NCBI GenBank assembly: GCA_027021615.1
Contig: JALUTY010000098.1
Span: 1 to 64,000 of the forward strand
DNA: 64,000 nucleotides
Direction of reading: 5' to 3'
Source: a bacterium
Lineage (GTDB): Bacteria; Desulfobacterota; Deferrisomatia; Deferrisomatales; Deferrisomataceae
Shown: one piece after another, positions 1-64,000 of the stretch
Position numbering within the stretch: the first letter of the stretch is position 1
Layout: the number at the start of each line of letters is the position of its first letter
The notes under the pieces: model-generated
Databases searched by the model: none
What the model saw: only the letters and a program-made list of their open reading frames with translations
Told to the model about the DNA's origin: nothing
Position numbers and translations under genes: made by a program

Positions 1-52
1 CCCCCGAGGAGATCCGGGCCAACGCCGAGGTGCAAAGGGTGTACCTGGGAGG

Positions 53-68
<16 letters not shown>
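1..68 (+). CDS. livG: LivG, C-terminal end (partial)
   Basis: The reading frame entering from the left edge (first full codon at base 3) ends PEEIRANAEVQRVYLGGW and stops at 66-68. That tail is the typical C-terminus of LivG, the ATPase subunit of high-affinity branched-chain amino acid ABC importers. The next gene is LivF, the usual partner, and its start lies inside this end, as is common in liv operons. Only about 21 residues are visible, so the call rests on the tail motif and the neighbour. Confidence 0.7.
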
Positions 69-754
<686 letters not shown>

Positions 755-780
755 CCCCCCTCCAGAGGAGAGGCGATCGA

Positions 781-1236
781 ATGGTACACACCCTGCGGCG
801 CACCGTCACGATCTTGGGTCTCGCGGTCTGGTTCCTCACGGCAACGGCCGTGGCCGCCGAGGGCGGCCGATGCGCCAAGTGCGGCATGGCCCTGGCGGGG
901 CACGGCCACACGAGGTTCGAGCTCGTTCTGGCCGACGGCACCCGGGCGGTGACCTGCGGCGTCCAGTGTGGGCTGATGCTCGCGCGATCCCGGGGCGTGC
1001 AGCGGGCCTGGGCCACGGACTTCATCTCCGGCAAACGCATCGACGCCACCCGGGCCTGGTACGTGGTGGGGTCGGCCGCGGTTCCCGACATGGCTCCCGG
1101 CTTGATCGCCTTTGCCAGCCGGGAGGACGCGGAGAGGTTCCGGCAGGGGTTCGGCGGGCGGGTGCTGGACTGGGAGGCCGCCCGGAAGGCCTCGGAAGGC
1201 CCGATGGGCGCTGGGCTGGGGCACCGGTCGAGGTGA
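781..1236 (+). CDS. Exported NosL-like metal-binding protein
   Basis: A 151-residue protein with a hydrophobic signal sequence (about 1-26), then CAKCGM (31-36) and a second cysteine pair C59/C63. CxxCGM plus a later C-x3-C followed by a WYVVGS-type segment is the NosL pattern. NosL proteins are periplasmic Cu(I)-binding proteins first known from nitrous oxide reductase maturation. There is no lipobox cysteine, so unlike classical NosL this one seems cleaved or membrane-tethered rather than lipidated. It starts 27 bases after livF with RBS AGAGGAGA and begins an overlapped operon with an ABC transporter. No nosZ is visible, so a role in copper handling or in another metalloenzyme is inference. 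Confidence 0.75.
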   Translation: MVHTLRRTVTILGLAVWFLTATAVAAEGGRCAKCGMALAGHGHTRFELVLADGTRAVTCGVQCGLMLARSRGVQRAWATDFISGKRIDATRAWYVVGSAAVPDMAPGLIAFASREDAERFRQGFGGRVLDWEAARKASEGPMGAGLGHRSR

Positions 1237-1541
1237 GGCGCCAGGCCCCCGAGCCCCCCCTGCCCGGACGGGGCCTCCTGGTCCTGGCCGCGATCCTGGT
1301 GGGGGCGGCCCTTGCGGCGGTGCTGGGACCGGGCGCGACGGCGCCGGCGGGCGGATCGTTCCAGCGGGCGGTGGGAGGCCTGGGCCTCGGGGGCGTGGCC
1401 GCCCCCCGGTGGAGCTTCCACTCCCTCGACCCCCGGCTGGCCCCGTCCGACGAGACCCTGTGCGCCCCCCTTCCCGGACGGATCTTCCCCAACCCGGACG
1501 CATCCTCGGGGGTGGGTCGGTTCCCGGAGGCCCGGCGGTGA
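1233..1541 (+). CDS. Small membrane-anchored protein of the NosL/ABC operon
   Basis: A 102-residue product from a GTG that overlaps the previous stop (GTGA). It has one N-terminal hydrophobic helix (about 12-33), then a short polar domain with a single cysteine in a CAPLPGRIFP context and little else. I do not recognise the family. The four-base overlap on both sides, with the NosL-like gene and with the permease gene, supports real translation and joint function. The C-terminal part would lie outside the cytoplasm if the helix is an uncleaved anchor. Possible role: an accessory or substrate-presenting subunit of the following transporter. Confidence 0.6.
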   Translation: MRRQAPEPPLPGRGLLVLAAILVGAALAAVLGPGATAPAGGSFQRAVGGLGLGGVAAPRWSFHSLDPRLAPSDETLCAPLPGRIFPNPDASSGVGRFPEARR

Positions 1542-2686
1542 GCCCGCGGATCCGGGAGCTGGCCCTCATGGCCCTGGCCGACCTGGCCCGGCACACCTTC
1601 CGCACGGCCGTGGTGGGCGCGTGCCTGGCGGCCGCCCTGGTGCCCTATCTGGCCGGGCTGGCCATGGTGCGAGGGTTGGAGCGGGAGGCCCGGGTCTCCC
1701 TGGCCGCGGGCGCGGACCTGTACGTCACGGGTGAGGCGTTCGGCCGAACGAGGCCCCTCGACGCGGCGATGGCCGAGGCGATCCGGGCGGTGCCCGGGGT
1801 GGAGCGGGTGGCGGCCCGGATCACCGGGCGCGCGTACGTCGGCGGGGCCCTCGCCCTGGTGCTCGGGGTGGAGGGGCCCGCCGCCTGGCCGGCGGTGCCC
1901 CGGGCGGGCCGGGGGATCGAGGGGCCGGGGGAGGTGCTGGTGGGCGCCGAGATCGCCCGGGCCTTGAGCCTGTCTCCGCGGGATCTCCTCACCTTCCCCC
2001 GGGATCCCGCCGAGGTGTTCACCGTGGCCGGGGTCTTCCCCCCGGCCGCGGGCCTGTGGAGCCGGGATGCGGTGGTGATGGGCCTGGGCGATGCCCAGGA
2101 CCTGTTCGGTCGCCCGGGTCAGGTGACGGAGTTCCTGGTGTGGGTGCGGCCGGGGTTCGCCGACACGGTGGCCTCCCGCATCCGGGCCCTGAACGGCATC
2201 GGTTCGGTGCGCATCCAGGACCGGGCCCTGGTCGGGGCCCTGGTGGAGGCGGGGTACGGCACCAGCGGCGGGCTGTTCACGGCCCTGTTCTGGGCCGCCT
2301 TCGCCTGCTCGGTCCTGGCCATGTGGGTGGTGCTGGGGTTCTCGGCCGGGGAGAGGGGACGGGAGGTCGGCCTGCTCAAGGCACTGGGATGGTACACCGA
2401 GGAGGTGCTGGCCCTGGTGGCCCTGGAGAACGGGCTTTCCGCCCTGCTGGCGGCATCGGGTTCCGTGGTTCTCGCCTGGCTGTGGGTGGGGCCGGGAAGG
2501 GGGGCGTTCCTGGCGCCCTACTTCGTCCGGGGGCTGCCGCCGGTGCCCCTGGCGGGCCTTCCCTACCGGTTCGGCCCGGCCCTGCTCCTCGCCGCGGTGG
2601 TCCTGTCGGAGACGCTCGTGCTCACGGCCGCGCTCGTGCCCACGTGGCGCCTGGCCCGGCGGCCGCCCCTGGAGGCGGGCACGTGA
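1538..2686 (+). CDS. FtsX/MacB-type ABC transporter permease
   Basis: A 382-residue integral membrane protein with the FtsX-type layout: one N-terminal helix (about 18-45), a large extracytoplasmic domain, then three helices in the last 140 residues (near 255-280, 300-325 and 345-370). The LLKALGWYTEEVLALV segment after the second helix matches the conserved coupling region of MacB/LolC-type permeases. Such proteins work with a LolD-like ATPase as mechanotransducers acting on periplasmic proteins or lipids rather than as import channels. GTG start in a GTGA overlap with the gene before, and the same overlap with the ATPase gene after. By context it may act on the NosL-like proteins. Confidence 0.85.
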   Translation: MSPRIRELALMALADLARHTFRTAVVGACLAAALVPYLAGLAMVRGLEREARVSLAAGADLYVTGEAFGRTRPLDAAMAEAIRAVPGVERVAARITGRAYVGGALALVLGVEGPAAWPAVPRAGRGIEGPGEVLVGAEIARALSLSPRDLLTFPRDPAEVFTVAGVFPPAAGLWSRDAVVMGLGDAQDLFGRPGQVTEFLVWVRPGFADTVASRIRALNGIGSVRIQDRALVGALVEAGYGTSGGLFTALFWAAFACSVLAMWVVLGFSAGERGREVGLLKALGWYTEEVLALVALENGLSALLAASGSVVLAWLWVGPGRGAFLAPYFVRGLPPVPLAGLPYRFGPALLLAAVVLSETLVLTAALVPTWRLARRPPLEAGT

Positions 2687-3378
2687 TCCCGGTGCGGGCG
2701 GAAGGGGTGGAGAAGGTGTTCCGGTCCCGGGGCGGCCACCGGGTGACGGCCCTGGCGGGGGTGGGCGTGGAGGTGCCTGCCGGCGGGTTCCTGTTCGTGA
2801 CCGGCCCGTCCGGGTCGGGGAAGACCACCCTCCTGCACGTGCTCGCGGGACTCCTCCGGCCCGACCGGGGGGAGGTGTGGTGGGGGGAGGACCGGATCAC
2901 CGGGCTGCCGGAGCCCCGGGTGACCCGGCTGCGCCGGCGGCTCGCGGGGTTCGCCTTCCAGCGCGATCGGTACCTGGAACGGGCCCGGGTGTGGGAGAAC
3001 GTGACCGTCCTGCTGGCGGCGCAGGGGGTCGGCCGCCGGCAGCGGAGGGCCCGGGCCCTGGAGCAGCTCGGCCGCCTGGGGCTGGCGGACTGGGCGGACC
3101 ACTACCCGTGGGAGCTGTCAGGGGGGCAGCGACAGCGGGTGGCCCTGGCCCGGGCCCTGGTCCACGGGCCCGGCGTCCTGTTCGCGGACGAGCCGGCGGC
3201 CCAGGTGGACCCGGACACGGCCGGCCTCGTCGAGGCGGTCCTGCGCGAGGAGAACGCCCGGGGGGTGACGGTGGTGGTGGCGAGCCACGAGGCCCTGGGG
3301 GCAAAGCCGGGGGATCGGATGATCCGTCTCGAGCCCTCCGGCCGGCGAGGTGGTGCGGCGTGGCGTTCGTCCAGTTGA
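2683..3378 (+). CDS. LolD/MacB-type ABC transporter ATP-binding protein
   Basis: A 231-residue ATPase partner of the preceding permease. Walker A is GPSGSGKT (about 41-48) and the signature is LSGGQRQ. Walker B is followed by DEPAAQVD, where LolD-family proteins usually have DEPTGNLD, and the Q-loop reads FQRDRYLE. These are mild departures from consensus but leave the ATPase core intact. It starts in a GTGA overlap with the permease and runs 19 bases into the next gene. In this family ATP binding closes the cytoplasmic dimer and moves the permease's periplasmic domain. Confidence 0.9.
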   Translation: MIPVRAEGVEKVFRSRGGHRVTALAGVGVEVPAGGFLFVTGPSGSGKTTLLHVLAGLLRPDRGEVWWGEDRITGLPEPRVTRLRRRLAGFAFQRDRYLERARVWENVTVLLAAQGVGRRQRRARALEQLGRLGLADWADHYPWELSGGQRQRVALARALVHGPGVLFADEPAAQVDPDTAGLVEAVLREENARGVTVVVASHEALGAKPGDRMIRLEPSGRRGGAAWRSSS

Positions 3379-4331
3379 GCCGGTTCCTGTTCCTGCTCCA
3401 GGCCGTGGTGGCGGCGGCCCTGGTGGCGGCCGGGGCCGTGCGGGGCAGGGATCCGGCCCGGGGCGGGTCGTTGCTGCTGCTCGGCGGGATCGGGGCGATC
3501 GCGGTGCTGGCGGTGTCGGGGGGCGTGCTGTACTATCTCGGGCTGGCGGCCCGGGTCGGGTTCACCCCGGGGGCCATGTGTGTGTTCGGCGTGCTCCGCG
3601 CCGGCCCGCCGGCGCTCCGGTGGGTGGAGGCCGGATTTCCGGCGGTCCTGGTGCTGGCCGGGGCCGGCGCTGCCACCTACCTCTTGGAGCACCGGGCGGG
3701 GGACCCCACGAGCCGGACGGTGCGCGCCGTGCTCGCCGTCGGGGCCCTCGTGGCGTTGGCCCACGCCGGCACGGGGCTGTGGGCGTGGCAGCGCCTCCTG
3801 AACCCGCCCCCGGGGCAGGCGCTTTCGGTGTCGTGCTGTACGACCGTGTTCGACGTGGCCGAGGCGGGGTCGGCCGCCGTGGCCGGGGGAGGGTTCGCTG
3901 CGTGGTGGCTGTGGGGGAGCCTGGCCGCCACCCTGGGGTGCCTGGCGGGTCTGGGCCGGGGCCGGGGGGGCGCGGGGCGCGGGCTCCTGTGGGGGGGAGC
4001 CGTGCTGTCGGCAGGGACGCTCGCCGTTGCGGCGCCGGCCGTGGTGCTGGCGCGGTGGGCGCCGAGAATGATGGGGCTGATCGACCACCACTGCCCGTAC
4101 TGCCTGCTCCAACGGGTCCCGGCCGCGCCGCCGGCGGTGGTGCTGGCCGGTCTGGGCCTGGCCTGCGTGGCCTGGGGGGCCTGGGTGGCACTCGTGGGCT
4201 CGGTTCGCCCGGACCTGCGGGCCGAGGCCGTGCGGATGGAGACGGGGCTGGCCCGGGCGGGGCTGTGGCTGGTTCTCTCGGCCGCCGGGCTGCTGGCGGC
4301 GTACGCCCTGGGTCGGGGGAGCGGGCCGTGA
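3360..4331 (+). CDS. Polytopic membrane protein with a CPYC motif
   Basis: A 323-residue, very hydrophobic protein with about seven or eight predicted membrane helices. A lone cysteine pair in HHCPYCLLQR (about 243-252) sits before a helix, like the CxxC of DsbB/VKOR-type quinone-linked thiol oxidoreductases. Another CC pair occurs near 157-158. The fold cannot be assigned, but a membrane redox centre in an operon with two cysteine-rich NosL-like proteins suggests control of thiol state or metal transfer. GTG start inside the end of the ATPase gene, and a GTGA overlap with the next gene. No family name is claimed. Confidence 0.6.
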   Translation: MAFVQLSRFLFLLQAVVAAALVAAGAVRGRDPARGGSLLLLGGIGAIAVLAVSGGVLYYLGLAARVGFTPGAMCVFGVLRAGPPALRWVEAGFPAVLVLAGAGAATYLLEHRAGDPTSRTVRAVLAVGALVALAHAGTGLWAWQRLLNPPPGQALSVSCCTTVFDVAEAGSAAVAGGGFAAWWLWGSLAATLGCLAGLGRGRGGAGRGLLWGGAVLSAGTLAVAAPAVVLARWAPRMMGLIDHHCPYCLLQRVPAAPPAVVLAGLGLACVAWGAWVALVGSVRPDLRAEAVRMETGLARAGLWLVLSAAGLLAAYALGRGSGP

Positions 4332-4729
4332 GGGGCTGGGCCTGGCCGCTGGTGTTCCTGGCGGCGGTCGCCTTCGGGTTCGGCACCGGTCTTCGGGACC
4401 GGCCGGCAGGGCCGCGGTGCCTGCGGTGCGGCGCTCCTTCGGACACGATCGGCCGGGTGCGGTTCCTGCTGCCCGACGGAACGGACCGGGTGTTCTGCTC
4501 GATCCCGTGCGCACGGGCGGCCGGGATCCCCGAGGGAGCCCGGGTCCGGGTCACCGACGAGGCCACCGGCCAGGAGGTGGACGCGGACGCCGCCTTCTTC
4601 GTGGAGAGCGAGGCGGTGAGCGTGGCCCACAACCGCACCCGGATCCACGCATTCGCCCGCACGACCGATGCCGCGGCTCACCTCGAGGAGCACCGGGGAC
4701 GGTGGGTGCCCAACCCGTTCCGCAGGTGA
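4328..4729 (+). CDS. Second NosL-like protein, membrane-anchored
   Basis: A 133-residue protein with an N-terminal helix (about 5-20), then CLRCGAP (about 32-38), a VFCSIPC cysteine pair (about 58-64) and a DAAFFVES segment comparable with the WVVGS region of NosL. It lacks the methionine of the CxxCGM motif, so its metal site would differ from the NosL-like protein at 781-1236. It closes a five-junction overlapped operon (GTGA with the preceding membrane protein). A pair of complementary NosL-like proteins at the two ends of one transporter operon fits a donor and acceptor pair; that is inference. Confidence 0.65.
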   Translation: MRGWAWPLVFLAAVAFGFGTGLRDRPAGPRCLRCGAPSDTIGRVRFLLPDGTDRVFCSIPCARAAGIPEGARVRVTDEATGQEVDADAAFFVESEAVSVAHNRTRIHAFARTTDAAAHLEEHRGRWVPNPFRR

Positions 4730-4764
4730 GCCGGTCGGCATCCGGGGTGCAGAGGAGGTTCTGT

Positions 4765-5511
4765 GTGACGTCCGAGCCTGAAGAACCGGTCCTGTCGGCC
4801 GAGCCGGACCGCACGGAGGTGCTGCGTCTGCTCGGAATGCACCGCCGCCGCGGAGCGCCCGGGGAGGTCCTGCGGCGGCTGGACGAGCTGTGGGGCGAGG
4901 GGGTCTCGTCGCTCCGGCCCCGGGTGTGGGAGGTCGAGGTCCCCATCCGCGAGGTGGGACGCACAGGGGTGACCGTGGGGGACGGCGTGTTCCTCCGCAG
5001 CCGCCGGCTGGCCCGGGCCCTGGGAGAGGCGGTGCGCGCGAGGGTGTTCGTGGTCACGGTGGGGCACGGCCCCGATCGCCTCATCCAGCGCTGGACCACG
5101 CAAGGCCGCGTTGCCGACGCGTTCTTCCTAGACGCGTTCGCGTCCGCTGCCGTGGAGTCCCTGGTGGAGCGGTACTACCGCTCGACCGCGGAGCTCGCCG
5201 CCGGGCAGGGGCTGGGGGTCACGCTCCGGTTCAGCCCGGGGTACTGCGACTGGCCCGTGCAGGACCAGCGCAGCCTCTTCTCGTTGTTTCGGGACGAGGA
5301 CCTGGGGGTCTCTCTGACCGAGTCCTGCTTCATGACCCCGCGCAAGTCGGTGAGCGGGGTGTTCGGCCTGGCTCCGGCCCAGCCGGGCCGGGTCGGCCCA
5401 CCCCCGGCCTACAACCCGTGCGCGGACTGCGGCAAGCACGACTGCACCGCACGCCGGGCCGCCACGGCTACTCCGGACCCTCCTGCCCCCCTCGAAGGCG
5501 CAGGCCCGTGA
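4765..5511 (+). CDS. Stand-alone vitamin B12-dependent methionine synthase activation-domain protein
   Basis: A 248-residue cytoplasmic protein matching the reactivation (SAM-binding) domain of MetH. The diagnostic stretch is FSPGYCDWPVQDQ, then an LTES motif and MTPRKSVSGVFGL (about 153-198). In MetH this domain binds S-adenosylmethionine and helps re-methylate inactive cob(II)alamin. Stand-alone versions in anaerobes usually serve split MetH or other corrinoid methyltransferases. The last 35 residues add a CADCGKHDC cysteine cluster, possibly an iron-sulfur or zinc site, absent from E. coli MetH. GTG start with RBS AGGAGG eight bases upstream. Its 3' end overlaps the convergent btuF-cbiZ gene by 44 bases. 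Confidence 0.85.
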   Translation: MTSEPEEPVLSAEPDRTEVLRLLGMHRRRGAPGEVLRRLDELWGEGVSSLRPRVWEVEVPIREVGRTGVTVGDGVFLRSRRLARALGEAVRARVFVVTVGHGPDRLIQRWTTQGRVADAFFLDAFASAAVESLVERYYRSTAELAAGQGLGVTLRFSPGYCDWPVQDQRSLFSLFRDEDLGVSLTESCFMTPRKSVSGVFGLAPAQPGRVGPPPAYNPCADCGKHDCTARRAATATPDPPAPLEGAGP

Positions 5512-7471
5512 GCAGGGCGTCCAGGGCCGAACGGAGCACCGGGGGCAGGTCCGGATCGCCGGCCAGGGGCTCGAGCCGGGGCACGGGCCGGCCGGCGATC
5601 TCCGCGGCCACGGCCCGGCACTGGTCCTCGAACCAGGCCGTGTCCGTCACCTGGCCCCGCTCGACCCCGTCGGCAAGCGCCATGGCCCCCTCCAGGAACC
5701 CCGCGTACCGCGGGTCGAGGAGGAGCTCCTCCAGCTCCCCGAGCCGCTCGCGCCGCCCGGCCGGGTCCGGAGCGAGGGCCTGCACCAGGCGGTACGGCGG
5801 GATCCGGCGCTCGTGGAGGCGCACGAGCACGCTCCGGCCCGCCACGATGCCGTTCTGCCGGAGCACGGCCTCGCGCACTCCGGCGTACACCGCCCCGGCG
5901 ATGAGCTGGCCCATGCGGGTGTGTCCCCCGGCGTTGTCGATGGGCACCCCCCGCCCCTCCACCACGATCACGTTGTCCGTGCCCGTGCCCGTGGCCTGCC
6001 ACCGCCGGGGGCGGTAGGCGCTTCGCACGTCCAGGTCCTGGAGGGCGGCGGTCTTGGCCTCGGTGGCCGTGACCACGGCCCGGGCCATGGCCCGGGGCGA
6101 CAGCCGGGCGTTGGCCAGGAGCACCACGTTGATGGTGCCGGGCTCGTAGTAGCGGCCCTCGTCCCGGGAGGTGCGCACGGCGTTGGAGCGCACCCCGGCG
6201 GTCACCAGGGCCACCACGGCCAGGTCCCGGAACGACCGGCGCTGCACCGAGAGGTTCGCCAGGTCCGCGCCGGTGAACAGCAGGCTCGTGGTCCCGGGGT
6301 CGAGCCCCAGCACCCCGAGGGCGAGCCTGCGCATGTCCCCGAGGTCCAGGTGCCACGAGGGCGGGGGCAGGCCGTGGTTGCCCACGGTGGCCACCCCGCT
6401 CCGGGGTCCCTCCAGGGTGGAGAGCACGGCCATGGGCTCGGCCAGGTCCACCACCAGGGTCCGGTGGACCTGGTCCAGGATCCGGCTCTCCACCACCCGG
6501 GCCCGGGCCACGTATTCGAGCCCCAGGTCCAGGGGACGCTCGGAGACCACGGCGTCCGGGGCGAGCCCCGGCGCCCCCGGCGAGAACCGGTCGGGGTACA
6601 GGGCCGACGCGAGCCACGCCGTGAAGTAGCCCGTGTTGGTGGCGGCCCGGCAGGTGAGCACGCACGGGAAGAACCGGAGGCGCCCCTCCCGCACCGCCTC
6701 CACGTCCCGCCACCCGGGCCGGTGGAGCAGGCGCTCCAGGGGCTCCCGGTCCGTGCCGCACCCGTACACCACCTGGGGGTCGAAGGCCTGCCACTCCTCC
6801 AGGGTGACCGGCACCACGGCGCCGGTCTTGCCGAGCCGGGGCGGGACGCCCCCGGCCCGCCGGATGATCTCGTTCTGGAACGAGTCGTCCCCCGGGGTCA
6901 TCACCGCGTCCCGGCCCATGAACCGCATCACCCGGAGCCGCCGCTCCGGGGGGATACCCCCCACCCGGGCCTCCACCGCACGGAAGTACCCGTCGTTCTT
7001 GGCGATCAGCTCCTCGGCCTCGGCCTCCCGGCCGAACACCCGGCCGAGGAGCTCCAGGGTCTGCCGGGCCTCGGCCAGGGTCCGGGGCCCCAGCTCCGCC
7101 AGGGGGCAGCCCAGGCCGGCCAGGGCCTCCCGCAGGCCGCGGTGCAGGGGCGACAGGATCACCAGGTCGGGCCGGGCCGCGCGCACGGCCGCGGCCGAAG
7201 GGGAGGAGAACCCGCCCACCACGGGTTTCCCGGCCGCCCCGGGGGGGTAGGTGTCGTGCCACGTGACCGCCCGGAGCCGGTCGGCCGCGCCGAGCCGCAC
7301 GATCATCTCGGTGACCGCGGGCACCACGCACACCACCCGCTCGGGCGGGGCCCGGAGCACCACCTCCCGCCCCGAGGCGTCCTCGAACCGTACGGGGTAC
7401 GCCGCCAGGGCGGAGGTCGCGAGCAAGAGGGCGGCAGCCGCCCACGCGAGGGGTCGTGGAAAGCGAACCAT
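5468..7471 (-). CDS. Exported BtuF-CbiZ fusion: corrinoid-binding protein joined to adenosylcobinamide amidohydrolase
   Basis: A 667-residue protein with a clear signal peptide (1 to about 26, ending SALA). Residues about 27-330 are a BtuF/FepB-type periplasmic binding protein (PERVVCVVPAVTEMIV, WHDTYPPG, PDLVILSP). Residues about 340-560 are a CbiZ domain (VTAGVRSNA near 424, EPGTINVVLL, GTGTDNVIV near 499). CbiZ cleaves the amide linking the nucleotide loop to the corrin ring, so incoming corrinoids such as pseudo-B12 can be rebuilt; it is normally cytoplasmic. The remaining 100 residues are helical and unassigned. The start is ATG 7471, with RBS CCAGGAGGACCCC; an upstream in-frame extension lacks an RBS and would bury the signal peptide. 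It is the last gene of the corrinoid cluster. Confidence 0.87.
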   Translation of the reverse strand: MVRFPRPLAWAAAALLLATSALAAYPVRFEDASGREVVLRAPPERVVCVVPAVTEMIVRLGAADRLRAVTWHDTYPPGAAGKPVVGGFSSPSAAAVRAARPDLVILSPLHRGLREALAGLGCPLAELGPRTLAEARQTLELLGRVFGREAEAEELIAKNDGYFRAVEARVGGIPPERRLRVMRFMGRDAVMTPGDDSFQNEIIRRAGGVPPRLGKTGAVVPVTLEEWQAFDPQVVYGCGTDREPLERLLHRPGWRDVEAVREGRLRFFPCVLTCRAATNTGYFTAWLASALYPDRFSPGAPGLAPDAVVSERPLDLGLEYVARARVVESRILDQVHRTLVVDLAEPMAVLSTLEGPRSGVATVGNHGLPPPSWHLDLGDMRRLALGVLGLDPGTTSLLFTGADLANLSVQRRSFRDLAVVALVTAGVRSNAVRTSRDEGRYYEPGTINVVLLANARLSPRAMARAVVTATEAKTAALQDLDVRSAYRPRRWQATGTGTDNVIVVEGRGVPIDNAGGHTRMGQLIAGAVYAGVREAVLRQNGIVAGRSVLVRLHERRIPPYRLVQALAPDPAGRRERLGELEELLLDPRYAGFLEGAMALADGVERGQVTDTAWFEDQCRAVAAEIAGRPVPRLEPLAGDPDLPPVLRSALDALLTGLRLRGGQEGPE

Positions 7472-7531
7472 GGGGTCCTCCTGGAAAGCCTCGTCAGGCC
7501 CCTGTGGGTTGGGGCACTGGGGAAGGGTAAC

Positions 7532-7559
7532 TCCGGTCTCCGGTCGACGGTCATCGGTC
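7532..7559 (-). repeat. Heptamer array, 4 units (GACCGNN)
   Basis: Read on the minus strand, four consecutive seven-base units GACCGAT, GACCGTC, GACCGGA and GACCGGA lie 60 bases upstream of btuF-cbiZ. The same period-7 GACCGNN pattern recurs at 33427, 35450, 37310 and 57526, always between genes. Confidence 0.8.
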
Positions 7560-7718
7560 CCCGGTATATCTGCGCTCGTGACGGCACCGGCCTGCGGCAA
7601 CGTCAAGGCCGAAGTTGCTGTTTCGCAAACAGGCCGCTTCGCGGCCTACCGGAGCTGAATCCTGTCCACGGGTAAGGCCGCACGCGGCGCTCCAGTAAAC
7701 CCCATGCTCTCCGGACCA

Positions 7719-7834
7719 TGAGGAGAGGCATGGTGATGCCTAGGACGTGTGGGAATCCGGGAGGCTTTCAAGCCTTCTAGCCTTCCAGCCTTCCAGCCTT
7801 CCAGCCTCCCAGCGTCCCAGCGGGCCGAAGGCCC
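7719..7834 (-). repeat. Octamer array with flanking conserved block
   Basis: Seven eight-base units (AGCCTTCT, then three AGCCTTCC, AGCCTCCC, AGCGTCCC, AGCGGGCC) run from 7771 to 7826. The last unit leads into a GGGCCGAAGGCCC hairpin. On the other side lies a block containing a GGCATCACCATGCCTCT-like sequence in reverse, shared with 23525-23560 and, more diverged, 57145-57180. Confidence 0.8.
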
Positions 7835-7860
7835 CGAGTTCCCGGGAAAGGGGTTCGATC

Positions 7861-10800
7861 TCACCGCCGCCGGGCCCCGAGCCCGAAGAAGGCGAGCAGG
7901 GCGAGCACGAACACGGCGGCCAGCCACTGGACCCCGCTGGAGCTCAGCCGGGTGGTCTCGGCCGGGTCCTTGACCTCCTCCATGCGGTAGCCCTCGACCC
8001 GCTCCCGGTTCTCGCCGGGCCGGTCGGCGGGTTTGCGGGCCTCCGGGCCGGCCTCGGGCTCCGGGGGCCGTTCGGGAGCCGCGTCGGCCCGGAACCCGGC
8101 CTCCACCCGGGCCACGGCCTTTTTCACGGCCTCGGCCCGGAGCTCCAGGGTCTGGCCGGTGGCCCGCTCCACCGCCAGCTTGAACTCCCGCACGAGCTCG
8201 GGGGCCATGACCCCGGGCACCGAGAGCACGTTGACGATCATCTGGTTGAGCAGGGGATTGTTGCAGGTGTGGTCGCAGCACGCCACCCCGTGCTGGAGCA
8301 GGTTGGTGGCGTGCTCCACGGCGAGCCGGCGCACCACGGCCGGGTCCGCGTCCCAGTACCCCTTGCGCACCGCCTCGAGCATCCGGGCCGTGATGGACTG
8401 GTAGGCCCAGGGGTTGGCCTTCTCGAAGAACGCCTTGAGGCCCAGGCCCCGGTCGTCCTCCACGTACACCCGGTAGGTCTCCTCCCACCGGTCCTTCCCC
8501 ACGGCCGCCGGCGTCGTGACCTGCCACCCCCACAGGTACTCCACGAACTTCTCGATCTCCCGGGCCCCGGCGTAGCCCTCGGCCTCCATGCCCTCGATCC
8601 ACCGGGGGTTCCAGTACCGGGCCCGCAGCTCCGTGCCCAGGGTCCGGGCCAGGTCCTCGACGCGACCCTGGCCCCGGACCCGCTGCATCGAGACGAACAC
8701 GTCCGGGTCCTTCCCCGACGCCCGGCGCACGGCCATGCTCAGGGCGCCCAGGTACTGGAACATGTCGTCGTTGTCCAGGGTGCCGTACAGGTTGCTTGAA
8801 ATGGAGTGCACGGTGGCGTCCACCCCGGCGAGCTGGTCCCGGTACACCCCGGTGAGCCTGCGGCCCCAGAACTCCGACGAGTAGGCGAACGAGACCCGCT
8901 CGATGAACGCGTCCGCGATGGTGTCGGGGTCCTCCCACTGGCCGCTCGCCGCGGTCATCTGGGAGACCTGGGTGCCGTAGGCCCCGGGCTCGGCCGAGAA
9001 CAGGCGCACGGTGGAGAGCCTGCGGGCCTCCTCCGGGTCCACCCCCCGGCGGATCAGGGCCTCCCGGAGCCGCTCGGTGTTGCGGCGCACGTAGTTCTCC
9101 ACGTCGGTGAGCGCCGCGGCCTGCTTCACGGCCCGGTCCAGCAGCAGGGCCACGGCGGGGAAGGTGTCCCGGAACAGGCCCGACATCTGGAGGAGCACGT
9201 CCACCCGGGGCCGGCCCAGGGCGGCGCCAGGGATGGGCTCGACCCCGGTCACCTTGTCCCGGTGGTCCCACACCGGGCGCATGCCCATGAGGTGCAGGGC
9301 CTGGGCCACGTCGATCCCCTCGTCCCGGATCGTCTCCACGGACCACAGCACGATCCCCACCCGGTCCGGGAACGCGCCGTCGTGCTTCGCCCGGTAGTTC
9401 CGGATCAGGTCCTCGGCCGCCTTGCGGCCGGCGGCGTAGGCCTCCCGGGAGGGGACCTTGTCCGGGTCGAACCCGTAGAAGTTCCGGCCGGTGGGCAGAC
9501 TCTCCGGGTTGCGCACCGGGTCGTTGCCCGGCCCGGGCGGCACGTAGCCCCCCCGCAGGGCCCGCACCAGCCGGTCGAGCTCGGCCGGGCCGCAGGCCTC
9601 GAGGCGCTCGGCCACCGCCCGGGCCGGCTCGCCCCCGTGCTCGGCGATGGCCTCGGCCGTCTCCCGGAGGGCCTCGCCCGAGGGAGACTCGCCGAAAGTG
9701 TGGAGGCCGTAGGGCACGAACTCGGTGCGAAGGGCCATCAGGTGGTGCTCCAGGGTCTCGAGGCCGTCGGCGTCGAGCTCGGCGATGCCGAGCTCCTTCA
9801 TGAGCCCGGTCTGCCGGGCCAGGCGGCGGATGCGCTCCAGGCGCTCGTCGCGCACCCGGTGGGAGGAGGCCGCCCGGTACTCGCTGATCAGGCTCGCCAG
9901 GGTGGCGGTCTCCCGGTACAGCCCCGCCCGCCGGAACGGCGGGGTGGCGTGGTCCACCACCGCGGCCCGGCCCCGGCGCTTGGCCTGGATCCCCTCGCCC
10001 ACGTCGTCCACGATGTAGGGGTACACGCTGGGGATGTCCCCCAGGAGCACCTCGGGGGGGCACGCGGGGGAGAGCCCCGCCTGCTTGCCCGGGAGCCACT
10101 CGTGGGTGCCGTGGGTCCCCAGGCTGATCAGGGCGTCGGGCCGGAGCTCGTGCTGGAGCCACAGGTAGAACGCCACGTACTGGTGGTGGGGGTAGAGCGT
10201 GGTGCTGTGGAACAGCTTCTCCGGGTCGTCGGCCCAGCCCCGGGAGGGCTGGGGCCCGAGCCACAGGTTGCCCAGGCGCACCACGGGCAGGACGAACGCC
10301 CCGTCCTTGACCATGATGGTGGAGCCCTCGGGCGGGCCCCAGTCCCTCTCCACCCCGGCCACGAACCTGGGGGGCAGGTCCCGGAGCCACTCCCGGTACC
10401 GGGCGACGGGCACGGTGACCACGTCGCCCCGGGCCATCAGCCGGTCCAGCTCCCCCGGGGCCCAGGACCCGATGTTCCGGGCCCCCTTCATCAGGAGGTC
10501 CTGGACCAGGTCCTCGGAGATCCGGCCGTCCCCCACGTCGTAGCCTTCCCGGCGCAGCCGCTCCAGGATGCGGGTGATGCTCCGGAACACGTTGAGGTAG
10601 CTGGCGCCGATGTTCTGCTTGCCCGCCCCGTGGTTGTAGAACATCAGGAACAGTCGCTTGTCCCGGTTCGGGGTGGTGCGGAGGGCGTGCCACCGGGCGG
10701 CGCGCCGGGCCAGGCGCTCCACCTGGGTGGCCACCGGCACGTAGGCGTACCCGATCTCCCGGCCCGCCTGGTCGGTCACCGGCTCCTTGACCCCCACCAC

Positions 10801-11796
10801 CGTGGGCTCGATCAGGCCGGTGAGCTCCGGCGTGGAGAACTGGAGGGCGATCTCCGCCGGGGACATCCCCCGGGGGGAGGCGGCCCACGCGTCCCCGGGG
10901 GTGAAGAACAGGTACTGGGCGTTCAGAACGGGCACGTCGGTGCGGTCGAGCACCGACAGGAGGTCGCTCGAGAGGATCGAGCTGAAGGTCAGGTTGAACG
11001 CCGTGACCGACCCCAGGCGCGCGTCCAGGGGGGGGCTGGAAACGAGCCGGGCGAAGTGCTCCGTGCCCGCGGTGGTGAACGAGCCCGCCAGCACGGCCAC
11101 GTTGATCCCACGGCGCTCGTAGGCGCGCACCAGGGCGTCCAGGGGCGCCCGCTTGCCCTCGATCACGTAGGTGGGAAACGCCGTCACCAGGCTCCACAGG
11201 GCCCCTTCCCTCATGTGGCCGGAGGACCGGTACCAGGCCAGGTACCCGTCCATGTCCGGGAACGGGCCGGGGGCGTCGGGGTGGTACAGGAAGGTGTCGG
11301 GGGGCAGGTCCGGGGGCTCGTGGTCCGCGGTCACCCCCAGGTCCCGGGCTGCGACGAGCCGCACCAGGTTGCGGACGTTGGCCTCGGAGGGGAACGCGTA
11401 GTAGGCCCGCACCCCGGGGTCGAACCGGAACCCCGCGTCCACGAACGGCTGGTTGGCCGAGGCGGTGCGCACCGCGTAGAGCCGGGCGCCGGGTTTCACC
11501 CGGTCGGCGTGCTCCAGGAGCCATTGGCCGGGCTGGCGGTGCATGATGTCCACCACGGCCGCGTCCATGCGGCCCACGAACGCCTCGAACGCCGGGGTGC
11601 CCGCGTCCCGGCCGGTGAACACCCGCACCTCCAGGCCCGGGAGGTCCAGGTCCTCCACGGCCCGGTGGCAGGTGTAGGCGTCGGAGTCGCCCACGAACAG
11701 GCCCAGGCGCCGGGGCCCGGCCCCGGCGGCCACGGACGCCAGGGCGAGAGACCCCAGAAGCCCCGGCATGACGAACGGAATCCAGCGGGTTCTCAT
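7861..11796 (-). CDS. cobN: Exported, membrane-anchored CobN-type chelatase large subunit
   Basis: A 1311-residue CobN/ChlH-family protein. The family's large subunit binds the tetrapyrrole for cobalt (CobN) or magnesium (ChlH) insertion. The hallmark GTHGTHEWLPGKQ lies near residues 555-570, and a conserved late motif ACCDHTCNNPLLNQ near 1170 adds cysteines. Two features are unusual. An N-terminal signal sequence (MRTRWIPFVMPGLLG, cleaved near AGA) is present. A proline/glutamate-rich linker also leads to one C-terminal helix with an arginine tail, so nearly the whole enzyme should sit in the periplasm anchored at its C-terminus. Cytoplasmic CobN needs the AAA+ pair CobS/CobT, which is absent from this cluster. 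The start is ATG 11796; an extension to 11826 would displace the signal. Metal and direction of reaction are unknown. Confidence 0.88.
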   Translation of the reverse strand: MRTRWIPFVMPGLLGSLALASVAAGAGPRRLGLFVGDSDAYTCHRAVEDLDLPGLEVRVFTGRDAGTPAFEAFVGRMDAAVVDIMHRQPGQWLLEHADRVKPGARLYAVRTASANQPFVDAGFRFDPGVRAYYAFPSEANVRNLVRLVAARDLGVTADHEPPDLPPDTFLYHPDAPGPFPDMDGYLAWYRSSGHMREGALWSLVTAFPTYVIEGKRAPLDALVRAYERRGINVAVLAGSFTTAGTEHFARLVSSPPLDARLGSVTAFNLTFSSILSSDLLSVLDRTDVPVLNAQYLFFTPGDAWAASPRGMSPAEIALQFSTPELTGLIEPTVVGVKEPVTDQAGREIGYAYVPVATQVERLARRAARWHALRTTPNRDKRLFLMFYNHGAGKQNIGASYLNVFRSITRILERLRREGYDVGDGRISEDLVQDLLMKGARNIGSWAPGELDRLMARGDVVTVPVARYREWLRDLPPRFVAGVERDWGPPEGSTIMVKDGAFVLPVVRLGNLWLGPQPSRGWADDPEKLFHSTTLYPHHQYVAFYLWLQHELRPDALISLGTHGTHEWLPGKQAGLSPACPPEVLLGDIPSVYPYIVDDVGEGIQAKRRGRAAVVDHATPPFRRAGLYRETATLASLISEYRAASSHRVRDERLERIRRLARQTGLMKELGIAELDADGLETLEHHLMALRTEFVPYGLHTFGESPSGEALRETAEAIAEHGGEPARAVAERLEACGPAELDRLVRALRGGYVPPGPGNDPVRNPESLPTGRNFYGFDPDKVPSREAYAAGRKAAEDLIRNYRAKHDGAFPDRVGIVLWSVETIRDEGIDVAQALHLMGMRPVWDHRDKVTGVEPIPGAALGRPRVDVLLQMSGLFRDTFPAVALLLDRAVKQAAALTDVENYVRRNTERLREALIRRGVDPEEARRLSTVRLFSAEPGAYGTQVSQMTAASGQWEDPDTIADAFIERVSFAYSSEFWGRRLTGVYRDQLAGVDATVHSISSNLYGTLDNDDMFQYLGALSMAVRRASGKDPDVFVSMQRVRGQGRVEDLARTLGTELRARYWNPRWIEGMEAEGYAGAREIEKFVEYLWGWQVTTPAAVGKDRWEETYRVYVEDDRGLGLKAFFEKANPWAYQSITARMLEAVRKGYWDADPAVVRRLAVEHATNLLQHGVACCDHTCNNPLLNQMIVNVLSVPGVMAPELVREFKLAVERATGQTLELRAEAVKKAVARVEAGFRADAAPERPPEPEAGPEARKPADRPGENRERVEGYRMEEVKDPAETTRLSSSGVQWLAAVFVLALLAFFGLGARRR

Positions 11797-11923
11797 CAAG
11801 CCGCCTTTGGGTCGGGACTTCGACAAAGGTCCGGACGCCGGCCCCTTCCCGGGTGTGTCACGGTGAAGGAATGGGGGGCCAAAAGCCCGGGGAAGGAGGC
11901 CGGCTTCCGGATTCGGTCTGCGG

Positions 11924-13822
11924 TCAGAACACCACCTCGTACCCCACCCGCACCAGGCGGGGCAGGCCGTAGTAGACGTACCGGTTCGTGGTGTCGGAGG
12001 TCTTGTCCCCGGACACCTCCACCTCCTGGTCGAACAGGTTGTCCACGGCCACCGTCAGGTAACCCTTGTACAGGCGCACCTCGACCCCGGCGTTCACCGT
12101 GGCGACGTCGTCCAGGTCCCGCTCCCTGCTCGTCTGGAGCACGGTGGACACGTCGGCCCGGCACCGGTCGCCGTCGTAGGACAGGGTGACGGAGCTCTGG
12201 TGCTTGGGGCCCGACTGGTACGGGTTGTCGTTGGTGTCCTCGGCCACGGGGTTGGCCCAGCACCCCGCCCAGGCCAGGGAGAGGCGCCCGAGCGGGTCGC
12301 CCCGGCCGGCAAAGGGCGCGAGCAGCAGGTTCCACTCGATCCCCGTGGACTCGAACGCGCCCGCGTTGAAGTAGGTGAGGGGGTAGCCCTGGGACCGGTC
12401 GATCTCGATCTTGTCGGTGTAGTCCATGCGGAACGCGGCCAGCCGCAGGGAGGCCCGGTCGGTGTCGAGCTTGATCCCCGCCTCGTAGGTCCACCCCTCC
12501 TCGGGGTCGAGGCCGGGGTTCCCCACGAGGAAGCTGCTCTCGTAGTAGAGGTTGTTGAACGTGGGGGCCCGGAAGGCCTTGCCCGCGTTGGCGAAAAGGT
12601 TCAGGGCCCGGGTCACGCGGAGGGTGACGCCGGCGCTCGGCAGGAGCTCGGCGTAGTCGTCGCCGGCGGCGTCGGAGCAGATCCACTGCTCCCGGGCGCC
12701 CAGCACGAGGGTTAGGCGGTCCGCCAAGGTGGCCTTGGCCTGGAGGAACAGGGCGTAGTCGTTTCGCTGGTGGGCGCCGTACTTGTTCAGGTAGTTCACC
12801 CACCGGTGGACCGCCTCGCCGCCCACAGTGATCTCGGCCGGGCCGGCGGCGAACCGGTAGTCCGCCGTCACCCCCGAGTTGGCGTGCTTGTCCTTGTCGG
12901 TGGGCTTTTCGGGCTTGGTGTACTCGTCCCGCACCAGGTAGCCCCAGTTGAAGAAGCCCTTGGCCCGCAGGGACTCGCGCTCCCACCGCACGTCGCCGGC
13001 GAACCGGTAGTACTCCTGGTCGGTGCCCTTGGAAAGCTCGCCGCTGTCCTCGATCTTCTTGAAAGCGGTCGTGTCGTAGCTCCCCAGCAGGTCCACGATC
13101 AGCCCCTCCAGCGGGGTCAGCGTCAGGTTGCCCGAGTACCGGTTGGTGGTGCCCTGGTCGTACCGGTACCCCTTGGTGAAGCTCCGGGAGATCGCCTTGA
13201 GCCGGCCCATGTGGCGGTATTGGACCCCGGCGGCCAGCAGGCGGTTCGAGAACGAGGCGCCGTGGCTCTGGTACGCGTAGTCCCCGAGCTCGGCCGAGAC
13301 CCGGGCCCGGGGCTTGCGGGTCGTCGTCTTCGTGATGATGTTGATCACCCCGGTCATGGCGTCGGAGCCGTACAGGGTGGAGGCGGCGCCCTTGAGGATC
13401 TCGACCCGCTCCACCTGGTCCAGGGGGATGGTGTCGAGGTCGTAGGAGCGGCTCGCCGCGTTCTGGACGGGCACGCCGTTGACGAGGACGAGTTCCCCGC
13501 CGTAGATCCCCCGGACTACCACCTCGCTGTTCATTCCCCCGTGGGTGACGCCGATGGGGCTGAAGGCCTTGTACCCGAGTCCCCCGATGCGGCGCAGGGC
13601 CTCCACCACGTTGTCCGCTCCGGTGCGGCGGAGCTCCTCGGCCGTGACCACCGTCACGAACCGGGGGCTCTCCCGCTCCTCCACCGGGAACTTCTCGGCG
13701 GTGACCGTGACCGGCGCGAGCAGGACGGGGGCGGCCGGGGCCTCGGCGGCCGCGGCCGGGAGGCCTGCGGCCCAGCCCAGGCCGCAGGCGAGGAGCAGGG
13801 TCCAAGCGATCCTTCGGTTCAT
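11924..13822 (-). CDS. TonB-dependent outer-membrane receptor, BtuB type
   Basis: A 632-residue outer-membrane beta-barrel with signal peptide (1 to about 26), TonB box-like PVTVTAEK shortly after, a plug domain (NVVEALRRIGG, GGELVLVNGVPV, VERVEILKGAAST, LYGSDAMTGVINIITK) and a C-terminus ending in aromatic-rich YEVVF, the usual barrel insertion signal. Size and plug resemble BtuB, and the riboswitch-controlled operon supports corrinoid or a related tetrapyrrole or cobalt chelate as substrate. Good RBS AAGGAGG. No canonical tonB is visible in the operon; the ExbB-like/DUF2149-like pair upstream could energise this receptor, or CobN, or both. Confidence 0.88.
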   Translation of the reverse strand: MNRRIAWTLLLACGLGWAAGLPAAAAEAPAAPVLLAPVTVTAEKFPVEERESPRFVTVVTAEELRRTGADNVVEALRRIGGLGYKAFSPIGVTHGGMNSEVVVRGIYGGELVLVNGVPVQNAASRSYDLDTIPLDQVERVEILKGAASTLYGSDAMTGVINIITKTTTRKPRARVSAELGDYAYQSHGASFSNRLLAAGVQYRHMGRLKAISRSFTKGYRYDQGTTNRYSGNLTLTPLEGLIVDLLGSYDTTAFKKIEDSGELSKGTDQEYYRFAGDVRWERESLRAKGFFNWGYLVRDEYTKPEKPTDKDKHANSGVTADYRFAAGPAEITVGGEAVHRWVNYLNKYGAHQRNDYALFLQAKATLADRLTLVLGAREQWICSDAAGDDYAELLPSAGVTLRVTRALNLFANAGKAFRAPTFNNLYYESSFLVGNPGLDPEEGWTYEAGIKLDTDRASLRLAAFRMDYTDKIEIDRSQGYPLTYFNAGAFESTGIEWNLLLAPFAGRGDPLGRLSLAWAGCWANPVAEDTNDNPYQSGPKHQSSVTLSYDGDRCRADVSTVLQTSRERDLDDVATVNAGVEVRLYKGYLTVAVDNLFDQEVEVSGDKTSDTTNRYVYYGLPRLVRVGYEVVF

Positions 13823-13891
13823 GGCGTTTCCTCCTTCCTCCCCCAAGACAATGGCAAGACGATCAAACTCACCGGCGGGCTTCGGTCGCCG

Positions 13892-14230
13892 TCACTCCGG
13901 CACGTACACCACGGTGCCGTTCTCCAGGCGGTAGGCCGTGCCGAGCCGCTCCCCCCGGCCCTCGACCCGGTCGCGGGTGGCCCGCAGGGCCTTCACCCGT
14001 GTGCCCTTTTTCGTGATGATCTCCAGCTCCCCCTCCGGCCCTTTCTTCAGGATGGTGACCTCCGAGCGCGGGTCGAACAGGTCCTGCATCCGGTACACGG
14101 CAAACAGGGTCATCAGGAGCCCCACGATGAACACGAGCCCGATGTCGAACAGGTTGGCGAGCCCTGTCAGGGGATCCGCATCCCCGGTCTCAGACAGAAG
14201 CCGCCTTCGGTTTCTCGACAGGTAGCGCAT
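13892..14230 (-). CDS. DUF2149-like ExbD-analogue, single-helix stator subunit
   Basis: A 112-residue protein with a positively charged N-terminus, one membrane helix (about 28-50) and a periplasmic beta-rich tail. The segment NLFDIGLVFIVGLL carries an aspartate at the start of the helix, matching the essential proton-path aspartate of ExbD/TolR (their PLID-type motif). Together with the adjacent ExbB-like gene this is very likely a proton-driven motor pair. I assign the DUF2149 family from memory of its association with CobN and MotA/TolQ/ExbB genes, especially in methanogens. Start ATG 14230 is chosen for RBS GAGGAGG; the gene overlaps the ExbB-like gene by 41 bases. Confidence 0.7.
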   Translation of the reverse strand: MRYLSRNRRRLLSETGDADPLTGLANLFDIGLVFIVGLLMTLFAVYRMQDLFDPRSEVTILKKGPEGELEIITKKGTRVKALRATRDRVEGRGERLGTAYRLENGTVVYVPE

Positions 14231-14831
14231 CGGCCTCCTCACGGGCTCCGGGGCTGTGGGTCAGGATCTCGGTGGCCAGCTCCAGCTCCTTTGCGTCCTC
14301 CTCGGCCCACCGGGCCCGCACGGTGTAGATGTAGTAGGCCAGGGTGCCCTGGGCCAGTCCCACCACGGTGGTGGTGAACGCGATGACCAGGTCGGTGGAG
14401 AGCCTCGCCATGTCCCCCTGGCCCAGGGCGGCGAGCCCGGTGCCCATGGGGATCAGGGTGCCCATGAGCCCCAGGCTCGGACCCACCCGGATCACCAGCC
14501 GGACCCGGTCCAGGGAGGGCCGGAGGCTCAGGATGTGATCCTGGAGCAGACTCTCCACCCGGACCTCCCGCAGGTCCTCCTCGGCCTGCAGGAGCTCCCG
14601 CAGCCGGCTCACGTAGGCGCGCACGGCAGGGGACTCCTCAGCGAACGAGGTTCCTCCCTGGGGCCCGGGGCGCGTCCGGCGCCGCCGGGCACGGTCCAGC
14701 CCCTCGGCCAGGAACGAGCCGGCGCAGGTGAGCATGTACAGGGTCAGGAGGACGAGGAGCGCGAGCACGGGGTAGAGGAGGGAGCTCGAGACCACGTAGA
14801 TGAAACTCTTGAGCACGGCGCCTAGATTCAT
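14190..14831 (-). CDS. MotA/TolQ/ExbB-family proton channel protein
   Basis: A 213-residue protein with three membrane helices (about 7-40, 115-140 and 150-178) and a cytoplasmic loop between the first two, the TolQ/ExbB arrangement. The signature VGPSLGLMGTLIPMGTGLAAL and the following FTTTVVGL carry the threonines that line the proton path in ExbB. Such proteins form pentamers around two ExbD-like helices and turn proton flow into mechanical work on a periplasmic partner. ATG start, overlapping the DUF2162-like stop by four bases. Its place between a membrane protein and the CobN/BtuB genes suggests it drives one of those. Confidence 0.88.
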   Translation of the reverse strand: MNLGAVLKSFIYVVSSSLLYPVLALLVLLTLYMLTCAGSFLAEGLDRARRRRTRPGPQGGTSFAEESPAVRAYVSRLRELLQAEEDLREVRVESLLQDHILSLRPSLDRVRLVIRVGPSLGLMGTLIPMGTGLAALGQGDMARLSTDLVIAFTTTVVGLAQGTLAYYIYTVRARWAEEDAKELELATEILTHSPGAREEADALPVEKPKAASV

Positions 14832-15577
14832 GGGGATCTCCTCCGCAGCCGAGCGGCCCAGCGGGCCCAGCCCACGAGAAACGCGACGGTCAAGGCGGTC
14901 CAGGTGGTCCGGGCGTGGGACGGGGGTATCGGAGCCGCCCTGCCGGTGTGGGAGGCGAGACGGTAGACCCCCTCGATGTCCCCGAACTGGGGCATGATCA
15001 CCACGGCCGCGAGAAAGTAGGCCCCGATCCCGACCATGGCCCACCCCAGGGTGCGCTCGGGGGCCGAGCGTGCGCGCCGTCGACTTGTCAGAATCACGGC
15101 GGCCGTGGCTCCGGCCACCCCGACGAAGGTCCCGTACGCCCCTGCCACCGCCCAGGCCGCGGTCCCGGGAAGCAGGGCCACCAGGAAGCCGGTGATCAGC
15201 AGGACCACGGTGAGGCACACCGGGCACGGGACCACCAGGAGCCAGTGGGCCCGGGTGGGCCGGGCCGCGGCGGCGGGCTGGTGCAGGAGTCGCACGCCCC
15301 AGACGAGAAGCCCGGCGGCGAGCACCAGATGCACCGTCATACCCGAGGCCACGAGCCTTTGGATCCGGGGCAGGTGCGTCGCCGGGTCCAGGCGTGGGGC
15401 AACGGCCAGGGCTCCTGCGAACAGGGCGGCGTAGGCGGCCGCGAAGCCGGCGGCCACGAGGACGCGACGGCCGGCACCTCGGGTCCGCTCCAGGGCGTAG
15501 GCCAGGCCCACCCCGCCCTTGGCGGCGAAAGCGCCGGTGGCGAACAGGATGCCGAGGACGAGGCTCTTGATCTCCAT
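14828..15577 (-). CDS. DUF2162-like predicted membrane transporter
   Basis: A 249-residue polytopic membrane protein with about six helices and a PCPVCLTVVLLI motif (about 121-132) inside the membrane. The pattern matches the DUF2162 putative transporter family, which I recall as a neighbour of CobN and DUF2149 genes. Paired cysteines and the operon position suggest passage of a metal ion or a small tetrapyrrole precursor, but no substrate is established. Start ATG 15577 is preceded by GGAGATCC. Stop and start overlap (ATGA) with the ExbB-like gene. Confidence 0.65.
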   Translation of the reverse strand: MEIKSLVLGILFATGAFAAKGGVGLAYALERTRGAGRRVLVAAGFAAAYAALFAGALAVAPRLDPATHLPRIQRLVASGMTVHLVLAAGLLVWGVRLLHQPAAAARPTRAHWLLVVPCPVCLTVVLLITGFLVALLPGTAAWAVAGAYGTFVGVAGATAAVILTSRRRARSAPERTLGWAMVGIGAYFLAAVVIMPQFGDIEGVYRLASHTGRAAPIPPSHARTTWTALTVAFLVGWARWAARLRRRSP

Positions 15578-15595
15578 GGGCTGGGATCTCCGGAC

Positions 15596-16477
15596 CTACA
15601 GGCGGTCCATGGCCGTTTGGATCTCGTCGACGAACACGGCCACCGCCTCGGGCACGAAGCCGAGCCCTCGGTACAGCTCGGAGTCACCGAACCGGACGGT
15701 GGGCATGTCCACCCGCTTGCCGGCCGCCTCCAGCTCGGAGCGCCAGCTCCCCTTGCCGTTCTCTCCCATCACGTCGTTCATGACGTGGTCGCCGGCCACG
15801 ACCATGAGCGGGATGAACCGCACCCGTTCTCCGGGGTGGACCAGGGCAGCGGTCAGCGTGTCGTCGGGGGGCACCACGCCCTCCACCATTCCCAGATAGG
15901 TGTTGGGGTGGTGACGCGCCAGCGTCCGTTCCAGGCCCAGATAGACGGCGTTGGCACCGGAGGCCGTGGAGGGGGTGCCGTGGGCCACCAACACGTTGCA
16001 TCCCTCGTCCGGGGGCAGGAAGTCGTGGGACAGGGCGCCGAGGAGACGGTGGAGGCTCTTCCAACGGTGGAGCAAGGTGCCCCCCACCTCCGTGCGGAGC
16101 CCGGGAAAGCCGGCCACCGTGGCCAGGAGCCGGTCGTACATCTCGCCGGGGACCACGTAGAGGGGCTGGACCACGGCCCGGGTGAACCCGTCGGCCTGCA
16201 GCTCGGCCAGGGCCTCGGGTACGCTGCGAAGCCGGGTTTCCGGGGAGCGGCTGGTGTTGAGCTTCTTTCGGATCCGGTCGGAGGCGTAGGCCCACCGGAT
16301 CTCGTGGCCGGGAAGCCTTCGGCAGAGCTCGCGGTCGAGGAAGGAGAAGGTGAGGGAGGCCCGGGTAGTGGTCCCAAAGGCCACGGTCAGGACGGCGGGA
16401 GCGGTCGGCTCCCGGCCGTCGGGGCGGGCTCCCCGAACCGGACAGACGGGTCCACGAACTGTCGTTCTCGGGCTCAC
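15596..16477 (-). CDS. cbiK: Anaerobic sirohydrochlorin cobaltochelatase CbiK
   Basis: A 293-residue class II chelatase that inserts Co(II) into sirohydrochlorin at the start of anaerobic cobalamin synthesis without ATP. The three metal-site residues of characterised CbiK are present: histidine in VAHGT (about 164), glutamate in MVEG (about 197) and histidine in AGDHVMND (about 231). No signal peptide is seen, unlike the periplasmic CbiK of Desulfovibrio, so this copy should be cytoplasmic. An N-terminal extension of about 28 residues is proline/arginine-rich and unassigned. GTG start with RBS GGGAGG. It is the first gene after the riboswitch. No other cobalamin biosynthesis genes lie in the window. 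Confidence 0.9.
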   Translation of the reverse strand: MSPRTTVRGPVCPVRGARPDGREPTAPAVLTVAFGTTTRASLTFSFLDRELCRRLPGHEIRWAYASDRIRKKLNTSRSPETRLRSVPEALAELQADGFTRAVVQPLYVVPGEMYDRLLATVAGFPGLRTEVGGTLLHRWKSLHRLLGALSHDFLPPDEGCNVLVAHGTPSTASGANAVYLGLERTLARHHPNTYLGMVEGVVPPDDTLTAALVHPGERVRFIPLMVVAGDHVMNDVMGENGKGSWRSELEAAGKRVDMPTVRFGDSELYRGLGFVPEAVAVFVDEIQTAMDRL

Positions 16478-16527
16478 GGCGTGTCCTCCCGGGTCCCGGA
16501 GACAGGGGAGGGGCAGCCGCGGCCACG

Positions 16528-16558
16528 AAAAAAGCCCGCACGACGAAGTGCGGGCTTT
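16528..16558 (-). terminator. Rho-independent terminator in the riboswitch leader
   Basis: On the minus strand an 11-bp perfect stem (AAAGCCCGCAC pairing with GTGCGGGCTTT) with a 6-base loop is followed by a run of U. It lies between the cobalamin riboswitch and cbiK, where an expression-platform terminator is expected. Confidence 0.88.
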
Positions 16559-16620
16559 CCGTATTCAAAGCGCCATCGGATTCCCCACCCTCCCATGCCC
16601 CGGGGAGTTGCGGTGGGTTG

Positions 16621-16797
16621 CTACGCCGGCAGGTCTTCTGGCTCGCGATTCGTCCTCAGGACCGCCTTCCCAGCCGTATCCGGCCAGTGGCGTCATGGTC
16701 CTTCGTCCTCGCTCACAGCGGCGGGTCCGCGGGGGATTCTCACCCCTCTTCCCTTTTCAGCCCTCTCGGGCACCGGCGCGCGTCCTATGAAATTGTT
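16621..16797 (-). promoter_or_regulatory. Cobalamin riboswitch
   Basis: Read on the minus strand, the leader has the order typical of B12 riboswitches: a GGTGAGAATCCC segment (reverse of 16733-16746), GCCACTG (16685-16691), GGGAAGG and the B12 box AGCCAGAAGACCTGCC (16628-16643, one base off consensus). It starts just after a strong promoter and is followed by a terminator before cbiK. Cobalamin binding should favour termination and lower expression of the whole downstream cluster. I cannot tell which cobalamin form it prefers. Confidence 0.93.
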
Positions 16798-16803
16798 CGC
16801 CGG

Positions 16804-16832
16804 TTTATAGGGGAAACCGGGCGCCGTGTCAA
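16804..16832 (-). promoter_or_regulatory. Sigma-70 promoter of the corrinoid operon
   Basis: Minus strand TTGACA (16827-16832), a 17-base spacer and TATAAA (16804-16809). Predicted start near 16797 gives a transcript that begins at the riboswitch. Near-perfect hexamers are striking in this GC-rich background. Confidence 0.85.
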
Positions 16833-16955
16833 GCAGGGAGGGGGGCCGGTTCAAGTTCTCCCGTGCCGGAACCGAAACGTCCTCCAACGGCACCGGCGTC
16901 GGCCGTCGACCCGTCGCCGCTCGTCCCGCCCAGGAGTGGGGGACAGGAAAAAAGA

Positions 16956-18239
16956 ATGATCAAGGAACCCCGGGTCCAGCTGTTCGACCTGATCGAGTGC
17001 CTTTCGAAAGCCATGGATCTGGTCTGCCCGTCGCTGGTCAACCACCACGAACGGGTGGCCTACATTGCGTTCAGCATCGGCGCGGAGATCGGGCTTCCGC
17101 CCGAGCGGCTGAGGGAGCTGGTGCTGGCCGGCTCGCTCCACGACAGCGGAGCCCTTTCCCTGCGGGAGAGGCTCGACGCGCTACGGTTCGACTTGGAAGG
17201 TCCGTTCGAGCACGCCGAGCTCGGATACCTGCTGCTCAGGAGCTTCGAGCCTCTGGGGGCGGTGGCCCGGCTCGTGCGCCACCACCACGTGCCCTGGGAC
17301 GCCCGTGGGGAGGTTTCGGACGCGGTGGGGGAGGAGATCCCCCTGGGCAGTCACATCTTGCACCTGTCGGACCGGGTGGCCGTTCTGATCCAGGACGGGG
17401 AGGAGCCCCTGGGTCAGGTGAAGGGGATCTGCGAGAAGATCAACGAGCGCTCGGGCACGCTGTTCTCCCCCGAGCTGCTGGAGGTGTTCCGCTCCCTGGC
17501 CGTGAAGGAGTACTTCTGGCTCGACGCGGCCTCGGACTCCCCAGGTGGTGTTCTTCGGAGCATGGTGGGGCTCGAGTCCACCGAGCTTGGCCTCCGGGGG
17601 CTGCTGGGCCTGTCGAACCTGTTCCGGCAGATCATCGACTTCCGGAGCCGGTTCACGGCCACCCACTCCGTGGGGGTGGCCGTGGGCGCCGAGGCCCTGG
17701 CCCGAGAGGCCGGGTTCTCCGACCGGGAGTGCCTCATGATGCGGGTGGCGGGCCACCTCCACGACCTGGGCAAGCTGGCCGTGCCGGTGGAGGTGCTGGA
17801 GAAGCCCGGTCGGCTGACCGAGAGCGAGATCGGGATCATCCGGAGCCACACCTTCCACACCTACCGCATCCTGGAGCCCATCCGCGACCTGGAGACCATC
17901 AACGCCTGGGGCGCGTTCCATCACGAACGGATCGACGGCACGGGGTACCCGTTCCACCACCGGGGCGAGGATCTGTCGCTGGGCTCGCGGATCATGGCCG
18001 TGGCCGACGTGTTCACGGCCGTCACCGAGGACCGCCCCTACCGGGCGGGCATGTCCAAGGGGGAGACCCTTCGGGTGCTCCAGAGGATGGCCGCGAGAAG
18101 GGGGCTGGATCCCGTCGTGGTGGGGATGCTCGAACGCCGGTACGACGAGATCAACGCCGTCCGCATCGCCGCCCAGCGGGCCGCCGGGGACGAGTACCAG
18201 AGGTTCCTGCCACCCACATCCCAGCGGAAGGCTGGCTGA
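16956..18239 (+). CDS. Double HD-domain, HD-GYP-type signalling protein
   Basis: A 427-residue cytoplasmic protein without membrane segments. The N-terminal half holds a plain HD domain (HHERVAY, then LHDSG near residue 61). The C-terminal half holds an HD-GYP domain: HLHDLGKL near 267 and HHERIDGTGYP near 321-331, then a standard AVADVFTAV. HD-GYP proteins hydrolyse cyclic di-GMP (some prefer cGAMP); Geobacter-lineage bacteria use both nucleotides. A PilZ receptor lies elsewhere in the window. The start at ATG 16956 (AGGA upstream) is preferred; an in-frame ATG at 16863 would add 31 proline-rich residues. It is divergent from the riboswitch promoter and ends 9 bases from the convergent M23 gene. 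Confidence 0.85.
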   Translation: MIKEPRVQLFDLIECLSKAMDLVCPSLVNHHERVAYIAFSIGAEIGLPPERLRELVLAGSLHDSGALSLRERLDALRFDLEGPFEHAELGYLLLRSFEPLGAVARLVRHHHVPWDARGEVSDAVGEEIPLGSHILHLSDRVAVLIQDGEEPLGQVKGICEKINERSGTLFSPELLEVFRSLAVKEYFWLDAASDSPGGVLRSMVGLESTELGLRGLLGLSNLFRQIIDFRSRFTATHSVGVAVGAEALAREAGFSDRECLMMRVAGHLHDLGKLAVPVEVLEKPGRLTESEIGIIRSHTFHTYRILEPIRDLETINAWGAFHHERIDGTGYPFHHRGEDLSLGSRIMAVADVFTAVTEDRPYRAGMSKGETLRVLQRMAARRGLDPVVVGMLERRYDEINAVRIAAQRAAGDEYQRFLPPTSQRKAG

Positions 18240-18248
18240 GGGCCGGAG

Positions 18249-19253
18249 TCACCGGGACGCGCCCTTGGCCACGGTGTAGGGGGGACGGCTCCGGTCCAGC
18301 ATGTAGTGGCGGGGGTTCACGTACTTGCCGTCCACCTTGACGGAGTAGTGCAGATGGGGGCCGGTGGAGCGGCGGCCGGTGGAGCCCATGAGCCCGATCC
18401 GGTCGCCCCGGCGGACCCTCTGGCCCCGTTTGACCAGCACCTTGGCCATGTGGCCGAAGATCGTTCGGATGCCGTTCCCGTGGTCGATGGTGACGCCCCG
18501 CCCCAGGTTCACGTCCCGCACCACCCGCACCACCCGGCCGTCGGCCGGAGCCACGATGGGGGTGCCCTCCCGGCCCGCCATGTCCATCCCGTTGTGAAAC
18601 TCGCGCTTACCGGTAAACGGGCTCCGGCGCCAGCCGAACCCCGAGCTGATCCAGTGTTCCCCCGCCACGGGCGTGATGGCCGGGATCGCGTCCCACGAGC
18701 GCTTTTGGGCCTCGACGGCCCGGGCCAGATCGGCCAGGTCGTCGGCCAGCGCCTCCACCTGGGGGCTCAGCCCCGCCGGGGCCGGGCCCTCGTCGGCCCC
18801 CTCTTCGGCCTGGGCTGTCCGGTCGGCCGGGGCCACCGCGTCCAGGTCCACCTCTCCCAGGCTGCCCTGGCCCCCGGCCGGGTTGCTCTGGTCCTTCGGT
18901 TTCCCTTCTTCCTCCCCCTCGCCTTGGAGCCCAAGCCAGGAGCGGATCTTCGCCTCCTCCGCCCGGACCCGGGCCATTCCCTCCCGCACGCTCTCCAGCT
19001 CCTCCTCGGCCGTGGCGAGCCGCTGGGTCAGGTCGTCGCGCTGGCGGGTGAGCTCGGTCAGCTGCGCCCTGAGGGTGGCGGTCTCGCTGTGGAGCCGCAC
19101 CGCCGTGGCCGTGCCCACCACGGCCGCCAGGCCGGCCGCCAGCAGGCCACCGAGCCCCAGCAGGAGGACCCTCCGGGACAGGGTCAAACGGTTGGCCTCT
19201 CCCGAAATCCGCGAGGTCCAGGAAACGGTTACGAACTTGGAATTTCGATCCAT
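18249..19253 (-). CDS. M23-family murein endopeptidase (LytM/NlpD type) with coiled coil
   Basis: A 334-residue cell-envelope protein: cytoplasmic N-terminus, one membrane helix (about 28-52), a coiled coil (about 55-105), a Q/G/D-rich linker with TM-distal acidic residues, and a C-terminal M23 domain. The zinc-site residues are intact: HNGMD (about 219-223) and HLHY (about 299-302), with SGFGWRRSPF preceding them. Intact ligands imply real peptidoglycan cleavage rather than the inactive EnvC/NlpD type. The M23 domain lies outside the cytoplasm. ATG start with RBS AGGGGATTCCC. It is transcribed apart from comF upstream. Confidence 0.88.
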   Translation of the reverse strand: MDRNSKFVTVSWTSRISGEANRLTLSRRVLLLGLGGLLAAGLAAVVGTATAVRLHSETATLRAQLTELTRQRDDLTQRLATAEEELESVREGMARVRAEEAKIRSWLGLQGEGEEEGKPKDQSNPAGGQGSLGEVDLDAVAPADRTAQAEEGADEGPAPAGLSPQVEALADDLADLARAVEAQKRSWDAIPAITPVAGEHWISSGFGWRRSPFTGKREFHNGMDMAGREGTPIVAPADGRVVRVVRDVNLGRGVTIDHGNGIRTIFGHMAKVLVKRGQRVRRGDRIGLMGSTGRRSTGPHLHYSVKVDGKYVNPRHYMLDRSRPPYTVAKGASR

Positions 19254-19394
19254 GGGAATCCCCTAAAAAGAACCGTGACAGGCCCAAACAGGGGCTGGGC
19301 CGCCCGCAAAAAGCCGGTTTTTCTTACCACACGGGTTGCCCGATGTCCATCAGGCGGGTCGGATGCCCTGGTTTTTTGCAATCGCTGGGCCGGG

Positions 19395-20141
19395 TCAGGC
19401 AGAAGGGTCGGGCGTTCGGGCCAGGACCAGCACGTCCACGGCTCCGGCCCCTGCCTCCCGACAGGCCCGTGCGCACGCCCGGGCCGTGGCTGTGGTGGTG
19501 GCCACGTCGTCCACGAGGAGCACGGGCCCCGCGAGCGGCTCGGCCGACCGGTAGGCCCGGGCCGCAACCTGGAGCCGGACGGCCGCGCCCAGCCCCAGCA
19601 GCTCCGGGGCCCTGGGATCCTTCCGCAGGGCATGGGGGCGCCACGGCACCTGCAGATGCCGGGCAAGCCCCCGGGAGAGGATGCCGGGGAGATCGAACCC
19701 CCGCCTCCTGAGCGTGGCCGGGGCGGGGGGAACCGGCACCACCGCGGCGTACCGGGTGTCGGCGTAGTGCTCCCGGGCGGTCTGGACGGCCCATTCCAGC
19801 AAGGCGGAACGAACCTCCAACCGGCCCGAGAACTTCATCGCCTGGATCAGGTTGGCCGCGGCTCCCTCGTACAGGGCCCGGCCGCGCAGGCGGCGAAAGG
19901 GGGGAGGATCTCCGAGGCACCGCGGGCATGGGTGGGACGGGCCGGTCCCCGGGAACGGCGCCGCGCACACCGGGCACCAAGGCTCTGCCGGAGCCCGGAT
20001 GCGGCCCGCGCACGCCGGGCACAGGAAATGGGATCCCGGCCCGGGCGGCATCCGGCCGCACAGGGCGCACAGGGCGGGTAGGAACAGCTCCACCAGCCCC
20101 TGGGCCGCCTCCGCGACCGGGCGGGTCCACCGGTGGCTCAC
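19395..20141 (-). CDS. comF: ComF-family phosphoribosyltransferase-like protein
   Basis: A 248-residue protein with two N-terminal zinc-finger-like cysteine clusters (CALCG with CPAC, then CPVC with CPRC) and a C-terminal phosphoribosyltransferase fold carrying [13 protein letters not shown], the PRPP-binding loop of ComF. ComF/GntX proteins support DNA uptake and use of external DNA in several bacteria; the enzymatic role is unsettled. The GTG start overlaps the gpmI stop by four bases (GTGA). It is the last gene of a four-gene run, and no other competence genes are in view. Confidence 0.85.
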
Positions 20142-21679
20142 CCCTCCACGAGATCCTCGCCGGTCATGGGGGCGGGCTTGGGGAGCCCCAGGATTTGCAA
20201 CAGGGTCGGGGCCACGTCGGCCAGCCGGCCGTCTCGCCGGAGGCTCAGGCCCGGACGGTCGGGATCCACCAGGACGCAAGGGACCCGGTTGCAGGTGTGG
20301 GCCGTGTGGGGCTGGCCGGTGGCAGAGTCCCACATCTCCTCTGCGTTGCCGTGGTCGCCGGTGAGCAGGAACGCGTAGCCGTTGGCCCGCAGGACCGCGG
20401 CCACCTCGCCCACGCAGGTGTCCACCGCCTCCACGGCCCGCACCGCCGCGTCGTACATCCCGGTGTGACCCACCATGTCGAGGTTGGCGAAGTTCACCAC
20501 GATCAGGTCGTAGGCGCGGCGCCCGATCTCCCGGACCAGCCGGTCCCGCACGGCAAACGCGCTCATCTCGGGCTTCTGGTCGTAGGTCGCCACCTCTCGG
20601 GGGCTGGGGATCAGGACCCGGTCCTCTCCGGCGAAGGGGGTCTCCTCGCCGCCGTTGAAGAAGTAGGTCACGTGGGCGTACTTCTCGGTCTCGGCGATGC
20701 GGAGCTGCCTCAGACCCGCGTCCGACACCACCTGCCCGAAGATCTCGCTCAGGTGCTCCGGCGGGAACGCCACCGGTACGTCGAAGGTCTCGTCGTACAA
20801 TGTGAACGTGGAGAACCCCGCGAGACGGGGGCGGTCCGAGACGTCGAACGCCTGGAACCCCGGCTCGGTAAAGGCCCGGGTCAGCTCCCGGGCGCGGTCG
20901 GCGCGGAAGTTGAAGAACACCACCGCGTCGCCGTCGGCCACCCGGCCCACCGGCTCTCCGGCCTCGTCCACGATCACACGGGGCTCCACGAACTCGTCGG
21001 TCTGGCCCGCGGCATAGGCCGCTCTCACGGCCTCGGTGGCCGAGGGAGCCGGCGTCCCCCGGCCGCGCACCAGGGCATCCCAAGCCTTCTCCACCCGGTC
21101 CCACCGGTTGTCCCGGTCCATGGCGTAGTACCGGCCGGTGACCGTGGCGATCCGGCCCACCCCCTTGTCCGCGAGCTGGGCCTCCAGGTGCTCCAGGTAC
21201 CCCAGGCCGCTTTGGGGAGGGGTGTCCCGGCCGTCGAGGAAGGCGTGGACGAACACCCTGTCGAGCCCCTGCCTCTTCGCCAGCTCCACGAGGGCGTAGA
21301 GGTGCTCCTGGTGGCTGTGCACCCCGCCGTCGGAGAGGAGGCCCAGCAGGTGCAGGACTCCGCCCGTCTCCTTGACCCGGCGGCACGAGTCCACGAGGAT
21401 TGGGTTGTCGAAGAAGCTCCCGTTGCGGATGGCCAGGTTGATGCGGGTGTAGTCCTGGTAGACGATCCGACCCGCTCCCAGGTTCAGGTGGCCCACCTCT
21501 GAGTTACCCATCTGCCCATCGGGCAGCCCCACATCCATGCCCGAAGCGCCCAGGGTGGTCCAGGGCTCCTTGGCGAACAGGCGATCCAGATGGGGGGTGC
21601 GGGCACCGGCCACGGCGTTGTGGGCACGCTCGGCCCGGAAGCCCCAGCCGTCCAGGATGATCAGGGCCACGGGCCTCAT
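20138..21679 (-). CDS. gpmI: 2,3-bisphosphoglycerate-independent phosphoglycerate mutase
   Basis: A 513-residue, Mn-dependent enzyme interconverting 3- and 2-phosphoglycerate in glycolysis and gluconeogenesis. Seen are LIILDGWG at the N-terminus, the catalytic serine in [13 protein letters not shown] (about 63), GDHGNAEEM and a typical C-terminus. Length fits the family (about 510). Start ATG 21679 is chosen; it overlaps the upstream lapAB stop by four bases. The longer frame to 21817 lacks family similarity and lies inside lapAB. Confidence 0.95.
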
Positions 21680-23013
21680 GGGACCCTCCCGGTGGTCGCG
21701 AGGGCGGTCTCGGTGCGGGGAGGAAACGCCTCCAGGTCGAGCACCAGGGTGTCGATGGCCGAGCACCCGGGGCATGCCACGTTCCACACCCCTGTCCGGC
21801 GTCCGCAGGCCGAGCACGCGAACGCGAAGCCGGGAGCGACCAAGGCCCCGCCAGCCACGGCCGCCCGAAACTCCCGGGCCGCCAGATCGAAGGAGCGGGC
21901 CCGGTACAGGGCCTCGGCCTTGAGGGCTTGAGCGGTCCGGGTCCCCGCCACCGGCGCTGGAAGGCGGTCCAGTAGCGCCAGCGCCTCCTCGTTCTCCTCC
22001 AGGTCCAGCAAGAGCCGGGCGAGAAACAGGGGGGCAGAGGCGCCCTTGCGGCTCAGCTTCTTAAGGGGCTTGATCAGCTCTTTGGCCCGGCCCTGGGCCT
22101 TGCGCTCTTCCAGGGCCCGCAGCAGGAGCCCGGCCTGGCCTGTGGCCTGATAGCCCCGGAGCCAGGTCTCGACGGCGGCGTCCGGGTCCCCCTCGGCCTG
22201 AAGGGCCTCTCCCAGCGCCTGGTAGGCGGGAGCGAACTCGCGTTCGGACCGGACGAGCTCCTGGAGCTGCCCCTTGTCGGGGCCGGCGGGCCCCGACGTG
22301 GCCCGGCGAAACCGGAGCTCCACGAGCTCATTGCGGGCGCGCTCTTTCTCGGCCCGATCCCGGGTCTTTGCCGCCAATCGCTCCTGGACTCTCACCGCCT
22401 CGCCCCAGTTGGCCCGAACCCGGTACAGGTCGCGGAGCCTGACAAGGGCCTCGGGGTGGTCGGGGTCCTTTTCGAGCCACCGTCGCAGGGCCGCGATCTG
22501 GCCCTCGTAGTCCCCGCGCTTGCGGTAGACCTCGACCATCAGCACCAGCGCCTCGGCATTGTCGGGATCGAGGGCCAGCAGCTCCTTCAGGAACCGTTCC
22601 GCCTGGTCGGCTCGGCCCTCGGCCAGCTCCACCCGAGCCATCTCCAAGGCCACCAGAGCCTCGTCTCGGGCCTTTCGCAAGGCCCTGCGCAGAAACCGCC
22701 GAGCCTTGCGGGTACGCCCCAGGGCCGCCTCGGCCCGGCCTGCCAGGAGCAGGGCCCGGGCCTCGTCCCGGCGCTCGTCCGCCCTGCGGTGGCGCCAGAA
22801 CCCGAGGGACCTGAGGGCCTCCCGGAACGCGCTCAGCAGCATGGCCGTTCCGAACCCGGCCAGGAAGAACAGAAAGAGCACCAGGGCGACGCTGGTCGAC
22901 ACTCGGGTGCCGGGGTAGATCTGGAACTCCACCGGCCCCGGGTTCAGGGTGAACACGTACCCAAATGCCAGCAAGGCCAGGACGACCGCGACCACCGCCA
23001 GTTTGTTCTTCAC
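21676..23013 (-). CDS. lapB: LapA-LapB fusion: LPS-assembly/LpxC-control protein
   Basis: A 445-residue inner-membrane protein. Residues 1-60 match LapA (DUF1049): a first helix, an NPGPVEF segment and a second helix. Then come tetratricopeptide repeats (about 80-380) and a rubredoxin-like metal knot CSACG near 398 with CPGC near 412, as in LapB/YciM. In E. coli LapA and LapB are separate adjacent genes; LapB guides FtsH proteolysis of LpxC and so sets lipopolysaccharide synthesis. Here both are one polypeptide, consistent with their partnership. GTG start. It overlaps gpmI by ATGA. Confidence 0.85.
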
Positions 23014-23077
23014 GCCGCCATCCCTTCCGGGGCCATCCGCCCCTCGGTGTGGTGACGAGGCCGGACCGAGGGGAGGG

Positions 23078-23440
23078 TCAACCCGAGACCTCCCCTTCCC
23101 GTTCCCGTAGAGACTTGCACTCCACGCACAGCGTGGCCCACGGGACCGCCTCCAGCCGCGCCCGAGGAATGGGCTCGCCGCAGTCCTCGCACATCCCGAA
23201 GCTGCCCCGTTCGATGCGCTCCAAGGCCTCCTCGATCCTGCGCAGCTGCTCCCTCTCCCGTTCGCTCAGGTTCAGGAGCACCTGCCGGTTGTAGGTGACG
23301 GCCGCATCGTCGCCCATGTCCTGCACGGCGTCGGTCCCCAGGGAGAAGCTCTCCTGCTTGAGCACCTCCACCTCGCCGGCCAGCTCGTCCCGGAGCGCCA
23401 GGAGCCGCTCCTTCCAGGTCTGCAGGTCCTTCGGATCCAT
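23078..23440 (-). CDS. DksA/TraR-family zinc-finger protein
   Basis: A 120-residue protein with a coiled-coil N-terminal half (KERLLALRDELAGEVEVL) and a C-terminal four-cysteine zinc finger, CEDCG near 80-84 and CVEC near 105-108. DksA-family proteins enter the RNA polymerase secondary channel and modulate rRNA and stress promoters with ppGpp. The acidic tip residues of DksA appear as DAVQDMGDDAA, so activity is plausible. It is shorter than E. coli DksA (151). ATG start, RBS GGGAGGAG. It heads the run to lapAB, gpmI and comF. Confidence 0.88.
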   Translation of the reverse strand: MDPKDLQTWKERLLALRDELAGEVEVLKQESFSLGTDAVQDMGDDAAVTYNRQVLLNLSEREREQLRRIEEALERIERGSFGMCEDCGEPIPRARLEAVPWATLCVECKSLREREGEVSG

Positions 23441-23468
23441 TGCGATCTCCTCCCATGTAACTTCCGCT

Positions 23469-23633
23469 AAGACGCTAGGAGGCTGGGACGCTAGGAGGCT
23501 TGAAAACCTCCTGGATTTCCAGACGTTCTAGGCATCACCATACCTCTTCGCCCCACCTCACGGTGCGGAGGGCAAGGCGCCTGGATTCGGCTGGGCGGCT
23601 AGGCGGCCAGGCGGCTCTCGAACCGCGCCAAAG
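23469..23633 (+). repeat. Octamer array and conserved block
   Basis: Four octamers (AAGACGCT, AGGAGGCT, GGGACGCT, AGGAGGCT; 23469-23500) lead to a GGAGGCTTGAAAACCTCC hairpin and a block with TAGGCATCACCATACCTCTTCG. A second octamer run (GGCTGGGC, GGCTAGGC, GGCCAGGC, GGCTCTCG) ends near 23625. The same order recurs at 57098-57247 and, inverted and partial, at 7719-7834. Confidence 0.8.
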
Positions 23634-23886
23634 CCCAGGGGCATGGGTTTCAGGGGCCAGAATTCAGAAGTTGGTGGACAGGGAGAAGACTCTTCGGTGC
23701 CCCGAGAGGATCCCCCCGGGAACCCAAACTGCTTTTCGGGATTTCCTGTCTCCTGTCCGCTGAGTTCCGGTTTCTGCAACCCATACCCGCCGCCGGCAAC
23801 GGCCCGGACCGACGAAAGTTACCCTTCCCCGTCGTAGGGCCCCCAGGGCCGATGGGGGCCTCCCCGGTAACTTTGGGCCTCCGGCA
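23634..23886. other. Gap between repeat and selB end, no gene seen
   Basis: Together with the repeat this makes a 446-base gap between dksA-like and selB. I looked for tRNA-Sec here because of selB and found no acceptor stem, T-loop or long variable arm. Near 23818-23880 a CCCCAGGGCCGATGGGGG-type hairpin lies between two GTTACC/GGTAAC segments, possibly part of a selB terminator, but no clear T-run follows on the minus strand. Confidence 0.4.
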
Positions 23887-25824
23887 CTACGCCCCCGCTT
23901 CCCGGGCCCGCGGCCCGGGAACCCGCACGTCGCCGCGGCGCACGGTGACCCGGCGGCCGTCCAGGTACTCGAGCAGCGGAATCGTATACTTGCGGGTGGT
24001 TCCCGTGAATGCTTTGATCTCGGCCACCCCGATCTCCGGCTGCCGGCGAAAGAGCTCCACCACGTGGTCGGCCAGGGCGTCCAGGTCCTCGACCCGGAAC
24101 AGGTACCCCTCCTTGGTGCGGTGAACGACGCCTTGCTCCGCCAGGTACTCCACCACCGGCCGGATCGTCCCCTCGTCCAGGTCGAGTTCCGAGGCCAGCT
24201 CGGCCTGGGTCGGCCCCTCGAACCTCCGCCTGCCGAGAACCTCCAAGATGCGGGAGCGGGCCTCTTCGTCTCGCATGTCGAGCTGGGGCACGAACTCGGC
24301 CAGCCGCACGATGTTGCCCTCGGCCGCGATGCGCCCCTGGGCCCCTAGATCCTCGAGCGTGTATTCCACCAGCTTCGGGTCCGCGTGGCGCGGCAGCCGC
24401 CCGCGCAGCTCCTCCCGGCCCAGCCCCCGGCGCAAGGGGTTCTCCGCGTGAAACCGGCCGAGGAGGTCCAAAGCCTTCTCGGCCAGCTCCTCGACCACGG
24501 CCCGGTGATGGTGGCGCTGAGTCTTGCGGTCGGTCACCCGGGCCACCCCCGCGCGAACCGCCGTCTGGAGCTGGTTCCGGGCTTCCTCCAGGGTGGTTCC
24601 CAGGGTCACCTGGGCCTCCTGCGGGGTCAGCCCCCGGTACCCCCGGGCCGCCAGAAACGCTCCGAGCCGTTCCCCGGGTTCCCCCCGGTGGAGCACCTCG
24701 AGGGACCGGACCGTCTCGGGCCGCTTGCCTCGGTGCCGCCGGGGCTGGTGGTCCAGCACCACCCCACCCCCCAGCGTGCGGGGCGGAGAGAAGGCGCGTA
24801 GGACGAACCGGTCCCCGGGGCAGGTTACGATCCATTCCGCGCTGCGCAGCTGGGCGTAGGCCGTCTCCCCGGGGGCCAGCTGGTTCCCATCGAGGAGGGC
24901 CACCACCACTGGCACCTCCTGGGTGCCCACGTGGAGCCGGACCCGGGCCCGGTCCGCCAGGGACCGGGGTTCCCCCGGCAGCAGATTCAGATGGACGTCC
25001 ACCATCCGGGTTGGGGCGAGGGTGCCGGGGTGGGCCACGGTGACCCCCCTCCCCAGGTCCGCCACGTCCAAGCCTGTCAGGTTGAGGGCCGCCCGTTGGC
25101 CGGCCACCACTTTGGCCGCGTCGCGGCCGTGTACCTGGATGTTCCGGATCTTGGTCCCCCGTTCGGCCGGAAGGACCATGGCCTCGTCGTCGCGCCGGGC
25201 CGAGCCGGAGATCACGGTGCCCGTAACCACGGTGCCGAAGCCCCGGATCGTGAACACCCGATCCACCGGCAGGCGGAACACGCCGCGGGTGCCCCGCAGG
25301 GGGACCCGGGATGCCAGGGAGTCGAGCGCTCGCAGCAGGGCGTCGAGCCCCTCGCCGGTCACCGAGCTCACCGGCACGATCGGGGCTCCCTCGAGGAACG
25401 TGCCCTCCACGGCCTGCTCCACGTCCTCTCGGGCCAGCTCCAGAAAGTCCGGTTCCACCGTGTCGGCCTTGGTCAGAGCCACCAGACCGTGCCGGACCCC
25501 GAGGAGCCGGCAGATATCCAGGTGCTCCCTGGTCTGGGGCATCACCCCTTCGTCCGCGGCCACCACCAGCAGCACCAGGTCGATGCCTGCCGCGCCGGCC
25601 ACCATGTGCCGCACGAACCGCTCGTGTCCCGGCACGTCCACCACCGACAGGCCCGTGCCACTGGGGAGCTCGAGGTGGGCGAACCCGAGCTCGATCGTGA
25701 TGCCCCGCTCCTTCTCCTCCTTGAGGCGGTCCGTGTCGGTCCCGGTGAGGGCTCGAACCAGGGAGGTCTTCCCGTGGTCGATGTGCCCAGCCGTGCCGAG
25801 GGTGATACGAGGTGCGTCGCGCAT
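23887..25824 (-). CDS. selB: Selenocysteine-specific translation elongation factor SelB
   Basis: A 645-residue GTPase that delivers selenocysteinyl-tRNA to UGA codons marked by a SECIS hairpin. Residues 1-170 are the G domain (GHIDHGKT 13-20, DVPGHE, TKAD), followed by translation-factor beta-barrels. The C-terminal third has winged-helix repeats that bind the SECIS. Length fits SelB and excludes EF-Tu (about 395). No selA, selD or selC is visible nearby and no in-frame UGA gene is recognised in the window. Its promoter is at 25876-25904. Confidence 0.93.
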
Positions 25825-25875
25825 GGAACCCCATCGAACGCTAGGGGAGCGGATCCCCCCGAAAAAGATCGTAGG

Positions 25876-25904
25876 ATGCTAGCAGAGGGCCCCCGGCCCT
25901 TCAA
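25876..25904 (-). promoter_or_regulatory. Putative sigma-70 promoter of selB
   Basis: Minus strand TTGAAG (25899-25904), 17-base spacer and TAGCAT (25876-25881), about 50 bases ahead of the selB ATG. Spacing is ideal and hexamers are fair. Confidence 0.5.
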
Positions 25905-25921
25905 GCAAGAGCAGGCTGGGG

Positions 25922-26821
25922 TCATCGCCAGGGTCGGATCCGGCCAGGCCCGGCCGCCGCCAGAAGGCATCCGCCCACGACCAAGGTTCCGCCGGCCCAC
26001 TGAGCCGGGCCGGGGAGCTCCCCAAGGGCGACTGCGGCCACGAGGCCGGCGTAGAGGGGGAGGGTGTTATAGAAGGCCATGGCGCCGGATGGGCCCAGGC
26101 GGCGCACGCCCTCGTTCCAGGCCAGGAAGGCCAGGAACGAAGGCCCTGCCCCGATGTAAATCAGCGCCGCTGCCACGCCGGGCGACCACGCGGGGGGCTC
26201 CAGGGTCCACTCCCAGGCAGCCGGTCCCACCAGCGCCAAGGCCCCGAGCACCGTGGAGGTGGCTGTGACCCAGGCTGTGGGGTGGCGCTCCAAAAGTTTG
26301 CGGCCGGCGATGGAGTAGAGGGCCCAGCAGACCACGGCGCCGAGCACCAGCACGTCCCCAGGGTTGAACCGCAGCCGTGCCAAAGTTTGCCAGGACCCCT
26401 GGGAGAGGATCACGGCCACCCCCACCAGGCTCACCACGGCTCCCAGCACGTGCCGCCGACCCAGCGGGGTGCCCACGAGCATCCGGGCGAGCAGCACCGT
26501 GGCCAGGGGGCCTGCGGCGTTTACGAGGCCCGCGTTCACCGCAGTGGTGCTCCGCAGGCCTGCGTACAGGAGCACCTGGAACCCTACCACCCCGGTTAGG
26601 GCCATGGCCGCCACCAGCCAGCGGTCCGCCCGCCGGAGGGGTTGGGGGGTGCCGCCCTTGCGCCACAGAAGCGCCACGAACAGAACCGACGCGATGCCTC
26701 CCCGCGCCGCCGCCAGGGTCCAGGGGCCCACCGCCTCCCGAAGCGCCCGCCCCAGCACAACGTTGCCCGCCCAAAGGAGGGTGGCCGCGTTCACAAAGAG
26801 GTAGTCCGTCCATCTGCCCAA
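25922..26821 (-). CDS. DMT-superfamily EamA-type transporter
   Basis: A 299-residue inner-membrane protein with ten predicted helices formed by two EamA repeats of five helices each (about 5-140 and 150-290). It is a drug/metabolite-type exporter; substrates of EamA proteins range from amino acids to purines and cannot be read here. The TTG start is used because GGAGG sits five bases upstream and the first helix begins right after it. It is transcribed toward selB with a 97-base gap that holds the selB promoter. Confidence 0.87.
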   Translation of the reverse strand: MGRWTDYLFVNAATLLWAGNVVLGRALREAVGPWTLAAARGGIASVLFVALLWRKGGTPQPLRRADRWLVAAMALTGVVGFQVLLYAGLRSTTAVNAGLVNAAGPLATVLLARMLVGTPLGRRHVLGAVVSLVGVAVILSQGSWQTLARLRFNPGDVLVLGAVVCWALYSIAGRKLLERHPTAWVTATSTVLGALALVGPAAWEWTLEPPAWSPGVAAALIYIGAGPSFLAFLAWNEGVRRLGPSGAMAFYNTLPLYAGLVAAVALGELPGPAQWAGGTLVVGGCLLAAAGPGRIRPWR

Positions 26822-26919
26822 GGGAGCCTCCGTCGTGGGGGGAAGCGCTTGCCAACGCGGAGCGGCTGTCGGATCGATGCTATTAACCCGGCGACTATAG
26901 AGGCGCGCGGATGGCCGCA

Positions 26920-27112
26920 GGGGCGTGGGGCCTGCTTCCGGCCGTGCGTGAGTGCGGCATCCGGCTTACGCTGCCTCCGGCACTCAGCCCTATAGGCTGA
27001 AACGCAGGTATTTTCGGAGTGTCCGGAGCCGGAAGAGCACCAAGCGTAGGCTGAGTGCCGGAGGCAGCGACTGTCGGAGCCACGCCCGGCGCTCCAGCAG
27101 GCCCCACGCCCC
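26920..27112. repeat. 193-bp element with perfect 17-bp terminal inverted repeats
   Basis: Left end GGGGCGTGGGGCCTGCT (26920-26936) and right end AGCAGGCCCCACGCCCC (27096-27112) are exact reverse complements. Inside, a 20-bp sequence at 26970-26989 is repeated in perfect inversion at 27049-27068. There is no coding capacity. The terminal repeats match those of the elements at 33178 and 35187, but the interior differs, so it looks like a variant or nested element. Confidence 0.8.
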
Positions 27113-27297
27113 AGAGTGCGTCTATTTAGCCGCCGGAGTAATAGCTCGCCGCGCAGCGCCTCTGACACCCGGACCGCGAGACGGTTTGGATTCCACCGAG
27201 TTGTCATGAAATCAGCTCTTCGGTCCTGTGCCTGCGCGGCGAATCTCAATGCCTGGCTTCGCGCCCGGCCGGAGGCAGGTCCCTTGCCCCCCCGAGC
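27113..27297 (-). repeat. Inverted copy of the 190-bp repeat core
   Basis: Read on the minus strand this shares long blocks with 33178-33363 and 35187-35373: the stretch at 27228-27248 (TGCCTGCGCGGCGAATCTCA) and the stretch at 27144-27162 (CTCGCCGCGCAGCGCCTC). Its outer end carries a decayed terminal repeat (GGAGGCAGGTCCCTTGCCCC). With the element before it, it fills most of the 602-base gap between the DMT gene and rsmE. The remaining 126 bases show no gene. Confidence 0.7.
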
Positions 27298-27423
27298 AGG
27301 GAGCGGTAGCGCCTGTTTATCCGCCGAGTTGATAATATAGCCGATCCGGACACGGCCCGCTCGGCAGGGGCGGAGCCCGAGGGGTTCAAGCCGGCGGGAC
27401 GGCTGGTCGAAAGGAGGAACCAG

Positions 27424-28176
27424 ATGCCCCAGTTCCGAGTGAGAACCCAGGACGTGGACGAGGAGACCGGGAGGGCCGTCGTGCGGGGCACCGAGGCTCG
27501 GCACATGTGCCGAGCGCTCCGGGTGCAGCCGGGCCAGAGGGTCGAGGTGTTCGATGGGGCCGGCGGCCGGTGGTCGGGGGTCGTGGAGCGGGCCGGGGCA
27601 GAGGTGTGGGTGGCGGAGTTGTCCTGCTTGCCGGGGAACGAGTCGGCCCTGGGTTTGGAACTCCTCGTGGCCCTCCCCAAAGGGGAGCGCTGGGAGTGGG
27701 TGCTGGAGAAGGGCACCGAGCTCGGAGTGGCCCGGTTCCTACCCGTGTACACGGGCCGTACGGTGCCTCGGCTGCGGGCGGAACGCCAAGCCGCCAAGGT
27801 GGAACGCTGGAGCCGGATCGTTGCCGCGGCCGCCAAGCAGTGCGAACGGGGGCGGGTGCCGGTGGTGGAGCCTCCCGTGGACCTGGCCGAGGCCCTGGAG
27901 ACCCTGGGGCCGCCTCGTCCGGGTGAGGTCCGGATCGTGTGGGCGGAACGCCGGGGCCAGGCTCCGTGGCCGCCGAGCCAACCGGTGCGGGTGCTTCTGG
28001 CATCGGGCCCGGAGGGGGGATGGACCCCGGAGGAGCTCGGGGGTTTGATGGCGGCCGGGTTCGTGGCGATGGGGCTGGGGCCGAGGATCCTTCGGGCCGA
28101 CACCGCGGCCGTGGTGGGGGCGGCGTTGGCCCAGGCCCGGTGGGGCGATCTTGTGGGTGGGACCCTGGGGTGGTAG
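27424..28176 (+). CDS. rsmE: 16S rRNA m3U1498 methyltransferase RsmE
   Basis: A 250-residue SPOUT-class methyltransferase that N3-methylates U1498 in the decoding region of 16S rRNA using SAM. Seen are the N-terminal PUA-like domain with HMCRALRVQPGQ, the LPKGERWEWVLEKGTELGV segment, and the knot with SGPEGGW and LGPRILRADTA, all typical. Length fits the family (about 245). Strong RBS AAAGGAGG. Next gene (zinc ribbon) follows after 39 bases. Confidence 0.94.
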   Translation: MPQFRVRTQDVDEETGRAVVRGTEARHMCRALRVQPGQRVEVFDGAGGRWSGVVERAGAEVWVAELSCLPGNESALGLELLVALPKGERWEWVLEKGTELGVARFLPVYTGRTVPRLRAERQAAKVERWSRIVAAAAKQCERGRVPVVEPPVDLAEALETLGPPRPGEVRIVWAERRGQAPWPPSQPVRVLLASGPEGGWTPEELGGLMAAGFVAMGLGPRILRADTAAVVGAALAQARWGDLVGGTLGW

Positions 28177-28215
28177 GTTGCCCCAGAGGTGCCCGCTGGA
28201 GCGGAGGAGTGCGTC

Positions 28216-28626
28216 ATGAAATGCCCGAAGTGCGGTTACATCAGCTTCGACCACTTGGACGAGTGCCGCCGGTGCGGCACCGACCTCCGGGACACCAGGG
28301 CCCTTCTGGGGTTGATCGTGGTCCGCCCGGAGGATCGGGTGCGGCTGCCCGCTGGCCCGCCTCCGGAGGAGCCCGTAGAGTCGGAGGGGTTTGTTACCGC
28401 CGACGAGGAGATTCAGCCGGTGGACCTCGGATCTGGGGAGGAGGCGGAAGAGGGGGAAGAGCTCTTGACAGACCTGGACTTTGAGGAGTCGTTCGAAGAC
28501 GTGGTGGAGCGCACCCACTACGAGGTGGAGGAGGTTGGAGAGGAAAAGGAGGCCGAAGGCGAGGACGACGGGCTCCTGGACCTGGACTTCGGGGATCTGT
28601 TCGCGGACGACAACAAGGAGTCGTAG
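28216..28626 (+). CDS. Zinc-ribbon protein with acidic tail, unknown role
   Basis: A 136-residue protein beginning MKCPKCGYISF and continuing to CRRCGTDL, a four-cysteine zinc ribbon in the first 32 residues. The remaining 100 residues are strongly acidic and low-complexity (many E and D) and end DLDFGDLFADDN. I do not recognise a functional family. Start ATG 28216 has RBS GGAGGAG; an upstream in-frame codon at 28189 lacks support. It lies in the same direction as rsmE and probably shares its transcript. Confidence 0.65.
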   Translation: MKCPKCGYISFDHLDECRRCGTDLRDTRALLGLIVVRPEDRVRLPAGPPPEEPVESEGFVTADEEIQPVDLGSGEEAEEGEELLTDLDFEESFEDVVERTHYEVEEVGEEKEAEGEDDGLLDLDFGDLFADDNKES

Positions 28627-28633
28627 GTAGGCG

Positions 28634-28808
28634 ATGCGCCCTCGGACCGAAGAGAAATCCCGTCGGCGACGAGATGTTCCTTGACCCCGCCCCGGTGGGT
28701 GGGGTACCGTGCAAGACGAACGTCGTTCCATCGGCGTTGTGCGGCAGGTCGGGTTCCCACAATCCCAAGATCGGGTGTGAAGGAGAGGTCGCCGGCCTCT
28801 CCTTTTTT
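28634..28808 (+). ncRNA. Candidate structured small RNA, possibly 6S-like
   Basis: The 229-base gap after the zinc-ribbon gene does not look like a leader. It contains a GGACCGAAGAG segment, a GAGATGTTCCTTGACC segment, a strong ACCCCGCCC/GGGTGGGGT hairpin (28683-28711), a self-complementary ACGAACGTCGT, and a perfect intrinsic terminator at its end. Parts recall the 3' half of 6S RNA, but I could not build the full 6S closing stem, so the family is unproven. No convincing ORF occupies it; overlapping frames on both strands lack an RBS. Confidence 0.42.
28782..28808 (+). terminator. Rho-independent terminator
   Basis: GGAGAGG (28782-28788) pairs with CCTCTCC (28796-28802), followed directly by six T. 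It ends the rsmE/zinc-ribbon or small-RNA transcript ahead of the nitronate monooxygenase-like gene. Confidence 0.88.
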
Positions 28809-28855
28809 CGTAAGGCCCCCACTCGGGTGGGAGGCCAGCAACACAAGGAGTTTTC

Positions 28856-29986
28856 GTGAGCATGCAGTTTCCCCCGTTTGTCGTCCGTCGAGTCCACTGT
28901 GACCTTCCCATCGTACAGGGAGGGATGGGGGTGGGGGTGTCGCTGGCGCCCCTTGCCGGAGCCGTGGCCCGGGAGGGGGGAATGGGCACGGTCTCGAGTG
29001 CCTGTCTGGACCGCTTGGTGAGCCGACGGATCGGCCGGGAGGTGGGGGCTCGGGAGGCCGCTGCCATCGAGGTGGCCGAGGCCAAACGCCTTTCCAGGGG
29101 ACGCGGGGCTGTGGCGATGAACGTGATGGTGGCGATCCAGGGGGCGTACGCGGACAGCGTGCTGGGCGCCCTGGACGGTGGGGTGGACGCCATCGTATCG
29201 GGAGCCGGGCTGCCCCTGTCCCTGCCGAGCGTGGTGGCCGGGCACCCCAGGGCGGATGAGGTGGCCTTGATCCCCATCGTGTCCTCGGCCCGGGCCCTGA
29301 GGGTGCTGGGAAAACGGTGGACCGCGGCCGGCCGCCGACCCGACGCCGTGGTGGTGGAGGGGCCGCTGGCTGGGGGGCATCTGGGGTGGAAGACGGCCGA
29401 GGCGGTGGAGGACCCGGCCCACCGGCTGGAGGTGCTGTTGGACGAGGTGTTGGCAGAGGCTCGGCGCCAGGGGGGCATCCCGGTGATCGCGGCCGGGGGG
29501 ATTTTTGATCGGGCCGACATGGAGGCCATGCTGTTCCGCGGCGCGGCAGCCGTCCAGCTGGGCACCCGGTTTCTCGCTACCGAAGAGAGCAGCGCGTCCC
29601 CTGCCTACAAGCGGGCCGTGGTGGCGAGTTCGGCCCAGGACGTGGAGGTGGCGATGGAGCCCGGAAGCCCCTGCGGACTGCCGTTTCGGGTGCTCCGCTC
29701 CTCGACCATGTACCGCCTGGCCGCGGGCGGATCCCTGCGGGTGCGGTGCGACAAGGGGTACCTCCGGGGGCCCAACGGGTGCCTGGCCGTGCGGGAGCAG
29801 GGGCGGTACTTCTGCATCTGCAACGGGCTGCTGAGCTCGGCGGGGTACAACCCCGGCGAGGAGCCTCCGCTTTATACCGTTGGGGCGAACGCGCCGCGGG
29901 TGGACCGGATCCTTCCCGTGGCCGAGCTCATGGCCGAGCTGGTCGGGGCGAAGCCCTCGACTCTACCCCAGGCGGTCAACGCCTGA
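28856..29986 (+). CDS. Nitronate monooxygenase/2-nitropropane dioxygenase-family flavoprotein
   Basis: A 376-residue FMN-dependent TIM-barrel protein. Family marks are IVQGGMGVGVS at the N-terminus, GAGLPLSLP, VVEGPLAGGHLG (the catalytic-histidine region) and AAGGIFDRADMEAML followed by GAAAVQLGTRF, the phosphate-binding end. Relatives include nitronate monooxygenases and FabK-type enoyl-ACP reductases, and the exact reaction is uncertain. A C-terminal cysteine group (CDKGYLRGPNGC, CIC) is an addition I have seen in anaerobe versions. GTG 28856 is preferred (AGGAG 6 bases before); ATG 28862 is possible. Confidence 0.8.
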   Translation: MSMQFPPFVVRRVHCDLPIVQGGMGVGVSLAPLAGAVAREGGMGTVSSACLDRLVSRRIGREVGAREAAAIEVAEAKRLSRGRGAVAMNVMVAIQGAYADSVLGALDGGVDAIVSGAGLPLSLPSVVAGHPRADEVALIPIVSSARALRVLGKRWTAAGRRPDAVVVEGPLAGGHLGWKTAEAVEDPAHRLEVLLDEVLAEARRQGGIPVIAAGGIFDRADMEAMLFRGAAAVQLGTRFLATEESSASPAYKRAVVASSAQDVEVAMEPGSPCGLPFRVLRSSTMYRLAAGGSLRVRCDKGYLRGPNGCLAVREQGRYFCICNGLLSSAGYNPGEEPPLYTVGANAPRVDRILPVAELMAELVGAKPSTLPQAVNA

Positions 29987-30034
29987 GGCATCCTCCCGGC
30001 ACCTGGCCGGCAAGGTCCCACTCCCGGAACCCCC

Positions 30035-31462
30035 ATGGCGGAGCTGAACGACATTCTCTCGGTGATCGCCGAGGCCCTGGGCCCCTACGATCCCGACGAG
30101 GCGGTGGTGGAGGCCCTGCGCACCCTGCTCGACAACCGCTACGAGGGGCTGATCGTGGTGGATGCCGAGGGCCGGGTCGTGTATATGAACCGGGAGAACG
30201 AAAGGTTCCTCGGCCTGGCCCGCGGGGCCGCCAAGGGCCGGCACGTTACCGACCTGATCCCTTCCTCCCGCCTCCACGTGGTGTGCCAGACCGGCCGGGC
30301 CGAGGTGGGGCACCTGCAGGAGATCAAGGGCAAGACCAAGGTGGTGGCCCGGATCCCCCTGCGGCGTGACGGCCGGGTGGTGGGGGCCATGGGTTCGATC
30401 ATGTTCCGGGACCTTCGCGAGGTGGACCGCTTGGCCCGCAAGGTCCGGGTGCTCGAGGACCAGGTCGCCAGCTACCAGCGCAAGCTCCGGCAGCTGCCCC
30501 AGCGTAACCGCTACACGTTCGACAACATCCTGGGCCGGGGCCGCAAGCTGCGCGAGGCCGTGGACCTGGCCAAGCGGGTGGCCCGGTCCGACGCGGACGT
30601 GCTGCTGGTGGGGGAGACCGGCACCGGCAAGGAGCTGTTCGCCCACGCCATCCACAACGAGAGTCCCCGGGCCCACGGCCCGTTCGTGCGGCTGAACTGC
30701 GCGGCGATTCCCCGGGATTTGGCCGAGTCGGAGCTGTTCGGGTACGAGCCCGGCTCGTTCTCGGGCGCCGACCGCAAGGGGCGGATCGGCAAGTTCGAGC
30801 AGGCCCACGGGGGCACCATCTTCCTCGACGAGATCGGCGAGCTCCCCCTGGACATCCAGGCCAAGCTCCTCCGGGTGCTGCAGGAACGGGAGGTGGAGAG
30901 GCTGGGGGGCACCGGGCCCCGCTACGTGGACTTCCGGCTTGTGGCCGCGACCAACGTGGATCTGAAAGAACTGGTGGAGGCGGGCCGGTTCCGGGCTGAC
31001 CTGTACTTCCGCCTCAACCGGATGCTGGTGTACCTGCCTCCCCTCCGGGACCATCCGGAGGACATCCCCTTGTACGTCGCGCACTTCCTGGAGACCCACT
31101 ACGACTTCGAGGGGACCGGTAAGCGCCGCATGACCCCCGAAGCCGTGGCCGCCCTCCAGGCCTACCCCTGGCCCGGCAACGTGCGGGAGCTCCAGAACGT
31201 GGTGGAACGGGTGGCGTGGAACGCCACCGGCCCCGAGATCGGCCTTGGGGACCTGCCGCCCCAGATCCTCACCGCCGACCCGGCCGCCTGGTCGACCGGG
31301 GGCGAGGGCACGCTCCTGCGCCAGGCGGTGGAGGAGGCCGAGAAGCGGGTGATCCGTCGGGTGCTCCGGATCACCAGGGGCAACAAGAAACGCGCGTGCG
31401 AGCTGCTGGGCATCCACCGGGCCACCCTGTACCAGAAGCTGGCGCGCTACGGCGAAAAATAG
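30035..31462 (+). CDS. PAS-domain sigma-54 transcriptional activator (NtrC family)
   Basis: A 475-residue regulator: N-terminal PAS sensor (about 30-130), AAA+ domain with Walker A GETGTGKE (about 193-200) and Walker B FLDEIG (about 262-267), and a Fis-type helix-turn-helix (about 450-472, [16 protein letters not shown]). The sigma-54 contact loop reads GSFSGA (about 239-244) instead of GAFTGA; both changes are small. There is no receiver domain, so the signal is likely a ligand or redox cue at the PAS. It probably binds the two TGTC-N10-GACA sites downstream and fires the sigma-54 promoter of oadGB. Confidence 0.92.
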
Positions 31463-31513
31463 CCGTCACGCCTTTTCCTTCGGGCCGGTTCCGCCGGCCT
31501 CTTGTGGTGCGGC

Positions 31514-31533
31514 ATGTCGTGAAAAATAGACAT
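31514..31533 (+). promoter_or_regulatory. Putative activator site 1
   Basis: ATGTC, ten AT-rich bases, GACAT: a perfect 5-bp inverted repeat. It shares the TGTC-N10-GACA design with site 2 and lies about 170-190 bases upstream of the sigma-54 promoter. Confidence 0.6.
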
Positions 31534-31598
31534 GTCGCGCTGTCCCTACACGCCCCGCCCCCTCATGTGGGGCCCCTTCCCGCGCTTCTTCTCGGCCA

Positions 31599-31618
31599 GT
31601 GTCTATTTTTTTAGACAC
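31599..31618 (+). promoter_or_regulatory. Putative activator site 2
   Basis: GTGTC, then TATTTTTTTA, then GACAC: a perfect inverted repeat (seven bases per arm counting the flanking TA). It is centred 85 bases from site 1, about eight helical turns, and about 85-105 bases upstream of the sigma-54 promoter. Confidence 0.65.
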
Positions 31619-31702
31619 TCCTTCTGGGGGAGCAGCAGGGATGTTCTCTGTCATACGCGTTCAACTATCTGAAATTGTTGCATTAATGCTTCTTTTGCCC
31701 TA

Positions 31703-31719
31703 TTGGCACGCTCCCTGCA
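31703..31719 (+). promoter_or_regulatory. Sigma-54 promoter of oadGB
   Basis: TTGGCACG (31703-31710), four bases, then CTGCA (31715-31719), close to the TGGCACG-N4-TTGCA consensus with the GG and GC at correct spacing. It is about 95 bases ahead of oadG, and the region 31463-31814 holds no gene. Confidence 0.82.
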
Positions 31720-31814
31720 GAAGGTTCTGTGGGGCCGGACGAGCCCGTTCCGGCCATCCCGGGTCTGCCGTCCCGTGGCGCCCGGTCGGTCTACGGGGGG
31801 GAGGAGGTTCTCCC

Positions 31815-31949
31815 ATGGGTGAGGTGGTGCGGATCTTTGCGGCCGGAACGGCCGCGGTGTTCGTGGGCATGGGGCTTGTGTACGCGGCGGTGCGGCTGGT
31901 GGCGTTTGGAGTGGACCGGTGGGCCCGGGGCCGGGAGGAGACGCCGTGA
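31815..31949 (+). CDS. oadG: Sodium-pump decarboxylase gamma subunit (OadG-like)
   Basis: A 44-residue single-helix membrane protein (helix about 6-30, VFVGMGLVYAAVRLVAF). The GMG-V motif followed by a hydrophobic run and a charged tail is the pattern of OadG/GcdD-type subunits, which stabilise biotin-dependent Na+-translocating decarboxylases. It is very short, lacking the long linker and zinc-binding tail of Klebsiella OadG. ATG with RBS GAGGAGG. Its stop overlaps the oadB start (GTGA). Confidence 0.75.
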   Translation: MGEVVRIFAAGTAAVFVGMGLVYAAVRLVAFGVDRWARGREETP

Positions 31950-33073
31950 GCCCCATGGTCGGATGGTTGGCGGACCTCGGGGCGCAGACCGGGTTCATGG
32001 GCCTGTCCTGGGGGCATCCGGTGATGTGGGCCCTGGCCGGCGGGTTCCTGTACCTGGCCATCGCGAAGAAGTTCGAGCCCTTGCTGCTCGTGCCGATTGC
32101 GTTCGGGATGCTGGTGGTGAACCTGCCGGGGACCGGCCTGATGCAGCCCGGGGAGGGGCTGCTGTGGCGGTTCTTCCATTACGGGGTCGAGTGGGAGGTG
32201 ATCCCGCCGCTGATCTTTCTGGGGCTCGGGGCCCTGACCGACTTCGGGCCGCTTTTGAGCCAGCCTCGTCTGATCTTCCTCGGCGCGGGTGCCCAGGTGG
32301 GGGTGTACATCACGTTCTTCTGCGCCCACCTCATGGGGTTCGACCTGAAGGAGGCGGCCACGATCGGGATCATCGGCGGAGCCGACGGCCCCACCACGAT
32401 CTACCTGGGGTCCCGGCTGGCCCCCCGCATGCTCGGCACCGTGGCCGTGGCGGCCTACTCGTACATGGCCATGGTGCCCCTGATCCAGCCGCCGATCATG
32501 CGCCTCATGACCACCCGGCAGGAGCGCCGGATTCGGATGTCCAAGGCCCGCAAGGTCCATCCCCTGGAGAAGATCTTGTTCCCGGTGGTGGCCGCCGTGG
32601 CCGTGATTTTATTGGTTCCGGCGTCGGCTCCGCTGATGGCCATGTTCATGCTGGGCAACCTGTTCCGGGAGTCCAAGGTGGTGGACCGGTTGACCGGGGC
32701 AAGCCAGAACGAGCTGATGAACATCGTGACGATCCTGCTGGGGATCAGCGTGGGGGCCACCATGCGGGCCGAGACCTTTCTTCAGCCCCGGGTCATCTTC
32801 GTGTTCGTCCTGGGCCTGTTCGCCTTCATGGTGAGCACGGCATCGGGGATCGCCTTGGCCAAGCTCATGAACCTGGTGAGCCGGGACAAGGTGAACCCCC
32901 TGCTCGGTGCCGCCGGGGTGAGCGCCGTGCCCATGGCCGCGCGGGTGGTCCACAAGGTGGCGTCTGAGGAGGACCGGCAGAACTACTTGCTGATGTACGC
33001 CATGGGCCCGAACGTGGCCGGGGTGCTGGGGACCCTGATCGCCGCGGGCGTGTTCCTGGCCATGGCGGGGTGA
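31946..33073 (+). CDS. oadB: Na+-translocating decarboxylase beta subunit (OadB/GcdB family)
   Basis: A 375-residue membrane protein with about nine or ten helices. IIGGADGPTTIY (about 142-153) carries the conserved aspartate of the Na+ path, and MGPNVAGVLGTLIAAG is typical near the C-terminus. The subunit decarboxylates carboxybiotin and pumps Na+ out. The cognate carboxyltransferase alpha subunit is not in the window. A biotin carrier gene lies 540 bases downstream, after a repeat cluster. The substrate could be glutaconyl-CoA, methylmalonyl-CoA or oxaloacetate. GTG start. Confidence 0.92.
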   Translation: MSPMVGWLADLGAQTGFMGLSWGHPVMWALAGGFLYLAIAKKFEPLLLVPIAFGMLVVNLPGTGLMQPGEGLLWRFFHYGVEWEVIPPLIFLGLGALTDFGPLLSQPRLIFLGAGAQVGVYITFFCAHLMGFDLKEAATIGIIGGADGPTTIYLGSRLAPRMLGTVAVAAYSYMAMVPLIQPPIMRLMTTRQERRIRMSKARKVHPLEKILFPVVAAVAVILLVPASAPLMAMFMLGNLFRESKVVDRLTGASQNELMNIVTILLGISVGATMRAETFLQPRVIFVFVLGLFAFMVSTASGIALAKLMNLVSRDKVNPLLGAAGVSAVPMAARVVHKVASEEDRQNYLLMYAMGPNVAGVLGTLIAAGVFLAMAG

Positions 33074-33177
33074 TGAGGGATCCGTCCGAGAAGTAGGGCT
33101 CATCCGGCAAGTGATGGGATGGGCTCGTGGACGAACAAGACGCGCAGCTTGAAGTACGGATCGTTTCTCCGGAGGGC

Positions 33178-33363
33178 GGGGCATGGGGCCTGCTTCCGGC
33201 CGCGTGCAAAGCCGGGCATGAGATTCGCCGCGCAGGCACGAGGCACCAGGGGTGGTTTCATGACAGCCCGGTGGGGCACGAACGATTTCACGGTACGAGC
33301 GTTGGAGGCGCTGCGCGGCGAGCAGAGGAGCCGCACGCGGCGCTCCAGCAGGCCCCATGCCCC
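33178..33363. repeat. 186-bp element with perfect 17-bp terminal inverted repeats
   Basis: Left end GGGGCATGGGGCCTGCT (33178-33194) and right end AGCAGGCCCCATGCCCC (33347-33363) are exact reverse complements, and the match continues imperfectly for another 10 bases. The 150-base interior is shared with 35187-35373 (same orientation) and with 27113-27297 (inverted). There is no coding signal. The size, long terminal repeats and dispersed copies are those of a non-autonomous MITE-like element. Confidence 0.85.
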
Positions 33364-33426
33364 TCGAAGTTTCGGCAGCGGCCCGGGAACCGCCTGCCCC
33401 CGGCGAGCCATGGGTTTTCGCCTGCC

Positions 33427-33447
33427 GACCGAGGACCGTTGACCGAA
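33427..33447 (+). repeat. Heptamer array, 3 units
   Basis: GACCGAG, GACCGTT, GACCGAA in series, ending in the GACCGAAG that also ends the arrays at 37310 and, in AACCGAAG form, 57526. Confidence 0.7.
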
Positions 33448-33535
33448 GCCTCGGGCCCCCGTGCCCCCCGGACCGCGAGGTGGTGGTCCGGACGCGTGGT
33501 CTTGTTTGGAACACTCGGAGATCAAAAGGGTTGCG

Positions 33536-33583
33536 AGCTTTCTAGCCTCCCAGCTTCCCAGCCTCCCCGCGGGCCGAAGGCCC
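33536..33583 (+). repeat. Octamer array, 5 units, with GC hairpin
   Basis: AGCTTTCT, AGCCTCCC, AGCTTCCC, AGCCTCCC and CGCGGGCC, leading to a GGGCCGAAGGCCC hairpin 20 bases before the biotin-carrier RBS. With the element at 33178 and the heptamers at 33427 it fills the 540-base gap from oadB to the biotin carrier; no gene is seen there. Confidence 0.8.
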
Positions 33584-33613
33584 AAGGGGTGGAACGGAAA
33601 GGAGAATTGCATC

Positions 33614-33832
33614 ATGATGGAAGTCCGAGCGCCGATGGCCGGCAACGTGTGGAAGGTGGAGTGCGCCGCCGGGGACGCCGTGGCCGCGAACGACCCGGTC
33701 ATCATCCTGGAGGTGATGAAGATGGAGGCGGAAGTGTACGCCCCCGTGGCCGGGGTGGTTCAGGAGGTGCGGGTGCAGCCCGGGGACGCGGTGGAGGAGG
33801 ATCAGGTTCTCATCGTCATCGAACCGGCGTGA
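33614..33832 (+). CDS. Biotin carboxyl carrier (biotinyl-domain) protein
   Basis: A 72-residue biotinyl domain with EVMKM; lysine 36 should carry biotin. It shows the usual beta-hairpin pattern with APVAGVV and PGDAV and lacks the proline/alanine linker of larger carriers. It would shuttle carboxyl groups from a carboxyltransferase to OadB, comparable to GcdC. ATG start after AAAGGAGAA. It is followed in 28 bases by an acyl-CoA dehydrogenase, tying CO2 transfer to acyl-CoA oxidation. Confidence 0.9.
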   Translation: MMEVRAPMAGNVWKVECAAGDAVAANDPVIILEVMKMEAEVYAPVAGVVQEVRVQPGDAVEEDQVLIVIEPA

Positions 33833-33860
33833 AACAACCCATAGTTAAGGAGGAGATGCC

Positions 33861-35018
33861 ATGGTTTTCGAGCTCACCCCCGAACAGAAGATGGTCCAGG
33901 AGCAGGCCCGGCGGTTCGCCGAGAACGAGATCAAGCCCTACGTGGAGAAGGAGGAGGCCGAGCACGCGTTTCCCCTGGAGAGGGTGCGCAAGATGGCCGA
34001 GCTCGGTTTCTTCGGGTGCGGCATCGACGAGAAGTACGGCGGCAACGGCATGGGGCTGCTGGAGAGCGTGCTCCTGGCCGAGCAGATCGCCAAGGTCAGC
34101 CCCTCGTGGAGGCTGCCGTTCAACATGCAGAACCTGGGTCCGGCCCTGACGGTGCAGAAGTTCGGCACCGAGGAGCAGAAGGAGAAGTACATCCCCGGCT
34201 GGGTGAGCGCCGAGAAGATCGGGTTCTTCGCGATCACCGAGCCCAACAGCGGCTCGGACGTGGCCGGCATGAAGACCACGGCCGCCGACAAGGGGGACCA
34301 CTGGGAGCTCAACGGCACCAAGACTTGGATCTCCAACGCCCACGTGGGCGACGTGGGCCTGGTGTACGCCTACACCGACCGGTCCAAGAAGTACCAGGGC
34401 ATGACCTGCTTCATCGTGGACCTGAAGAACACCGAGGGCATCACCACCCGCGGCATCGAGACCAAGCTGGGCCTGCACTGCGCCCCCACGGGCGAGATCT
34501 ACTTCGACGGCGCGAAGATCCCCAAGGACTCGGTGCTGGGCCAGGTGGGCGAGGGTTTCAAGATCTGCATGTGGCAGCTCAACAACACCCGTCTGGGCTG
34601 CGCCGCCGGGGCCCTGGGCTGCGCCGGCGGGCTGCTGGACCTGGCGATCCAGTACGCCAACGAGCGCACCCAGTTCGGGAAGCCCATCGGGCAGTTCCAG
34701 ATGATCCAGGCCTCGATCGCCGAGCTGGTGGCCGAGCACCACGCGGCCCAGCTCCTGGTGTACCGGGCCGCCTACCTGAAGGACAAGGGCCTTCCCAACC
34801 AGTTCGAGACCTCAATCGCCAAGTACTACTCGGCCGAGGCCGCCGTGCACGCGGCCAACGAGGTGATGAAGATCTACGGATCCTGGGGCTACTCCACCGA
34901 GTACCCGGTGGAGCGCTACTTCCGGGACGCCAAGTCCTACCAGGTGGTGGAGGGCACCTCCAACATCCAGAAGCTCATCATCGCCGGCATCGCCCTGGGC
35001 AACGCCCCCAACCGGTGA
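33861..35018 (+). CDS. Acyl-CoA dehydrogenase, possible non-decarboxylating glutaryl-CoA dehydrogenase
   Basis: A 385-residue FAD enzyme with the full family pattern: ITEPNSGSDVAG (about 129-140), KTWISN, ERTQFGKPIGQFQ, and the catalytic glutamate in VVEGTSNIQ (about 363-371). It oxidises an acyl-CoA and passes electrons to an electron-transfer flavoprotein. A SWR segment near 92 could place an arginine for a dicarboxylic substrate. Its closeness to a biotin carrier and OadB recalls Desulfococcus, where a glutaryl-CoA dehydrogenase forms glutaconyl-CoA that a separate Na+-pumping decarboxylase uses. The substrate remains inference. RBS AAGGAGGAG. Confidence 0.85.
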   Translation: MVFELTPEQKMVQEQARRFAENEIKPYVEKEEAEHAFPLERVRKMAELGFFGCGIDEKYGGNGMGLLESVLLAEQIAKVSPSWRLPFNMQNLGPALTVQKFGTEEQKEKYIPGWVSAEKIGFFAITEPNSGSDVAGMKTTAADKGDHWELNGTKTWISNAHVGDVGLVYAYTDRSKKYQGMTCFIVDLKNTEGITTRGIETKLGLHCAPTGEIYFDGAKIPKDSVLGQVGEGFKICMWQLNNTRLGCAAGALGCAGGLLDLAIQYANERTQFGKPIGQFQMIQASIAELVAEHHAAQLLVYRAAYLKDKGLPNQFETSIAKYYSAEAAVHAANEVMKIYGSWGYSTEYPVERYFRDAKSYQVVEGTSNIQKLIIAGIALGNAPNR

Positions 35019-35040
35019 CGCCCCTCCCCCCCCCGGCACG

Positions 35041-35074
35041 AACGCCCCGGCCGCCTGCGTGGTCGGGGCGTTTT
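35041..35074 (+). terminator. Rho-independent terminator after the acyl-CoA dehydrogenase
   Basis: AACGCCCCGGCC (35041-35052) pairs with GGTCGGGGCGTT (35061-35072, one G-T pair), followed by TTTT. It separates the oad/biotin/ACAD unit from the following repeats and ligase gene. Confidence 0.85.
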
Positions 35075-35186
35075 CGTCTGGGAAGCTTCGGTGGGCCACG
35101 GGGCGGCTCTCCGGTTCTCGCCCAGCCCTCCACAGGCCCCATGCCCCCGAGTTGTGGCGCCAGCAACGTCCGGGCTGAAAGCGGAG

Positions 35187-35373
35187 GGGGCATGGGGCCC
35201 GCTTCCGGCCGCGCGCGAAGCCGGGCATGAGATTCGTCGCGCAGGCACGGGGCAGCCACGGTGGTTTCCTAACAGGTCGGCCGGAGCCGAGCGGTTTCAC
35301 GGTACAAGCGTTGAAGGCGCTGCGTGGCGAGCTAAGGGGCCGCACGCGGCTCTCCAGCAGCCCCCATGCCCCC
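35187..35373. repeat. 187-bp terminal-inverted-repeat element
   Basis: Left end GGGGCATGGGGCCCGCT, right end AGCAGCCCCCATGCCCC (15 of 17 complementary). The interior closely matches 33178-33363. A loose right end (ACAGGCCCCATGCCCCCGAG, 35131-35150) precedes it, so an older copy may have stood here before. There is no coding signal. Confidence 0.85.
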
Positions 35374-35449
35374 GAGAAGCTCTGGTGGCGGCTCGGGAGC
35401 CGCCCGCCCATCTGCCCACCGGGCCGAGGGCCCGATGTTATGGTCTTTC

Positions 35450-35526
35450 GACCGACGACCGACGACCGACGACCGACGACCGACGACCGACGACCGTAGA
35501 CCGTAGACCGTAGACCGTAGACCGTA
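35450..35526 (+). repeat. Heptamer array, 11 units
   Basis: Six GACCGAC units followed by five GACCGTA units, all perfect and without interruption. The clean block structure implies recent expansion by slippage or unequal exchange. It lies in the 758-base gap before the acyl-CoA ligase gene. The rest of that gap (35527-35776) shows only a long upstream in-frame stretch without RBS and is taken as leader. Confidence 0.92.
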
Positions 35527-35776
35527 GCCGCCCCATGTTTTGTTGCGGAAACCCGGGTCCAGGGGTTGCATACCGACCGTGCGTTTGGTAAACAGGGGGG
35601 CGTTTCGATCCCGTGTTTTCCCCGGCAGCAAGCCCCCCGTGCCGGCGAGCGGCCGAACGGGCCGCGGTGGAGAACGGTCGGGGTCGTTTGAATCTTCATC
35701 GTTTCCGTCGTACCCCGCGGGACGCGAGCCGCCCTGCCCTTACCCCCTCCAGCCTGGACGAAGGGAGCGCAAGACC

Positions 35777-37291
35777 ATGAACATCGCCGACACCCTGGAC
35801 CGGAACAACACTTTCTTTCCGGAACGCGAAGCCATCGTCTACGGTGACCAGACCTGGACCTACGGCCGGTTTTGGACCGACGCGAACCGCCTGGCCAACG
35901 CGCTCACCGCGCTCGGGGTGAAGCAGGGGGACAAGGTCTGCCTGTTCCTCACCAACTGCCCCGAGTTCATCATCGCCTACTACGCCTGCCAGAAGGTGGG
36001 GGCTGTGGCGGTCTCGATCTCGAGCATGTGCAAGGCGGACGAGGTGGAGTACATGGTGAACGACTCCGAGGGCGTCGTCCTGATCACCGAGGAGGGCCTG
36101 ATGGAGAACGTGCCGGCCCGAGACAGGATGCCGGGGCTGCGCACCGTGGTCTCCATCGACGGCGGCTCGGGGGACCGGGCCTGGGACGAGCTGCTCGAAG
36201 GCGGCTCGTCGGAGTTCCGCACGGTGTACACCGACCGCCACGACGGCGCGGCCATCATCTACACCTCGGGCACCACCGGGAAGCCCAAGGGCGTGGTGCT
36301 CACCCACGGCAACGTGGTCTCGAACACCAACGCGGCCAAGTACATGTGCCAGATGCGGCCCGACGACCGTGCCATCTGCTTCCTGCCCATCTACCACTCG
36401 TTCGCCCAGAACTTCATCTTCAACTCGGTGGTCCAGTCCGGGGGCACCCTGGTGCTCCACAAGAAGTTCGACCTGGACCGGGTGCTGGAGAGCCTCAAGA
36501 GCGATCGGATCACCCGGTGGTACGCCGTTCCGGCCATCTACATCATGGTGCTGAACGATCCCCGCTCCGCCGAGGCCATGAAGACGGTGCGGTACTGCTT
36601 CTCGGCGGCCTCGGCCATGCCGGGCGAGGTGGCCCGCCAGTGGAAGGAGAAGTTCGGCCTGGTGATCAACGAGGGCTACGGCCTGACCGAGACCACCCCG
36701 TTCACCACCTACAACCACGAGTTCCGGCACAAGGAGGGCTCGGTGGGCACGGCCATCATGGACGTGGAGGTGCGCATCGCCGACGCCGACGGCAACGAGA
36801 TGCCCCGCGGGGACCTGGGCGAGATCTGGATCAAGGGCCCCAACGTCATGAAGGAGTACTACCGCAAGCCCGAGGCCACGGCCGAGACCATCGTGAACGG
36901 GTGGCTGCGCTCGGGCGACATCGGGTACATGGACGACGAGGGGTACGTGTTCATCGTGGACCGGCTGAAGGACATGATCAACTCGGCCGGGCTCAAGATC
37001 TGGCCCCGGGAGGTGGAGGAGGTGATCTACACCCACCCCAACGTGCGCGAGTGCGCGGTGATCGGGGTGCCCCACGAGGTGTTCGGCGAGACCGTGAAGG
37101 CCGTGATCGCCCTGAAGGAGCCGGGCAAGACCACGGCCGAGGAGATCACCGACCTGGTGAAGCAGCACCTGGCCGACTACAAGGCCCCGCGGATCGTGGA
37201 GTTCCTGGACGAGCTGCCCAAGAACCCCACCGGAAAGATCTTGAAGCGGGAGCTCAAGGAGCGGGAGAAGAAGCTCCGGGGTGGCGCATAG
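35777..37291 (+). CDS. AMP-forming acyl-CoA synthetase
   Basis: A 504-residue ANL-family ligase activating a carboxylic acid to its CoA thioester through an acyl-adenylate. YTSGTTGKPKG (about 161-171), GYGLTETTPF, the RSGDIGYMDDEGYVFIVDRLKD hinge region and the catalytic lysine in NPTGKILKREL are intact. Similar proteins act on medium-chain, long-chain or aromatic acids. It is followed closely by a thiolase and iorAB, suggesting joint use in oxidation of organic acids. Start ATG 35777 with AAGGGAG; the in-frame extension to 35540 contains only repeat-derived sequence. Confidence 0.9.
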   Translation: MNIADTLDRNNTFFPEREAIVYGDQTWTYGRFWTDANRLANALTALGVKQGDKVCLFLTNCPEFIIAYYACQKVGAVAVSISSMCKADEVEYMVNDSEGVVLITEEGLMENVPARDRMPGLRTVVSIDGGSGDRAWDELLEGGSSEFRTVYTDRHDGAAIIYTSGTTGKPKGVVLTHGNVVSNTNAAKYMCQMRPDDRAICFLPIYHSFAQNFIFNSVVQSGGTLVLHKKFDLDRVLESLKSDRITRWYAVPAIYIMVLNDPRSAEAMKTVRYCFSAASAMPGEVARQWKEKFGLVINEGYGLTETTPFTTYNHEFRHKEGSVGTAIMDVEVRIADADGNEMPRGDLGEIWIKGPNVMKEYYRKPEATAETIVNGWLRSGDIGYMDDEGYVFIVDRLKDMINSAGLKIWPREVEEVIYTHPNVRECAVIGVPHEVFGETVKAVIALKEPGKTTAEEITDLVKQHLADYKAPRIVEFLDELPKNPTGKILKRELKEREKKLRGGA

Positions 37292-37309
37292 GGAGTGATC
37301 GAAACTTCC

Positions 37310-37337
37310 GACCGGAGACCGTCGACCGTTGACCGAA
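37310..37337 (+). repeat. Heptamer array, 4 units
   Basis: GACCGGA, GACCGTC, GACCGTT, GACCGAA directly between the ligase stop and the thiolase RBS, inside a probable operon. Confidence 0.8.
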
Positions 37338-37358
37338 GTTCAGAAGGGAGGAGGAACC

Positions 37359-38558
37359 ATGTTCACGAAGGCGTACATCCCGTTCCGAGGCTACTACTCG
37401 AGCCCGTTCGCCAAGTGGCAGGGCACCCTGTCCACCGAGCACTCCCTGAAGCTGGGGGCCCAGACCGCGGCCCGGTGGTTCGCCGACAAGGGCTGGGACC
37501 CCAAGCAGTTCGACTACCTGTACCTCGGGTACACCATCCACCAGAAGCAGGCGTTCTACGGCGCCCCTTGGGTGGCCGGCATGATCGGCGCCGAGGAGGT
37601 GCCGGGGTGCAACGTGAGCCAGGCGTGCTCCACCTCGACCACCTGCCTGTACTACGCGGCCGCAGGGCTGGAGTCCGGGGCCATGGGTCACGTGCTCACC
37701 CTGATGACCGACCGGTGCTCCAACGGTCCCCACGTCCTGTGGCCGAACCCCCTGGGCCCGGGCGGGCAGATGGTCGCGGAAGACTGGGTCATGGAGAACT
37801 TCAGCCGGGACCCGTTCGCCAAGAACGCCATGATCCAGACCGCGGAGAACGTGGCCAAGGAGATCGGGGTCACCAAGGAGGAGTGCGACGAGCTCACCGC
37901 GATCCGGTACGAGCAGTACACCAAGGCCCTGGAGAACGACCGGGCGTTCCAGCGACGGTACATGTTCCCGGTGGAGGTGCGGGTGAGCAAGAAGAAGACC
38001 CTCACCCTGGAGGCGGACGAGGGCATCATCCCCACCGACCGGGAGGCCCTGGCCAAGCTGCCCCCGGTGCTCCAGGGCGGGGTGCACTCGTTCGGGGCTC
38101 AGACCCACCCGGCCGACGGCAACTGCGCCGTGGTGGTGACCTCCCGGGACCGGGCCCGGGAGCTGTCGGCCGATCCCGGCGTGGAGATCCAGATCGTGTC
38201 CTACGGGTTCGCCCGGGTGCGCAGGGGGTTCATGCCCATGGCGCCGGTGCCGGCGGCCCGGATGGCCTTGGAGCGGGCGGGCATCACCATCGACCAGGTG
38301 GCGGCGCTCAAGACCCACAACCCGTTCGTGGTGAACGACATCTACTTCGCCCGGGAGTTCGGTATCGACCCGGCCCGGGCCAACAACTACGGAAGCCCCC
38401 TCATCTTCGGCCATCCCCAGGGCCCCACCGCCGGCCGGTGCGTCATCGAGATGATCGAGGAGCTGGTGGAGAAGGGCGGCGGGTACGGGCTGTTCACCGG
38501 CTGCGCGGCCGGCGACACCGGCGCCGCCCTGGTGGTCAAGGTGGACTCCAAAGGTTAG
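37359..38558 (+). CDS. Thiolase-family acetyl-CoA acyltransferase
   Basis: A 399-residue thiolase-fold enzyme. The nucleophilic cysteine is in NVSQACSTSTT (about 90), the histidine in KTHNPF (about 320) and the second cysteine in GCAAGDTGAA (about 381), where standard thiolases have CGGGG. That loop difference and the long insert around 120-160 set it apart from FadA/AtoB, and it may prefer an unusual acyl-CoA. It would cleave a 3-ketoacyl-CoA or run the reverse condensation. RBS GGGAGGAGG. Forms a unit with the ligase and iorAB. Confidence 0.82.
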   Translation: MFTKAYIPFRGYYSSPFAKWQGTLSTEHSLKLGAQTAARWFADKGWDPKQFDYLYLGYTIHQKQAFYGAPWVAGMIGAEEVPGCNVSQACSTSTTCLYYAAAGLESGAMGHVLTLMTDRCSNGPHVLWPNPLGPGGQMVAEDWVMENFSRDPFAKNAMIQTAENVAKEIGVTKEECDELTAIRYEQYTKALENDRAFQRRYMFPVEVRVSKKKTLTLEADEGIIPTDREALAKLPPVLQGGVHSFGAQTHPADGNCAVVVTSRDRARELSADPGVEIQIVSYGFARVRRGFMPMAPVPAARMALERAGITIDQVAALKTHNPFVVNDIYFAREFGIDPARANNYGSPLIFGHPQGPTAGRCVIEMIEELVEKGGGYGLFTGCAAGDTGAALVVKVDSKG

Positions 38559-38604
38559 CGACCTCCGGTTCCTGCGGGACCGGCCCCACGACGAAGGAGA
38601 AGCC

Positions 38605-40368
38605 ATGAAAGAAGTGCTGTCCGGAAACGAGGCCATCGCCAGGGGGGCGTGGGAGGCCGGGGTGCGCTACGCCGCGGCCTACCCCGGGACCCCCTCCACC
38701 GAGATCCTGGAGAACATCGGCACCCGATATAGGGACGACATCTACAGCCAGTGGTCGCCCAACGAGAAGGTGGCCCTGGAGACCGTGGTGGGGGCGTCGA
38801 TCGCCGGGGTGCGGGCCCTGGCCGCCATGAAGCACGTGGGCGTGAACGTGGCCGCCGACCCCCTGTTCACGGCCTCGTACACCGGGGTGCGGGGCGGGCT
38901 GGTGCTGGTGTGCGCCGACGACCCGAACCTCCACTCCAGCCAGAACGAGCAGGACAACCGCAACTACGCCAAGTTTGCCAAGATCCCCCTCGTGGAGCCC
39001 TCGGACTCCCAGGAGGCCAAGGAGTTCCTGAAGATCGCCTTCGAGATCTCGGAGCAGTTCGACACGCCGGTGTTGTTTCGCACCACAACCCGCATCTCTC
39101 ACTCCAAGTCCATCGTGGATCTGGGGGACCGGGCCGAGCTGCCCCGGCCCGACCACATGGAGCGGGACGTCAAGAAGTACACGATGCTGCCGGCCTACGC
39201 CCGGCCCAAGCACCCCAAGATCGAGGAGCGGCTCAGGAACCTGCGGGCCTACGGCGCCACGAGCCCCCTGAACCGGGTGGAGATGGGGGACCGGTCCGTG
39301 GGGATCGTGGCCTCGGGCATCGCGTACCAGTACGCCAAGGAGGCCCTGCCCAACGCGAGCTTCCTGAAGCTCGGGCTGACCTACCCCATCCCTGACGACC
39401 TGGTGCGTGAGTTCGCCTCAAAGGTGGACCAGCTGATCGTGGTGGAGGAGCTCGACCCGTTCCTGGAGGAGCAGATCCGGCTCCTGGGCATCGAGGTGGC
39501 CCACGGCAAGGACTGGTTCCCGATCACGGGGGAGCTCACGCCGGAGGCGGTGGCCGAGCGGCTCACGGGCCGGGTCGGGCAACGCCAGCCCGCGGCCGAG
39601 GGGCTGCCCGTGCGACCGCCCGTGCTGTGCCCGGGGTGCTCCCACCGGGGCGTGTTCACGGTGCTCCGCAAGCTCAAGGTGTACGTGTCGGGTGACATCG
39701 GCTGCTACACCCTCGGGGCCCTGCCCCCGTTCGAGGCGCTCCACGCCTGCCTGTGCATGGGCGGGTCGATCACCATGGCCCACGGCATCTCCAAGGCCAT
39801 GGGCGAGGTGACCGACCGCAAGGACAGGACCGTGGCCGTGATCGGGGACTCCACCTTCTTCCACTCGGGCGTGACCGGGCTCATGGACATGATCTGGAAC
39901 GGCGGCCACTCCGTGGTGATGATCCAGGACAACCGCATCACGGCCATGACCGGCGGCCAGGTGACCCCGGGGATCGGCAAGACCCTGATGGGCGCGGACT
40001 CCCCGGCCATCGACATCGAGAAGCTGGTGGTCACCCTGGGCGTGAAGCCCGAGAACGTGCGGGTGGTGAGCGCCTACGACCTCAAGGAGATCGAGACGGT
40101 CCTCAAAGAGGAGCTCGACAAACCCGAGCCCTCGGTGGTGATCACCAAGGATCCCTGCGTGCTCCAGTACCGGGTGAAGAACACCCCCATGCGGGTGGAT
40201 CCCGAGGCGTGCACCGCCTGCGGGGTGTGCCTCCGGACCAGCTGCATCGCCCTGGGCATGACCGGCGAGGGGGACGAGAAGCACGCCGAGATCGATCCCA
40301 ACTTCTGTACCGGCTGCACCGTGTGCGCCCAGGTCTGCAAGTTCGACGCCATCCGGCCCCAGGAGTAG
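38605..40368 (+). CDS. iorA: Indolepyruvate:ferredoxin oxidoreductase alpha subunit
   Basis: A 587-residue thiamine-diphosphate enzyme subunit. AAYPGTPSTEILE at the N-terminus, CPGCSHRG in mid-protein, the TPP motif GDSTFFHSG with N near 413-440, and a C-terminal two-[4Fe-4S] ferredoxin domain (CTACGVCLRTSC with a CxxC near 570, CTGCTVCAQVC). It oxidatively decarboxylates aryl-pyruvates from aromatic amino acids (or runs in reverse), giving aryl-acetyl-CoA and reduced ferredoxin. It pairs with iorB 27 bases downstream. RBS AAGGAGAAGCC. Confidence 0.95.
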   Translation: MKEVLSGNEAIARGAWEAGVRYAAAYPGTPSTEILENIGTRYRDDIYSQWSPNEKVALETVVGASIAGVRALAAMKHVGVNVAADPLFTASYTGVRGGLVLVCADDPNLHSSQNEQDNRNYAKFAKIPLVEPSDSQEAKEFLKIAFEISEQFDTPVLFRTTTRISHSKSIVDLGDRAELPRPDHMERDVKKYTMLPAYARPKHPKIEERLRNLRAYGATSPLNRVEMGDRSVGIVASGIAYQYAKEALPNASFLKLGLTYPIPDDLVREFASKVDQLIVVEELDPFLEEQIRLLGIEVAHGKDWFPITGELTPEAVAERLTGRVGQRQPAAEGLPVRPPVLCPGCSHRGVFTVLRKLKVYVSGDIGCYTLGALPPFEALHACLCMGGSITMAHGISKAMGEVTDRKDRTVAVIGDSTFFHSGVTGLMDMIWNGGHSVVMIQDNRITAMTGGQVTPGIGKTLMGADSPAIDIEKLVVTLGVKPENVRVVSAYDLKEIETVLKEELDKPEPSVVITKDPCVLQYRVKNTPMRVDPEACTACGVCLRTSCIALGMTGEGDEKHAEIDPNFCTGCTVCAQVCKFDAIRPQE

Positions 40369-40395
40369 GGCCGCACTGCCTTGACGGAGGGTTCC

Positions 40396-40968
40396 ATGAA
40401 AACCGTGAATCTGTTGCTGAGCGGGGTCGGGGGTCAGGGCGTCATCCTGGCGAGCGCGATCCTGTCCCGGGCGGCCCTTCTCCAGGGCCTCGACATCAAG
40501 CAGAGCGAGGTCCACGGCATGAGCCAACGGGGCGGCAGCGTGGTGAGCCACGTGCGCGTGGGCGAGAAGGTGCACTCCCCCTTGGTGGCCGAGGGCGGGT
40601 GCGACATCCTCCTGGGGTTCGAGCCGCTCGAGGCCCTTCGGTTCGCCCACTGGGTGCGCAAGGGCGGCACCATTGTGTACACCCCGGACCGGGTGAACCC
40701 GTCCACCGTGTCGGCCGGTCTGGCCGAGTACCCGGACGACGTGGAGGAGCGGCTCCGGACCTACCCGGTGAACCTGGTGCGGGTGGAGGCGGCGGCGCTG
40801 GCCGAGCGGGCGGGCAACCGCCGGGCCGCCAACGTGGTGCTGGTGGGCGCGGCCTCCCGTTACCTGGACTTCCCCCTGGAGGTCTGGGAGAAGGCCGTGG
40901 AGGGGAGTGTGCCGCCCAAGGTGCGCGACGTGAACCGAGAGGCGTTCCGGCTCGGCCGGGAGGCCTGA
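40396..40968 (+). CDS. iorB: Indolepyruvate:ferredoxin oxidoreductase beta subunit
   Basis: A 190-residue pyruvate:ferredoxin oxidoreductase gamma-type domain with GVGGQGVILAS near the N-terminus and SEVHGMSQRGGSVVSHVR, both family hallmarks. It completes the IorAB complex. Start ATG 40396; the codon at 40381 lies over the ribosome-binding site GACGGAGG and is not used. A perfect terminator follows at 40999. Confidence 0.95.
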   Translation: MKTVNLLLSGVGGQGVILASAILSRAALLQGLDIKQSEVHGMSQRGGSVVSHVRVGEKVHSPLVAEGGCDILLGFEPLEALRFAHWVRKGGTIVYTPDRVNPSTVSAGLAEYPDDVEERLRTYPVNLVRVEAAALAERAGNRRAANVVLVGAASRYLDFPLEVWEKAVEGSVPPKVRDVNREAFRLGREA

Positions 40969-40998
40969 TTCGGGCTGGGTTCGCAGACGTGGAAAGAA

Positions 40999-41028
40999 GG
41001 GGCACGGTCGTCCGTGCCCCCTCTTTTT
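40999..41028 (+). terminator. Rho-independent terminator after iorB
   Basis: GGGGCACGG (40999-41007) pairs perfectly with CCGTGCCCC (41012-41020), followed by CTCTTTTT. Confidence 0.9.
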
Positions 41029-41081
41029 GGGCCCGGGGATCGGGTAGACCGTTGTTTGGTTGTGATGGGGATGAACCGTGT

Positions 41082-41091
41082 TTTGATCAAA
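41082..41091 (+). promoter_or_regulatory. Possible operator in the dctP leader
   Basis: TTTGATCAAA is a 10-base palindrome inside an AT-rich stretch with further TTGAT/ATCAA halves (about 41050-41155) ahead of the TRAP operon. No promoter consensus is clear. Confidence 0.3.
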
Positions 41092-41220
41092 CGAACAGCA
41101 TTTTCACGCTTGATCCGCAACCGAACGAATGGTAGGTTATCAACCGCGTTTGATTGGCGCTCCCCGACAGGGGCGGGGAAAGCGGCGGTTCATCCACCCC
41201 CTCACGAAAGGAGAGGAAGC

Positions 41221-42276
41221 ATGCGACACTGGAAGCACTTGACAGCCCTGGTCGTTGCAGTGGGCGTGGCCCTGAGCCTCGGGGTCGGCATGGCGGCGAA
41301 GAAAAAGAACCCGCTCGAGGCGTGGAAGCCCAAGTTCGACCCCTCGGGGGCCAAGTACGTGATGAAGGTGTCGAACATCTCCCATCCGGTGATCGAGGGG
41401 ATCGCGGTGGGGTACCGCATCCGGGACGAGCTGTGGAAGCGCACCAACGGCCAGATCTACTTCGACTACTACCCCCTGGCCCAGCTCGGCGGCGAGGTGG
41501 AGGTGCTGAACCAGCTCGTGATGGGCGCCGTGCAAGGCATGCTGTGCTCCTCGGTGGCGGTGACCAACATCGCGCCCCGCATGGGCCTGGTGAACCTGCC
41601 GTTCCTCATCAACTCCTTTGACAAGCTCGACAAGTTCATCGCCAACAAGGAGCTGTTCAACGAGTTTCTGGCCGGAGCCGAGGACAAGGGCATCATGGGC
41701 GTGGACATCACGGGCTACGGCAACTACGGGTGGGCCACCACCAAGCCGGTACGTACCTATCAGGACGCCAAGCCCCTGAAGTTCCGGATCGCCGAGGCCG
41801 CGGTGAACCAGAGCCTGTACAAGGCCTGGGGGCTCAACGCGGTGGTGATGCCGTGGCCTGACGTGCACATCGCCTTGAAGCAGGGTGTGATCGACGCCCT
41901 GGACCACACCCCGATGGTGTGCAACATCACCAAGAAGTTCGAGGTGGCCAAGTACTTCACCCAGATCAACTACGCCCAGGGCCTGTTCATCCACCTGATC
42001 AACAAGGCCTGGTTCCAGAGCTTGCCCAAGGACCTCCAGAAGACCCTGCTCGACGTGATCCACGAGGAGAGCGCCAAGACCCGCGTGCTCACCCGCCAGC
42101 AGGAGGAGAGGGAGATCGAGAAGGCCAAGGCCAGCGGCGTGCAGTTCTTCACCCTGCCCGAAGAGGACATGAAGCTGCTTCGCCAGAAGGGTGACGTGGT
42201 CCACAAGGAGTGGGCCGACAAGATCGGTCCGGAGTACCTGAAGAAGGTGCAGGACTTCATGGGCTACAAGCTCTAA
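41221..42276 (+). CDS. dctP: TRAP transporter substrate-binding protein, DctP family
   Basis: A 351-residue exported protein with signal peptide (1-26, ending GMAA) and the DctP fold: GGEVEVLNQLVMGAVQ, KPLKFRI near 182, and the arginine expected to bind a carboxylate. It captures an organic acid in the periplasm and passes it to the DctQM carrier. The KFRIAEAAVNQS region (in place of the more usual KIRV) and MPWPDVHIALKQGVID are standard. The substrate is unknown; neighbouring acyl-CoA synthetase and IorAB genes suggest an aromatic or branched acid. RBS AAAGGAGAGG. Confidence 0.9.
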   Translation: MRHWKHLTALVVAVGVALSLGVGMAAKKKNPLEAWKPKFDPSGAKYVMKVSNISHPVIEGIAVGYRIRDELWKRTNGQIYFDYYPLAQLGGEVEVLNQLVMGAVQGMLCSSVAVTNIAPRMGLVNLPFLINSFDKLDKFIANKELFNEFLAGAEDKGIMGVDITGYGNYGWATTKPVRTYQDAKPLKFRIAEAAVNQSLYKAWGLNAVVMPWPDVHIALKQGVIDALDHTPMVCNITKKFEVAKYFTQINYAQGLFIHLINKAWFQSLPKDLQKTLLDVIHEESAKTRVLTRQQEEREIEKAKASGVQFFTLPEEDMKLLRQKGDVVHKEWADKIGPEYLKKVQDFMGYKL

Positions 42277-42287
42277 ACGGGCACCCC

Positions 42288-42328
42288 GGGCCGGGGGCGT
42301 CGCCGACTCGCGTCGGGGCCCCCGGCCC
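42288..42328 (+). other. Strong intercistronic stem-loop
   Basis: GGGCCGGGGGC (42288-42298) pairs with GCCCCCGGCCC (42318-42328), with a further CGAC/GTCG pair inside. It lies between dctP and dctQ and has no T-run, so partial termination or mRNA stabilisation could raise dctP over dctQM. Confidence 0.65.
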
Positions 42329-42355
42329 GTTCTGTTCCCACGGGAGGAGACCCCC

Positions 42356-42874
42356 ATGGTTCGCAAGGTCCTGTACGCGCTCGACCGGGTCCTGACCTTT
42401 TTCGAGGAATGGACCCTGTTTCTCACGGTGATGGTCGCTCTTTTGGCCCTCTTTGTGAGCGTGGTCACGCGCTACACGATCACCTATACCCTGACCTGGC
42501 CCGAGGAGCTGGTGCGGGAGGTGATCATGTACACCACGTTTATCGGTTCGGCCGCGGCGGTGAAGAACCGGGCCTTGATCCGGATCGACGCGGTTCCCAA
42601 CCTGTTTCCGTGGATCCGGAAGCCCCTGGATTTCCTCAACCACGCGGCCGTGCTGGTGTTCGGGGTGTTCATGACCTACTACGGGTGGAAGCTTGTGAAG
42701 CTTCAGTACGTGACCAAGCAGACCACCATCATCCTGAAGATTCCCCAGTACCTGCTCTACCTCATGCTGCCGGGAATGGGGATCCTGATGATCCTGCGGC
42801 TCGTGCACGTGCTGTACGAGGACATCACGGGACGGCCGGTGGCGGACGAGCCGGACGCCGAGGCGGCGGACTAG
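42356..42874 (+). CDS. dctQ: TRAP transporter small membrane subunit, DctQ family
   Basis: A 172-residue protein with four membrane helices (about 20-42, 50-72, 88-110 and 130-152), the DctQ topology. WPEELVREVIMYTTFIGSA matches the conserved PEE..R region of the family. It forms the carrier with DctM and uses Na+ rather than ATP. RBS GGGAGGAG. It follows the stem-loop by 27 bases. Confidence 0.92.
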   Translation: MVRKVLYALDRVLTFFEEWTLFLTVMVALLALFVSVVTRYTITYTLTWPEELVREVIMYTTFIGSAAAVKNRALIRIDAVPNLFPWIRKPLDFLNHAAVLVFGVFMTYYGWKLVKLQYVTKQTTIILKIPQYLLYLMLPGMGILMILRLVHVLYEDITGRPVADEPDAEAAD

Positions 42875-42889
42875 ACGGGAGAGCGGACC

Positions 42890-44209
42890 ATGGAAATGAA
42901 CAACACCATCTACTACGTGCTGCTGCTCCTACTCGGCGGGCTCGCCTCCACCATCCCGGTATACATGTGCCTGTTTTTCACCGGGGTGATCGGTCTCGCG
43001 TTCTTCGCCATGACGAGCATGCCGTTCGACACCCAGTCGATGCTCCTGGCCCAGGCGTTCTACCGGAGCATGGACAAGTTCGCCCTGGTGGTCGTGCTGT
43101 TCTTCATCCTGTGCGGGAACATCATGACCTCGGGGTCCATCGTGGACAAGCTGATCAAGACGGCCAAGGCCGTGGTGGGGTTCTTCCCGGGCGGGCTGGG
43201 CATGGCCGGCGTGGTGGCCTGCGGCCTGTTCGGTGCCATCTCCGGCTCCACCGTGGCCACGGTGGTGGCCATCGGCGGGTTCATGATCCCGGCCTTGATC
43301 GCGGAGGGGTACGACGAGAAGTACAGCGTGGGGGTCATGACCTCGGCCCCGATCCTGGGGATCATCATTCCGCCGTCCATCTCGATGATTCTGTACTCCA
43401 TGATCACCAACGATTCCCTGGCGGCCCTGTTTATGACCGGGTTCGTCCCGGGGTTTCTGATCACCCTGACCATGTGCGTGTACACGTATTACGTGTGCAA
43501 GAAAAGCGGGTTCCGGATGCAGAGGCCCCCGCCGTTCCGCGAGTTCATGGCGGTGATTCGGGAGAGCTTCTGGGCCCTGATGCTCCCGGTGATCATCTTC
43601 GGCGGGATCTTCTCGGGCGTGTTCACGGCCAACGAGGCCGCGGTGGTGGCCTGCGTGTACGCGTTCATCGTGGAGATCTTCATCCACAAGGACATGGGGT
43701 TCGTTGAGGTCAAGAAGGTGGTCGTGTCGTCGGCCGTGACCTCAGCCACCCTCCTGGTGATCGTGGCCGGCGCCACCGTGTTCGGCAAGTACCTCACGGT
43801 GGAGCGCCTGCCCCAGATCATCACCGAGGCAGTCACCTCGAACATCACCAACAAGTGGGTGTTCCTGGCCGTGGTGAACGTGTTCCTGCTCATCGTGGGC
43901 ATGTTCATGGACATCATCTCGGCCACCCTGATCCTCACCCCGATCTTCCTGCCCATGCTCTACCAGTTCGGGATCAACAGCCTTCACTTCGGGCTCTTGA
44001 TGACCGTGAACCTGGGTATCGGGTACATCACGCCGCCCATGGGGGTGAGCCTGTACATCACCGGAGCCGTGGCCAAGAAGGACCTGATTTACGTCACCCG
44101 GGCCGTGATGCCGTTCATCCTGCTCCAGCTCATCGTGCTGGCGATCCTCACCTATATCCCGGATCTGGTGCTGTTCCTGCCCAAGATCTTTTATCCGAAC
44201 AGTTTCTAG
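42890..44209 (+). CDS. dctM: TRAP transporter large membrane subunit, DctM family
   Basis: A 439-residue carrier subunit with 11-12 helices. GAISGSTVATVVAIGGFMIPAL, PSISMILYSMIT, NEAAVVACVYAF and GYITPPMGVSLYI are family signatures. It moves the substrate across the inner membrane with Na+ after hand-over from DctP. Length matches the family (about 425-440). It begins 15 bases after dctQ and ends 12 before the stress-protein gene. Confidence 0.95.
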   Translation: MEMNNTIYYVLLLLLGGLASTIPVYMCLFFTGVIGLAFFAMTSMPFDTQSMLLAQAFYRSMDKFALVVVLFFILCGNIMTSGSIVDKLIKTAKAVVGFFPGGLGMAGVVACGLFGAISGSTVATVVAIGGFMIPALIAEGYDEKYSVGVMTSAPILGIIIPPSISMILYSMITNDSLAALFMTGFVPGFLITLTMCVYTYYVCKKSGFRMQRPPPFREFMAVIRESFWALMLPVIIFGGIFSGVFTANEAAVVACVYAFIVEIFIHKDMGFVEVKKVVVSSAVTSATLLVIVAGATVFGKYLTVERLPQIITEAVTSNITNKWVFLAVVNVFLLIVGMFMDIISATLILTPIFLPMLYQFGINSLHFGLLMTVNLGIGYITPPMGVSLYITGAVAKKDLIYVTRAVMPFILLQLIVLAILTYIPDLVLFLPKIFYPNSF

Positions 44210-44221
44210 GAGGGAGGAGGC

Positions 44222-45115
44222 ATGGCCATTCGCACGTTGGTGTGCACCGACGGGTCCGAACCGAGCGCCCGGACCCTAGACTACGTGTTCCAGATCGGCA
44301 AGCGCATCCCGCTGGAGCCGGTGTTGGTCCACGTGATCGACCTGAAGAAGCTCGAGTACCGGATGATCGCGGACATGTACCTGGACATCATCCGGGAGCA
44401 GGCCCGGCGGGCCGGCGAGCTGGTGCTGGAGCGGGAGGCGGCCCGGGCCCGGGAGGCGGGGATGGCCCTGGAGACGCGGCTCCTGGAGGGGTCCCCCGGG
44501 CAGGTGATCTGCCGGGCGGCCGAGGAGCTCGGCGCGGCCCTGGTGGTGCTGGGTCGGAGGGGCCAGTCCGACATGCAGGATCTCCTGTTCGGCTCCATCT
44601 CGAGCCATGTGGTCCACCACACGGACCGCCCGGCCCTGGTGGTGAAGCGCACCGGCCGGTTCCTGGAGGGAACCTCCGAGCGTCGACCGATCCGGTGCCT
44701 GTTGGGCATGGACGGCTCGGACGCCTCGGAGCGATGCTTGGACGCCCTGGCCACCATCGAGGAGGCCGCCGGGGGGATCCACGTGACCCTGATCCACGTG
44801 ATCAACCCCAAGGTGCACGGGCTCCAGGAGCTTCCGGCCAGGGCTCGGTACGAGGCTCTGAGCAAGCTGTTTGCCCAGGGGGAGGAGCTGCTGGAGCGCG
44901 GTGCCGAGCGGCTGCGCAAGCTCGGGTTCCAGGTGGCGACCCGGGTCGAGGAGGGGGCGGTGGGCAAGACCCTGTGCCGGATTTACGAGGAGGACGAGCA
45001 CGACATCGTCATGGTGGGGCGCCGGGGGCTCAAGGAGGCGTCCGAGGTGTTCGTGGGCTCGGTGTCCCACCACGTCATGCACCATTGCACGGGCCACGTG
45101 TTGATCGTGCCCTGA
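44222..45115 (+). CDS. Tandem universal stress protein
   Basis: A 297-residue protein of two UspA domains (about 1-145 and 155-297). Each carries the ATP-binding pattern: LGRRGQSD with FGSISSHV in the first, and VGRRGLKE with VGSVSHHV in the second. Usp proteins bind ATP or AMP and often sit in TRAP operons, where they may tune transport (TeaD is the known case). Located 12 bases after dctM with RBS AGGAGGGAGG, so clearly co-transcribed. Confidence 0.93.
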   Translation: MAIRTLVCTDGSEPSARTLDYVFQIGKRIPLEPVLVHVIDLKKLEYRMIADMYLDIIREQARRAGELVLEREAARAREAGMALETRLLEGSPGQVICRAAEELGAALVVLGRRGQSDMQDLLFGSISSHVVHHTDRPALVVKRTGRFLEGTSERRPIRCLLGMDGSDASERCLDALATIEEAAGGIHVTLIHVINPKVHGLQELPARARYEALSKLFAQGEELLERGAERLRKLGFQVATRVEEGAVGKTLCRIYEEDEHDIVMVGRRGLKEASEVFVGSVSHHVMHHCTGHVLIVP

Positions 45116-45203
45116 GCCGCTCCCCGGGGGCCCACGGCCGCCCCGGCCTCCCCCCACTACCTCGGGGACCGTTTCCTCGGCGGGGCCAGGCGGGTCGCGG
45201 GGC

Positions 45204-45704
45204 TTACAAGCCGGTGTCCAGGAGCTTGTCGAGCTCCTGGGGGCTGGCCCCGGCCAGGGGGGACGGCCGGGGAGGACCTGCCCGGCGTTTGTGCAGCAAA
45301 CCCTCGATCTCAGCGAGGGCGCGCCGGTGGCGGAGCCGGGCTCGAACTCGGTCGAGCCCGGTGGGAGGGTTGGGAGGGAACACCACCGCGAGGGTCACGT
45401 CTGCCGCCCGGGTGATGTGCAGAACGTCCCGCTCCCCCTTTTGGAACACCACCGCCCCCCCCGACTCCCCCAGCAGGCTCTCGATCTGGGCCGCTGCGCT
45501 CGACAGGGACGCCACCAGGCTGCCGAGCGGCTCCAGGTCGGGCAGGGGATCCGGGCCACACACGGCCAGGGGACGGCCGCAGGACTCGGCGAGAAACACG
45601 AGGCGGGCCTGGTGCTCGGCGCGAACTCGTTCGAGCACCCTCTGGAGCGCCTGGTGGGTCTCCTCGTCCAGCACGAGGTCGGAGACCGCTTCGTAGCCTT
45701 CCAT
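45204..45704 (-). CDS. Roadblock/LC7-domain protein
   Basis: A 166-residue protein whose central part (about 20-120) follows the roadblock/LC7 fold: VLERVRAEHQARLVFLAESCGRPLAV, LASLSSAAAQIESL and LHITRAADVTLAVVF. These domains regulate small GTPases such as MglA in bacterial polarity; no MglA is in this window. The C-terminal tail is proline/arginine-rich. ATG with RBS GGAGGCGCC; a longer frame to 45878 lacks support. Lies downstream of rluA, same strand. Confidence 0.8.
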   Translation of the reverse strand: MEGYEAVSDLVLDEETHQALQRVLERVRAEHQARLVFLAESCGRPLAVCGPDPLPDLEPLGSLVASLSSAAAQIESLLGESGGAVVFQKGERDVLHITRAADVTLAVVFPPNPPTGLDRVRARLRHRRALAEIEGLLHKRRAGPPRPSPLAGASPQELDKLLDTGL

Positions 45705-45858
45705 GGCGCCTCCGGTCGAAGCTCCCCTGGGCCGTCCCTGCCCGGGGAAGGGGGCATCCGGTTCCAGATCGGATCCGACGGTCGGGGACTTAAGGACGTC
45801 GTTCCCCCGCCCGAGACCTCGGCGGGCCCAGGCAGGCTCACGGTGGAGGATGGCCGCG

Positions 45859-46536
45859 TCAGTGACGGAGGCCAGCAAGAAGGCGACCCAGATCTGAGGG
45901 CAGGGGGGCCTCCAGGCTCAGGGGCGCCCCGGTGACGGGGTGGCGGAACGCGAGCTTCCAAGCGTGGAGCGCTTGGCGGTTCAGGCGGGCGCGCCCTCTC
46001 TCCTCCCACGCGTAGTGCCGGTCGCCCACGAGGGGGTGACCCGCTGCCCGGAACTGGACCCGGATCTGGTTTTTGAGGCCGGTTTCGAGCCGGGCCTCCA
46101 CCAGGGTCGCGTCCGGGAGGCGTTCGATCACCCGGTAGCGGGTGACGGCGGGCGTGCCTCCCCGCTCCACCACCCTTTGCCGGAAACCGTCGCGGGTGAG
46201 CTCGAGCCGATGGCGCAGGACTCCTTCCTCCGGCTCGACCCGGCCGCGGACCACGGCCAGGTACACCCGCTCCGGGGTGCGGGCCCGGAACTGGGCCACG
46301 AGCTCCTCCCAGGCCTTCCGGCCCTTGGCAAACACCACCAGGCCCGAGGTGTACCGGTCGATCCGGTGCACGGCCCGGGCCGTGCGCTTCTGGGGAGCCA
46401 GGTAACGGTCCAGCAGGTCCAGGAGACTGCGGGCCCGGGTCCCGGGCACCGGCACCGTCAGCAGGCCGGCGGGCTTGTCCACCACGACGAGGTAGGGATC
46501 CTCGAACACGATTCGGAACCGTTTGGAAGGCGGCAC
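45859..46536 (-). CDS. RluA-family pseudouridine synthase
   Basis: A 225-residue RNA-modifying enzyme. The catalytic aspartate is in HRIDRYTSGLVVFAKG (about 57-72), with DKPAGLLTVP upstream and GLKNQIRVQF plus HAWKLAF downstream, all typical. It converts uridine to pseudouridine in rRNA or tRNA; the target is not predictable. No S4 domain is present at the N-terminus, as in RluA/TruC-type members. GTG start with a weak RBS. Confidence 0.9.
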   Translation of the reverse strand: MPPSKRFRIVFEDPYLVVVDKPAGLLTVPVPGTRARSLLDLLDRYLAPQKRTARAVHRIDRYTSGLVVFAKGRKAWEELVAQFRARTPERVYLAVVRGRVEPEEGVLRHRLELTRDGFRQRVVERGGTPAVTRYRVIERLPDATLVEARLETGLKNQIRVQFRAAGHPLVGDRHYAWEERGRARLNRQALHAWKLAFRHPVTGAPLSLEAPLPSDLGRLLAGLRH

Positions 46537-46615
46537 GGCTTTCGCCTTTGGATCGGGGAGACGGGAGCTTCGTCCGGTGGGTATCGCTCTGATGAGACTG
46601 GGGGCCGAGGAGGGT

Positions 46616-46642
46616 TAAGGGTACCTGAAGCCGAACCGATAA
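46616..46642 (+). promoter_or_regulatory. Sigma-28 (FliA)-like promoter
   Basis: TAAGGGTA, 11 bases, ACCGATAA. The FliA consensus is TAAAGTTT-N11-GCCGATAA, so the -10 matches 7 of 8 and the spacing is exact, while the -35 is partial. It lies about 60 bases before the lipoprotein gene. A FliA gene is present in this window (63093-63833). Confidence 0.4.
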
Positions 46643-46703
46643 GAGAAGAACCTTTGTCACGAGGCGGAGGGGACCGCCACCAACCGAGCCGGGAGGAGAA
46701 CCC

Positions 46704-47555
46704 ATGCGGACGAACCGGTGGAAGCAGATCTTGCGGTACGGATGGCTGATCGCGGCAGTGGCTCTGTTGGGCGCCTGTGGGGATGCCAACCTGTTCGACG
46801 GGGCGTCCGACCCCTCGGGGAGCCAAGCGGAGATGGAGCAGGGCCTGGCCGCGCTGGACCAGCAGAGCTGGGACGAGGCGATCGAGATCTTCTCAGCGAT
46901 GGACACCTCGGATCCGGAGGTGCGCAAGTACCTGGCCAGCGCCTACCTGGGCAAGGCAGGCTTCGACACCCTGGATCTCGTGGACCGCATGGCCCAGGCG
47001 CAGGAGACCGGGCAGGCGGACAGCGTGGCGTATGAGGCCGTGACCGACATCTTCGATGAGGATGGCGACGGGCAGATCTCGGCCACGGAGCTGGATGAGA
47101 AGTTGGGGTTGTTGGAGAAGGCCCTGGCCGTCTTTGGGATCGACGGAGGGGGCGGGGCCGCCCGGATGGTTGCGGCCGTGGACACATCCGGGTTGACCGA
47201 TGACGAGATCTTCCAGGCCGGGGTGCTGGCCGCGATCCATGCCGTGCTGGGGGTCGTGGAGCAACTGGAGTACCCCGAGGGATCGGGGAACTACCTCTTG
47301 ACGGTGGACGAGCTCAGGAAGCACCCGGCGGTGATCGCGGGCGTGACGGTGCCGGACGGGTTCGACGACGATCTGGCGTGGGTCCGCGAGGCAGTGGGGG
47401 TGCTCTCCCCGGAGCTCCTGGTGGGATCGACCCCCACCGACGGCAACGACATCGCCGAGGACTTTGACCGGTTCCTGCGGGACATCGGGTACCTGCCGGA
47501 CGAGCAGGTGACCGACGCGGAGCTTCGCGACTTTCTCAACCGGGTGATCCAATAG
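46704..47555 (+). CDS. EF-hand-containing lipoprotein, unknown role
   Basis: A 283-residue protein with a lipobox LLGAC (cysteine near 25), so it is likely lipid-anchored in the envelope. An EF-hand-like loop DEDGDGQISATEL (about 112-124) should bind calcium, preceded by TPR-like helices (EQGLAALDQQSWDEAIEIF). I do not recognise the family. It is followed in 13 bases by a PorV-like barrel gene, so the two probably function together. A possible FliA-type promoter precedes it. Confidence 0.7.
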   Translation: MRTNRWKQILRYGWLIAAVALLGACGDANLFDGASDPSGSQAEMEQGLAALDQQSWDEAIEIFSAMDTSDPEVRKYLASAYLGKAGFDTLDLVDRMAQAQETGQADSVAYEAVTDIFDEDGDGQISATELDEKLGLLEKALAVFGIDGGGGAARMVAAVDTSGLTDDEIFQAGVLAAIHAVLGVVEQLEYPEGSGNYLLTVDELRKHPAVIAGVTVPDGFDDDLAWVREAVGVLSPELLVGSTPTDGNDIAEDFDRFLRDIGYLPDEQVTDAELRDFLNRVIQ

Positions 47556-47568
47556 AAAGGGGGCCGAG

Positions 47569-48633
47569 ATGAAACGGAGCGTGGTGTGGACGGCGTTGGT
47601 GTCCTTGTGTCTCGCGGGCCCGTGGGCCTCGGCCCGGGAGATTCCCCGGTACTTCCAGGCGGTGCGGCCCCTGGGCATGGGTGGGGCGTTCACCGCCGTG
47701 GCCGACGACGAGAACGCGTTGTTCTACAACCCGGCCGGGCTCGACAGGGTGCAGCACTGGGGCATGGGACTGGTGAACCCCTTGGTGGAGGTGGGCGAGA
47801 AGGGGCTCGACCTGTACAACGACGCTCGGGACACGGACTTCAACGAGACGACGGAGGTTACGGACCTGCTGCGGGACTACATCGGGGAGTACCTCCATTA
47901 CCGGGCCGCCCTTTTTCCCTACTTCGTGCGGCACCGCTTTGCCATGGGGGTGCTGGGACAGGTGAACGTGAACGTCCAGCCCCACAACGTGGCGTTCCCG
48001 GAGGCAGAGGTGGACATTTCGAGCACGGTGGGGGCCCATCTGGGGCTGGGTTGGGGCTTTTTCGAGAACAAGCTGCGACTCGGCGGGACGGTGAAGTACG
48101 TGAAGGCGTACCGGCTCCAGGAGGTGTACACCGCGGCGGACATCGCTTCGGACGATTTCAAGGACCAGCTGGACGACGATCTCAAGGACGGCGCCGGGTT
48201 TGGGTTCGACCTCGGCGCCATGTACACGTTTCCGGTGCTCCTGAAGCCTACGGTGGGTGTGACGGTGCAGAACGTAACCGACACCGACCTGGGCGACGCC
48301 GGCAAGCTGCCCCAGCAGGTCAACGTGGGGCTCTCGGTGGAGCATTCGTTCTCGTGGCTCACCCTGCTGGGCGCGGCGGACTGGGTGGACGTGACGAACA
48401 ACGTGGGTGAGGACGATGACGTGTACAAGCGGCTCCACCTTGGGGTGGAGGCCCGGCTGCCAAAGGTGTTGTCCCTTCGGGCCGGGCTGTACCAGGGGTA
48501 CAGCTCGTTCGGGGCCAGCCTGGATCTCTGGGTGCTGCGCATCGACTACGCCACGTACGCCGAGGAGATCGGGAGCGCAGCGGGTGAGCGCGCGGACCGC
48601 CGCCACGTGATCCAGGCCACCCTGGGGTGGTGA
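47569..48633 (+). CDS. PorV/FadL-like outer-membrane barrel (UPF0164 type)
   Basis: A 354-residue outer-membrane protein with signal peptide (1-22) and the N-terminal pattern RPLGMGGAFTAVADDENALFYNPAGL, diagnostic of the PorV/TraF-like family. The rest alternates hydrophobic and polar residues as beta-strands and ends VIQATLGW with an aromatic terminus. PorV relatives serve type IX secretion or fatty-acid passage, but most members of this group are uncharacterised. ATG with RBS AAAGGGGG. Pairs with the lipoprotein upstream. Confidence 0.8.
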   Translation: MKRSVVWTALVSLCLAGPWASAREIPRYFQAVRPLGMGGAFTAVADDENALFYNPAGLDRVQHWGMGLVNPLVEVGEKGLDLYNDARDTDFNETTEVTDLLRDYIGEYLHYRAALFPYFVRHRFAMGVLGQVNVNVQPHNVAFPEAEVDISSTVGAHLGLGWGFFENKLRLGGTVKYVKAYRLQEVYTAADIASDDFKDQLDDDLKDGAGFGFDLGAMYTFPVLLKPTVGVTVQNVTDTDLGDAGKLPQQVNVGLSVEHSFSWLTLLGAADWVDVTNNVGEDDDVYKRLHLGVEARLPKVLSLRAGLYQGYSSFGASLDLWVLRIDYATYAEEIGSAAGERADRRHVIQATLGW

Positions 48634-48666
48634 GACGGTTGACACTGGCGTTTCTTGCGATAAGCT

Positions 48667-48825
48667 CGGTTACGTCTGGGGGCCGTCCGGTTCCGGGCGG
48701 CCGGGTCGCATGGGTACCCGGGCCCAGGCGCGGTCGGGGCGTCGCGACAACCCACACGTTCCCAAGGGAGTGTACGATGCGTTGATCCGGCCCCGACGGC
48801 CTCGCGACCGCAGGCGGCCCCAGAC
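48667..48825 (+). ncRNA. Candidate rod-like small RNA
   Basis: The 278-base gap before the debranching gene carries a promoter-like TTGACA (48639-48644) with a weak -10 (TAAGCT). Nested complementary arms follow: GTCTGGGG (48674-48681) with CCCCAGAC (48818-48825), GGTCGC (48704-48709) with GCGACC (48804-48809), GTCGGGGC (48733-48740) with GCCCCGAC (48790-48797), and an apical ACAC/GTGT hairpin. The result is a long rod interrupted by asymmetric loops, as in 6S-type RNAs, closed by a terminator-like hairpin. The family is unknown. Confidence 0.4.
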
Positions 48826-48830
48826 CCCAT

Positions 48831-48866
48831 GAGGACCCCGGCGACGGATCGGTTGCCGGGGTCCTC
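48831..48866 (+). terminator. Terminator-like hairpin after the candidate RNA
   Basis: GAGGACCCCGGC (48831-48842) pairs perfectly with GCCGGGGTCCTC (48855-48866). The following GTCCTTG is a poor T-run, so termination may be partial or factor-aided. Confidence 0.55.
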
Positions 48867-48911
48867 GTCCTTGCCGCTCCCCCCAACCCGTTCCCGTTTC
48901 GGAGCCTCCCC

Positions 48912-51900
48912 ATGGAGCTCACCCAGTCCCCCGAACCCGGTGCGCAGCTCCGGGCCTTCCGGGGAGACGTTCTCACACTCGTCCTCGAGGTTTCGCCGCC
49001 GGGGAGCGGGGCGGCATTCGTGCGCACCAACCTGGGCCGGGCCGCCACGGGCCGGGCCGAGGTCGTGGCCGAGGTGGAGGAGCGGAGGCCGGCCCTGGGC
49101 CGGGACTGGCACGACGTGCCCATGGAGACCGTGGGACGGGGGAGGTTTCGGGCGCGGCTGCCCCTGGCCGAGACGGGGGTGTTCGAGGCGAAGGCCTTCT
49201 TCCTGCCCGCGGGCCGGCGGGATCCCCTGTGGCCCTCCGGGCCGAACGTACGGATCAAGGTGGCCCCTCCCCACACCGTGGCGGTGAACAGCCTTTACAC
49301 CGCCTTCGTCCGCATGTTCCGGCCGCCGGGGGCCGGGGGCCCGGGAGCCGGCCGGTGCGAGGGGCTGCTGGACGGGCTGGGCTACACGGTGATCCCCCCT
49401 TCGGGAACGTTTCGGCAGCTGGTCCGGCAGCTCGACCACGTGCTGGGAGCCCTGCGCTGCCGAGTCGTCCAGCTCCTTCCGATCCACCCCGTACCCACCA
49501 CCTACGCCCGCATGGGGAGATTCGGAAGTCCCTACGCGGGGCTGGACTTCTTTGACGTGGACCCCGCCCTGGCCGAGTTCGATCGGAAGACCACTCCCCT
49601 CGATCAGTTCCGCGAGCTGGTGGACGCGGTCCACGCCCGTGGAGGGCGCCTCTTCCTGGACATCCCGATCAATCACACCGGATGGGCCTCGTGGCTTCAG
49701 ATCCACCGGCCCCACTGGTTCGCCCGCGACGAGGGAAGGCGGTTCGCCTCTCCCGGGGCCTGGGGCGTAACCTGGGAGGATCTGAGCAAGCTGGACTACC
49801 GGCACCGAGACCTGTGGCGGTACATGGCCCGGGTGTTCCTGTACTGGTGTCGCCAGGGGGTGGACGGGTTCCGGTGCGACGCGGGCTACATGGTGCCGGT
49901 GGAGGTGTGGCGGTACCTGGTGGCCCGGGTGAGGCAGGAGTACTCGGACACGGTGTTTCTGCTCGAGGGCCTCGGCGGACCCCTGGCCTCGACCGAGGCG
50001 CTCCTGTCCGAGGCAGGGCTGGACTGGGCGTACTCGGAGCTGTTCCAGAACTACGACCGGGCCCAGATCGAGGCCTACCTGCCCGGGGCCGACGCCCTGT
50101 CGGCGTCCCGGGGACTCCTGGTTCACTACGCCGAGACCCACGACAACAACCGCCTGGCCGCCACCTCGGAGACGTTCGCCCGCCTCCGTACGGCGCTGAC
50201 GGCGCTGTTGTGTCGGGAGGGGGGCTTCGGCCTCACCTGCGGGGCGGAGTGGCTCGCCGTGGAGAAGCTCGACGTTCACGGCGCCGCAGACCTGAGCTGG
50301 GGTGCCGAGTCGAACCTTATAGGGTGGATCGCCCGGCTGCACGCCGTGCACGAGACCCATCCCTCGTTCCTCCCTGGGGTCCGGATCCGGCTGGTGCACC
50401 GGGGACCGGGCAACGTGCTGGCGGCCCGCCGGGACGCCGCCCAGGGGGGCCACCCCCTCCTGATTGTGGCCAACCTGGACCCCACGGCCCCGGCCCGGGC
50501 CGCGTGGGACCCGACCGCCACCCCACCCGGCCCTTGCCTGTGGGATCTCCTCACGGGCGATCGGGTCGAGCCGGAACCCTCTTCCCACGGCCCCTCGGTG
50601 GCTCTGGCTCCCGGTCAGGTTCGGTGCCTCAGCCCAGGCCCGTCTGCGGTGGAGGCGGTGGAGCGGGCCTTGGCAGCGCCGCCCCGGGAGCCCGAGGCCG
50701 TGCGCCGGCAGCGGCTGAGGGCGAAGGTGATCGAGCTGGCCCGGTGGTACGGGCGGGAGGAGGAGGCTCGGGACCGTCTGGACGAGCTGGCAGAGGCTCT
50801 CGACCGCGATCCGGCCGACGCCTGCGGCCGGATCGCGGGCCGCGAGTGGCCCCCCGTGACCCGGTGGACCTGGCCCGAGGACACCCGGCGGAGGGTGCCC
50901 GTAGCAGCGGGGAACGTGCTCCTCATCACGGCGCCCCACCCCTTTCGGGCCGACCTGCGGGTGGGTGACCGAACCGTGGCCCGGGAGGACTCGCTGCCGC
51001 GCGGGGAGGGCCGGTTCTGGGCCGTGGTGGTCTCCGGCATCCGGCCAGCGCAGGAGCAGCCGGCAGGGCTGGCCGTGCGGGTGCACGTGCCGGGGGGGAC
51101 CCGGGCCACCGAGGCGCCGATCCTGCTGCTGGGCGCCGAGGAGCCCCGGGTCTGTCTGGCGTACGACGCCCGGGAGATCGGAAGGAGCCGGCCCTACGCC
51201 CTGCTGGCCAACGCCCGGGGGGCCATGGCCCAGGTTCGGGCCGGGTGGGGCGAGATCGAGAGCCTGTACGACGCCTGGCTTGCCGGCAACCTCGATCCGA
51301 ACGTTCCCGTGGATCGCCATGTGATGCTGGCCCGGATGCGCGGGTGGGTGGTGGTGCGGGGCTACAGCCAGGCGCTGGGTCGGGCCTGCACCGAGCGGTT
51401 TGCCCTGACCCCGGAGGGATCGGCAGCGTGGCGGTTTTCGGTGCCGTGCGGCATGGGCCGGCGGGTGGTCCTGGAGATCGTGCTTCGGCTCTCCCCCGAC
51501 GAGAACGCCGTGCACCTCGAGGTCCACCGGCCGCCGGCCGGCGAGGACCGGGAGGCCCTGCCCGACGAGGAGCCGGTCCGGCTGGTGCTGCGGCCCGACG
51601 TGGAGGACCGCCCCAACCACGGCCACACCAAGGCGTTCGCCGGCCCGGAGTCGGCGTGGCCGGCCGCGGTGCGACCCCTTCCGGCCGGATTCGAGTTCGC
51701 ACCCCACTCAGAACGGACGCTGCGGGTTACCGCGCTCTCCGGCACGTTTGTGGCCGAGCCGGAATGGCTGTACGGAGTGGATCATCCGTGGGAGGCCTCC
51801 CGGGGCATCGACCCCCTGTCGGATCTCTTCAGCCCCGGATACCTGCGGGTGCGGCTGGCAGGGGGCGAGCGGGCAGTGGTCCGGGCCGAGATCCTCACGG

Positions 51901-53168
51901 GCCGGGAGTTTCCGGCGATCCATCCCCCGCCGGGGATCCGGCGGCCCCCGGGCCCCCAGGTTCCCCTGGGGACGGTGCTGCGGGCCGGTCTGAACCCGTT
52001 CCTGGTCCACCGGGAGGGAGGCCTCACCGTGATCGCGGGGTATCCGTGGTTCCTGGACTGGGGCCGAGATGCGCTGATCTTCGCGCGGGGGATGCTGGCG
52101 GCCGGCCTGGCCGAGGAGGCCCTGGAGATCCTGCTCGGGTTCGCCCGGTTCGAGGACCGCGGCACCCTGCCCAACGTGATCCGCGGGGCGGACGCCTCGA
52201 ACCGGGACACCTCGGACGCCCCCCTGTGGCTCGCCGTGGCCGCAGGCGAGGCGGCCGGGGTCCTGGGGCCGACGATCTGGGCGCGACGCTGCGGAGTCAG
52301 AACCCTGGCGGAGGTGGTCCGTTCCATCGGCAGCCACTACCTGGAGGGCACCCCCAACGGCGTGGGCGTGGACCCGGCCACCGGCCTGGTGTTCAGCCCG
52401 GCCCACTTCACCTGGATGGACACAAACCATCCCGCTGGCACGCCCCGGCAGGGGTATCCGGTGGAGATCCAGGCCCTGTGGTATGGGACCCTGGGGGCTC
52501 TGGAGGCCCTCGACGACGCGCCCCGGTGGCACCAGACCCGGGCCCGGCTGACCGCGTCGTTCGCTGACCTCTTCTTCCGGGAGAACGAGGGGTTCCTGTC
52601 CGACTGCCTCCACGGCCCCCCGGGCCGGGGCGCGCGGGAGGCCGAGCCTGATGATCATCTGCGGCCGAACCAGCTCCTGGCCCTGACGATGGGCCTGTTC
52701 ACCGATACGAGCCGGTGCCGGAGGGTACTGGAGCAGTGCCAGGTCCTGCTGGTGCCGGGGGGGATCCGGAGCCTGGCCGACCGGCCGGTACGCCACCCCC
52801 TGCGGGTGGAGCACCAGGGCCGACCGGTCCTCGATCCCCAACGGCCCTACCGAGGACGCTACGAGGGCCCTGAAGACCCGGAGCGCAAGGCCGCCTACCA
52901 CAACGGCACCGCCTGGACCTGGCCGTTTCCCCTGTACGCTGAGGCGTTGTGGCGGGTGTTCGGCGGCGGGGTGGCTGCAGAGGCCCGATCGCTCCTGTAC
53001 TCGGTCCGGGGCCTCCTGGAGGCCGGATGCGCAGGCCTGGTGCCCGAGATCCTGGACGGCGATGCCCCCCACGCCCAGCGGGGATGCGGGGCACAGGCCT
53101 GGGGGGTGTCGGAGCTCGTGCGGGTGCTTGCGCTTCTGGAGGGGAGGGATAAGGTGGAGCCGCGGTGA
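48912..53168 (+). CDS. Bifunctional glycogen debranching enzyme, GH13-like plus GH133
   Basis: A 1418-residue protein. The N-terminal part (about 130-560) is a GH13 barrel: nucleophile in DGFRCDAG (about 318-325), acid in LLEGLGG (about 350) and the third acid in ETHDNN (about 406). The C-terminal part (about 1000-1405) is an amylo-alpha-1,6-glucosidase (GH133): YPWFLDWGRDAL, WMDTNHPAGTP (about 1168), HLRPNQLLA and NGTAWTWP (about 1330). This is the architecture of eukaryotic debranching enzyme, with glucanotransferase and glucosidase in one chain. Start ATG 48912 is the first in frame. It heads a five-gene glycogen run. Confidence 0.9.
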   Translation: MELTQSPEPGAQLRAFRGDVLTLVLEVSPPGSGAAFVRTNLGRAATGRAEVVAEVEERRPALGRDWHDVPMETVGRGRFRARLPLAETGVFEAKAFFLPAGRRDPLWPSGPNVRIKVAPPHTVAVNSLYTAFVRMFRPPGAGGPGAGRCEGLLDGLGYTVIPPSGTFRQLVRQLDHVLGALRCRVVQLLPIHPVPTTYARMGRFGSPYAGLDFFDVDPALAEFDRKTTPLDQFRELVDAVHARGGRLFLDIPINHTGWASWLQIHRPHWFARDEGRRFASPGAWGVTWEDLSKLDYRHRDLWRYMARVFLYWCRQGVDGFRCDAGYMVPVEVWRYLVARVRQEYSDTVFLLEGLGGPLASTEALLSEAGLDWAYSELFQNYDRAQIEAYLPGADALSASRGLLVHYAETHDNNRLAATSETFARLRTALTALLCREGGFGLTCGAEWLAVEKLDVHGAADLSWGAESNLIGWIARLHAVHETHPSFLPGVRIRLVHRGPGNVLAARRDAAQGGHPLLIVANLDPTAPARAAWDPTATPPGPCLWDLLTGDRVEPEPSSHGPSVALAPGQVRCLSPGPSAVEAVERALAAPPREPEAVRRQRLRAKVIELARWYGREEEARDRLDELAEALDRDPADACGRIAGREWPPVTRWTWPEDTRRRVPVAAGNVLLITAPHPFRADLRVGDRTVAREDSLPRGEGRFWAVVVSGIRPAQEQPAGLAVRVHVPGGTRATEAPILLLGAEEPRVCLAYDAREIGRSRPYALLANARGAMAQVRAGWGEIESLYDAWLAGNLDPNVPVDRHVMLARMRGWVVVRGYSQALGRACTERFALTPEGSAAWRFSVPCGMGRRVVLEIVLRLSPDENAVHLEVHRPPAGEDREALPDEEPVRLVLRPDVEDRPNHGHTKAFAGPESAWPAAVRPLPAGFEFAPHSERTLRVTALSGTFVAEPEWLYGVDHPWEASRGIDPLSDLFSPGYLRVRLAGGERAVVRAEILTGREFPAIHPPPGIRRPPGPQVPLGTVLRAGLNPFLVHREGGLTVIAGYPWFLDWGRDALIFARGMLAAGLAEEALEILLGFARFEDRGTLPNVIRGADASNRDTSDAPLWLAVAAGEAAGVLGPTIWARRCGVRTLAEVVRSIGSHYLEGTPNGVGVDPATGLVFSPAHFTWMDTNHPAGTPRQGYPVEIQALWYGTLGALEALDDAPRWHQTRARLTASFADLFFRENEGFLSDCLHGPPGRGAREAEPDDHLRPNQLLALTMGLFTDTSRCRRVLEQCQVLLVPGGIRSLADRPVRHPLRVEHQGRPVLDPQRPYRGRYEGPEDPERKAAYHNGTAWTWPFPLYAEALWRVFGGGVAAEARSLLYSVRGLLEAGCAGLVPEILDGDAPHAQRGCGAQAWGVSELVRVLALLEGRDKVEPR

Positions 53169-53233
53169 GAAGGGGCGGATCGGAAAACCCATTGCCCTCG
53201 GCCCTCGGCCGAGGCGAACCTTCGAGGGAGACC

Positions 53234-53521
53234 ATGGCGAGAACCAAGCGAACCAAGACGGGGAGACGGCGGGTTCGATTCGAGTACCGGGCCGAGCCAG
53301 GCCACCGGGTGTGCGTGGCCGGGAGCTTCAACGGGTGGGACCCCCAACGCACGGTGCTGGTGGACCGGACCGGAAAGGGCGACTACAGCCGGGCGGTCCT
53401 GCTGGTGCCCGGCCGGTACGAGTACAAGTTCGTAATCGACGGCGTGTGGTGCGTGGACCCGGAGAACCCCCGCTGGGTCCCCAACGAGTTCGGCACGCTC
53501 AACAGCGTGCTGGAGCTGTGA
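53234..53521 (+). CDS. Small CBM48 glycogen-binding-domain protein
   Basis: A 95-residue protein: a basic start (RTKRTKTGRRR), then a CBM48/AMPK-beta-type domain with VCVAGSFNGWDP, GRYEYKFVIDG and WCVDPENP, the glucan-binding pattern. It has no catalytic domain, so it may anchor or regulate the neighbouring enzymes on glycogen. Start ATG 53234 with RBS GAGGGAG; an upstream GTG at 53165 overlaps the previous stop and is the alternative. Confidence 0.8.
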   Translation: MARTKRTKTGRRRVRFEYRAEPGHRVCVAGSFNGWDPQRTVLVDRTGKGDYSRAVLLVPGRYEYKFVIDGVWCVDPENPRWVPNEFGTLNSVLEL

Positions 53522-53577
53522 GGGCTGGGGAGCCCCTCCCCGTGGACGGACAGCGGATCCTCTGAGAGGAGGCGCGG

Positions 53578-55083
53578 GTGCGGCGACGGAGACCCAGAAT
53601 CCTGATCGTGACTCCGGAGATCACGTATCTCCCGGAGGGCATGGGCAACCTGTCGAACCGGCTCACGGCCAAGGCCGGGGGGCTGGCCGACGTGTCGGCC
53701 TCACTGGTGGCCTCGCTCCACGACCTAGGGGCGGACGTGCACGTGGCGCTGCCCCACTACCGCCAGCTGTTCCACATCGACATCGGTCGGTTCATCAGCG
53801 ACGAGCTGCGCACGTACCTGAGCAAGCTGCCGGAGGACCAGGTTCACCTGGCCGAGGATCGGATCTTCTACTACCGCGACGCGGTCTACAGCGGCTACGA
53901 GACCGAAAACCTCAAGCTGGCCCTGGTGTTCCAGAGGGAGGTGATCAATAACATCATGCCCAGGGTACGGCCCGACCTGGTCCACTGCAACGACTGGATG
54001 ACGGGGCTGGTGCCGGCCCACGCCCGCCGGCTGGGGATCCCCAGCCTGTTCACCGTGCACAACATCCACAGCCGGGAGACCACCTTGGCCCGGGTGGAGG
54101 ACCTGGGCATCGATGCCGCCGAGTTTTGGCAGAACCTCTACTACGTGAGCCTCCCGGGCCCATACGAGCAGACCCGGGAGGCGGTGCCGATCGATCTGCT
54201 CACGAGCGGGATCTTCGCCGCCCACTTCATCAACACCGTGAGCCCCACGTTTCTCCGGGAGATCGTGGAGGGGCGCCACGACTTCGTGCCCGCGCCGGTT
54301 CGGGAGGAGATCCGGAACAAGCACGACGCCGGGTGTGCCGAGGGAATCCTGAACGCGCCAGACCCCTCGTACCATCCCGTGCGGGACGGGGCCCTGGTGG
54401 CCCGGTACGGCCCCGAGCGTCATCCCGAGGCGAAGCGGGAGAACAAGCTGGCGTTCCAGCGCACCCTGGGGCTCGAGACCGACCCCGAGGCCCCCCTGTT
54501 CTTCTGGCCGTCTCGGCTGGACCCCGTGCAGAAGGGCTCCGACCTGCTCGCCCACATCCTGTACGAGACCGTGTCGGCCCACTGGGCCGAGGGGCTGCAG
54601 GTGGCGTTCGTGGCCAACGGCCCGGCCGCCGAGGTGTTCGCGGAGATCGTCCGGTTCCACGGCATCGGCCAGAGGGTGGCGGTGCATCCGTTTCGAGAGG
54701 ACCTGTCGCGGCTGGGGTACGCGGCCGCGGACTTCGTCTTGATGCCGTCCCGGTTCGAGCCGTGTGGGCTGCCCCAGATGATCGGCATGCTCTACGGCGC
54801 GCTACCCGTGGTCCACGACACCGGGGGGCTACACGACACCGTGGAGCCCCTGGATCCGGAGGCCGGCCGGGGCAACGGGTTTCGGTTCGAGGTGTACGAC
54901 CCTCCCGGGCTCCGCTGGGCGATCGAGCAGGCTGTGGCGTTCCACCGCCTGCCCCCCGGGGTCCGGGCCCGGGAGATCCGCCGGATCATGGCCGGGGCGG
55001 CAGGTCGGTTCACCCATGCCGAGACCGCCCGGCGCTACATCGAGCTCTACGAGCGCATGCTCGCGCGTCCGCTGGTGGGATGA
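53578..55083 (+). CDS. glgA: Glycogen synthase, GT5 family
   Basis: A 501-residue glucosyltransferase that extends alpha-1,4-glucan from ADP-glucose. KAGGLADV (about 32-39) is the nucleotide-sugar motif, and FWPSRLDPVQKGSDLL with SRFEPCGLPQMIGMLYG (about 392-408) forms the C-terminal active site. Bacterial GlgA is usually about 475 residues; here an internal insert around 200-260 accounts for the extra. GTG with RBS GAGGAGG. Its stop overlaps the branching enzyme start (TGATG). Confidence 0.9.
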   Translation: MRRRRPRILIVTPEITYLPEGMGNLSNRLTAKAGGLADVSASLVASLHDLGADVHVALPHYRQLFHIDIGRFISDELRTYLSKLPEDQVHLAEDRIFYYRDAVYSGYETENLKLALVFQREVINNIMPRVRPDLVHCNDWMTGLVPAHARRLGIPSLFTVHNIHSRETTLARVEDLGIDAAEFWQNLYYVSLPGPYEQTREAVPIDLLTSGIFAAHFINTVSPTFLREIVEGRHDFVPAPVREEIRNKHDAGCAEGILNAPDPSYHPVRDGALVARYGPERHPEAKRENKLAFQRTLGLETDPEAPLFFWPSRLDPVQKGSDLLAHILYETVSAHWAEGLQVAFVANGPAAEVFAEIVRFHGIGQRVAVHPFREDLSRLGYAAADFVLMPSRFEPCGLPQMIGMLYGALPVVHDTGGLHDTVEPLDPEAGRGNGFRFEVYDPPGLRWAIEQAVAFHRLPPGVRAREIRRIMAGAAGRFTHAETARRYIELYERMLARPLVG

Positions 55084-57089
55084 TGGGGACGTCCGATCGC
55101 CCCCCCCCGTGGGGAGACCCCTGGCTCGAACCGTACCGGGACGCGATCGAGGACCGCCGGCGCCGGATCCGCCGGTGGGCCCGCCGGCTCACCGGGGGGC
55201 GGGCCTCGCTTGCGGACTTCGCCAGCGGGCACACTTACTTCGGCCTCCATCGGACGCCGGGGGGATGGCGCCTGGCCGAGTGGGCGCCGGCGGCCAAAGC
55301 GATCTATCTCGTCGGCGATGCCACCGGATGGGAGGAGCGGGAGCCGTTCCGGTTCCGCCGGCTGGACGACCACGGCCGGTGGGAGCTGGTGCTGCCGGCC
55401 GACGCCCTGTGTCACGGCCAGCACTACAAGCTCCGGATCCACTGGGCCGGGGGGGCGGGCGACCGGATCCCGGCCTGGGCCCGCAGGGTGGTCCAGGACC
55501 CGGAGACCGGGGTGTTCAGCGCCCAGGTGTGGGTGCCGGATCGGCCGTACCGTTGGCGCCACCCCAGGCCGGAGCCTTCCGCCGAGGCACCGCTGGTGTA
55601 CGAGGCCCACGTGGGCATGGCCCAGGAACGGGAAGGGGTCGGCACCTACGCCGAGTTTCGGGACCGGGTACTGCCTCGCATCGTGCGGGCCGGCTACAAC
55701 ACCGTGCAGCTCATGGCCGTGGCCGAGCACCCCTACTACGGCTCGTTCGGTTACCATGTGTCGAGCTTCTTCGCGGCCTCGAGCCGGTTCGGCACCCCCG
55801 AGGACCTGAAGTCCCTGGTGGACGCGGCCCACGGGCTGGGGCTCCGGGTCACGATGGATCTCGTGCACTCCCACGCGGTCAAGAACGAGAACGAGGGTCT
55901 GGGTCGGTACGACGGCACCCGGTACCAGTTCTTCCACGCCGGGCCCCGGGGCGAGCACCCGGTGTGGGACTCGCTCCTGTTCGACTACGGGAAACCCGAG
56001 GTGCTCCACTTCCTGCTCTCGAACTGCCGGTTCTGGTTGGACGAGTACCGGATGGACGGGTTCCGGTTCGACGGGGTTACGAGCATGCTGTTCCTGCACC
56101 ACGGTCTGGGGCACGCGTTCTCCGGGTACGACGAGTACTTCGGACCCCAGGTGGACGAGGACGCGTACGCCTACCTGGCTTTGGCGAACGAGGTGGTCCA
56201 CCAGGTGTGGCCCGACGCGCTCACCGTGGCCGAGGACGTGAGCGGCATGCCGGGACTGTGTGCCCCCGTCGGCCAAGGAGGAGCCGGGTTCGACCGCCGG
56301 CTGGCCATGGGGGTGCCCGACTGCTGGTTCCGCCTGGTGCGCGAGGTTCCCGACGAGGCCTGGGACCTGGGATGGGTGTGGCACGAGCTCAACAATCGGC
56401 GGCCCGAGGAGCGGGTGATAAGCTACGCCGAGAGCCACGACCAGGCCCTGGTGGGGGGCAAGACCCTCATCTTCGAGCTGATCGGGGACGCGATGTACGG
56501 CCACATGCGGCAGGACGAGCCTGACCTCCGGGTGGAGCGGGGCGTTGCGCTGCACAAGATGATCCGGCTGGCCACCCTGGCCACGGCCGGCCACGGGTAC
56601 CTGGCGTTCATGGGCAACGAGTTCGGCCACCCCGAGTGGGTGGACTTCCCCCGGGAGGGGAACCGGTGGTCCTACTGCTACGCACGGCGGCAGTGGAGCC
56701 TGGCCGACGATCCGGACCTGCGTTACCACGGCTTGGCCGAGTTCGACCGGCAGATGCTTGCCCTCGCCCGGCAAGAGGGGTTCGTGGGGCGGGCCGAGCC
56801 GCGGCTCCTGCTGCTTCGACCGGAGGACAAAGTCCTGGGGTTTGCCCGGGGCCGGTTGCTGTTCTTCTTTAACTTCCATCCAGCCCGATCCCGCACGGAC
56901 TATTCGGTGGAGGTGCCGCCAGGGGTCTACGATCTCGTTCTCGACACCGACGAGCTTCGGTTTGCCGGGCCCGGCCGCCTGGTGGCGGGACAGCGGTTCT
57001 TCACCCATCCCCTGCCCGGCGGAACCCTGGGGATCCGGCTGTACCTGCCCAGCCGGTGCGCCCTGGTGCTGCGGCGCGAGGCTGGATGA
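55083..57089 (+). CDS. glgB: 1,4-alpha-glucan branching enzyme, eukaryotic-like GH13_8 type
   Basis: A 668-residue branching enzyme with an N-terminal CBM48 (about 50-130) and a GH13 barrel: nucleophile in DGFRFDGVTSM (about 325-335), acid in TVAEDVSGMP (about 382) and ESHDQAL (about 451). HHGLGHAFSGYDEYFG is the pattern of eukaryotic GBE rather than the E. coli GlgB. It makes the alpha-1,6 branches. Start ATG overlaps the glgA stop. The gene name follows function. Confidence 0.9.
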   Translation: MGTSDRPPPWGDPWLEPYRDAIEDRRRRIRRWARRLTGGRASLADFASGHTYFGLHRTPGGWRLAEWAPAAKAIYLVGDATGWEEREPFRFRRLDDHGRWELVLPADALCHGQHYKLRIHWAGGAGDRIPAWARRVVQDPETGVFSAQVWVPDRPYRWRHPRPEPSAEAPLVYEAHVGMAQEREGVGTYAEFRDRVLPRIVRAGYNTVQLMAVAEHPYYGSFGYHVSSFFAASSRFGTPEDLKSLVDAAHGLGLRVTMDLVHSHAVKNENEGLGRYDGTRYQFFHAGPRGEHPVWDSLLFDYGKPEVLHFLLSNCRFWLDEYRMDGFRFDGVTSMLFLHHGLGHAFSGYDEYFGPQVDEDAYAYLALANEVVHQVWPDALTVAEDVSGMPGLCAPVGQGGAGFDRRLAMGVPDCWFRLVREVPDEAWDLGWVWHELNNRRPEERVISYAESHDQALVGGKTLIFELIGDAMYGHMRQDEPDLRVERGVALHKMIRLATLATAGHGYLAFMGNEFGHPEWVDFPREGNRWSYCYARRQWSLADDPDLRYHGLAEFDRQMLALARQEGFVGRAEPRLLLLRPEDKVLGFARGRLLFFFNFHPARSRTDYSVEVPPGVYDLVLDTDELRFAGPGRLVAGQRFFTHPLPGGTLGIRLYLPSRCALVLRREAG

Positions 57090-57097
57090 TTTCCGCT

Positions 57098-57247
57098 AGG
57101 ACGCTGGGAGGTTGGGAGGCTTGAAAATATGCGTAGTATCAAAGCGTTCCGAGCATGGCCACGCCTCTTTGGCGTCACCTCACGGTCTCGGGGGGGCAGG
57201 GGGCTGGATTCGGCTAGGCGGCCTGGCGGCTCTCGAACCTGCCAAAT
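57098..57247 (+). repeat. Octamer array and conserved block
   Basis: AGGACGCT, GGGAGGTT, GGGAGGCT (57098-57121), then TTGAAAAT and a block with CACGCCTCTTTGGCGTCACCTCACGGT. A second octamer run (GGCTAGGC, GGCCTGGC, GGCTCTCG) ends near 57236. It is parallel to 23469-23633 but with fewer units (3 against 4 in both runs). Confidence 0.75.
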
Positions 57248-57491
57248 ATCGAGGGTATGCTCTAGTGTCGTGTTTCGGAAATTTCGTGCTATTCCCAAGG
57301 GGTGGGGCTGGGGGCCCCTCCTTCGCTGAACGGCCTCGCAGGGGCCGCCTCGGTGCGGTCCGCTGCGGCGCGTGAGGGCACGCGCCGCGGCCGCTCCCCC
57401 GGCGCCGGGCGGCCCGGGCTGCTCGGCCGTCGCGCTTCGTCGGAGCCTCCAGCCCCACCGATCGTTTGGCGGCGGTTCGGGGAAGCGGCCT

Positions 57492-57553
57492 AGTTGCCCA
57501 GCCCCCCAGCGGGCCGAAGGCCCTAGACCGACGACCGACGACCGTCAACCGAA
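57492..57553 (+). repeat. Octamer plus heptamer composite
   Basis: AGTTGCCC, AGCCCCCC, AGCGGGCC, then the GGGCCGAAGGCCC hairpin, then four heptamers (GACCGAC twice, GACCGTC, AACCGAA). It directly precedes the glgP RBS. With 57098-57247 it explains most of the 481-base gap; the remaining GC-rich 57248-57491 shows no gene. Confidence 0.8.
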
Positions 57554-57570
57554 GTTACAAGGATGCCTTC

Positions 57571-60123
57571 ATGCATATGCGCACGTTCTCCGTGACCCCC
57601 AGGCTCCCCGAGCGGCTTGCGCCGCTCCTGGAGATCGCCCACAACCTGTGGTGGGTGTGGAACCCGGAAGCGGTGGACCTGTTCCGCCGCATCGACCACG
57701 ATCTGTGGTCGGCCACCGGCCACAACCCCGTGGCCCTCCTGGGTCGGGTGGATCAGGACCGGCTTGAGTCCCTGGCCCGGGACCCGGTGTTTGTGGCTCA
57801 CATGGACCGGGTGGCCCAGGCCCTGGGTCGGTACCTCTCGATGCCCACGTGGGTCTCCCAGGCCTACCCCGATCTGAAGGGTGCCCGGGTGGCTTACTTC
57901 TCCATGGAGTTCGGCATCCACGAGTGCCTGCCCGTGTATGCGGGCGGGCTGGGCGTTCTGGCCGGCGATCACCTGAAGAGCGCCAGCGAGCTGGGCCTGC
58001 CGTTCGTGGGGGTGGGGCTCCTGTACCGCCAAGGGTACTTCCATCAGTACCTGACCCACGACGGGTGGCAGCAGGAGGTGTACCCCGAGAACGACGTGTA
58101 CAACATGCCGCTGCGGCCGGTTCGGACGCATGCCGGCGAGCCGGTGGAGGTGGAGGTTCGCATGGCGGGCCGTCCCGTTCGGGTTCGGGCCTGGCGGGCC
58201 CAGGTGGGGCGGATCCCGCTGTACCTGTTGGACACCAACCTGGCGGTCAACGATCCGGCGGATCGGGCGATCACCCAGCAGCTGTACGCGCCGGGAGAGG
58301 GGATGCGGATCCGGCAGGAGGTGGTGCTGGGGGTGGGTGGGGTGCGTCTGCTGGAGGCCATGGGGGTGGAGCCGGCCGTCTGTCACATGAACGAAGGGCA
58401 CTCGGCGTTTCTCGGGTTAGAGCGGATCCGGGTGCTCATGGAGCGCACCGAGCTATCGTTTGCCGAGGCCCTGGAGGCGGTGCGGGTGGGGAGCGTGTTC
58501 ACCACCCACACCCCGGTGCCTGCCGGCATCGACCTGTTCCGTCCGGCCGAGATCGAGGAGTACCTGGGAGACCTCCTCAAGGAGATGGGGATCGGGGTCG
58601 GGGACCTGATGGCCCTGGGTCGGGAGAACCCCGCCGACCTCAATGCTCCCCTGTCCATGGCCGTGCTGGCCCTGAGGCTCAGCGGTCACCGCAACGGGGT
58701 AAGCAGGCTCCACGGCCAGGTATCCCGACGGATGTGGGCCGGGGTGTGGCCGGGTATCCCCGAGGAGGAGGTGCCCATCGGGCACGTGACCAACGGTATC
58801 CACGTGCGCAGCTGGCTCTCGGACGAGATGGCCCGCCTGTTCGACCGGTACCTGGGCCCGTCGTGGGTGGACGAGCCCCTGGACCAGGCCATGTGGAAGC
58901 GGGTCCACGACATTCCCGACAACGAGCTGTGGCGGGCCCAGGAGCGGCTCAAGGAGCGGCTGGTGGGGTTCGTGCGGCGTCGCCTGCGAACCCAGCTGGA
59001 GCGCCGCGGGGCGAAGCCCGACGAGGTGCGGGCCGCCGACGAGGTGCTCGACCCCGAGGCCCTCACGATCGGGTTCGCCCGGCGGTTCGCCACCTACAAG
59101 CGGGCCGTGCTGCTCTTCCGGGACCCCGAGCGCCTGGCCCAGATCCTCAACCACCCGGATCGACCGGTCCAGATCCTGTTCGCAGGCAAGGCCCACCCGG
59201 CCGACAACGAAGGGAAGAAGTTCATCCAGGAGATCGTGCACCACTGCCGGCAGAAGGATTTCCGGAACCGGGTGGTGTTCCTGGAGGACTACGACGTCAA
59301 CCTGGCACGTTATCTGGTGCAGGGGTGTGACGTGTGGCTGAACACCCCCCGCCGGCCGCTAGAGGCCTGCGGTACCAGCGGCATGAAGGTGGTCCCCAAC
59401 GGGGGGCTCCACCTCAGCGTGCTCGACGGGTGGTGGGACGAGGCCTACGACGGCGAGGTGGGTTGGGCGATCGGCCGTGGTGAGGAGTACCAGAACGCGG
59501 ACGTGCAGGATCGGGTGGAGAGCCTGGACCTGTACGACCTGCTTGAGAACGAGGTGGTACCTCTCTACTACACCCGGGGGGACGATGGGTTGCCCCGGGG
59601 GTGGATCCAGCGCACGAAGACAGCCATGGAGCGCCTGACGCCCGTGTTCAACACCAACCGCATGGTACGGGAGTACACCGAACGGTACTACCTGCCGGCC
59701 CTGTCCCTGTGGAACCGGTTCGCCCAGAGCAACCACCAGGCCGCACGAGCCCTGGCGCGGTGGAAGGAGCGGGTGCGGGGAGCATGGGCCGGGGTTCGGG
59801 TGGCCGAGGTGTGGGGCGACGACGGTGCCGAGCGTCGGGTGGGCGACGAGTTTGCCGTGCGGTGCCTGGTGTACCTGAACGGCCTCGCTCCCGAGGACGT
59901 ACAGGTGGAGGCCTACTACGGCCTGTTGGATCCCTCGGGTCAGCTCGCAGCCCCCGCCCGCAGAGCCATGCGGTCCGAAAGCCGTCGGGAGGACGGCGCC
60001 TGGGAGTTCGCCGGCCAGATTCCGTGTGAGCTCACGGGTCGGTACGGGTACGTGGTGCGGGTGCTGCCCCACCATCCCAACCTCACCAGCCCCTGGGACC
60101 TCGGCTTGGTGGTGTGGGGCTAG
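57571..60123 (+). CDS. glgP: Alpha-glucan phosphorylase, GT35 family
   Basis: An 850-residue PLP enzyme that releases glucose-1-phosphate from glycogen. It belongs to the shorter class with an N-terminal DUF3417-like cap (HNLWWVWNPEAVDLF). The cofactor lysine lies in ACGTSGMK near 600, and NEGHSAFL, TTHTPVPAGID and GFARRFATYKRA are further marks. Start ATG 57571 with AAGGA seven bases before; the longer frame to 57466 comes from the repeats. Probably transcribed apart from glgA-glgB because of the long repeat gap. Confidence 0.92.
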   Translation: MHMRTFSVTPRLPERLAPLLEIAHNLWWVWNPEAVDLFRRIDHDLWSATGHNPVALLGRVDQDRLESLARDPVFVAHMDRVAQALGRYLSMPTWVSQAYPDLKGARVAYFSMEFGIHECLPVYAGGLGVLAGDHLKSASELGLPFVGVGLLYRQGYFHQYLTHDGWQQEVYPENDVYNMPLRPVRTHAGEPVEVEVRMAGRPVRVRAWRAQVGRIPLYLLDTNLAVNDPADRAITQQLYAPGEGMRIRQEVVLGVGGVRLLEAMGVEPAVCHMNEGHSAFLGLERIRVLMERTELSFAEALEAVRVGSVFTTHTPVPAGIDLFRPAEIEEYLGDLLKEMGIGVGDLMALGRENPADLNAPLSMAVLALRLSGHRNGVSRLHGQVSRRMWAGVWPGIPEEEVPIGHVTNGIHVRSWLSDEMARLFDRYLGPSWVDEPLDQAMWKRVHDIPDNELWRAQERLKERLVGFVRRRLRTQLERRGAKPDEVRAADEVLDPEALTIGFARRFATYKRAVLLFRDPERLAQILNHPDRPVQILFAGKAHPADNEGKKFIQEIVHHCRQKDFRNRVVFLEDYDVNLARYLVQGCDVWLNTPRRPLEACGTSGMKVVPNGGLHLSVLDGWWDEAYDGEVGWAIGRGEEYQNADVQDRVESLDLYDLLENEVVPLYYTRGDDGLPRGWIQRTKTAMERLTPVFNTNRMVREYTERYYLPALSLWNRFAQSNHQAARALARWKERVRGAWAGVRVAEVWGDDGAERRVGDEFAVRCLVYLNGLAPEDVQVEAYYGLLDPSGQLAAPARRAMRSESRREDGAWEFAGQIPCELTGRYGYVVRVLPHHPNLTSPWDLGLVVWG

Positions 60124-60129
60124 CCCCGG

Positions 60130-60864
60130 CTAGGGACGGATGCCCTTGCGGAGGAGGTCCACCTGGGCCTGGACGATGAAGCGACCCAGGCGCCCCTCGA
60201 CGTAGGCGGAGAGGGGGGAGAAGCGGAGCCGGGCAAATCCCGGAAAGGGGGCCGTGTCCTCGTCGGGCCGGGCCTCCAGCACCTGGGCGGCCAGGCCTGA
60301 GAGCACCTCTCGGGGGGCGAGCCGGACCCAGAGGAGGATCCATGACCCCGGCCGGGGTAGGGGCGGCGCGGCCGAGATCCGGGCCCCCCCGATGCTCACA
60401 TCCAGCACCACGCATGGCCGCCGGTCGGTCACCCCAGCCGCCAGGCCCTCCAAGGCCGAGCCCCGGCCTGTTGGAGGCACCGTATCCGGCAGGCGCGCCC
60501 ACTCCCCCTTCAGGAAGCAGGAGAGCCGGTAAGCGGCCCGGCGGTTTATCCGCTCCACCCCTCCCGCGTCCACCCGCAGCACCGGGAGCCCGTCGGCCCC
60601 CGCTCCCAGCTCGCCCCGCAGGCAGAGGATGCCCCGGGTCCCCGGCACCCGGAACTCCGCACGGGTGCCGGCGGGGGCGGGCTCGGGGCGAGAGGCGTCC
60701 AGGAGGGCCAGCACCACCCGGGCCCCCTGCACGTCCACACAGGCCGCGTCCACGGGGAGGCGTTCCCCGTCGGTCACCAGAAACCCCCGGGCCTGGAGGA
60801 CCTCCCGAGCCCAAGGGGGAAGGTCAGGGGCCGAGCTTTCGGATCCGTTCGGTGGGGGATTCAA
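60130..60864 (-). CDS. PilZ-domain protein, putative c-di-GMP receptor
   Basis: A 244-residue protein with an N-terminal YcgR-like part and a C-terminal PilZ domain. The binding motif is RRAAYRL (about 109-115) and DVSIGGARI (about 155-163), matching RxxxR and D/NxSxxG. YcgR-type proteins slow the flagellar motor on binding cyclic di-GMP, which fits its place after fliM and fliY. The start is uncertain: TTG 60864 overlaps fliY by 41 bases without a clear RBS, and GTG 60777 is possible. Convergent with glgP, with 6 bases between them. Confidence 0.82.
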   Translation of the reverse strand: MNPPPNGSESSAPDLPPWAREVLQARGFLVTDGERLPVDAACVDVQGARVVLALLDASRPEPAPAGTRAEFRVPGTRGILCLRGELGAGADGLPVLRVDAGGVERINRRAAYRLSCFLKGEWARLPDTVPPTGRGSALEGLAAGVTDRRPCVVLDVSIGGARISAAPPLPRPGSWILLWVRLAPREVLSGLAAQVLEARPDEDTAPFPGFARLRFSPLSAYVEGRLGRFIVQAQVDLLRKGIRP

Positions 60865-61831
60865 TTTCGGTGATGCGCAACGCGAAGTGGTCGGAGCTGA
60901 CCACCACCAGCTCGCCTTTGGCCAGCACCTGATTGTTGACCACCAGCTCCACGGGCGCCTCGGTGTCCTTGTCCAGATCGATGATGGACCCCGGTCGGAG
61001 GCGCTGGATCTCCTTGAGAGGCATCTCGGCCTCGCCCAGGCGAACGGTGGCTTCGACCTCGAGGTCGAGGATCAGGTCGATGTTTCGGATGTCCGGCGGG
61101 CCCGGACGCTCTCCTGCCGGGACGGCCGGAGCTCCCGTGGGAGGACCGGAGGGAGCCGAGACCACGCCAGCGGTCGGCCCCTCTTCTTCCTCCTCCCGGA
61201 GGATCTTGGCCATCTCCTGGGCTGTCTTGACGGGCAGGAGGACCCGAAGGGGGGTTTCGAGGATCCCCTCCACCTTGATCGTGCCCACCGCCAGGAACGC
61301 CTGGTCGCCCCAGGAGAGGACCTCGGTGAGGGCTCCCTCGTCCACCGCCTGGATCTGGGGCGGGTCGAACCCCACCTCCCGGCCCATGGTCGCCGAGAGG
61401 GGGGGGGCGCCGCTTCCCGCCACCTGGGTCAGGGCCTCCTTGAGGGCGTCGAGGTCGGCCTCCTCCAGCTCCTCCTTCACCTCGCCTTCGCCGCCCAGAA
61501 TCAGGTCCGCGAGCATTGAGGCCTCGCGGTGGCGTAGCAGGAACGCCATCTCTTCGGAGAAGCCAGATCGGAACGGGAACCGGACCAGCAACCCCTTGTC
61601 GGTGGCCAGGTCGGAGAGGCTCACCACCTGGCCAAGTCCCTCCGTGACCTGGGCGGGCCGGGCCAGGAGGGCCGCCAGGGCCGAGTTGGCCGACGCGAAG
61701 AACACCCGTGCGGCCTTCTCCACGGCCTCCACCTCGGCCGGACTGAGGTCGGCGGCCGGCACGTCGCCGATGTCGTCTGCCGCCGCGCTCAGCAGTCGGT
61801 CGATCTCGTCTTGGCTCAGGATGTCCGACAT
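60824..61831 (-). CDS. fliY: Flagellar motor switch protein FliY (CheC-like plus FliN)
   Basis: A 335-residue switch protein. An N-terminal MSDILSQDEIDRLL motif resembles the CheY-binding peptide. The middle (about 25-215) is CheC/FliM-like, and the C-terminal 75 residues are a FliN/SpoA domain (LGEAEMPLKEIQRLRPGSIIDLD). FliY replaces FliN in Bacillus and many other bacteria and can dephosphorylate CheY-P. The CheC catalytic E..N pair is not obvious here, so phosphatase activity is doubtful. ATG 61831, 25 bases after fliM. Confidence 0.88.
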   Translation of the reverse strand: MSDILSQDEIDRLLSAAADDIGDVPAADLSPAEVEAVEKAARVFFASANSALAALLARPAQVTEGLGQVVSLSDLATDKGLLVRFPFRSGFSEEMAFLLRHREASMLADLILGGEGEVKEELEEADLDALKEALTQVAGSGAPPLSATMGREVGFDPPQIQAVDEGALTEVLSWGDQAFLAVGTIKVEGILETPLRVLLPVKTAQEMAKILREEEEEGPTAGVVSAPSGPPTGAPAVPAGERPGPPDIRNIDLILDLEVEATVRLGEAEMPLKEIQRLRPGSIIDLDKDTEAPVELVVNNQVLAKGELVVVSSDHFALRITEIESPTERIRKLGP

Positions 61832-61856
61832 GCTCTCTCCAGCGAAGGGCCGGTGC

Positions 61857-62909
61857 TCAGCCCGACCCGGTCTCCAGGGCGTGGAACTCCTCCCCGCCGT
61901 CCGAGGCCGGCTCGGCGTCCTCGTCCACGATGGGGGCCTCGATCCGGACCGCTTTGCGCCCCTTCCGGGCCCCGAACACCGCCCGGAACTTGGGAATGCC
62001 CTCCACCGAGACCGTGACGGACTGGTGAAGATCCGCTCCCAATGGGAACAGGTCCCCTTCCTTGAGGGCAAGGATCTGCCGGATGGTCATCCGCTGGCGG
62101 CAGAGGTCCGCGCTCAGGCCCGCCACCGCTCGCGCGATCACCTCGTCGATCCGGTGGTAGTCAGCCTCGGACATGCGGGTCGTGATGTCGGTCTGGTGCT
62201 CCTGTCGCAGCTCCACGGCGAAGGGCTCCAGGTAGATCGCCGGGATGCACAGGTTCATCATACCCGAGGTCTGGCCCACCTTCACCTCGAACACGATCAC
62301 CACCACGATCTCGTTGGGTGCGACGATCTGCACGAGCTGGGGGCTCGTCTCCCTCCGGTCCAGATCGAACCGCGTCTCTCCGATGGTTCGCCACGCCTCG
62401 TGCAGGTCCTTGAGGGCCATGTCGATGAACCCTTCGATCAGGGCCTGCTCGATGGGAGTGATCTCCCGGTTCAAGGTGGGGGTCTCGGACGACCCTCCCA
62501 TCAGCTTCTCGATCACCGCGAACACCAGCGTCGGGTTCACCTCGAAGGCCAGGGTCCCCCCTTGCGGCACGATCTTGACCACATTGATGCAGGTGGTCTC
62601 GGGGAGGCTCATCAGGAACTCGGCGTAGGAGAGCTGATCCACGCTCAGGAGCACGATGTCCGAGATGGTGCGCAGGTACGCCGAGAGGTCAAGGGACAGA
62701 TTGCGGGCGTAGCGCTCGTGCAAGAAGTGGAGGCTCTGGAGGACGTTCTTGGAGATCCGGTTGGGCCGCTTGAAGTCGTAGCGGCTCGCCCTCTTGCGGT
62801 ACCGGGTGGGGGTGGGCTTGGCCTCAGGCTTGGCCGGAGCCGCCTCCTGCTGGAGCGGGATGCTCTGGAGCAGCGCGTTGACTTCTTCCTGGCTGAGAAG
62901 TTCCGACAC
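61857..62909 (-). CDS. fliM: Flagellar motor switch protein FliM
   Basis: A 350-residue C-ring protein that sets rotation direction. ELLSQEEVNALL at the N-terminus is the CheY-P-binding peptide. RNLSLDLSAYLRT, TPIEQALIEGFID, the GMMNLCIPAIYLEP segment and the C-terminal SpoA domain are typical. The GTG 62909 start is preferred (AGGA about 8 bases upstream) to an in-frame codon at 62942. It lies after fliA with a 183-base gap that shows no gene or clear promoter. Confidence 0.93.
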   Translation of the reverse strand: MSELLSQEEVNALLQSIPLQQEAAPAKPEAKPTPTRYRKRASRYDFKRPNRISKNVLQSLHFLHERYARNLSLDLSAYLRTISDIVLLSVDQLSYAEFLMSLPETTCINVVKIVPQGGTLAFEVNPTLVFAVIEKLMGGSSETPTLNREITPIEQALIEGFIDMALKDLHEAWRTIGETRFDLDRRETSPQLVQIVAPNEIVVVIVFEVKVGQTSGMMNLCIPAIYLEPFAVELRQEHQTDITTRMSEADYHRIDEVIARAVAGLSADLCRQRMTIRQILALKEGDLFPLGADLHQSVTVSVEGIPKFRAVFGARKGRKAVRIEAPIVDEDAEPASDGGEEFHALETGSG

Positions 62910-63092
62910 CTTCGTCCTCGTGCGGCGCGGGCCACCCCGCACAGGGCGGCCGTGTACGCAGGGCTACCGTATTCGGATCGGCAGATGGGGCTCGGTTCGT
63001 GAGAGGTGCGGCACCCATCCCCTCGGAGACGTGGACGGCCGTTGTAAAGAGCGGTCTGCGGCGCGGTGCCTCCCTCGGCGAGGCGCATCCGG

Positions 63093-63833
63093 TCAGTCGA
63101 ACAGGCCCTCCAGGAGCCCTCGCAACCGGAGAACGGCAGCGGAGTGGAGCTGGCTCACCCGCGACTCGGTCACGCCGAGGATCTTGCCCACCTCCTTCAT
63201 GGTCAGCTCGTTGAAGTAGTACAGCTTGAGCACCAGCGACTCCTTTTCCGGCAGCTCGTCGATCTTCCGGGCCAGGATCTCGCGGACCTCCTGCTTACGG
63301 AGCAGCTCGAAGGGGCTCTTCTCGGGCTCGTCGGGGATGTACTCTCCCAGCTCCCGGGCCTCGTCGTCGTCCTCCACCTCGCCGCCGGGCCGGTTCAGGG
63401 AGAGGAGCGAAAGGCCCCTGGCCTTGTACAGGAGCTCGTTGAACTCCTCCATGGTGATCCCCATGGCGGCGGCCGCCTCTTCATGGGTGGCCGGCCGCTG
63501 GAGCTGCTGCTCCAACCGGTGGAACACCTGGGCGAGCTCCCGCTCCTTGCGCCGCATGGACCGAGGGGCCCAGTCCTGTTGCCGCAGGTAGTCGAGCATG
63601 GCCCCCCGGATCCGGAACTCCGCGTAAGTCTTGAACTTGACCCCCCGGTCCGGAACGAACTTGTCGATGGCGTCGATGAGGCCGAGAACCCCGGTGTTGA
63701 TGAGGTCGTCCACCTCGATGGAAGAGGGAAGCCGGGCTGCCAGCCGCTCGGCGATGTACTTGACGAGGGGCGCGTACTCCTCGATGAGCTCGTCCCTGCT
63801 GCGCTGGGGCTCGGCGGCGGAAATGGCCGACAC
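63093..63833 (-). CDS. fliA: Flagellar sigma factor FliA (sigma-28)
   Basis: A 246-residue sigma factor for late flagellar genes. Region 2 shows YAPLVKYIAERLAARLP and GVLGLIDAIDKF with the YAEFRIRGAMLDYLRQQDW stretch, and region 4 shows LPEKESLVLKLYYFNELTMKEVGKILGVTESRVSQLH. Length fits FliA (about 240). GTG 63833 is used; AAGGAG sits directly against it, so the ATT three codons later with better spacing could be the real start. A strong promoter lies 50 bases upstream. Confidence 0.93.
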   Translation of the reverse strand: MSAISAAEPQRSRDELIEEYAPLVKYIAERLAARLPSSIEVDDLINTGVLGLIDAIDKFVPDRGVKFKTYAEFRIRGAMLDYLRQQDWAPRSMRRKERELAQVFHRLEQQLQRPATHEEAAAAMGITMEEFNELLYKARGLSLLSLNRPGGEVEDDDEARELGEYIPDEPEKSPFELLRKQEVREILARKIDELPEKESLVLKLYYFNELTMKEVGKILGVTESRVSQLHSAAVLRLRGLLEGLFD

Positions 63834-63888
63834 TCCTTCGGGTTCGAGACGGCTGGGGAAGGGCAGAATGAGGGGAAAACCGGCGCGT

Positions 63889-63917
63889 ATCCTAGCATCG
63901 GGCCCGGGGTGTGTCAA
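63889..63917 (-). promoter_or_regulatory. Sigma-70 promoter of fliA
   Basis: Minus strand TTGACA (63912-63917), 17-base spacer, TAGGAT (63889-63894). The predicted start near 63882 excludes the longer in-frame ORF that begins at 63947. Confidence 0.8.
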
Positions 63918-63946
63918 CGCGGACCCACGCCCGTGGTAGAAAGACA

Positions 63947-63976
63947 AAACACCCCTAACCCCGCTAGGAAGGGGTG
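63947..63976 (-). terminator. Terminator of the gene beyond the right edge
   Basis: On the minus strand CACCCCT pairs with AGGGGTG, followed by TTTTGT. It should end an upstream transcript just before the fliA promoter. Confidence 0.7.
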
Positions 63977-64000
63977 ATAAGCTCCAACGGAGGGCGCCCC

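Follow-up and report, generated by a model that had tools for sequence, protein, structure and literature searches.

The closest described relatives of the locus analyzed here are the hmuRSTUV operons of Bacteroidota. HmuS of B. thetaiotaomicron is a membrane-bound CobN-like heme dechelatase, and its operon also encodes HmuU, a member of the ExbB family, and HmuV, a DUF2149 protein (PMC12583661, PMC10434189). HmuUV has been assigned by the authors to the outer-membrane receptor (PMC12583661, PMC10100974), purified HmuS is active with NADH and without HmuUV (PMC12583661), and a chaperone-like role has also been considered for P. gingivalis HmuS (PMC13227078). CobN-like proteins of the BtuS family are predicted to be exported and anchored, and a B12 riboswitch ahead of an hmu-like operon has already been noted in Bacteroides fragilis (PMC6460266, PMC10100974). 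PA1922–PA1925 of Pseudomonas aeruginosa belongs to the zinc-controlled Zur regulon (PMC4542158, PMC9431628). The present cluster is a relative of hmuRSTUV in a cobalt/B12 context, and its kind has thus been described before; the preliminary description, made from the DNA sequence, named no experimental account of such systems and was mistaken on this point, given the work on HmuS. The new evidence concerns the motor and includes a two-way partner swap.

The window is a stretch of 64 kb in which all elements of the cluster are on the minus strand and follow one another as riboswitch, cbiK, DUF2162, ExbB-like, DUF2149, receptor, cobN, and BtuF-CbiZ. Rfam and Pfam matches, together with the signal peptide and C-terminal anchor of CobN, bear out the gene list and order first given for it under one cobalamin riboswitch. 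The aptamer (RF00174, 16611–16792; 118.1 bits, E 5e-29) scored above the curated gathering score of 31.5 bits and was the sole Rfam match within the window. Between the aptamer and cbiK, a 13-bp stem followed by a T-run (16529–16560; −21.9 kcal/mol, z −5.2) resembles an expression-platform terminator; it was seen by direct folding, and the automatic terminator scan gave no report of it. The genes are closely spaced: the DUF2162 stop overlaps the ExbB start, and the ExbB-like and DUF2149 genes also overlap. The entire cluster is kept in one genome of the same genus, where CobN is 98% identical.

The first gene, cbiK (15596–16477; PF06180, 123 bits), encodes a cobalt chelatase for sirohydrochlorin, which is expected to be cytoplasmic because it has no signal peptide. 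CbiC and a second CbiK are present in the host genome, indicating the early-insertion pathway. The multi-transmembrane DUF2162 protein (14828–15577; PF09930, 115 bits) is a putative metal importer in which K20 and PCPxC (residues 117–121) are invariant across relatives; its model has seven long helices (pLDDT 87), and a Foldseek comparison with the PDB gave no significant match, that is, no solved relative by fold. The TonB-dependent outer-membrane receptor of the BtuB/siderophore type (11924–13822) was recognized by its barrel (PF00593, 138 bits) and plug (PF07715, 86 bits). The last gene (5468–7471) encodes an exported fusion of a BtuF substrate-binding domain (PF01497, 76 bits) with the CbiZ corrinoid amidohydrolase domain (PF01955, 180 bits), whose N-terminus, MVRFPRPLAWAAAALLLATSALA, carries a signal peptide. 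A DUF2149-BtuF-CbiZ fusion at locus L070 (778 aa) was rejected because its reading frame crosses a run of N.

CobN (7861–11796; PF02514, CobN-Mg_chel, 1056 bits) is the single CobN of its genome. Its N-terminus, MRTRWIPFVMPGLLGSLALASVAAGA, contains a signal peptide at about residues 1 to 26 (11719–11796) by sequence and a crude hydropathy score, and a hydrophobic stretch before RRR, at about residues 1289 to 1306 (7879–7932), forms the predicted C-terminal membrane anchor. A single clade holds all exported CobN proteins, namely, the bacterial (including that of the window), archaeal, and nickel-context proteins and HmuS, which is also the best PDB match of the window protein (9D26). The ExbB-like protein (14190–14831; PF01618, MotA_ExbB) scored 38 bits against a cut-off of 22.9 and by alignment represents a distinct subfamily of proton-channel subunits (GPmLGLmGTLIPmGpaL). 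DUF2149 (13892–14242, starting at GTG 14242 or ATG 14230; PF09919, 95 bits) is modeled as one transmembrane helix and a β-rich domain, and Asp33 within the helix is invariant across aligned relatives. Neither a profile comparison with ExbD nor a Foldseek comparison of the model with the PDB was significant; by these sequence and model criteria, DUF2149 has no detectable ExbD likeness beyond the transmembrane segment.

We surveyed 247 genomes of the window's phylum, counting loci with complete flanks. With the classes split by a hydropathy cut-off, and with three loci kept out of the soluble class (L085, which falls narrowly below the cut-off, and L080 and L095, which are cut by contig ends), DUF2149 accompanied exported CobN at 17/17 loci and soluble CobN at 0/26, whereas an AAA+/VWA ATPase was found with 0/17 exported and 18/26 soluble CobN. 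A CobT_C search detected no CobT in the host genome, where genome-wide absences refer to single-family searches. The pair had been proposed to act in place of CobST as the motor of CobN: the partner counts support its standing in the CobST/ChlID position, and the coupling of proton flow to CobN is a step that we infer. The expected co-occurrence of exported CobN with the pair held at all 17 complete loci of the phylum and failed once elsewhere, on a plasmid of Cupriavidus campinensis that encodes an exported CobN with an anchor but, within 8 kb of it, no pair. In archaeal genomes, reached via the 16S probe GGCTCGCTTCACGGCTTCCCT, ExbB-DUF2149 occurs without CobN in some cases, and Methanosarcinales, which have no outer membrane, possess DUF2162-ExbB-DUF2149-CobN but lack a receptor; the gene grouping ascribed to methanogens in the preliminary description is real.

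These results suggest, short of proof, that imported molecules are stripped of their metal by an enzyme driven by protons. Our preferred explanation, to which we give a probability of roughly 45%, is that the cluster is a B12-repressed cobalt-scavenging system, in which an extracytoplasmic dechelatase, driven by protons, supplies CbiK with cobalt from corrinoids. At low adenosylcobalamin, the riboswitch would permit transcription of the operon, and the receptor, energized by an ordinary TonB-ExbBD encoded elsewhere, would bring a corrinoid, or a different cobalt tetrapyrrole, into the periplasm. BtuF-CbiZ would bind the corrinoid and could cleave the nucleotide tail from it. Anchored in the membrane, the CobN-like protein would then act as a class I chelatase in reverse, like HmuS, and extract cobalt; proton flow through the ExbB-like/DUF2149 pair would drive it, where cytoplasmic CobN depends on an AAA+ motor (CobST/ChlID). 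The freed cobalt would pass to DUF2162 for import, perhaps via the cysteine motif of CobN described below, and CbiK would insert it into sirohydrochlorin for new B12. Support for a cobalt and corrinoid context comes from the riboswitch at 14 of the 17 complete exported-CobN loci, from CbiK close by in several related loci, and from exported BtuF-CbiZ at 13 (the window operon and 12 related loci). The shared clade with HmuS, which has been shown to remove metal (PMC12583661), supports the direction. Of the functions initially listed, to load, unload, or reshape a cobalt tetrapyrrole, unloading is the likelier. Also in favor are a NicO-like permease that takes the place of DUF2162 in a nickel-hydrogenase context and the invariant transmembrane Asp of DUF2149.

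The activity of HmuS without HmuUV (PMC12583661), the pairless Cupriavidus CobN, and the CobN-less archaeal ExbB-DUF2149 count against this explanation, as do the lack of detectable ExbD likeness in DUF2149 beyond its transmembrane segment and of a solved relative of DUF2162 by fold. A literature search found no described enzyme that extracts cobalt from corrinoids. Removal of cobalt from a corrin is chemically hard, and we know of no enzyme that performs it. A broader proposal, which we offer more tentatively, is that class I chelatases switched motor: outside the cytoplasm an ExbB/DUF2149 channel would replace the AAA+ ring and drive metal removal, with the riboswitch branch taking cobalt from corrinoids and the same core serving iron, cobalt, nickel, or zinc according to lineage, including in archaea without an outer membrane.

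The strongest of the alternatives, although an unlikely one, is that the CobN-like protein is a proton-powered machine for corrinoid binding or hand-over that holds, remodels, or releases the ring for CbiZ and import, with cobalt staying in the ring. BtuF-CbiZ in the operon suits such corrinoid salvage, and the chaperone-like role considered for P. gingivalis HmuS (PMC13227078) offers a parallel. In addition, axial His254, Gln1198, Trp1202, and His1209 of HmuS correspond to Phe, Ser, Tyr, and Asp in the window protein. However, the superfamily histidines (GTHG and FHS) are retained, the presence of CbiK and DUF2162 in the operon suggests that cobalt is set free, and the nickel and zinc contexts of relatives suit metal supply. 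The window CobN also has a CCDHTC motif (residues 1173–1178; 8263–8280), which motif comparison marks as a possible site for receiving and handing over metal and which would suit released metal; CCxHxC is present in 26/28 exported bacterial CobN proteins and 0/44 soluble ones.

We consider it somewhat less probable still that the pair is an alternative ExbB/ExbD energizing the outer-membrane receptor beside a passive CobN-like protein, as assumed for HmuUV. The published assignment (PMC12583661, PMC10100974), the ExbB family membership, and the receptor at 16/17 complete exported-CobN loci favor this possibility. By contrast, receptors also adjoin soluble CobN, where the pair is absent, and locus L079 has the pair with no receptor within 8 kb. 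A Pfam search of the cluster genes found no TonB, whereas canonical ExbD and TonB are encoded elsewhere in the host genome; a separate ExbD is present at seven sampled exported-CobN loci, and a canonical ExbB-ExbD-TonB lies within the same T. lovleyi operon. The set is also present in archaea that lack an outer membrane, and at several bacterial loci a canonical ExbD is encoded separately; the pair thus tracks the chelatase and not the receptor, contrary to the published HmuUV assignment. DUF2149 distances likewise tracked CobN in partial correlations, which are supporting only, as the pairs are non-independent and the receptor evolves faster.

Equally improbable, in our judgment, is that non-tetrapyrrole metallophores or porphyrins, and not corrinoids, are what this machine strips of cobalt, nickel, or zinc; in the present genome the substrate would be another kind of cobalt chelate. 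Corrins would be unexpected for the relatives in zinc (Zur; PMC4542158, PMC9431628) and nickel contexts, the latter with hyp genes and nikR nearby. The receptor also scored under the NCBIfam BtuB cut-off, its best models being siderophore receptors, but the CbiZ exported here and at the 12 related loci acts on corrinoids. To our knowledge, every PF02514 protein whose function is known acts on tetrapyrroles. Finally, insertion of cobalt by the exported CobN, powered by the pair, into a periplasmic ring that lacks metal is very improbable: CobN and ChlH insert metal and the window protein keeps Asp at the HmuS His1209 position, but the sole characterized exported relative removes metal, and the operon CbiK already inserts cobalt early, in line with CbiC and the second CbiK.

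The system opens to direct test the question of how an enzyme with AAA+-dependent relatives could function in the absence of ATP. The role published for HmuU/HmuV, powering the heme receptor, would need revision. If cobalt is truly taken from corrinoids, B12-type cofactors would be a cobalt source and not a vitamin only. The two-way swap also offers a simple rule for annotation: an exported "cobaltochelatase CobN" adjoining DUF2149 is not to be taken for an enzyme of B12 biosynthesis.

Compared with HmuYRSTUV, the window cluster shares the exported and anchored CobN-like protein of the same clade, the ExbB-like and DUF2149 partners, and a TonB receptor, but has a cobalamin riboswitch, CbiK, BtuF-CbiZ, and DUF2162 and lacks HmuY and HmuT; DUF2162 stands in the place of HmuT, which has no PCPxC motif. 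Its CobN differs from HmuS in lacking the HmuS-specific active-site and axial residues and in having the CCxHTC motif. It shares the PF02514 catalytic subunit and superfamily histidines with CobNST and ChlHID, whereas export, anchoring, a genome without CobT, and a class without an AAA+/VWA partner (0/17) set it apart. Unlike the window, the B. fragilis and BtuS accounts describe no CbiK or exported CbiZ and propose no motor. PA1922–PA1925, likened by description, similarly combines a receptor, a CobN-like protein, an ExbB/ExbD-type protein, and DUF2149 in one operon, under zinc control unlike the window. The cobN cluster on plasmid pSZ77 of T. lovleyi SZ (PMC3403914) has the receptor, DUF2162, ExbB-like, DUF2149, and CobN set, with two cobalamin riboswitches upstream; unlike the window, a separate exbB-exbD-tonB-receptor group follows the set, which contains no cbiK or cbiZ. 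Like ExbB-ExbD-TonB, the window pair joins a MotA/TolQ/ExbB-family channel subunit to a one-transmembrane partner whose helix begins with an invariant Asp, but its ExbB subfamily is distinct, the DUF2149 domain shows no significant likeness to ExbD, the set has no TonB, and the partner would be an anchored chelatase.

The preliminary description listed the genes of this cluster correctly, and all of its elements were found on the minus strand. A cobalamin riboswitch (16792-16611, minus strand, 118 bits), the only Rfam match in the 64 kb window, is separated from cbiK by a terminator-like hairpin (16560-16529, minus strand); the order is then cbiK, DUF2162, ExbB-like, DUF2149, TonB-dependent receptor, cobN, and btuF-cbiZ. 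By our own hydropathy scoring, used in place of a trained predictor, signal peptides were evident on CobN and BtuF-CbiZ, and CobN ends in a hydrophobic anchor; CbiK had no signal peptide. The genome search found this one CobN and no CobT, and five ExbD-domain and five TonB-domain matches lie elsewhere in the genome, which also encodes CbiC. Three further cobalamin riboswitches are located on contigs C30, C18, and C96 of this genome, G000 (loci L305-L307). A second CbiK gene lies directly downstream of another riboswitch; another precedes genes for a TonB receptor and a BtuF-type protein, and another precedes ABC, tetrapyrrole methylase, and FecCD genes, which include BtuC/BtuD-type transporter genes. 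The gene convergent with the cluster (4750-5511, plus strand) matches the methionine-synthase activation domain (PF02965, 36.5 bits) and is also B12-related. Two frames (652-1236 and 3350-4729, both plus strand) contain the CxxC stretches GRCAKCGMALAGHGHTRFEL and RCLRCGAPSDTIGRVRF and resemble, by eye, NosL-like metal-binding proteins.

The preliminary description had proposed that the ExbB-like/DUF2149 pair may replace CobST as the motor of a periplasmic CobN. DUF2149 and CobN were searched independently in 247 genomes of the phylum, regions up to 20 kb were fetched for most CobN loci, and each CobN was classed by its two ends. When only loci with flanks of 5 kb or longer on both sides were counted, exported, anchored CobN was accompanied by DUF2149 in 17/17 cases and by an AAA+/VWA (ChlI/ChlD-type) ATPase in 0/17; for soluble CobN, the counts were 0/26 and 18/26, respectively (Fisher 2e-12 for DUF2149 and 3e-6 for the ATPase, with related genomes, and the window and its congener being two of the 17). 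The expected co-occurrence was observed, and it makes a strong comparative case that exported CobN has a different motor. Eight exported loci without DUF2149 all lay within about 3 kb of a contig end. TonB receptors occurred in 16 of the 17 exported and 18 of the 26 soluble loci and, being common to both classes, do not explain the presence of the pair. Exported CobN consistently lacking the pair, which would have counted against the proposal, was not the pattern, although one such case was found on a Cupriavidus campinensis plasmid, with no pair within 8 kb. In this plasmid region (L284:7395-16480), a CobW-like frame comes after the exported CobN, and then a soluble CobN and a VWA protein.

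Methanosarcinales have no outer membrane. DUF2149 was present in 24 of 37 archaeal genomes searched; long CobN frames adjoined DUF2162-ExbB-DUF2149 in 14/34 archaeal loci and CobN pieces in two more, typically bearing a signal at the N-terminus and an anchor at the C-terminus, and no TonB-receptor profile match was found in the 34 loci. In Trichlorobacter lovleyi, a separate canonical exbB-exbD-tonB-receptor set directly follows the CobN set, and a separate ExbD is also present in seven sampled exported-CobN loci. As supporting evidence only, DUF2149 pairwise distances correlated with those of CobN when the receptor was allowed for (partial r 0.75) and not with those of the receptor when CobN was allowed for (partial r -0.01). 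Taken together, these results point to the chelatase, and not the receptor, as the partner of the pair. Three Methanosarcinales loci (L248, L250, and L254) carry tandem CobN-like genes after ExbB-DUF2149, the second incomplete within the fetched stretch. In archaea, ExbB-DUF2149 pairs that lack DUF2162 also occur where there is no CobN, close to different exported proteins (an S-layer protein, for example); the pair may therefore serve more generally as an envelope motor, with work on chelatases as one of its uses. Such CobN-less pairs are found close to other large exported proteins in L265, L266, L268-L271, and L256, and seven copies of DUF2149 were counted in one ANME-type genome (G260).

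All exported CobN proteins (from the window, the phylum sample, archaea, the HmuS type, Runella, Azospirillum, Pseudoalteromonas, Diaphorobacter, and Cupriavidus) formed one group (FastTree local support 99) apart from soluble CobN and BchH, with HmuS as its earliest branch; the CobN of L085, from the phylum sample, closely matched that of T. lovleyi, and on this match the sampled phylum is probably Desulfobacterota/Thermodesulfobacteriota. The superfamily histidines in GTHG and FHS are kept in the window CobN, whereas HmuS Q1198, W1202, and H1209 are replaced by Ser, Tyr, and Asp, and the axial ligand H254 by Phe. Non-heme exported CobN has CCxHTC between the chelatase domain and the anchor, a motif absent from all three HmuS-type rows of the alignment. 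The form CCxHxC occurred in 26/28 exported bacterial, 0/44 soluble, and 13/17 archaeal CobN, three of the remaining four ending with the fetched stretch. Soluble CobN of this phylum (L110-L139) has the Cys-rich FGCCCYF and SCTDYY at the position of DNDD in exported CobN. The ExbB-like proteins form a distinct subfamily. In DUF2149, an invariant Asp marks the start of the transmembrane helix; a weak, non-significant alignment matched this Asp to that of ExbD.

A cobalamin riboswitch was present in 14 of the 17 exported loci with complete flanks and in 3 of 8 soluble-CobN loci sampled. CbiK was near in several exported loci, and about 13 loci, counting the window, encoded a signal-bearing BtuF-CbiZ. 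In Runella, the set is flanked by hypABF and hypCDE, with a NicO-like permease at the place of DUF2162; in Azospirillum, nikR is nearby and a cobalamin riboswitch lies just downstream of DUF2149. This looks like one core in metal-specific surroundings, and suggests DUF2162 as a putative metal importer. Beyond gene content, export, and the exchange of partner, we infer the following as our preferred mechanism. B12 scarcity would switch on the operon, a corrinoid would be taken in, and BtuF-CbiZ would bind and trim it; anchored CobN, powered by proton flow through ExbB/DUF2149, would set cobalt free, which DUF2162 would import and CbiK consume. The least secure parts of this scheme are force transmission and the extraction of cobalt from a corrin, a chemically hard reaction.

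The cluster is real, well delimited, and related to a known system. The nearest described is hmuYRSTUV of Bacteroidota, in which membrane-bound, CobN-like HmuS of B. thetaiotaomicron converts heme to protoporphyrin IX and Fe(II) (PMC12583661). HmuU (ExbB family) and HmuV (a DUF2149 protein) are encoded in the same operon (PMC10434189) and were assigned by their authors to powering the receptor HmuR. Purified HmuS is active with NADH (PMC12583661), so a motor can be dispensable in vitro; tighter metals, turnover, or substrate release may still require one. A cobalamin riboswitch precedes hmu-like operons in B. fragilis, where the sole comment was a possible cobalamin link (PMC10100974), the T. 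lovleyi plasmid CobN without CobST was pointed out in 2012 (PMC3403914), and P. aeruginosa PA1922-PA1925 (receptor, CobN-like, "ExbD", and DUF2149) is part of the Zur regulon, which responds to zinc starvation (PMC4542158, PMC9431628). Among the open-access papers found in our literature search, none proposed a proton motor for a chelatase. The related system hmuYRSTUV was already known; what is new is the comparative evidence for a motor other than the ATPase of soluble CobN.
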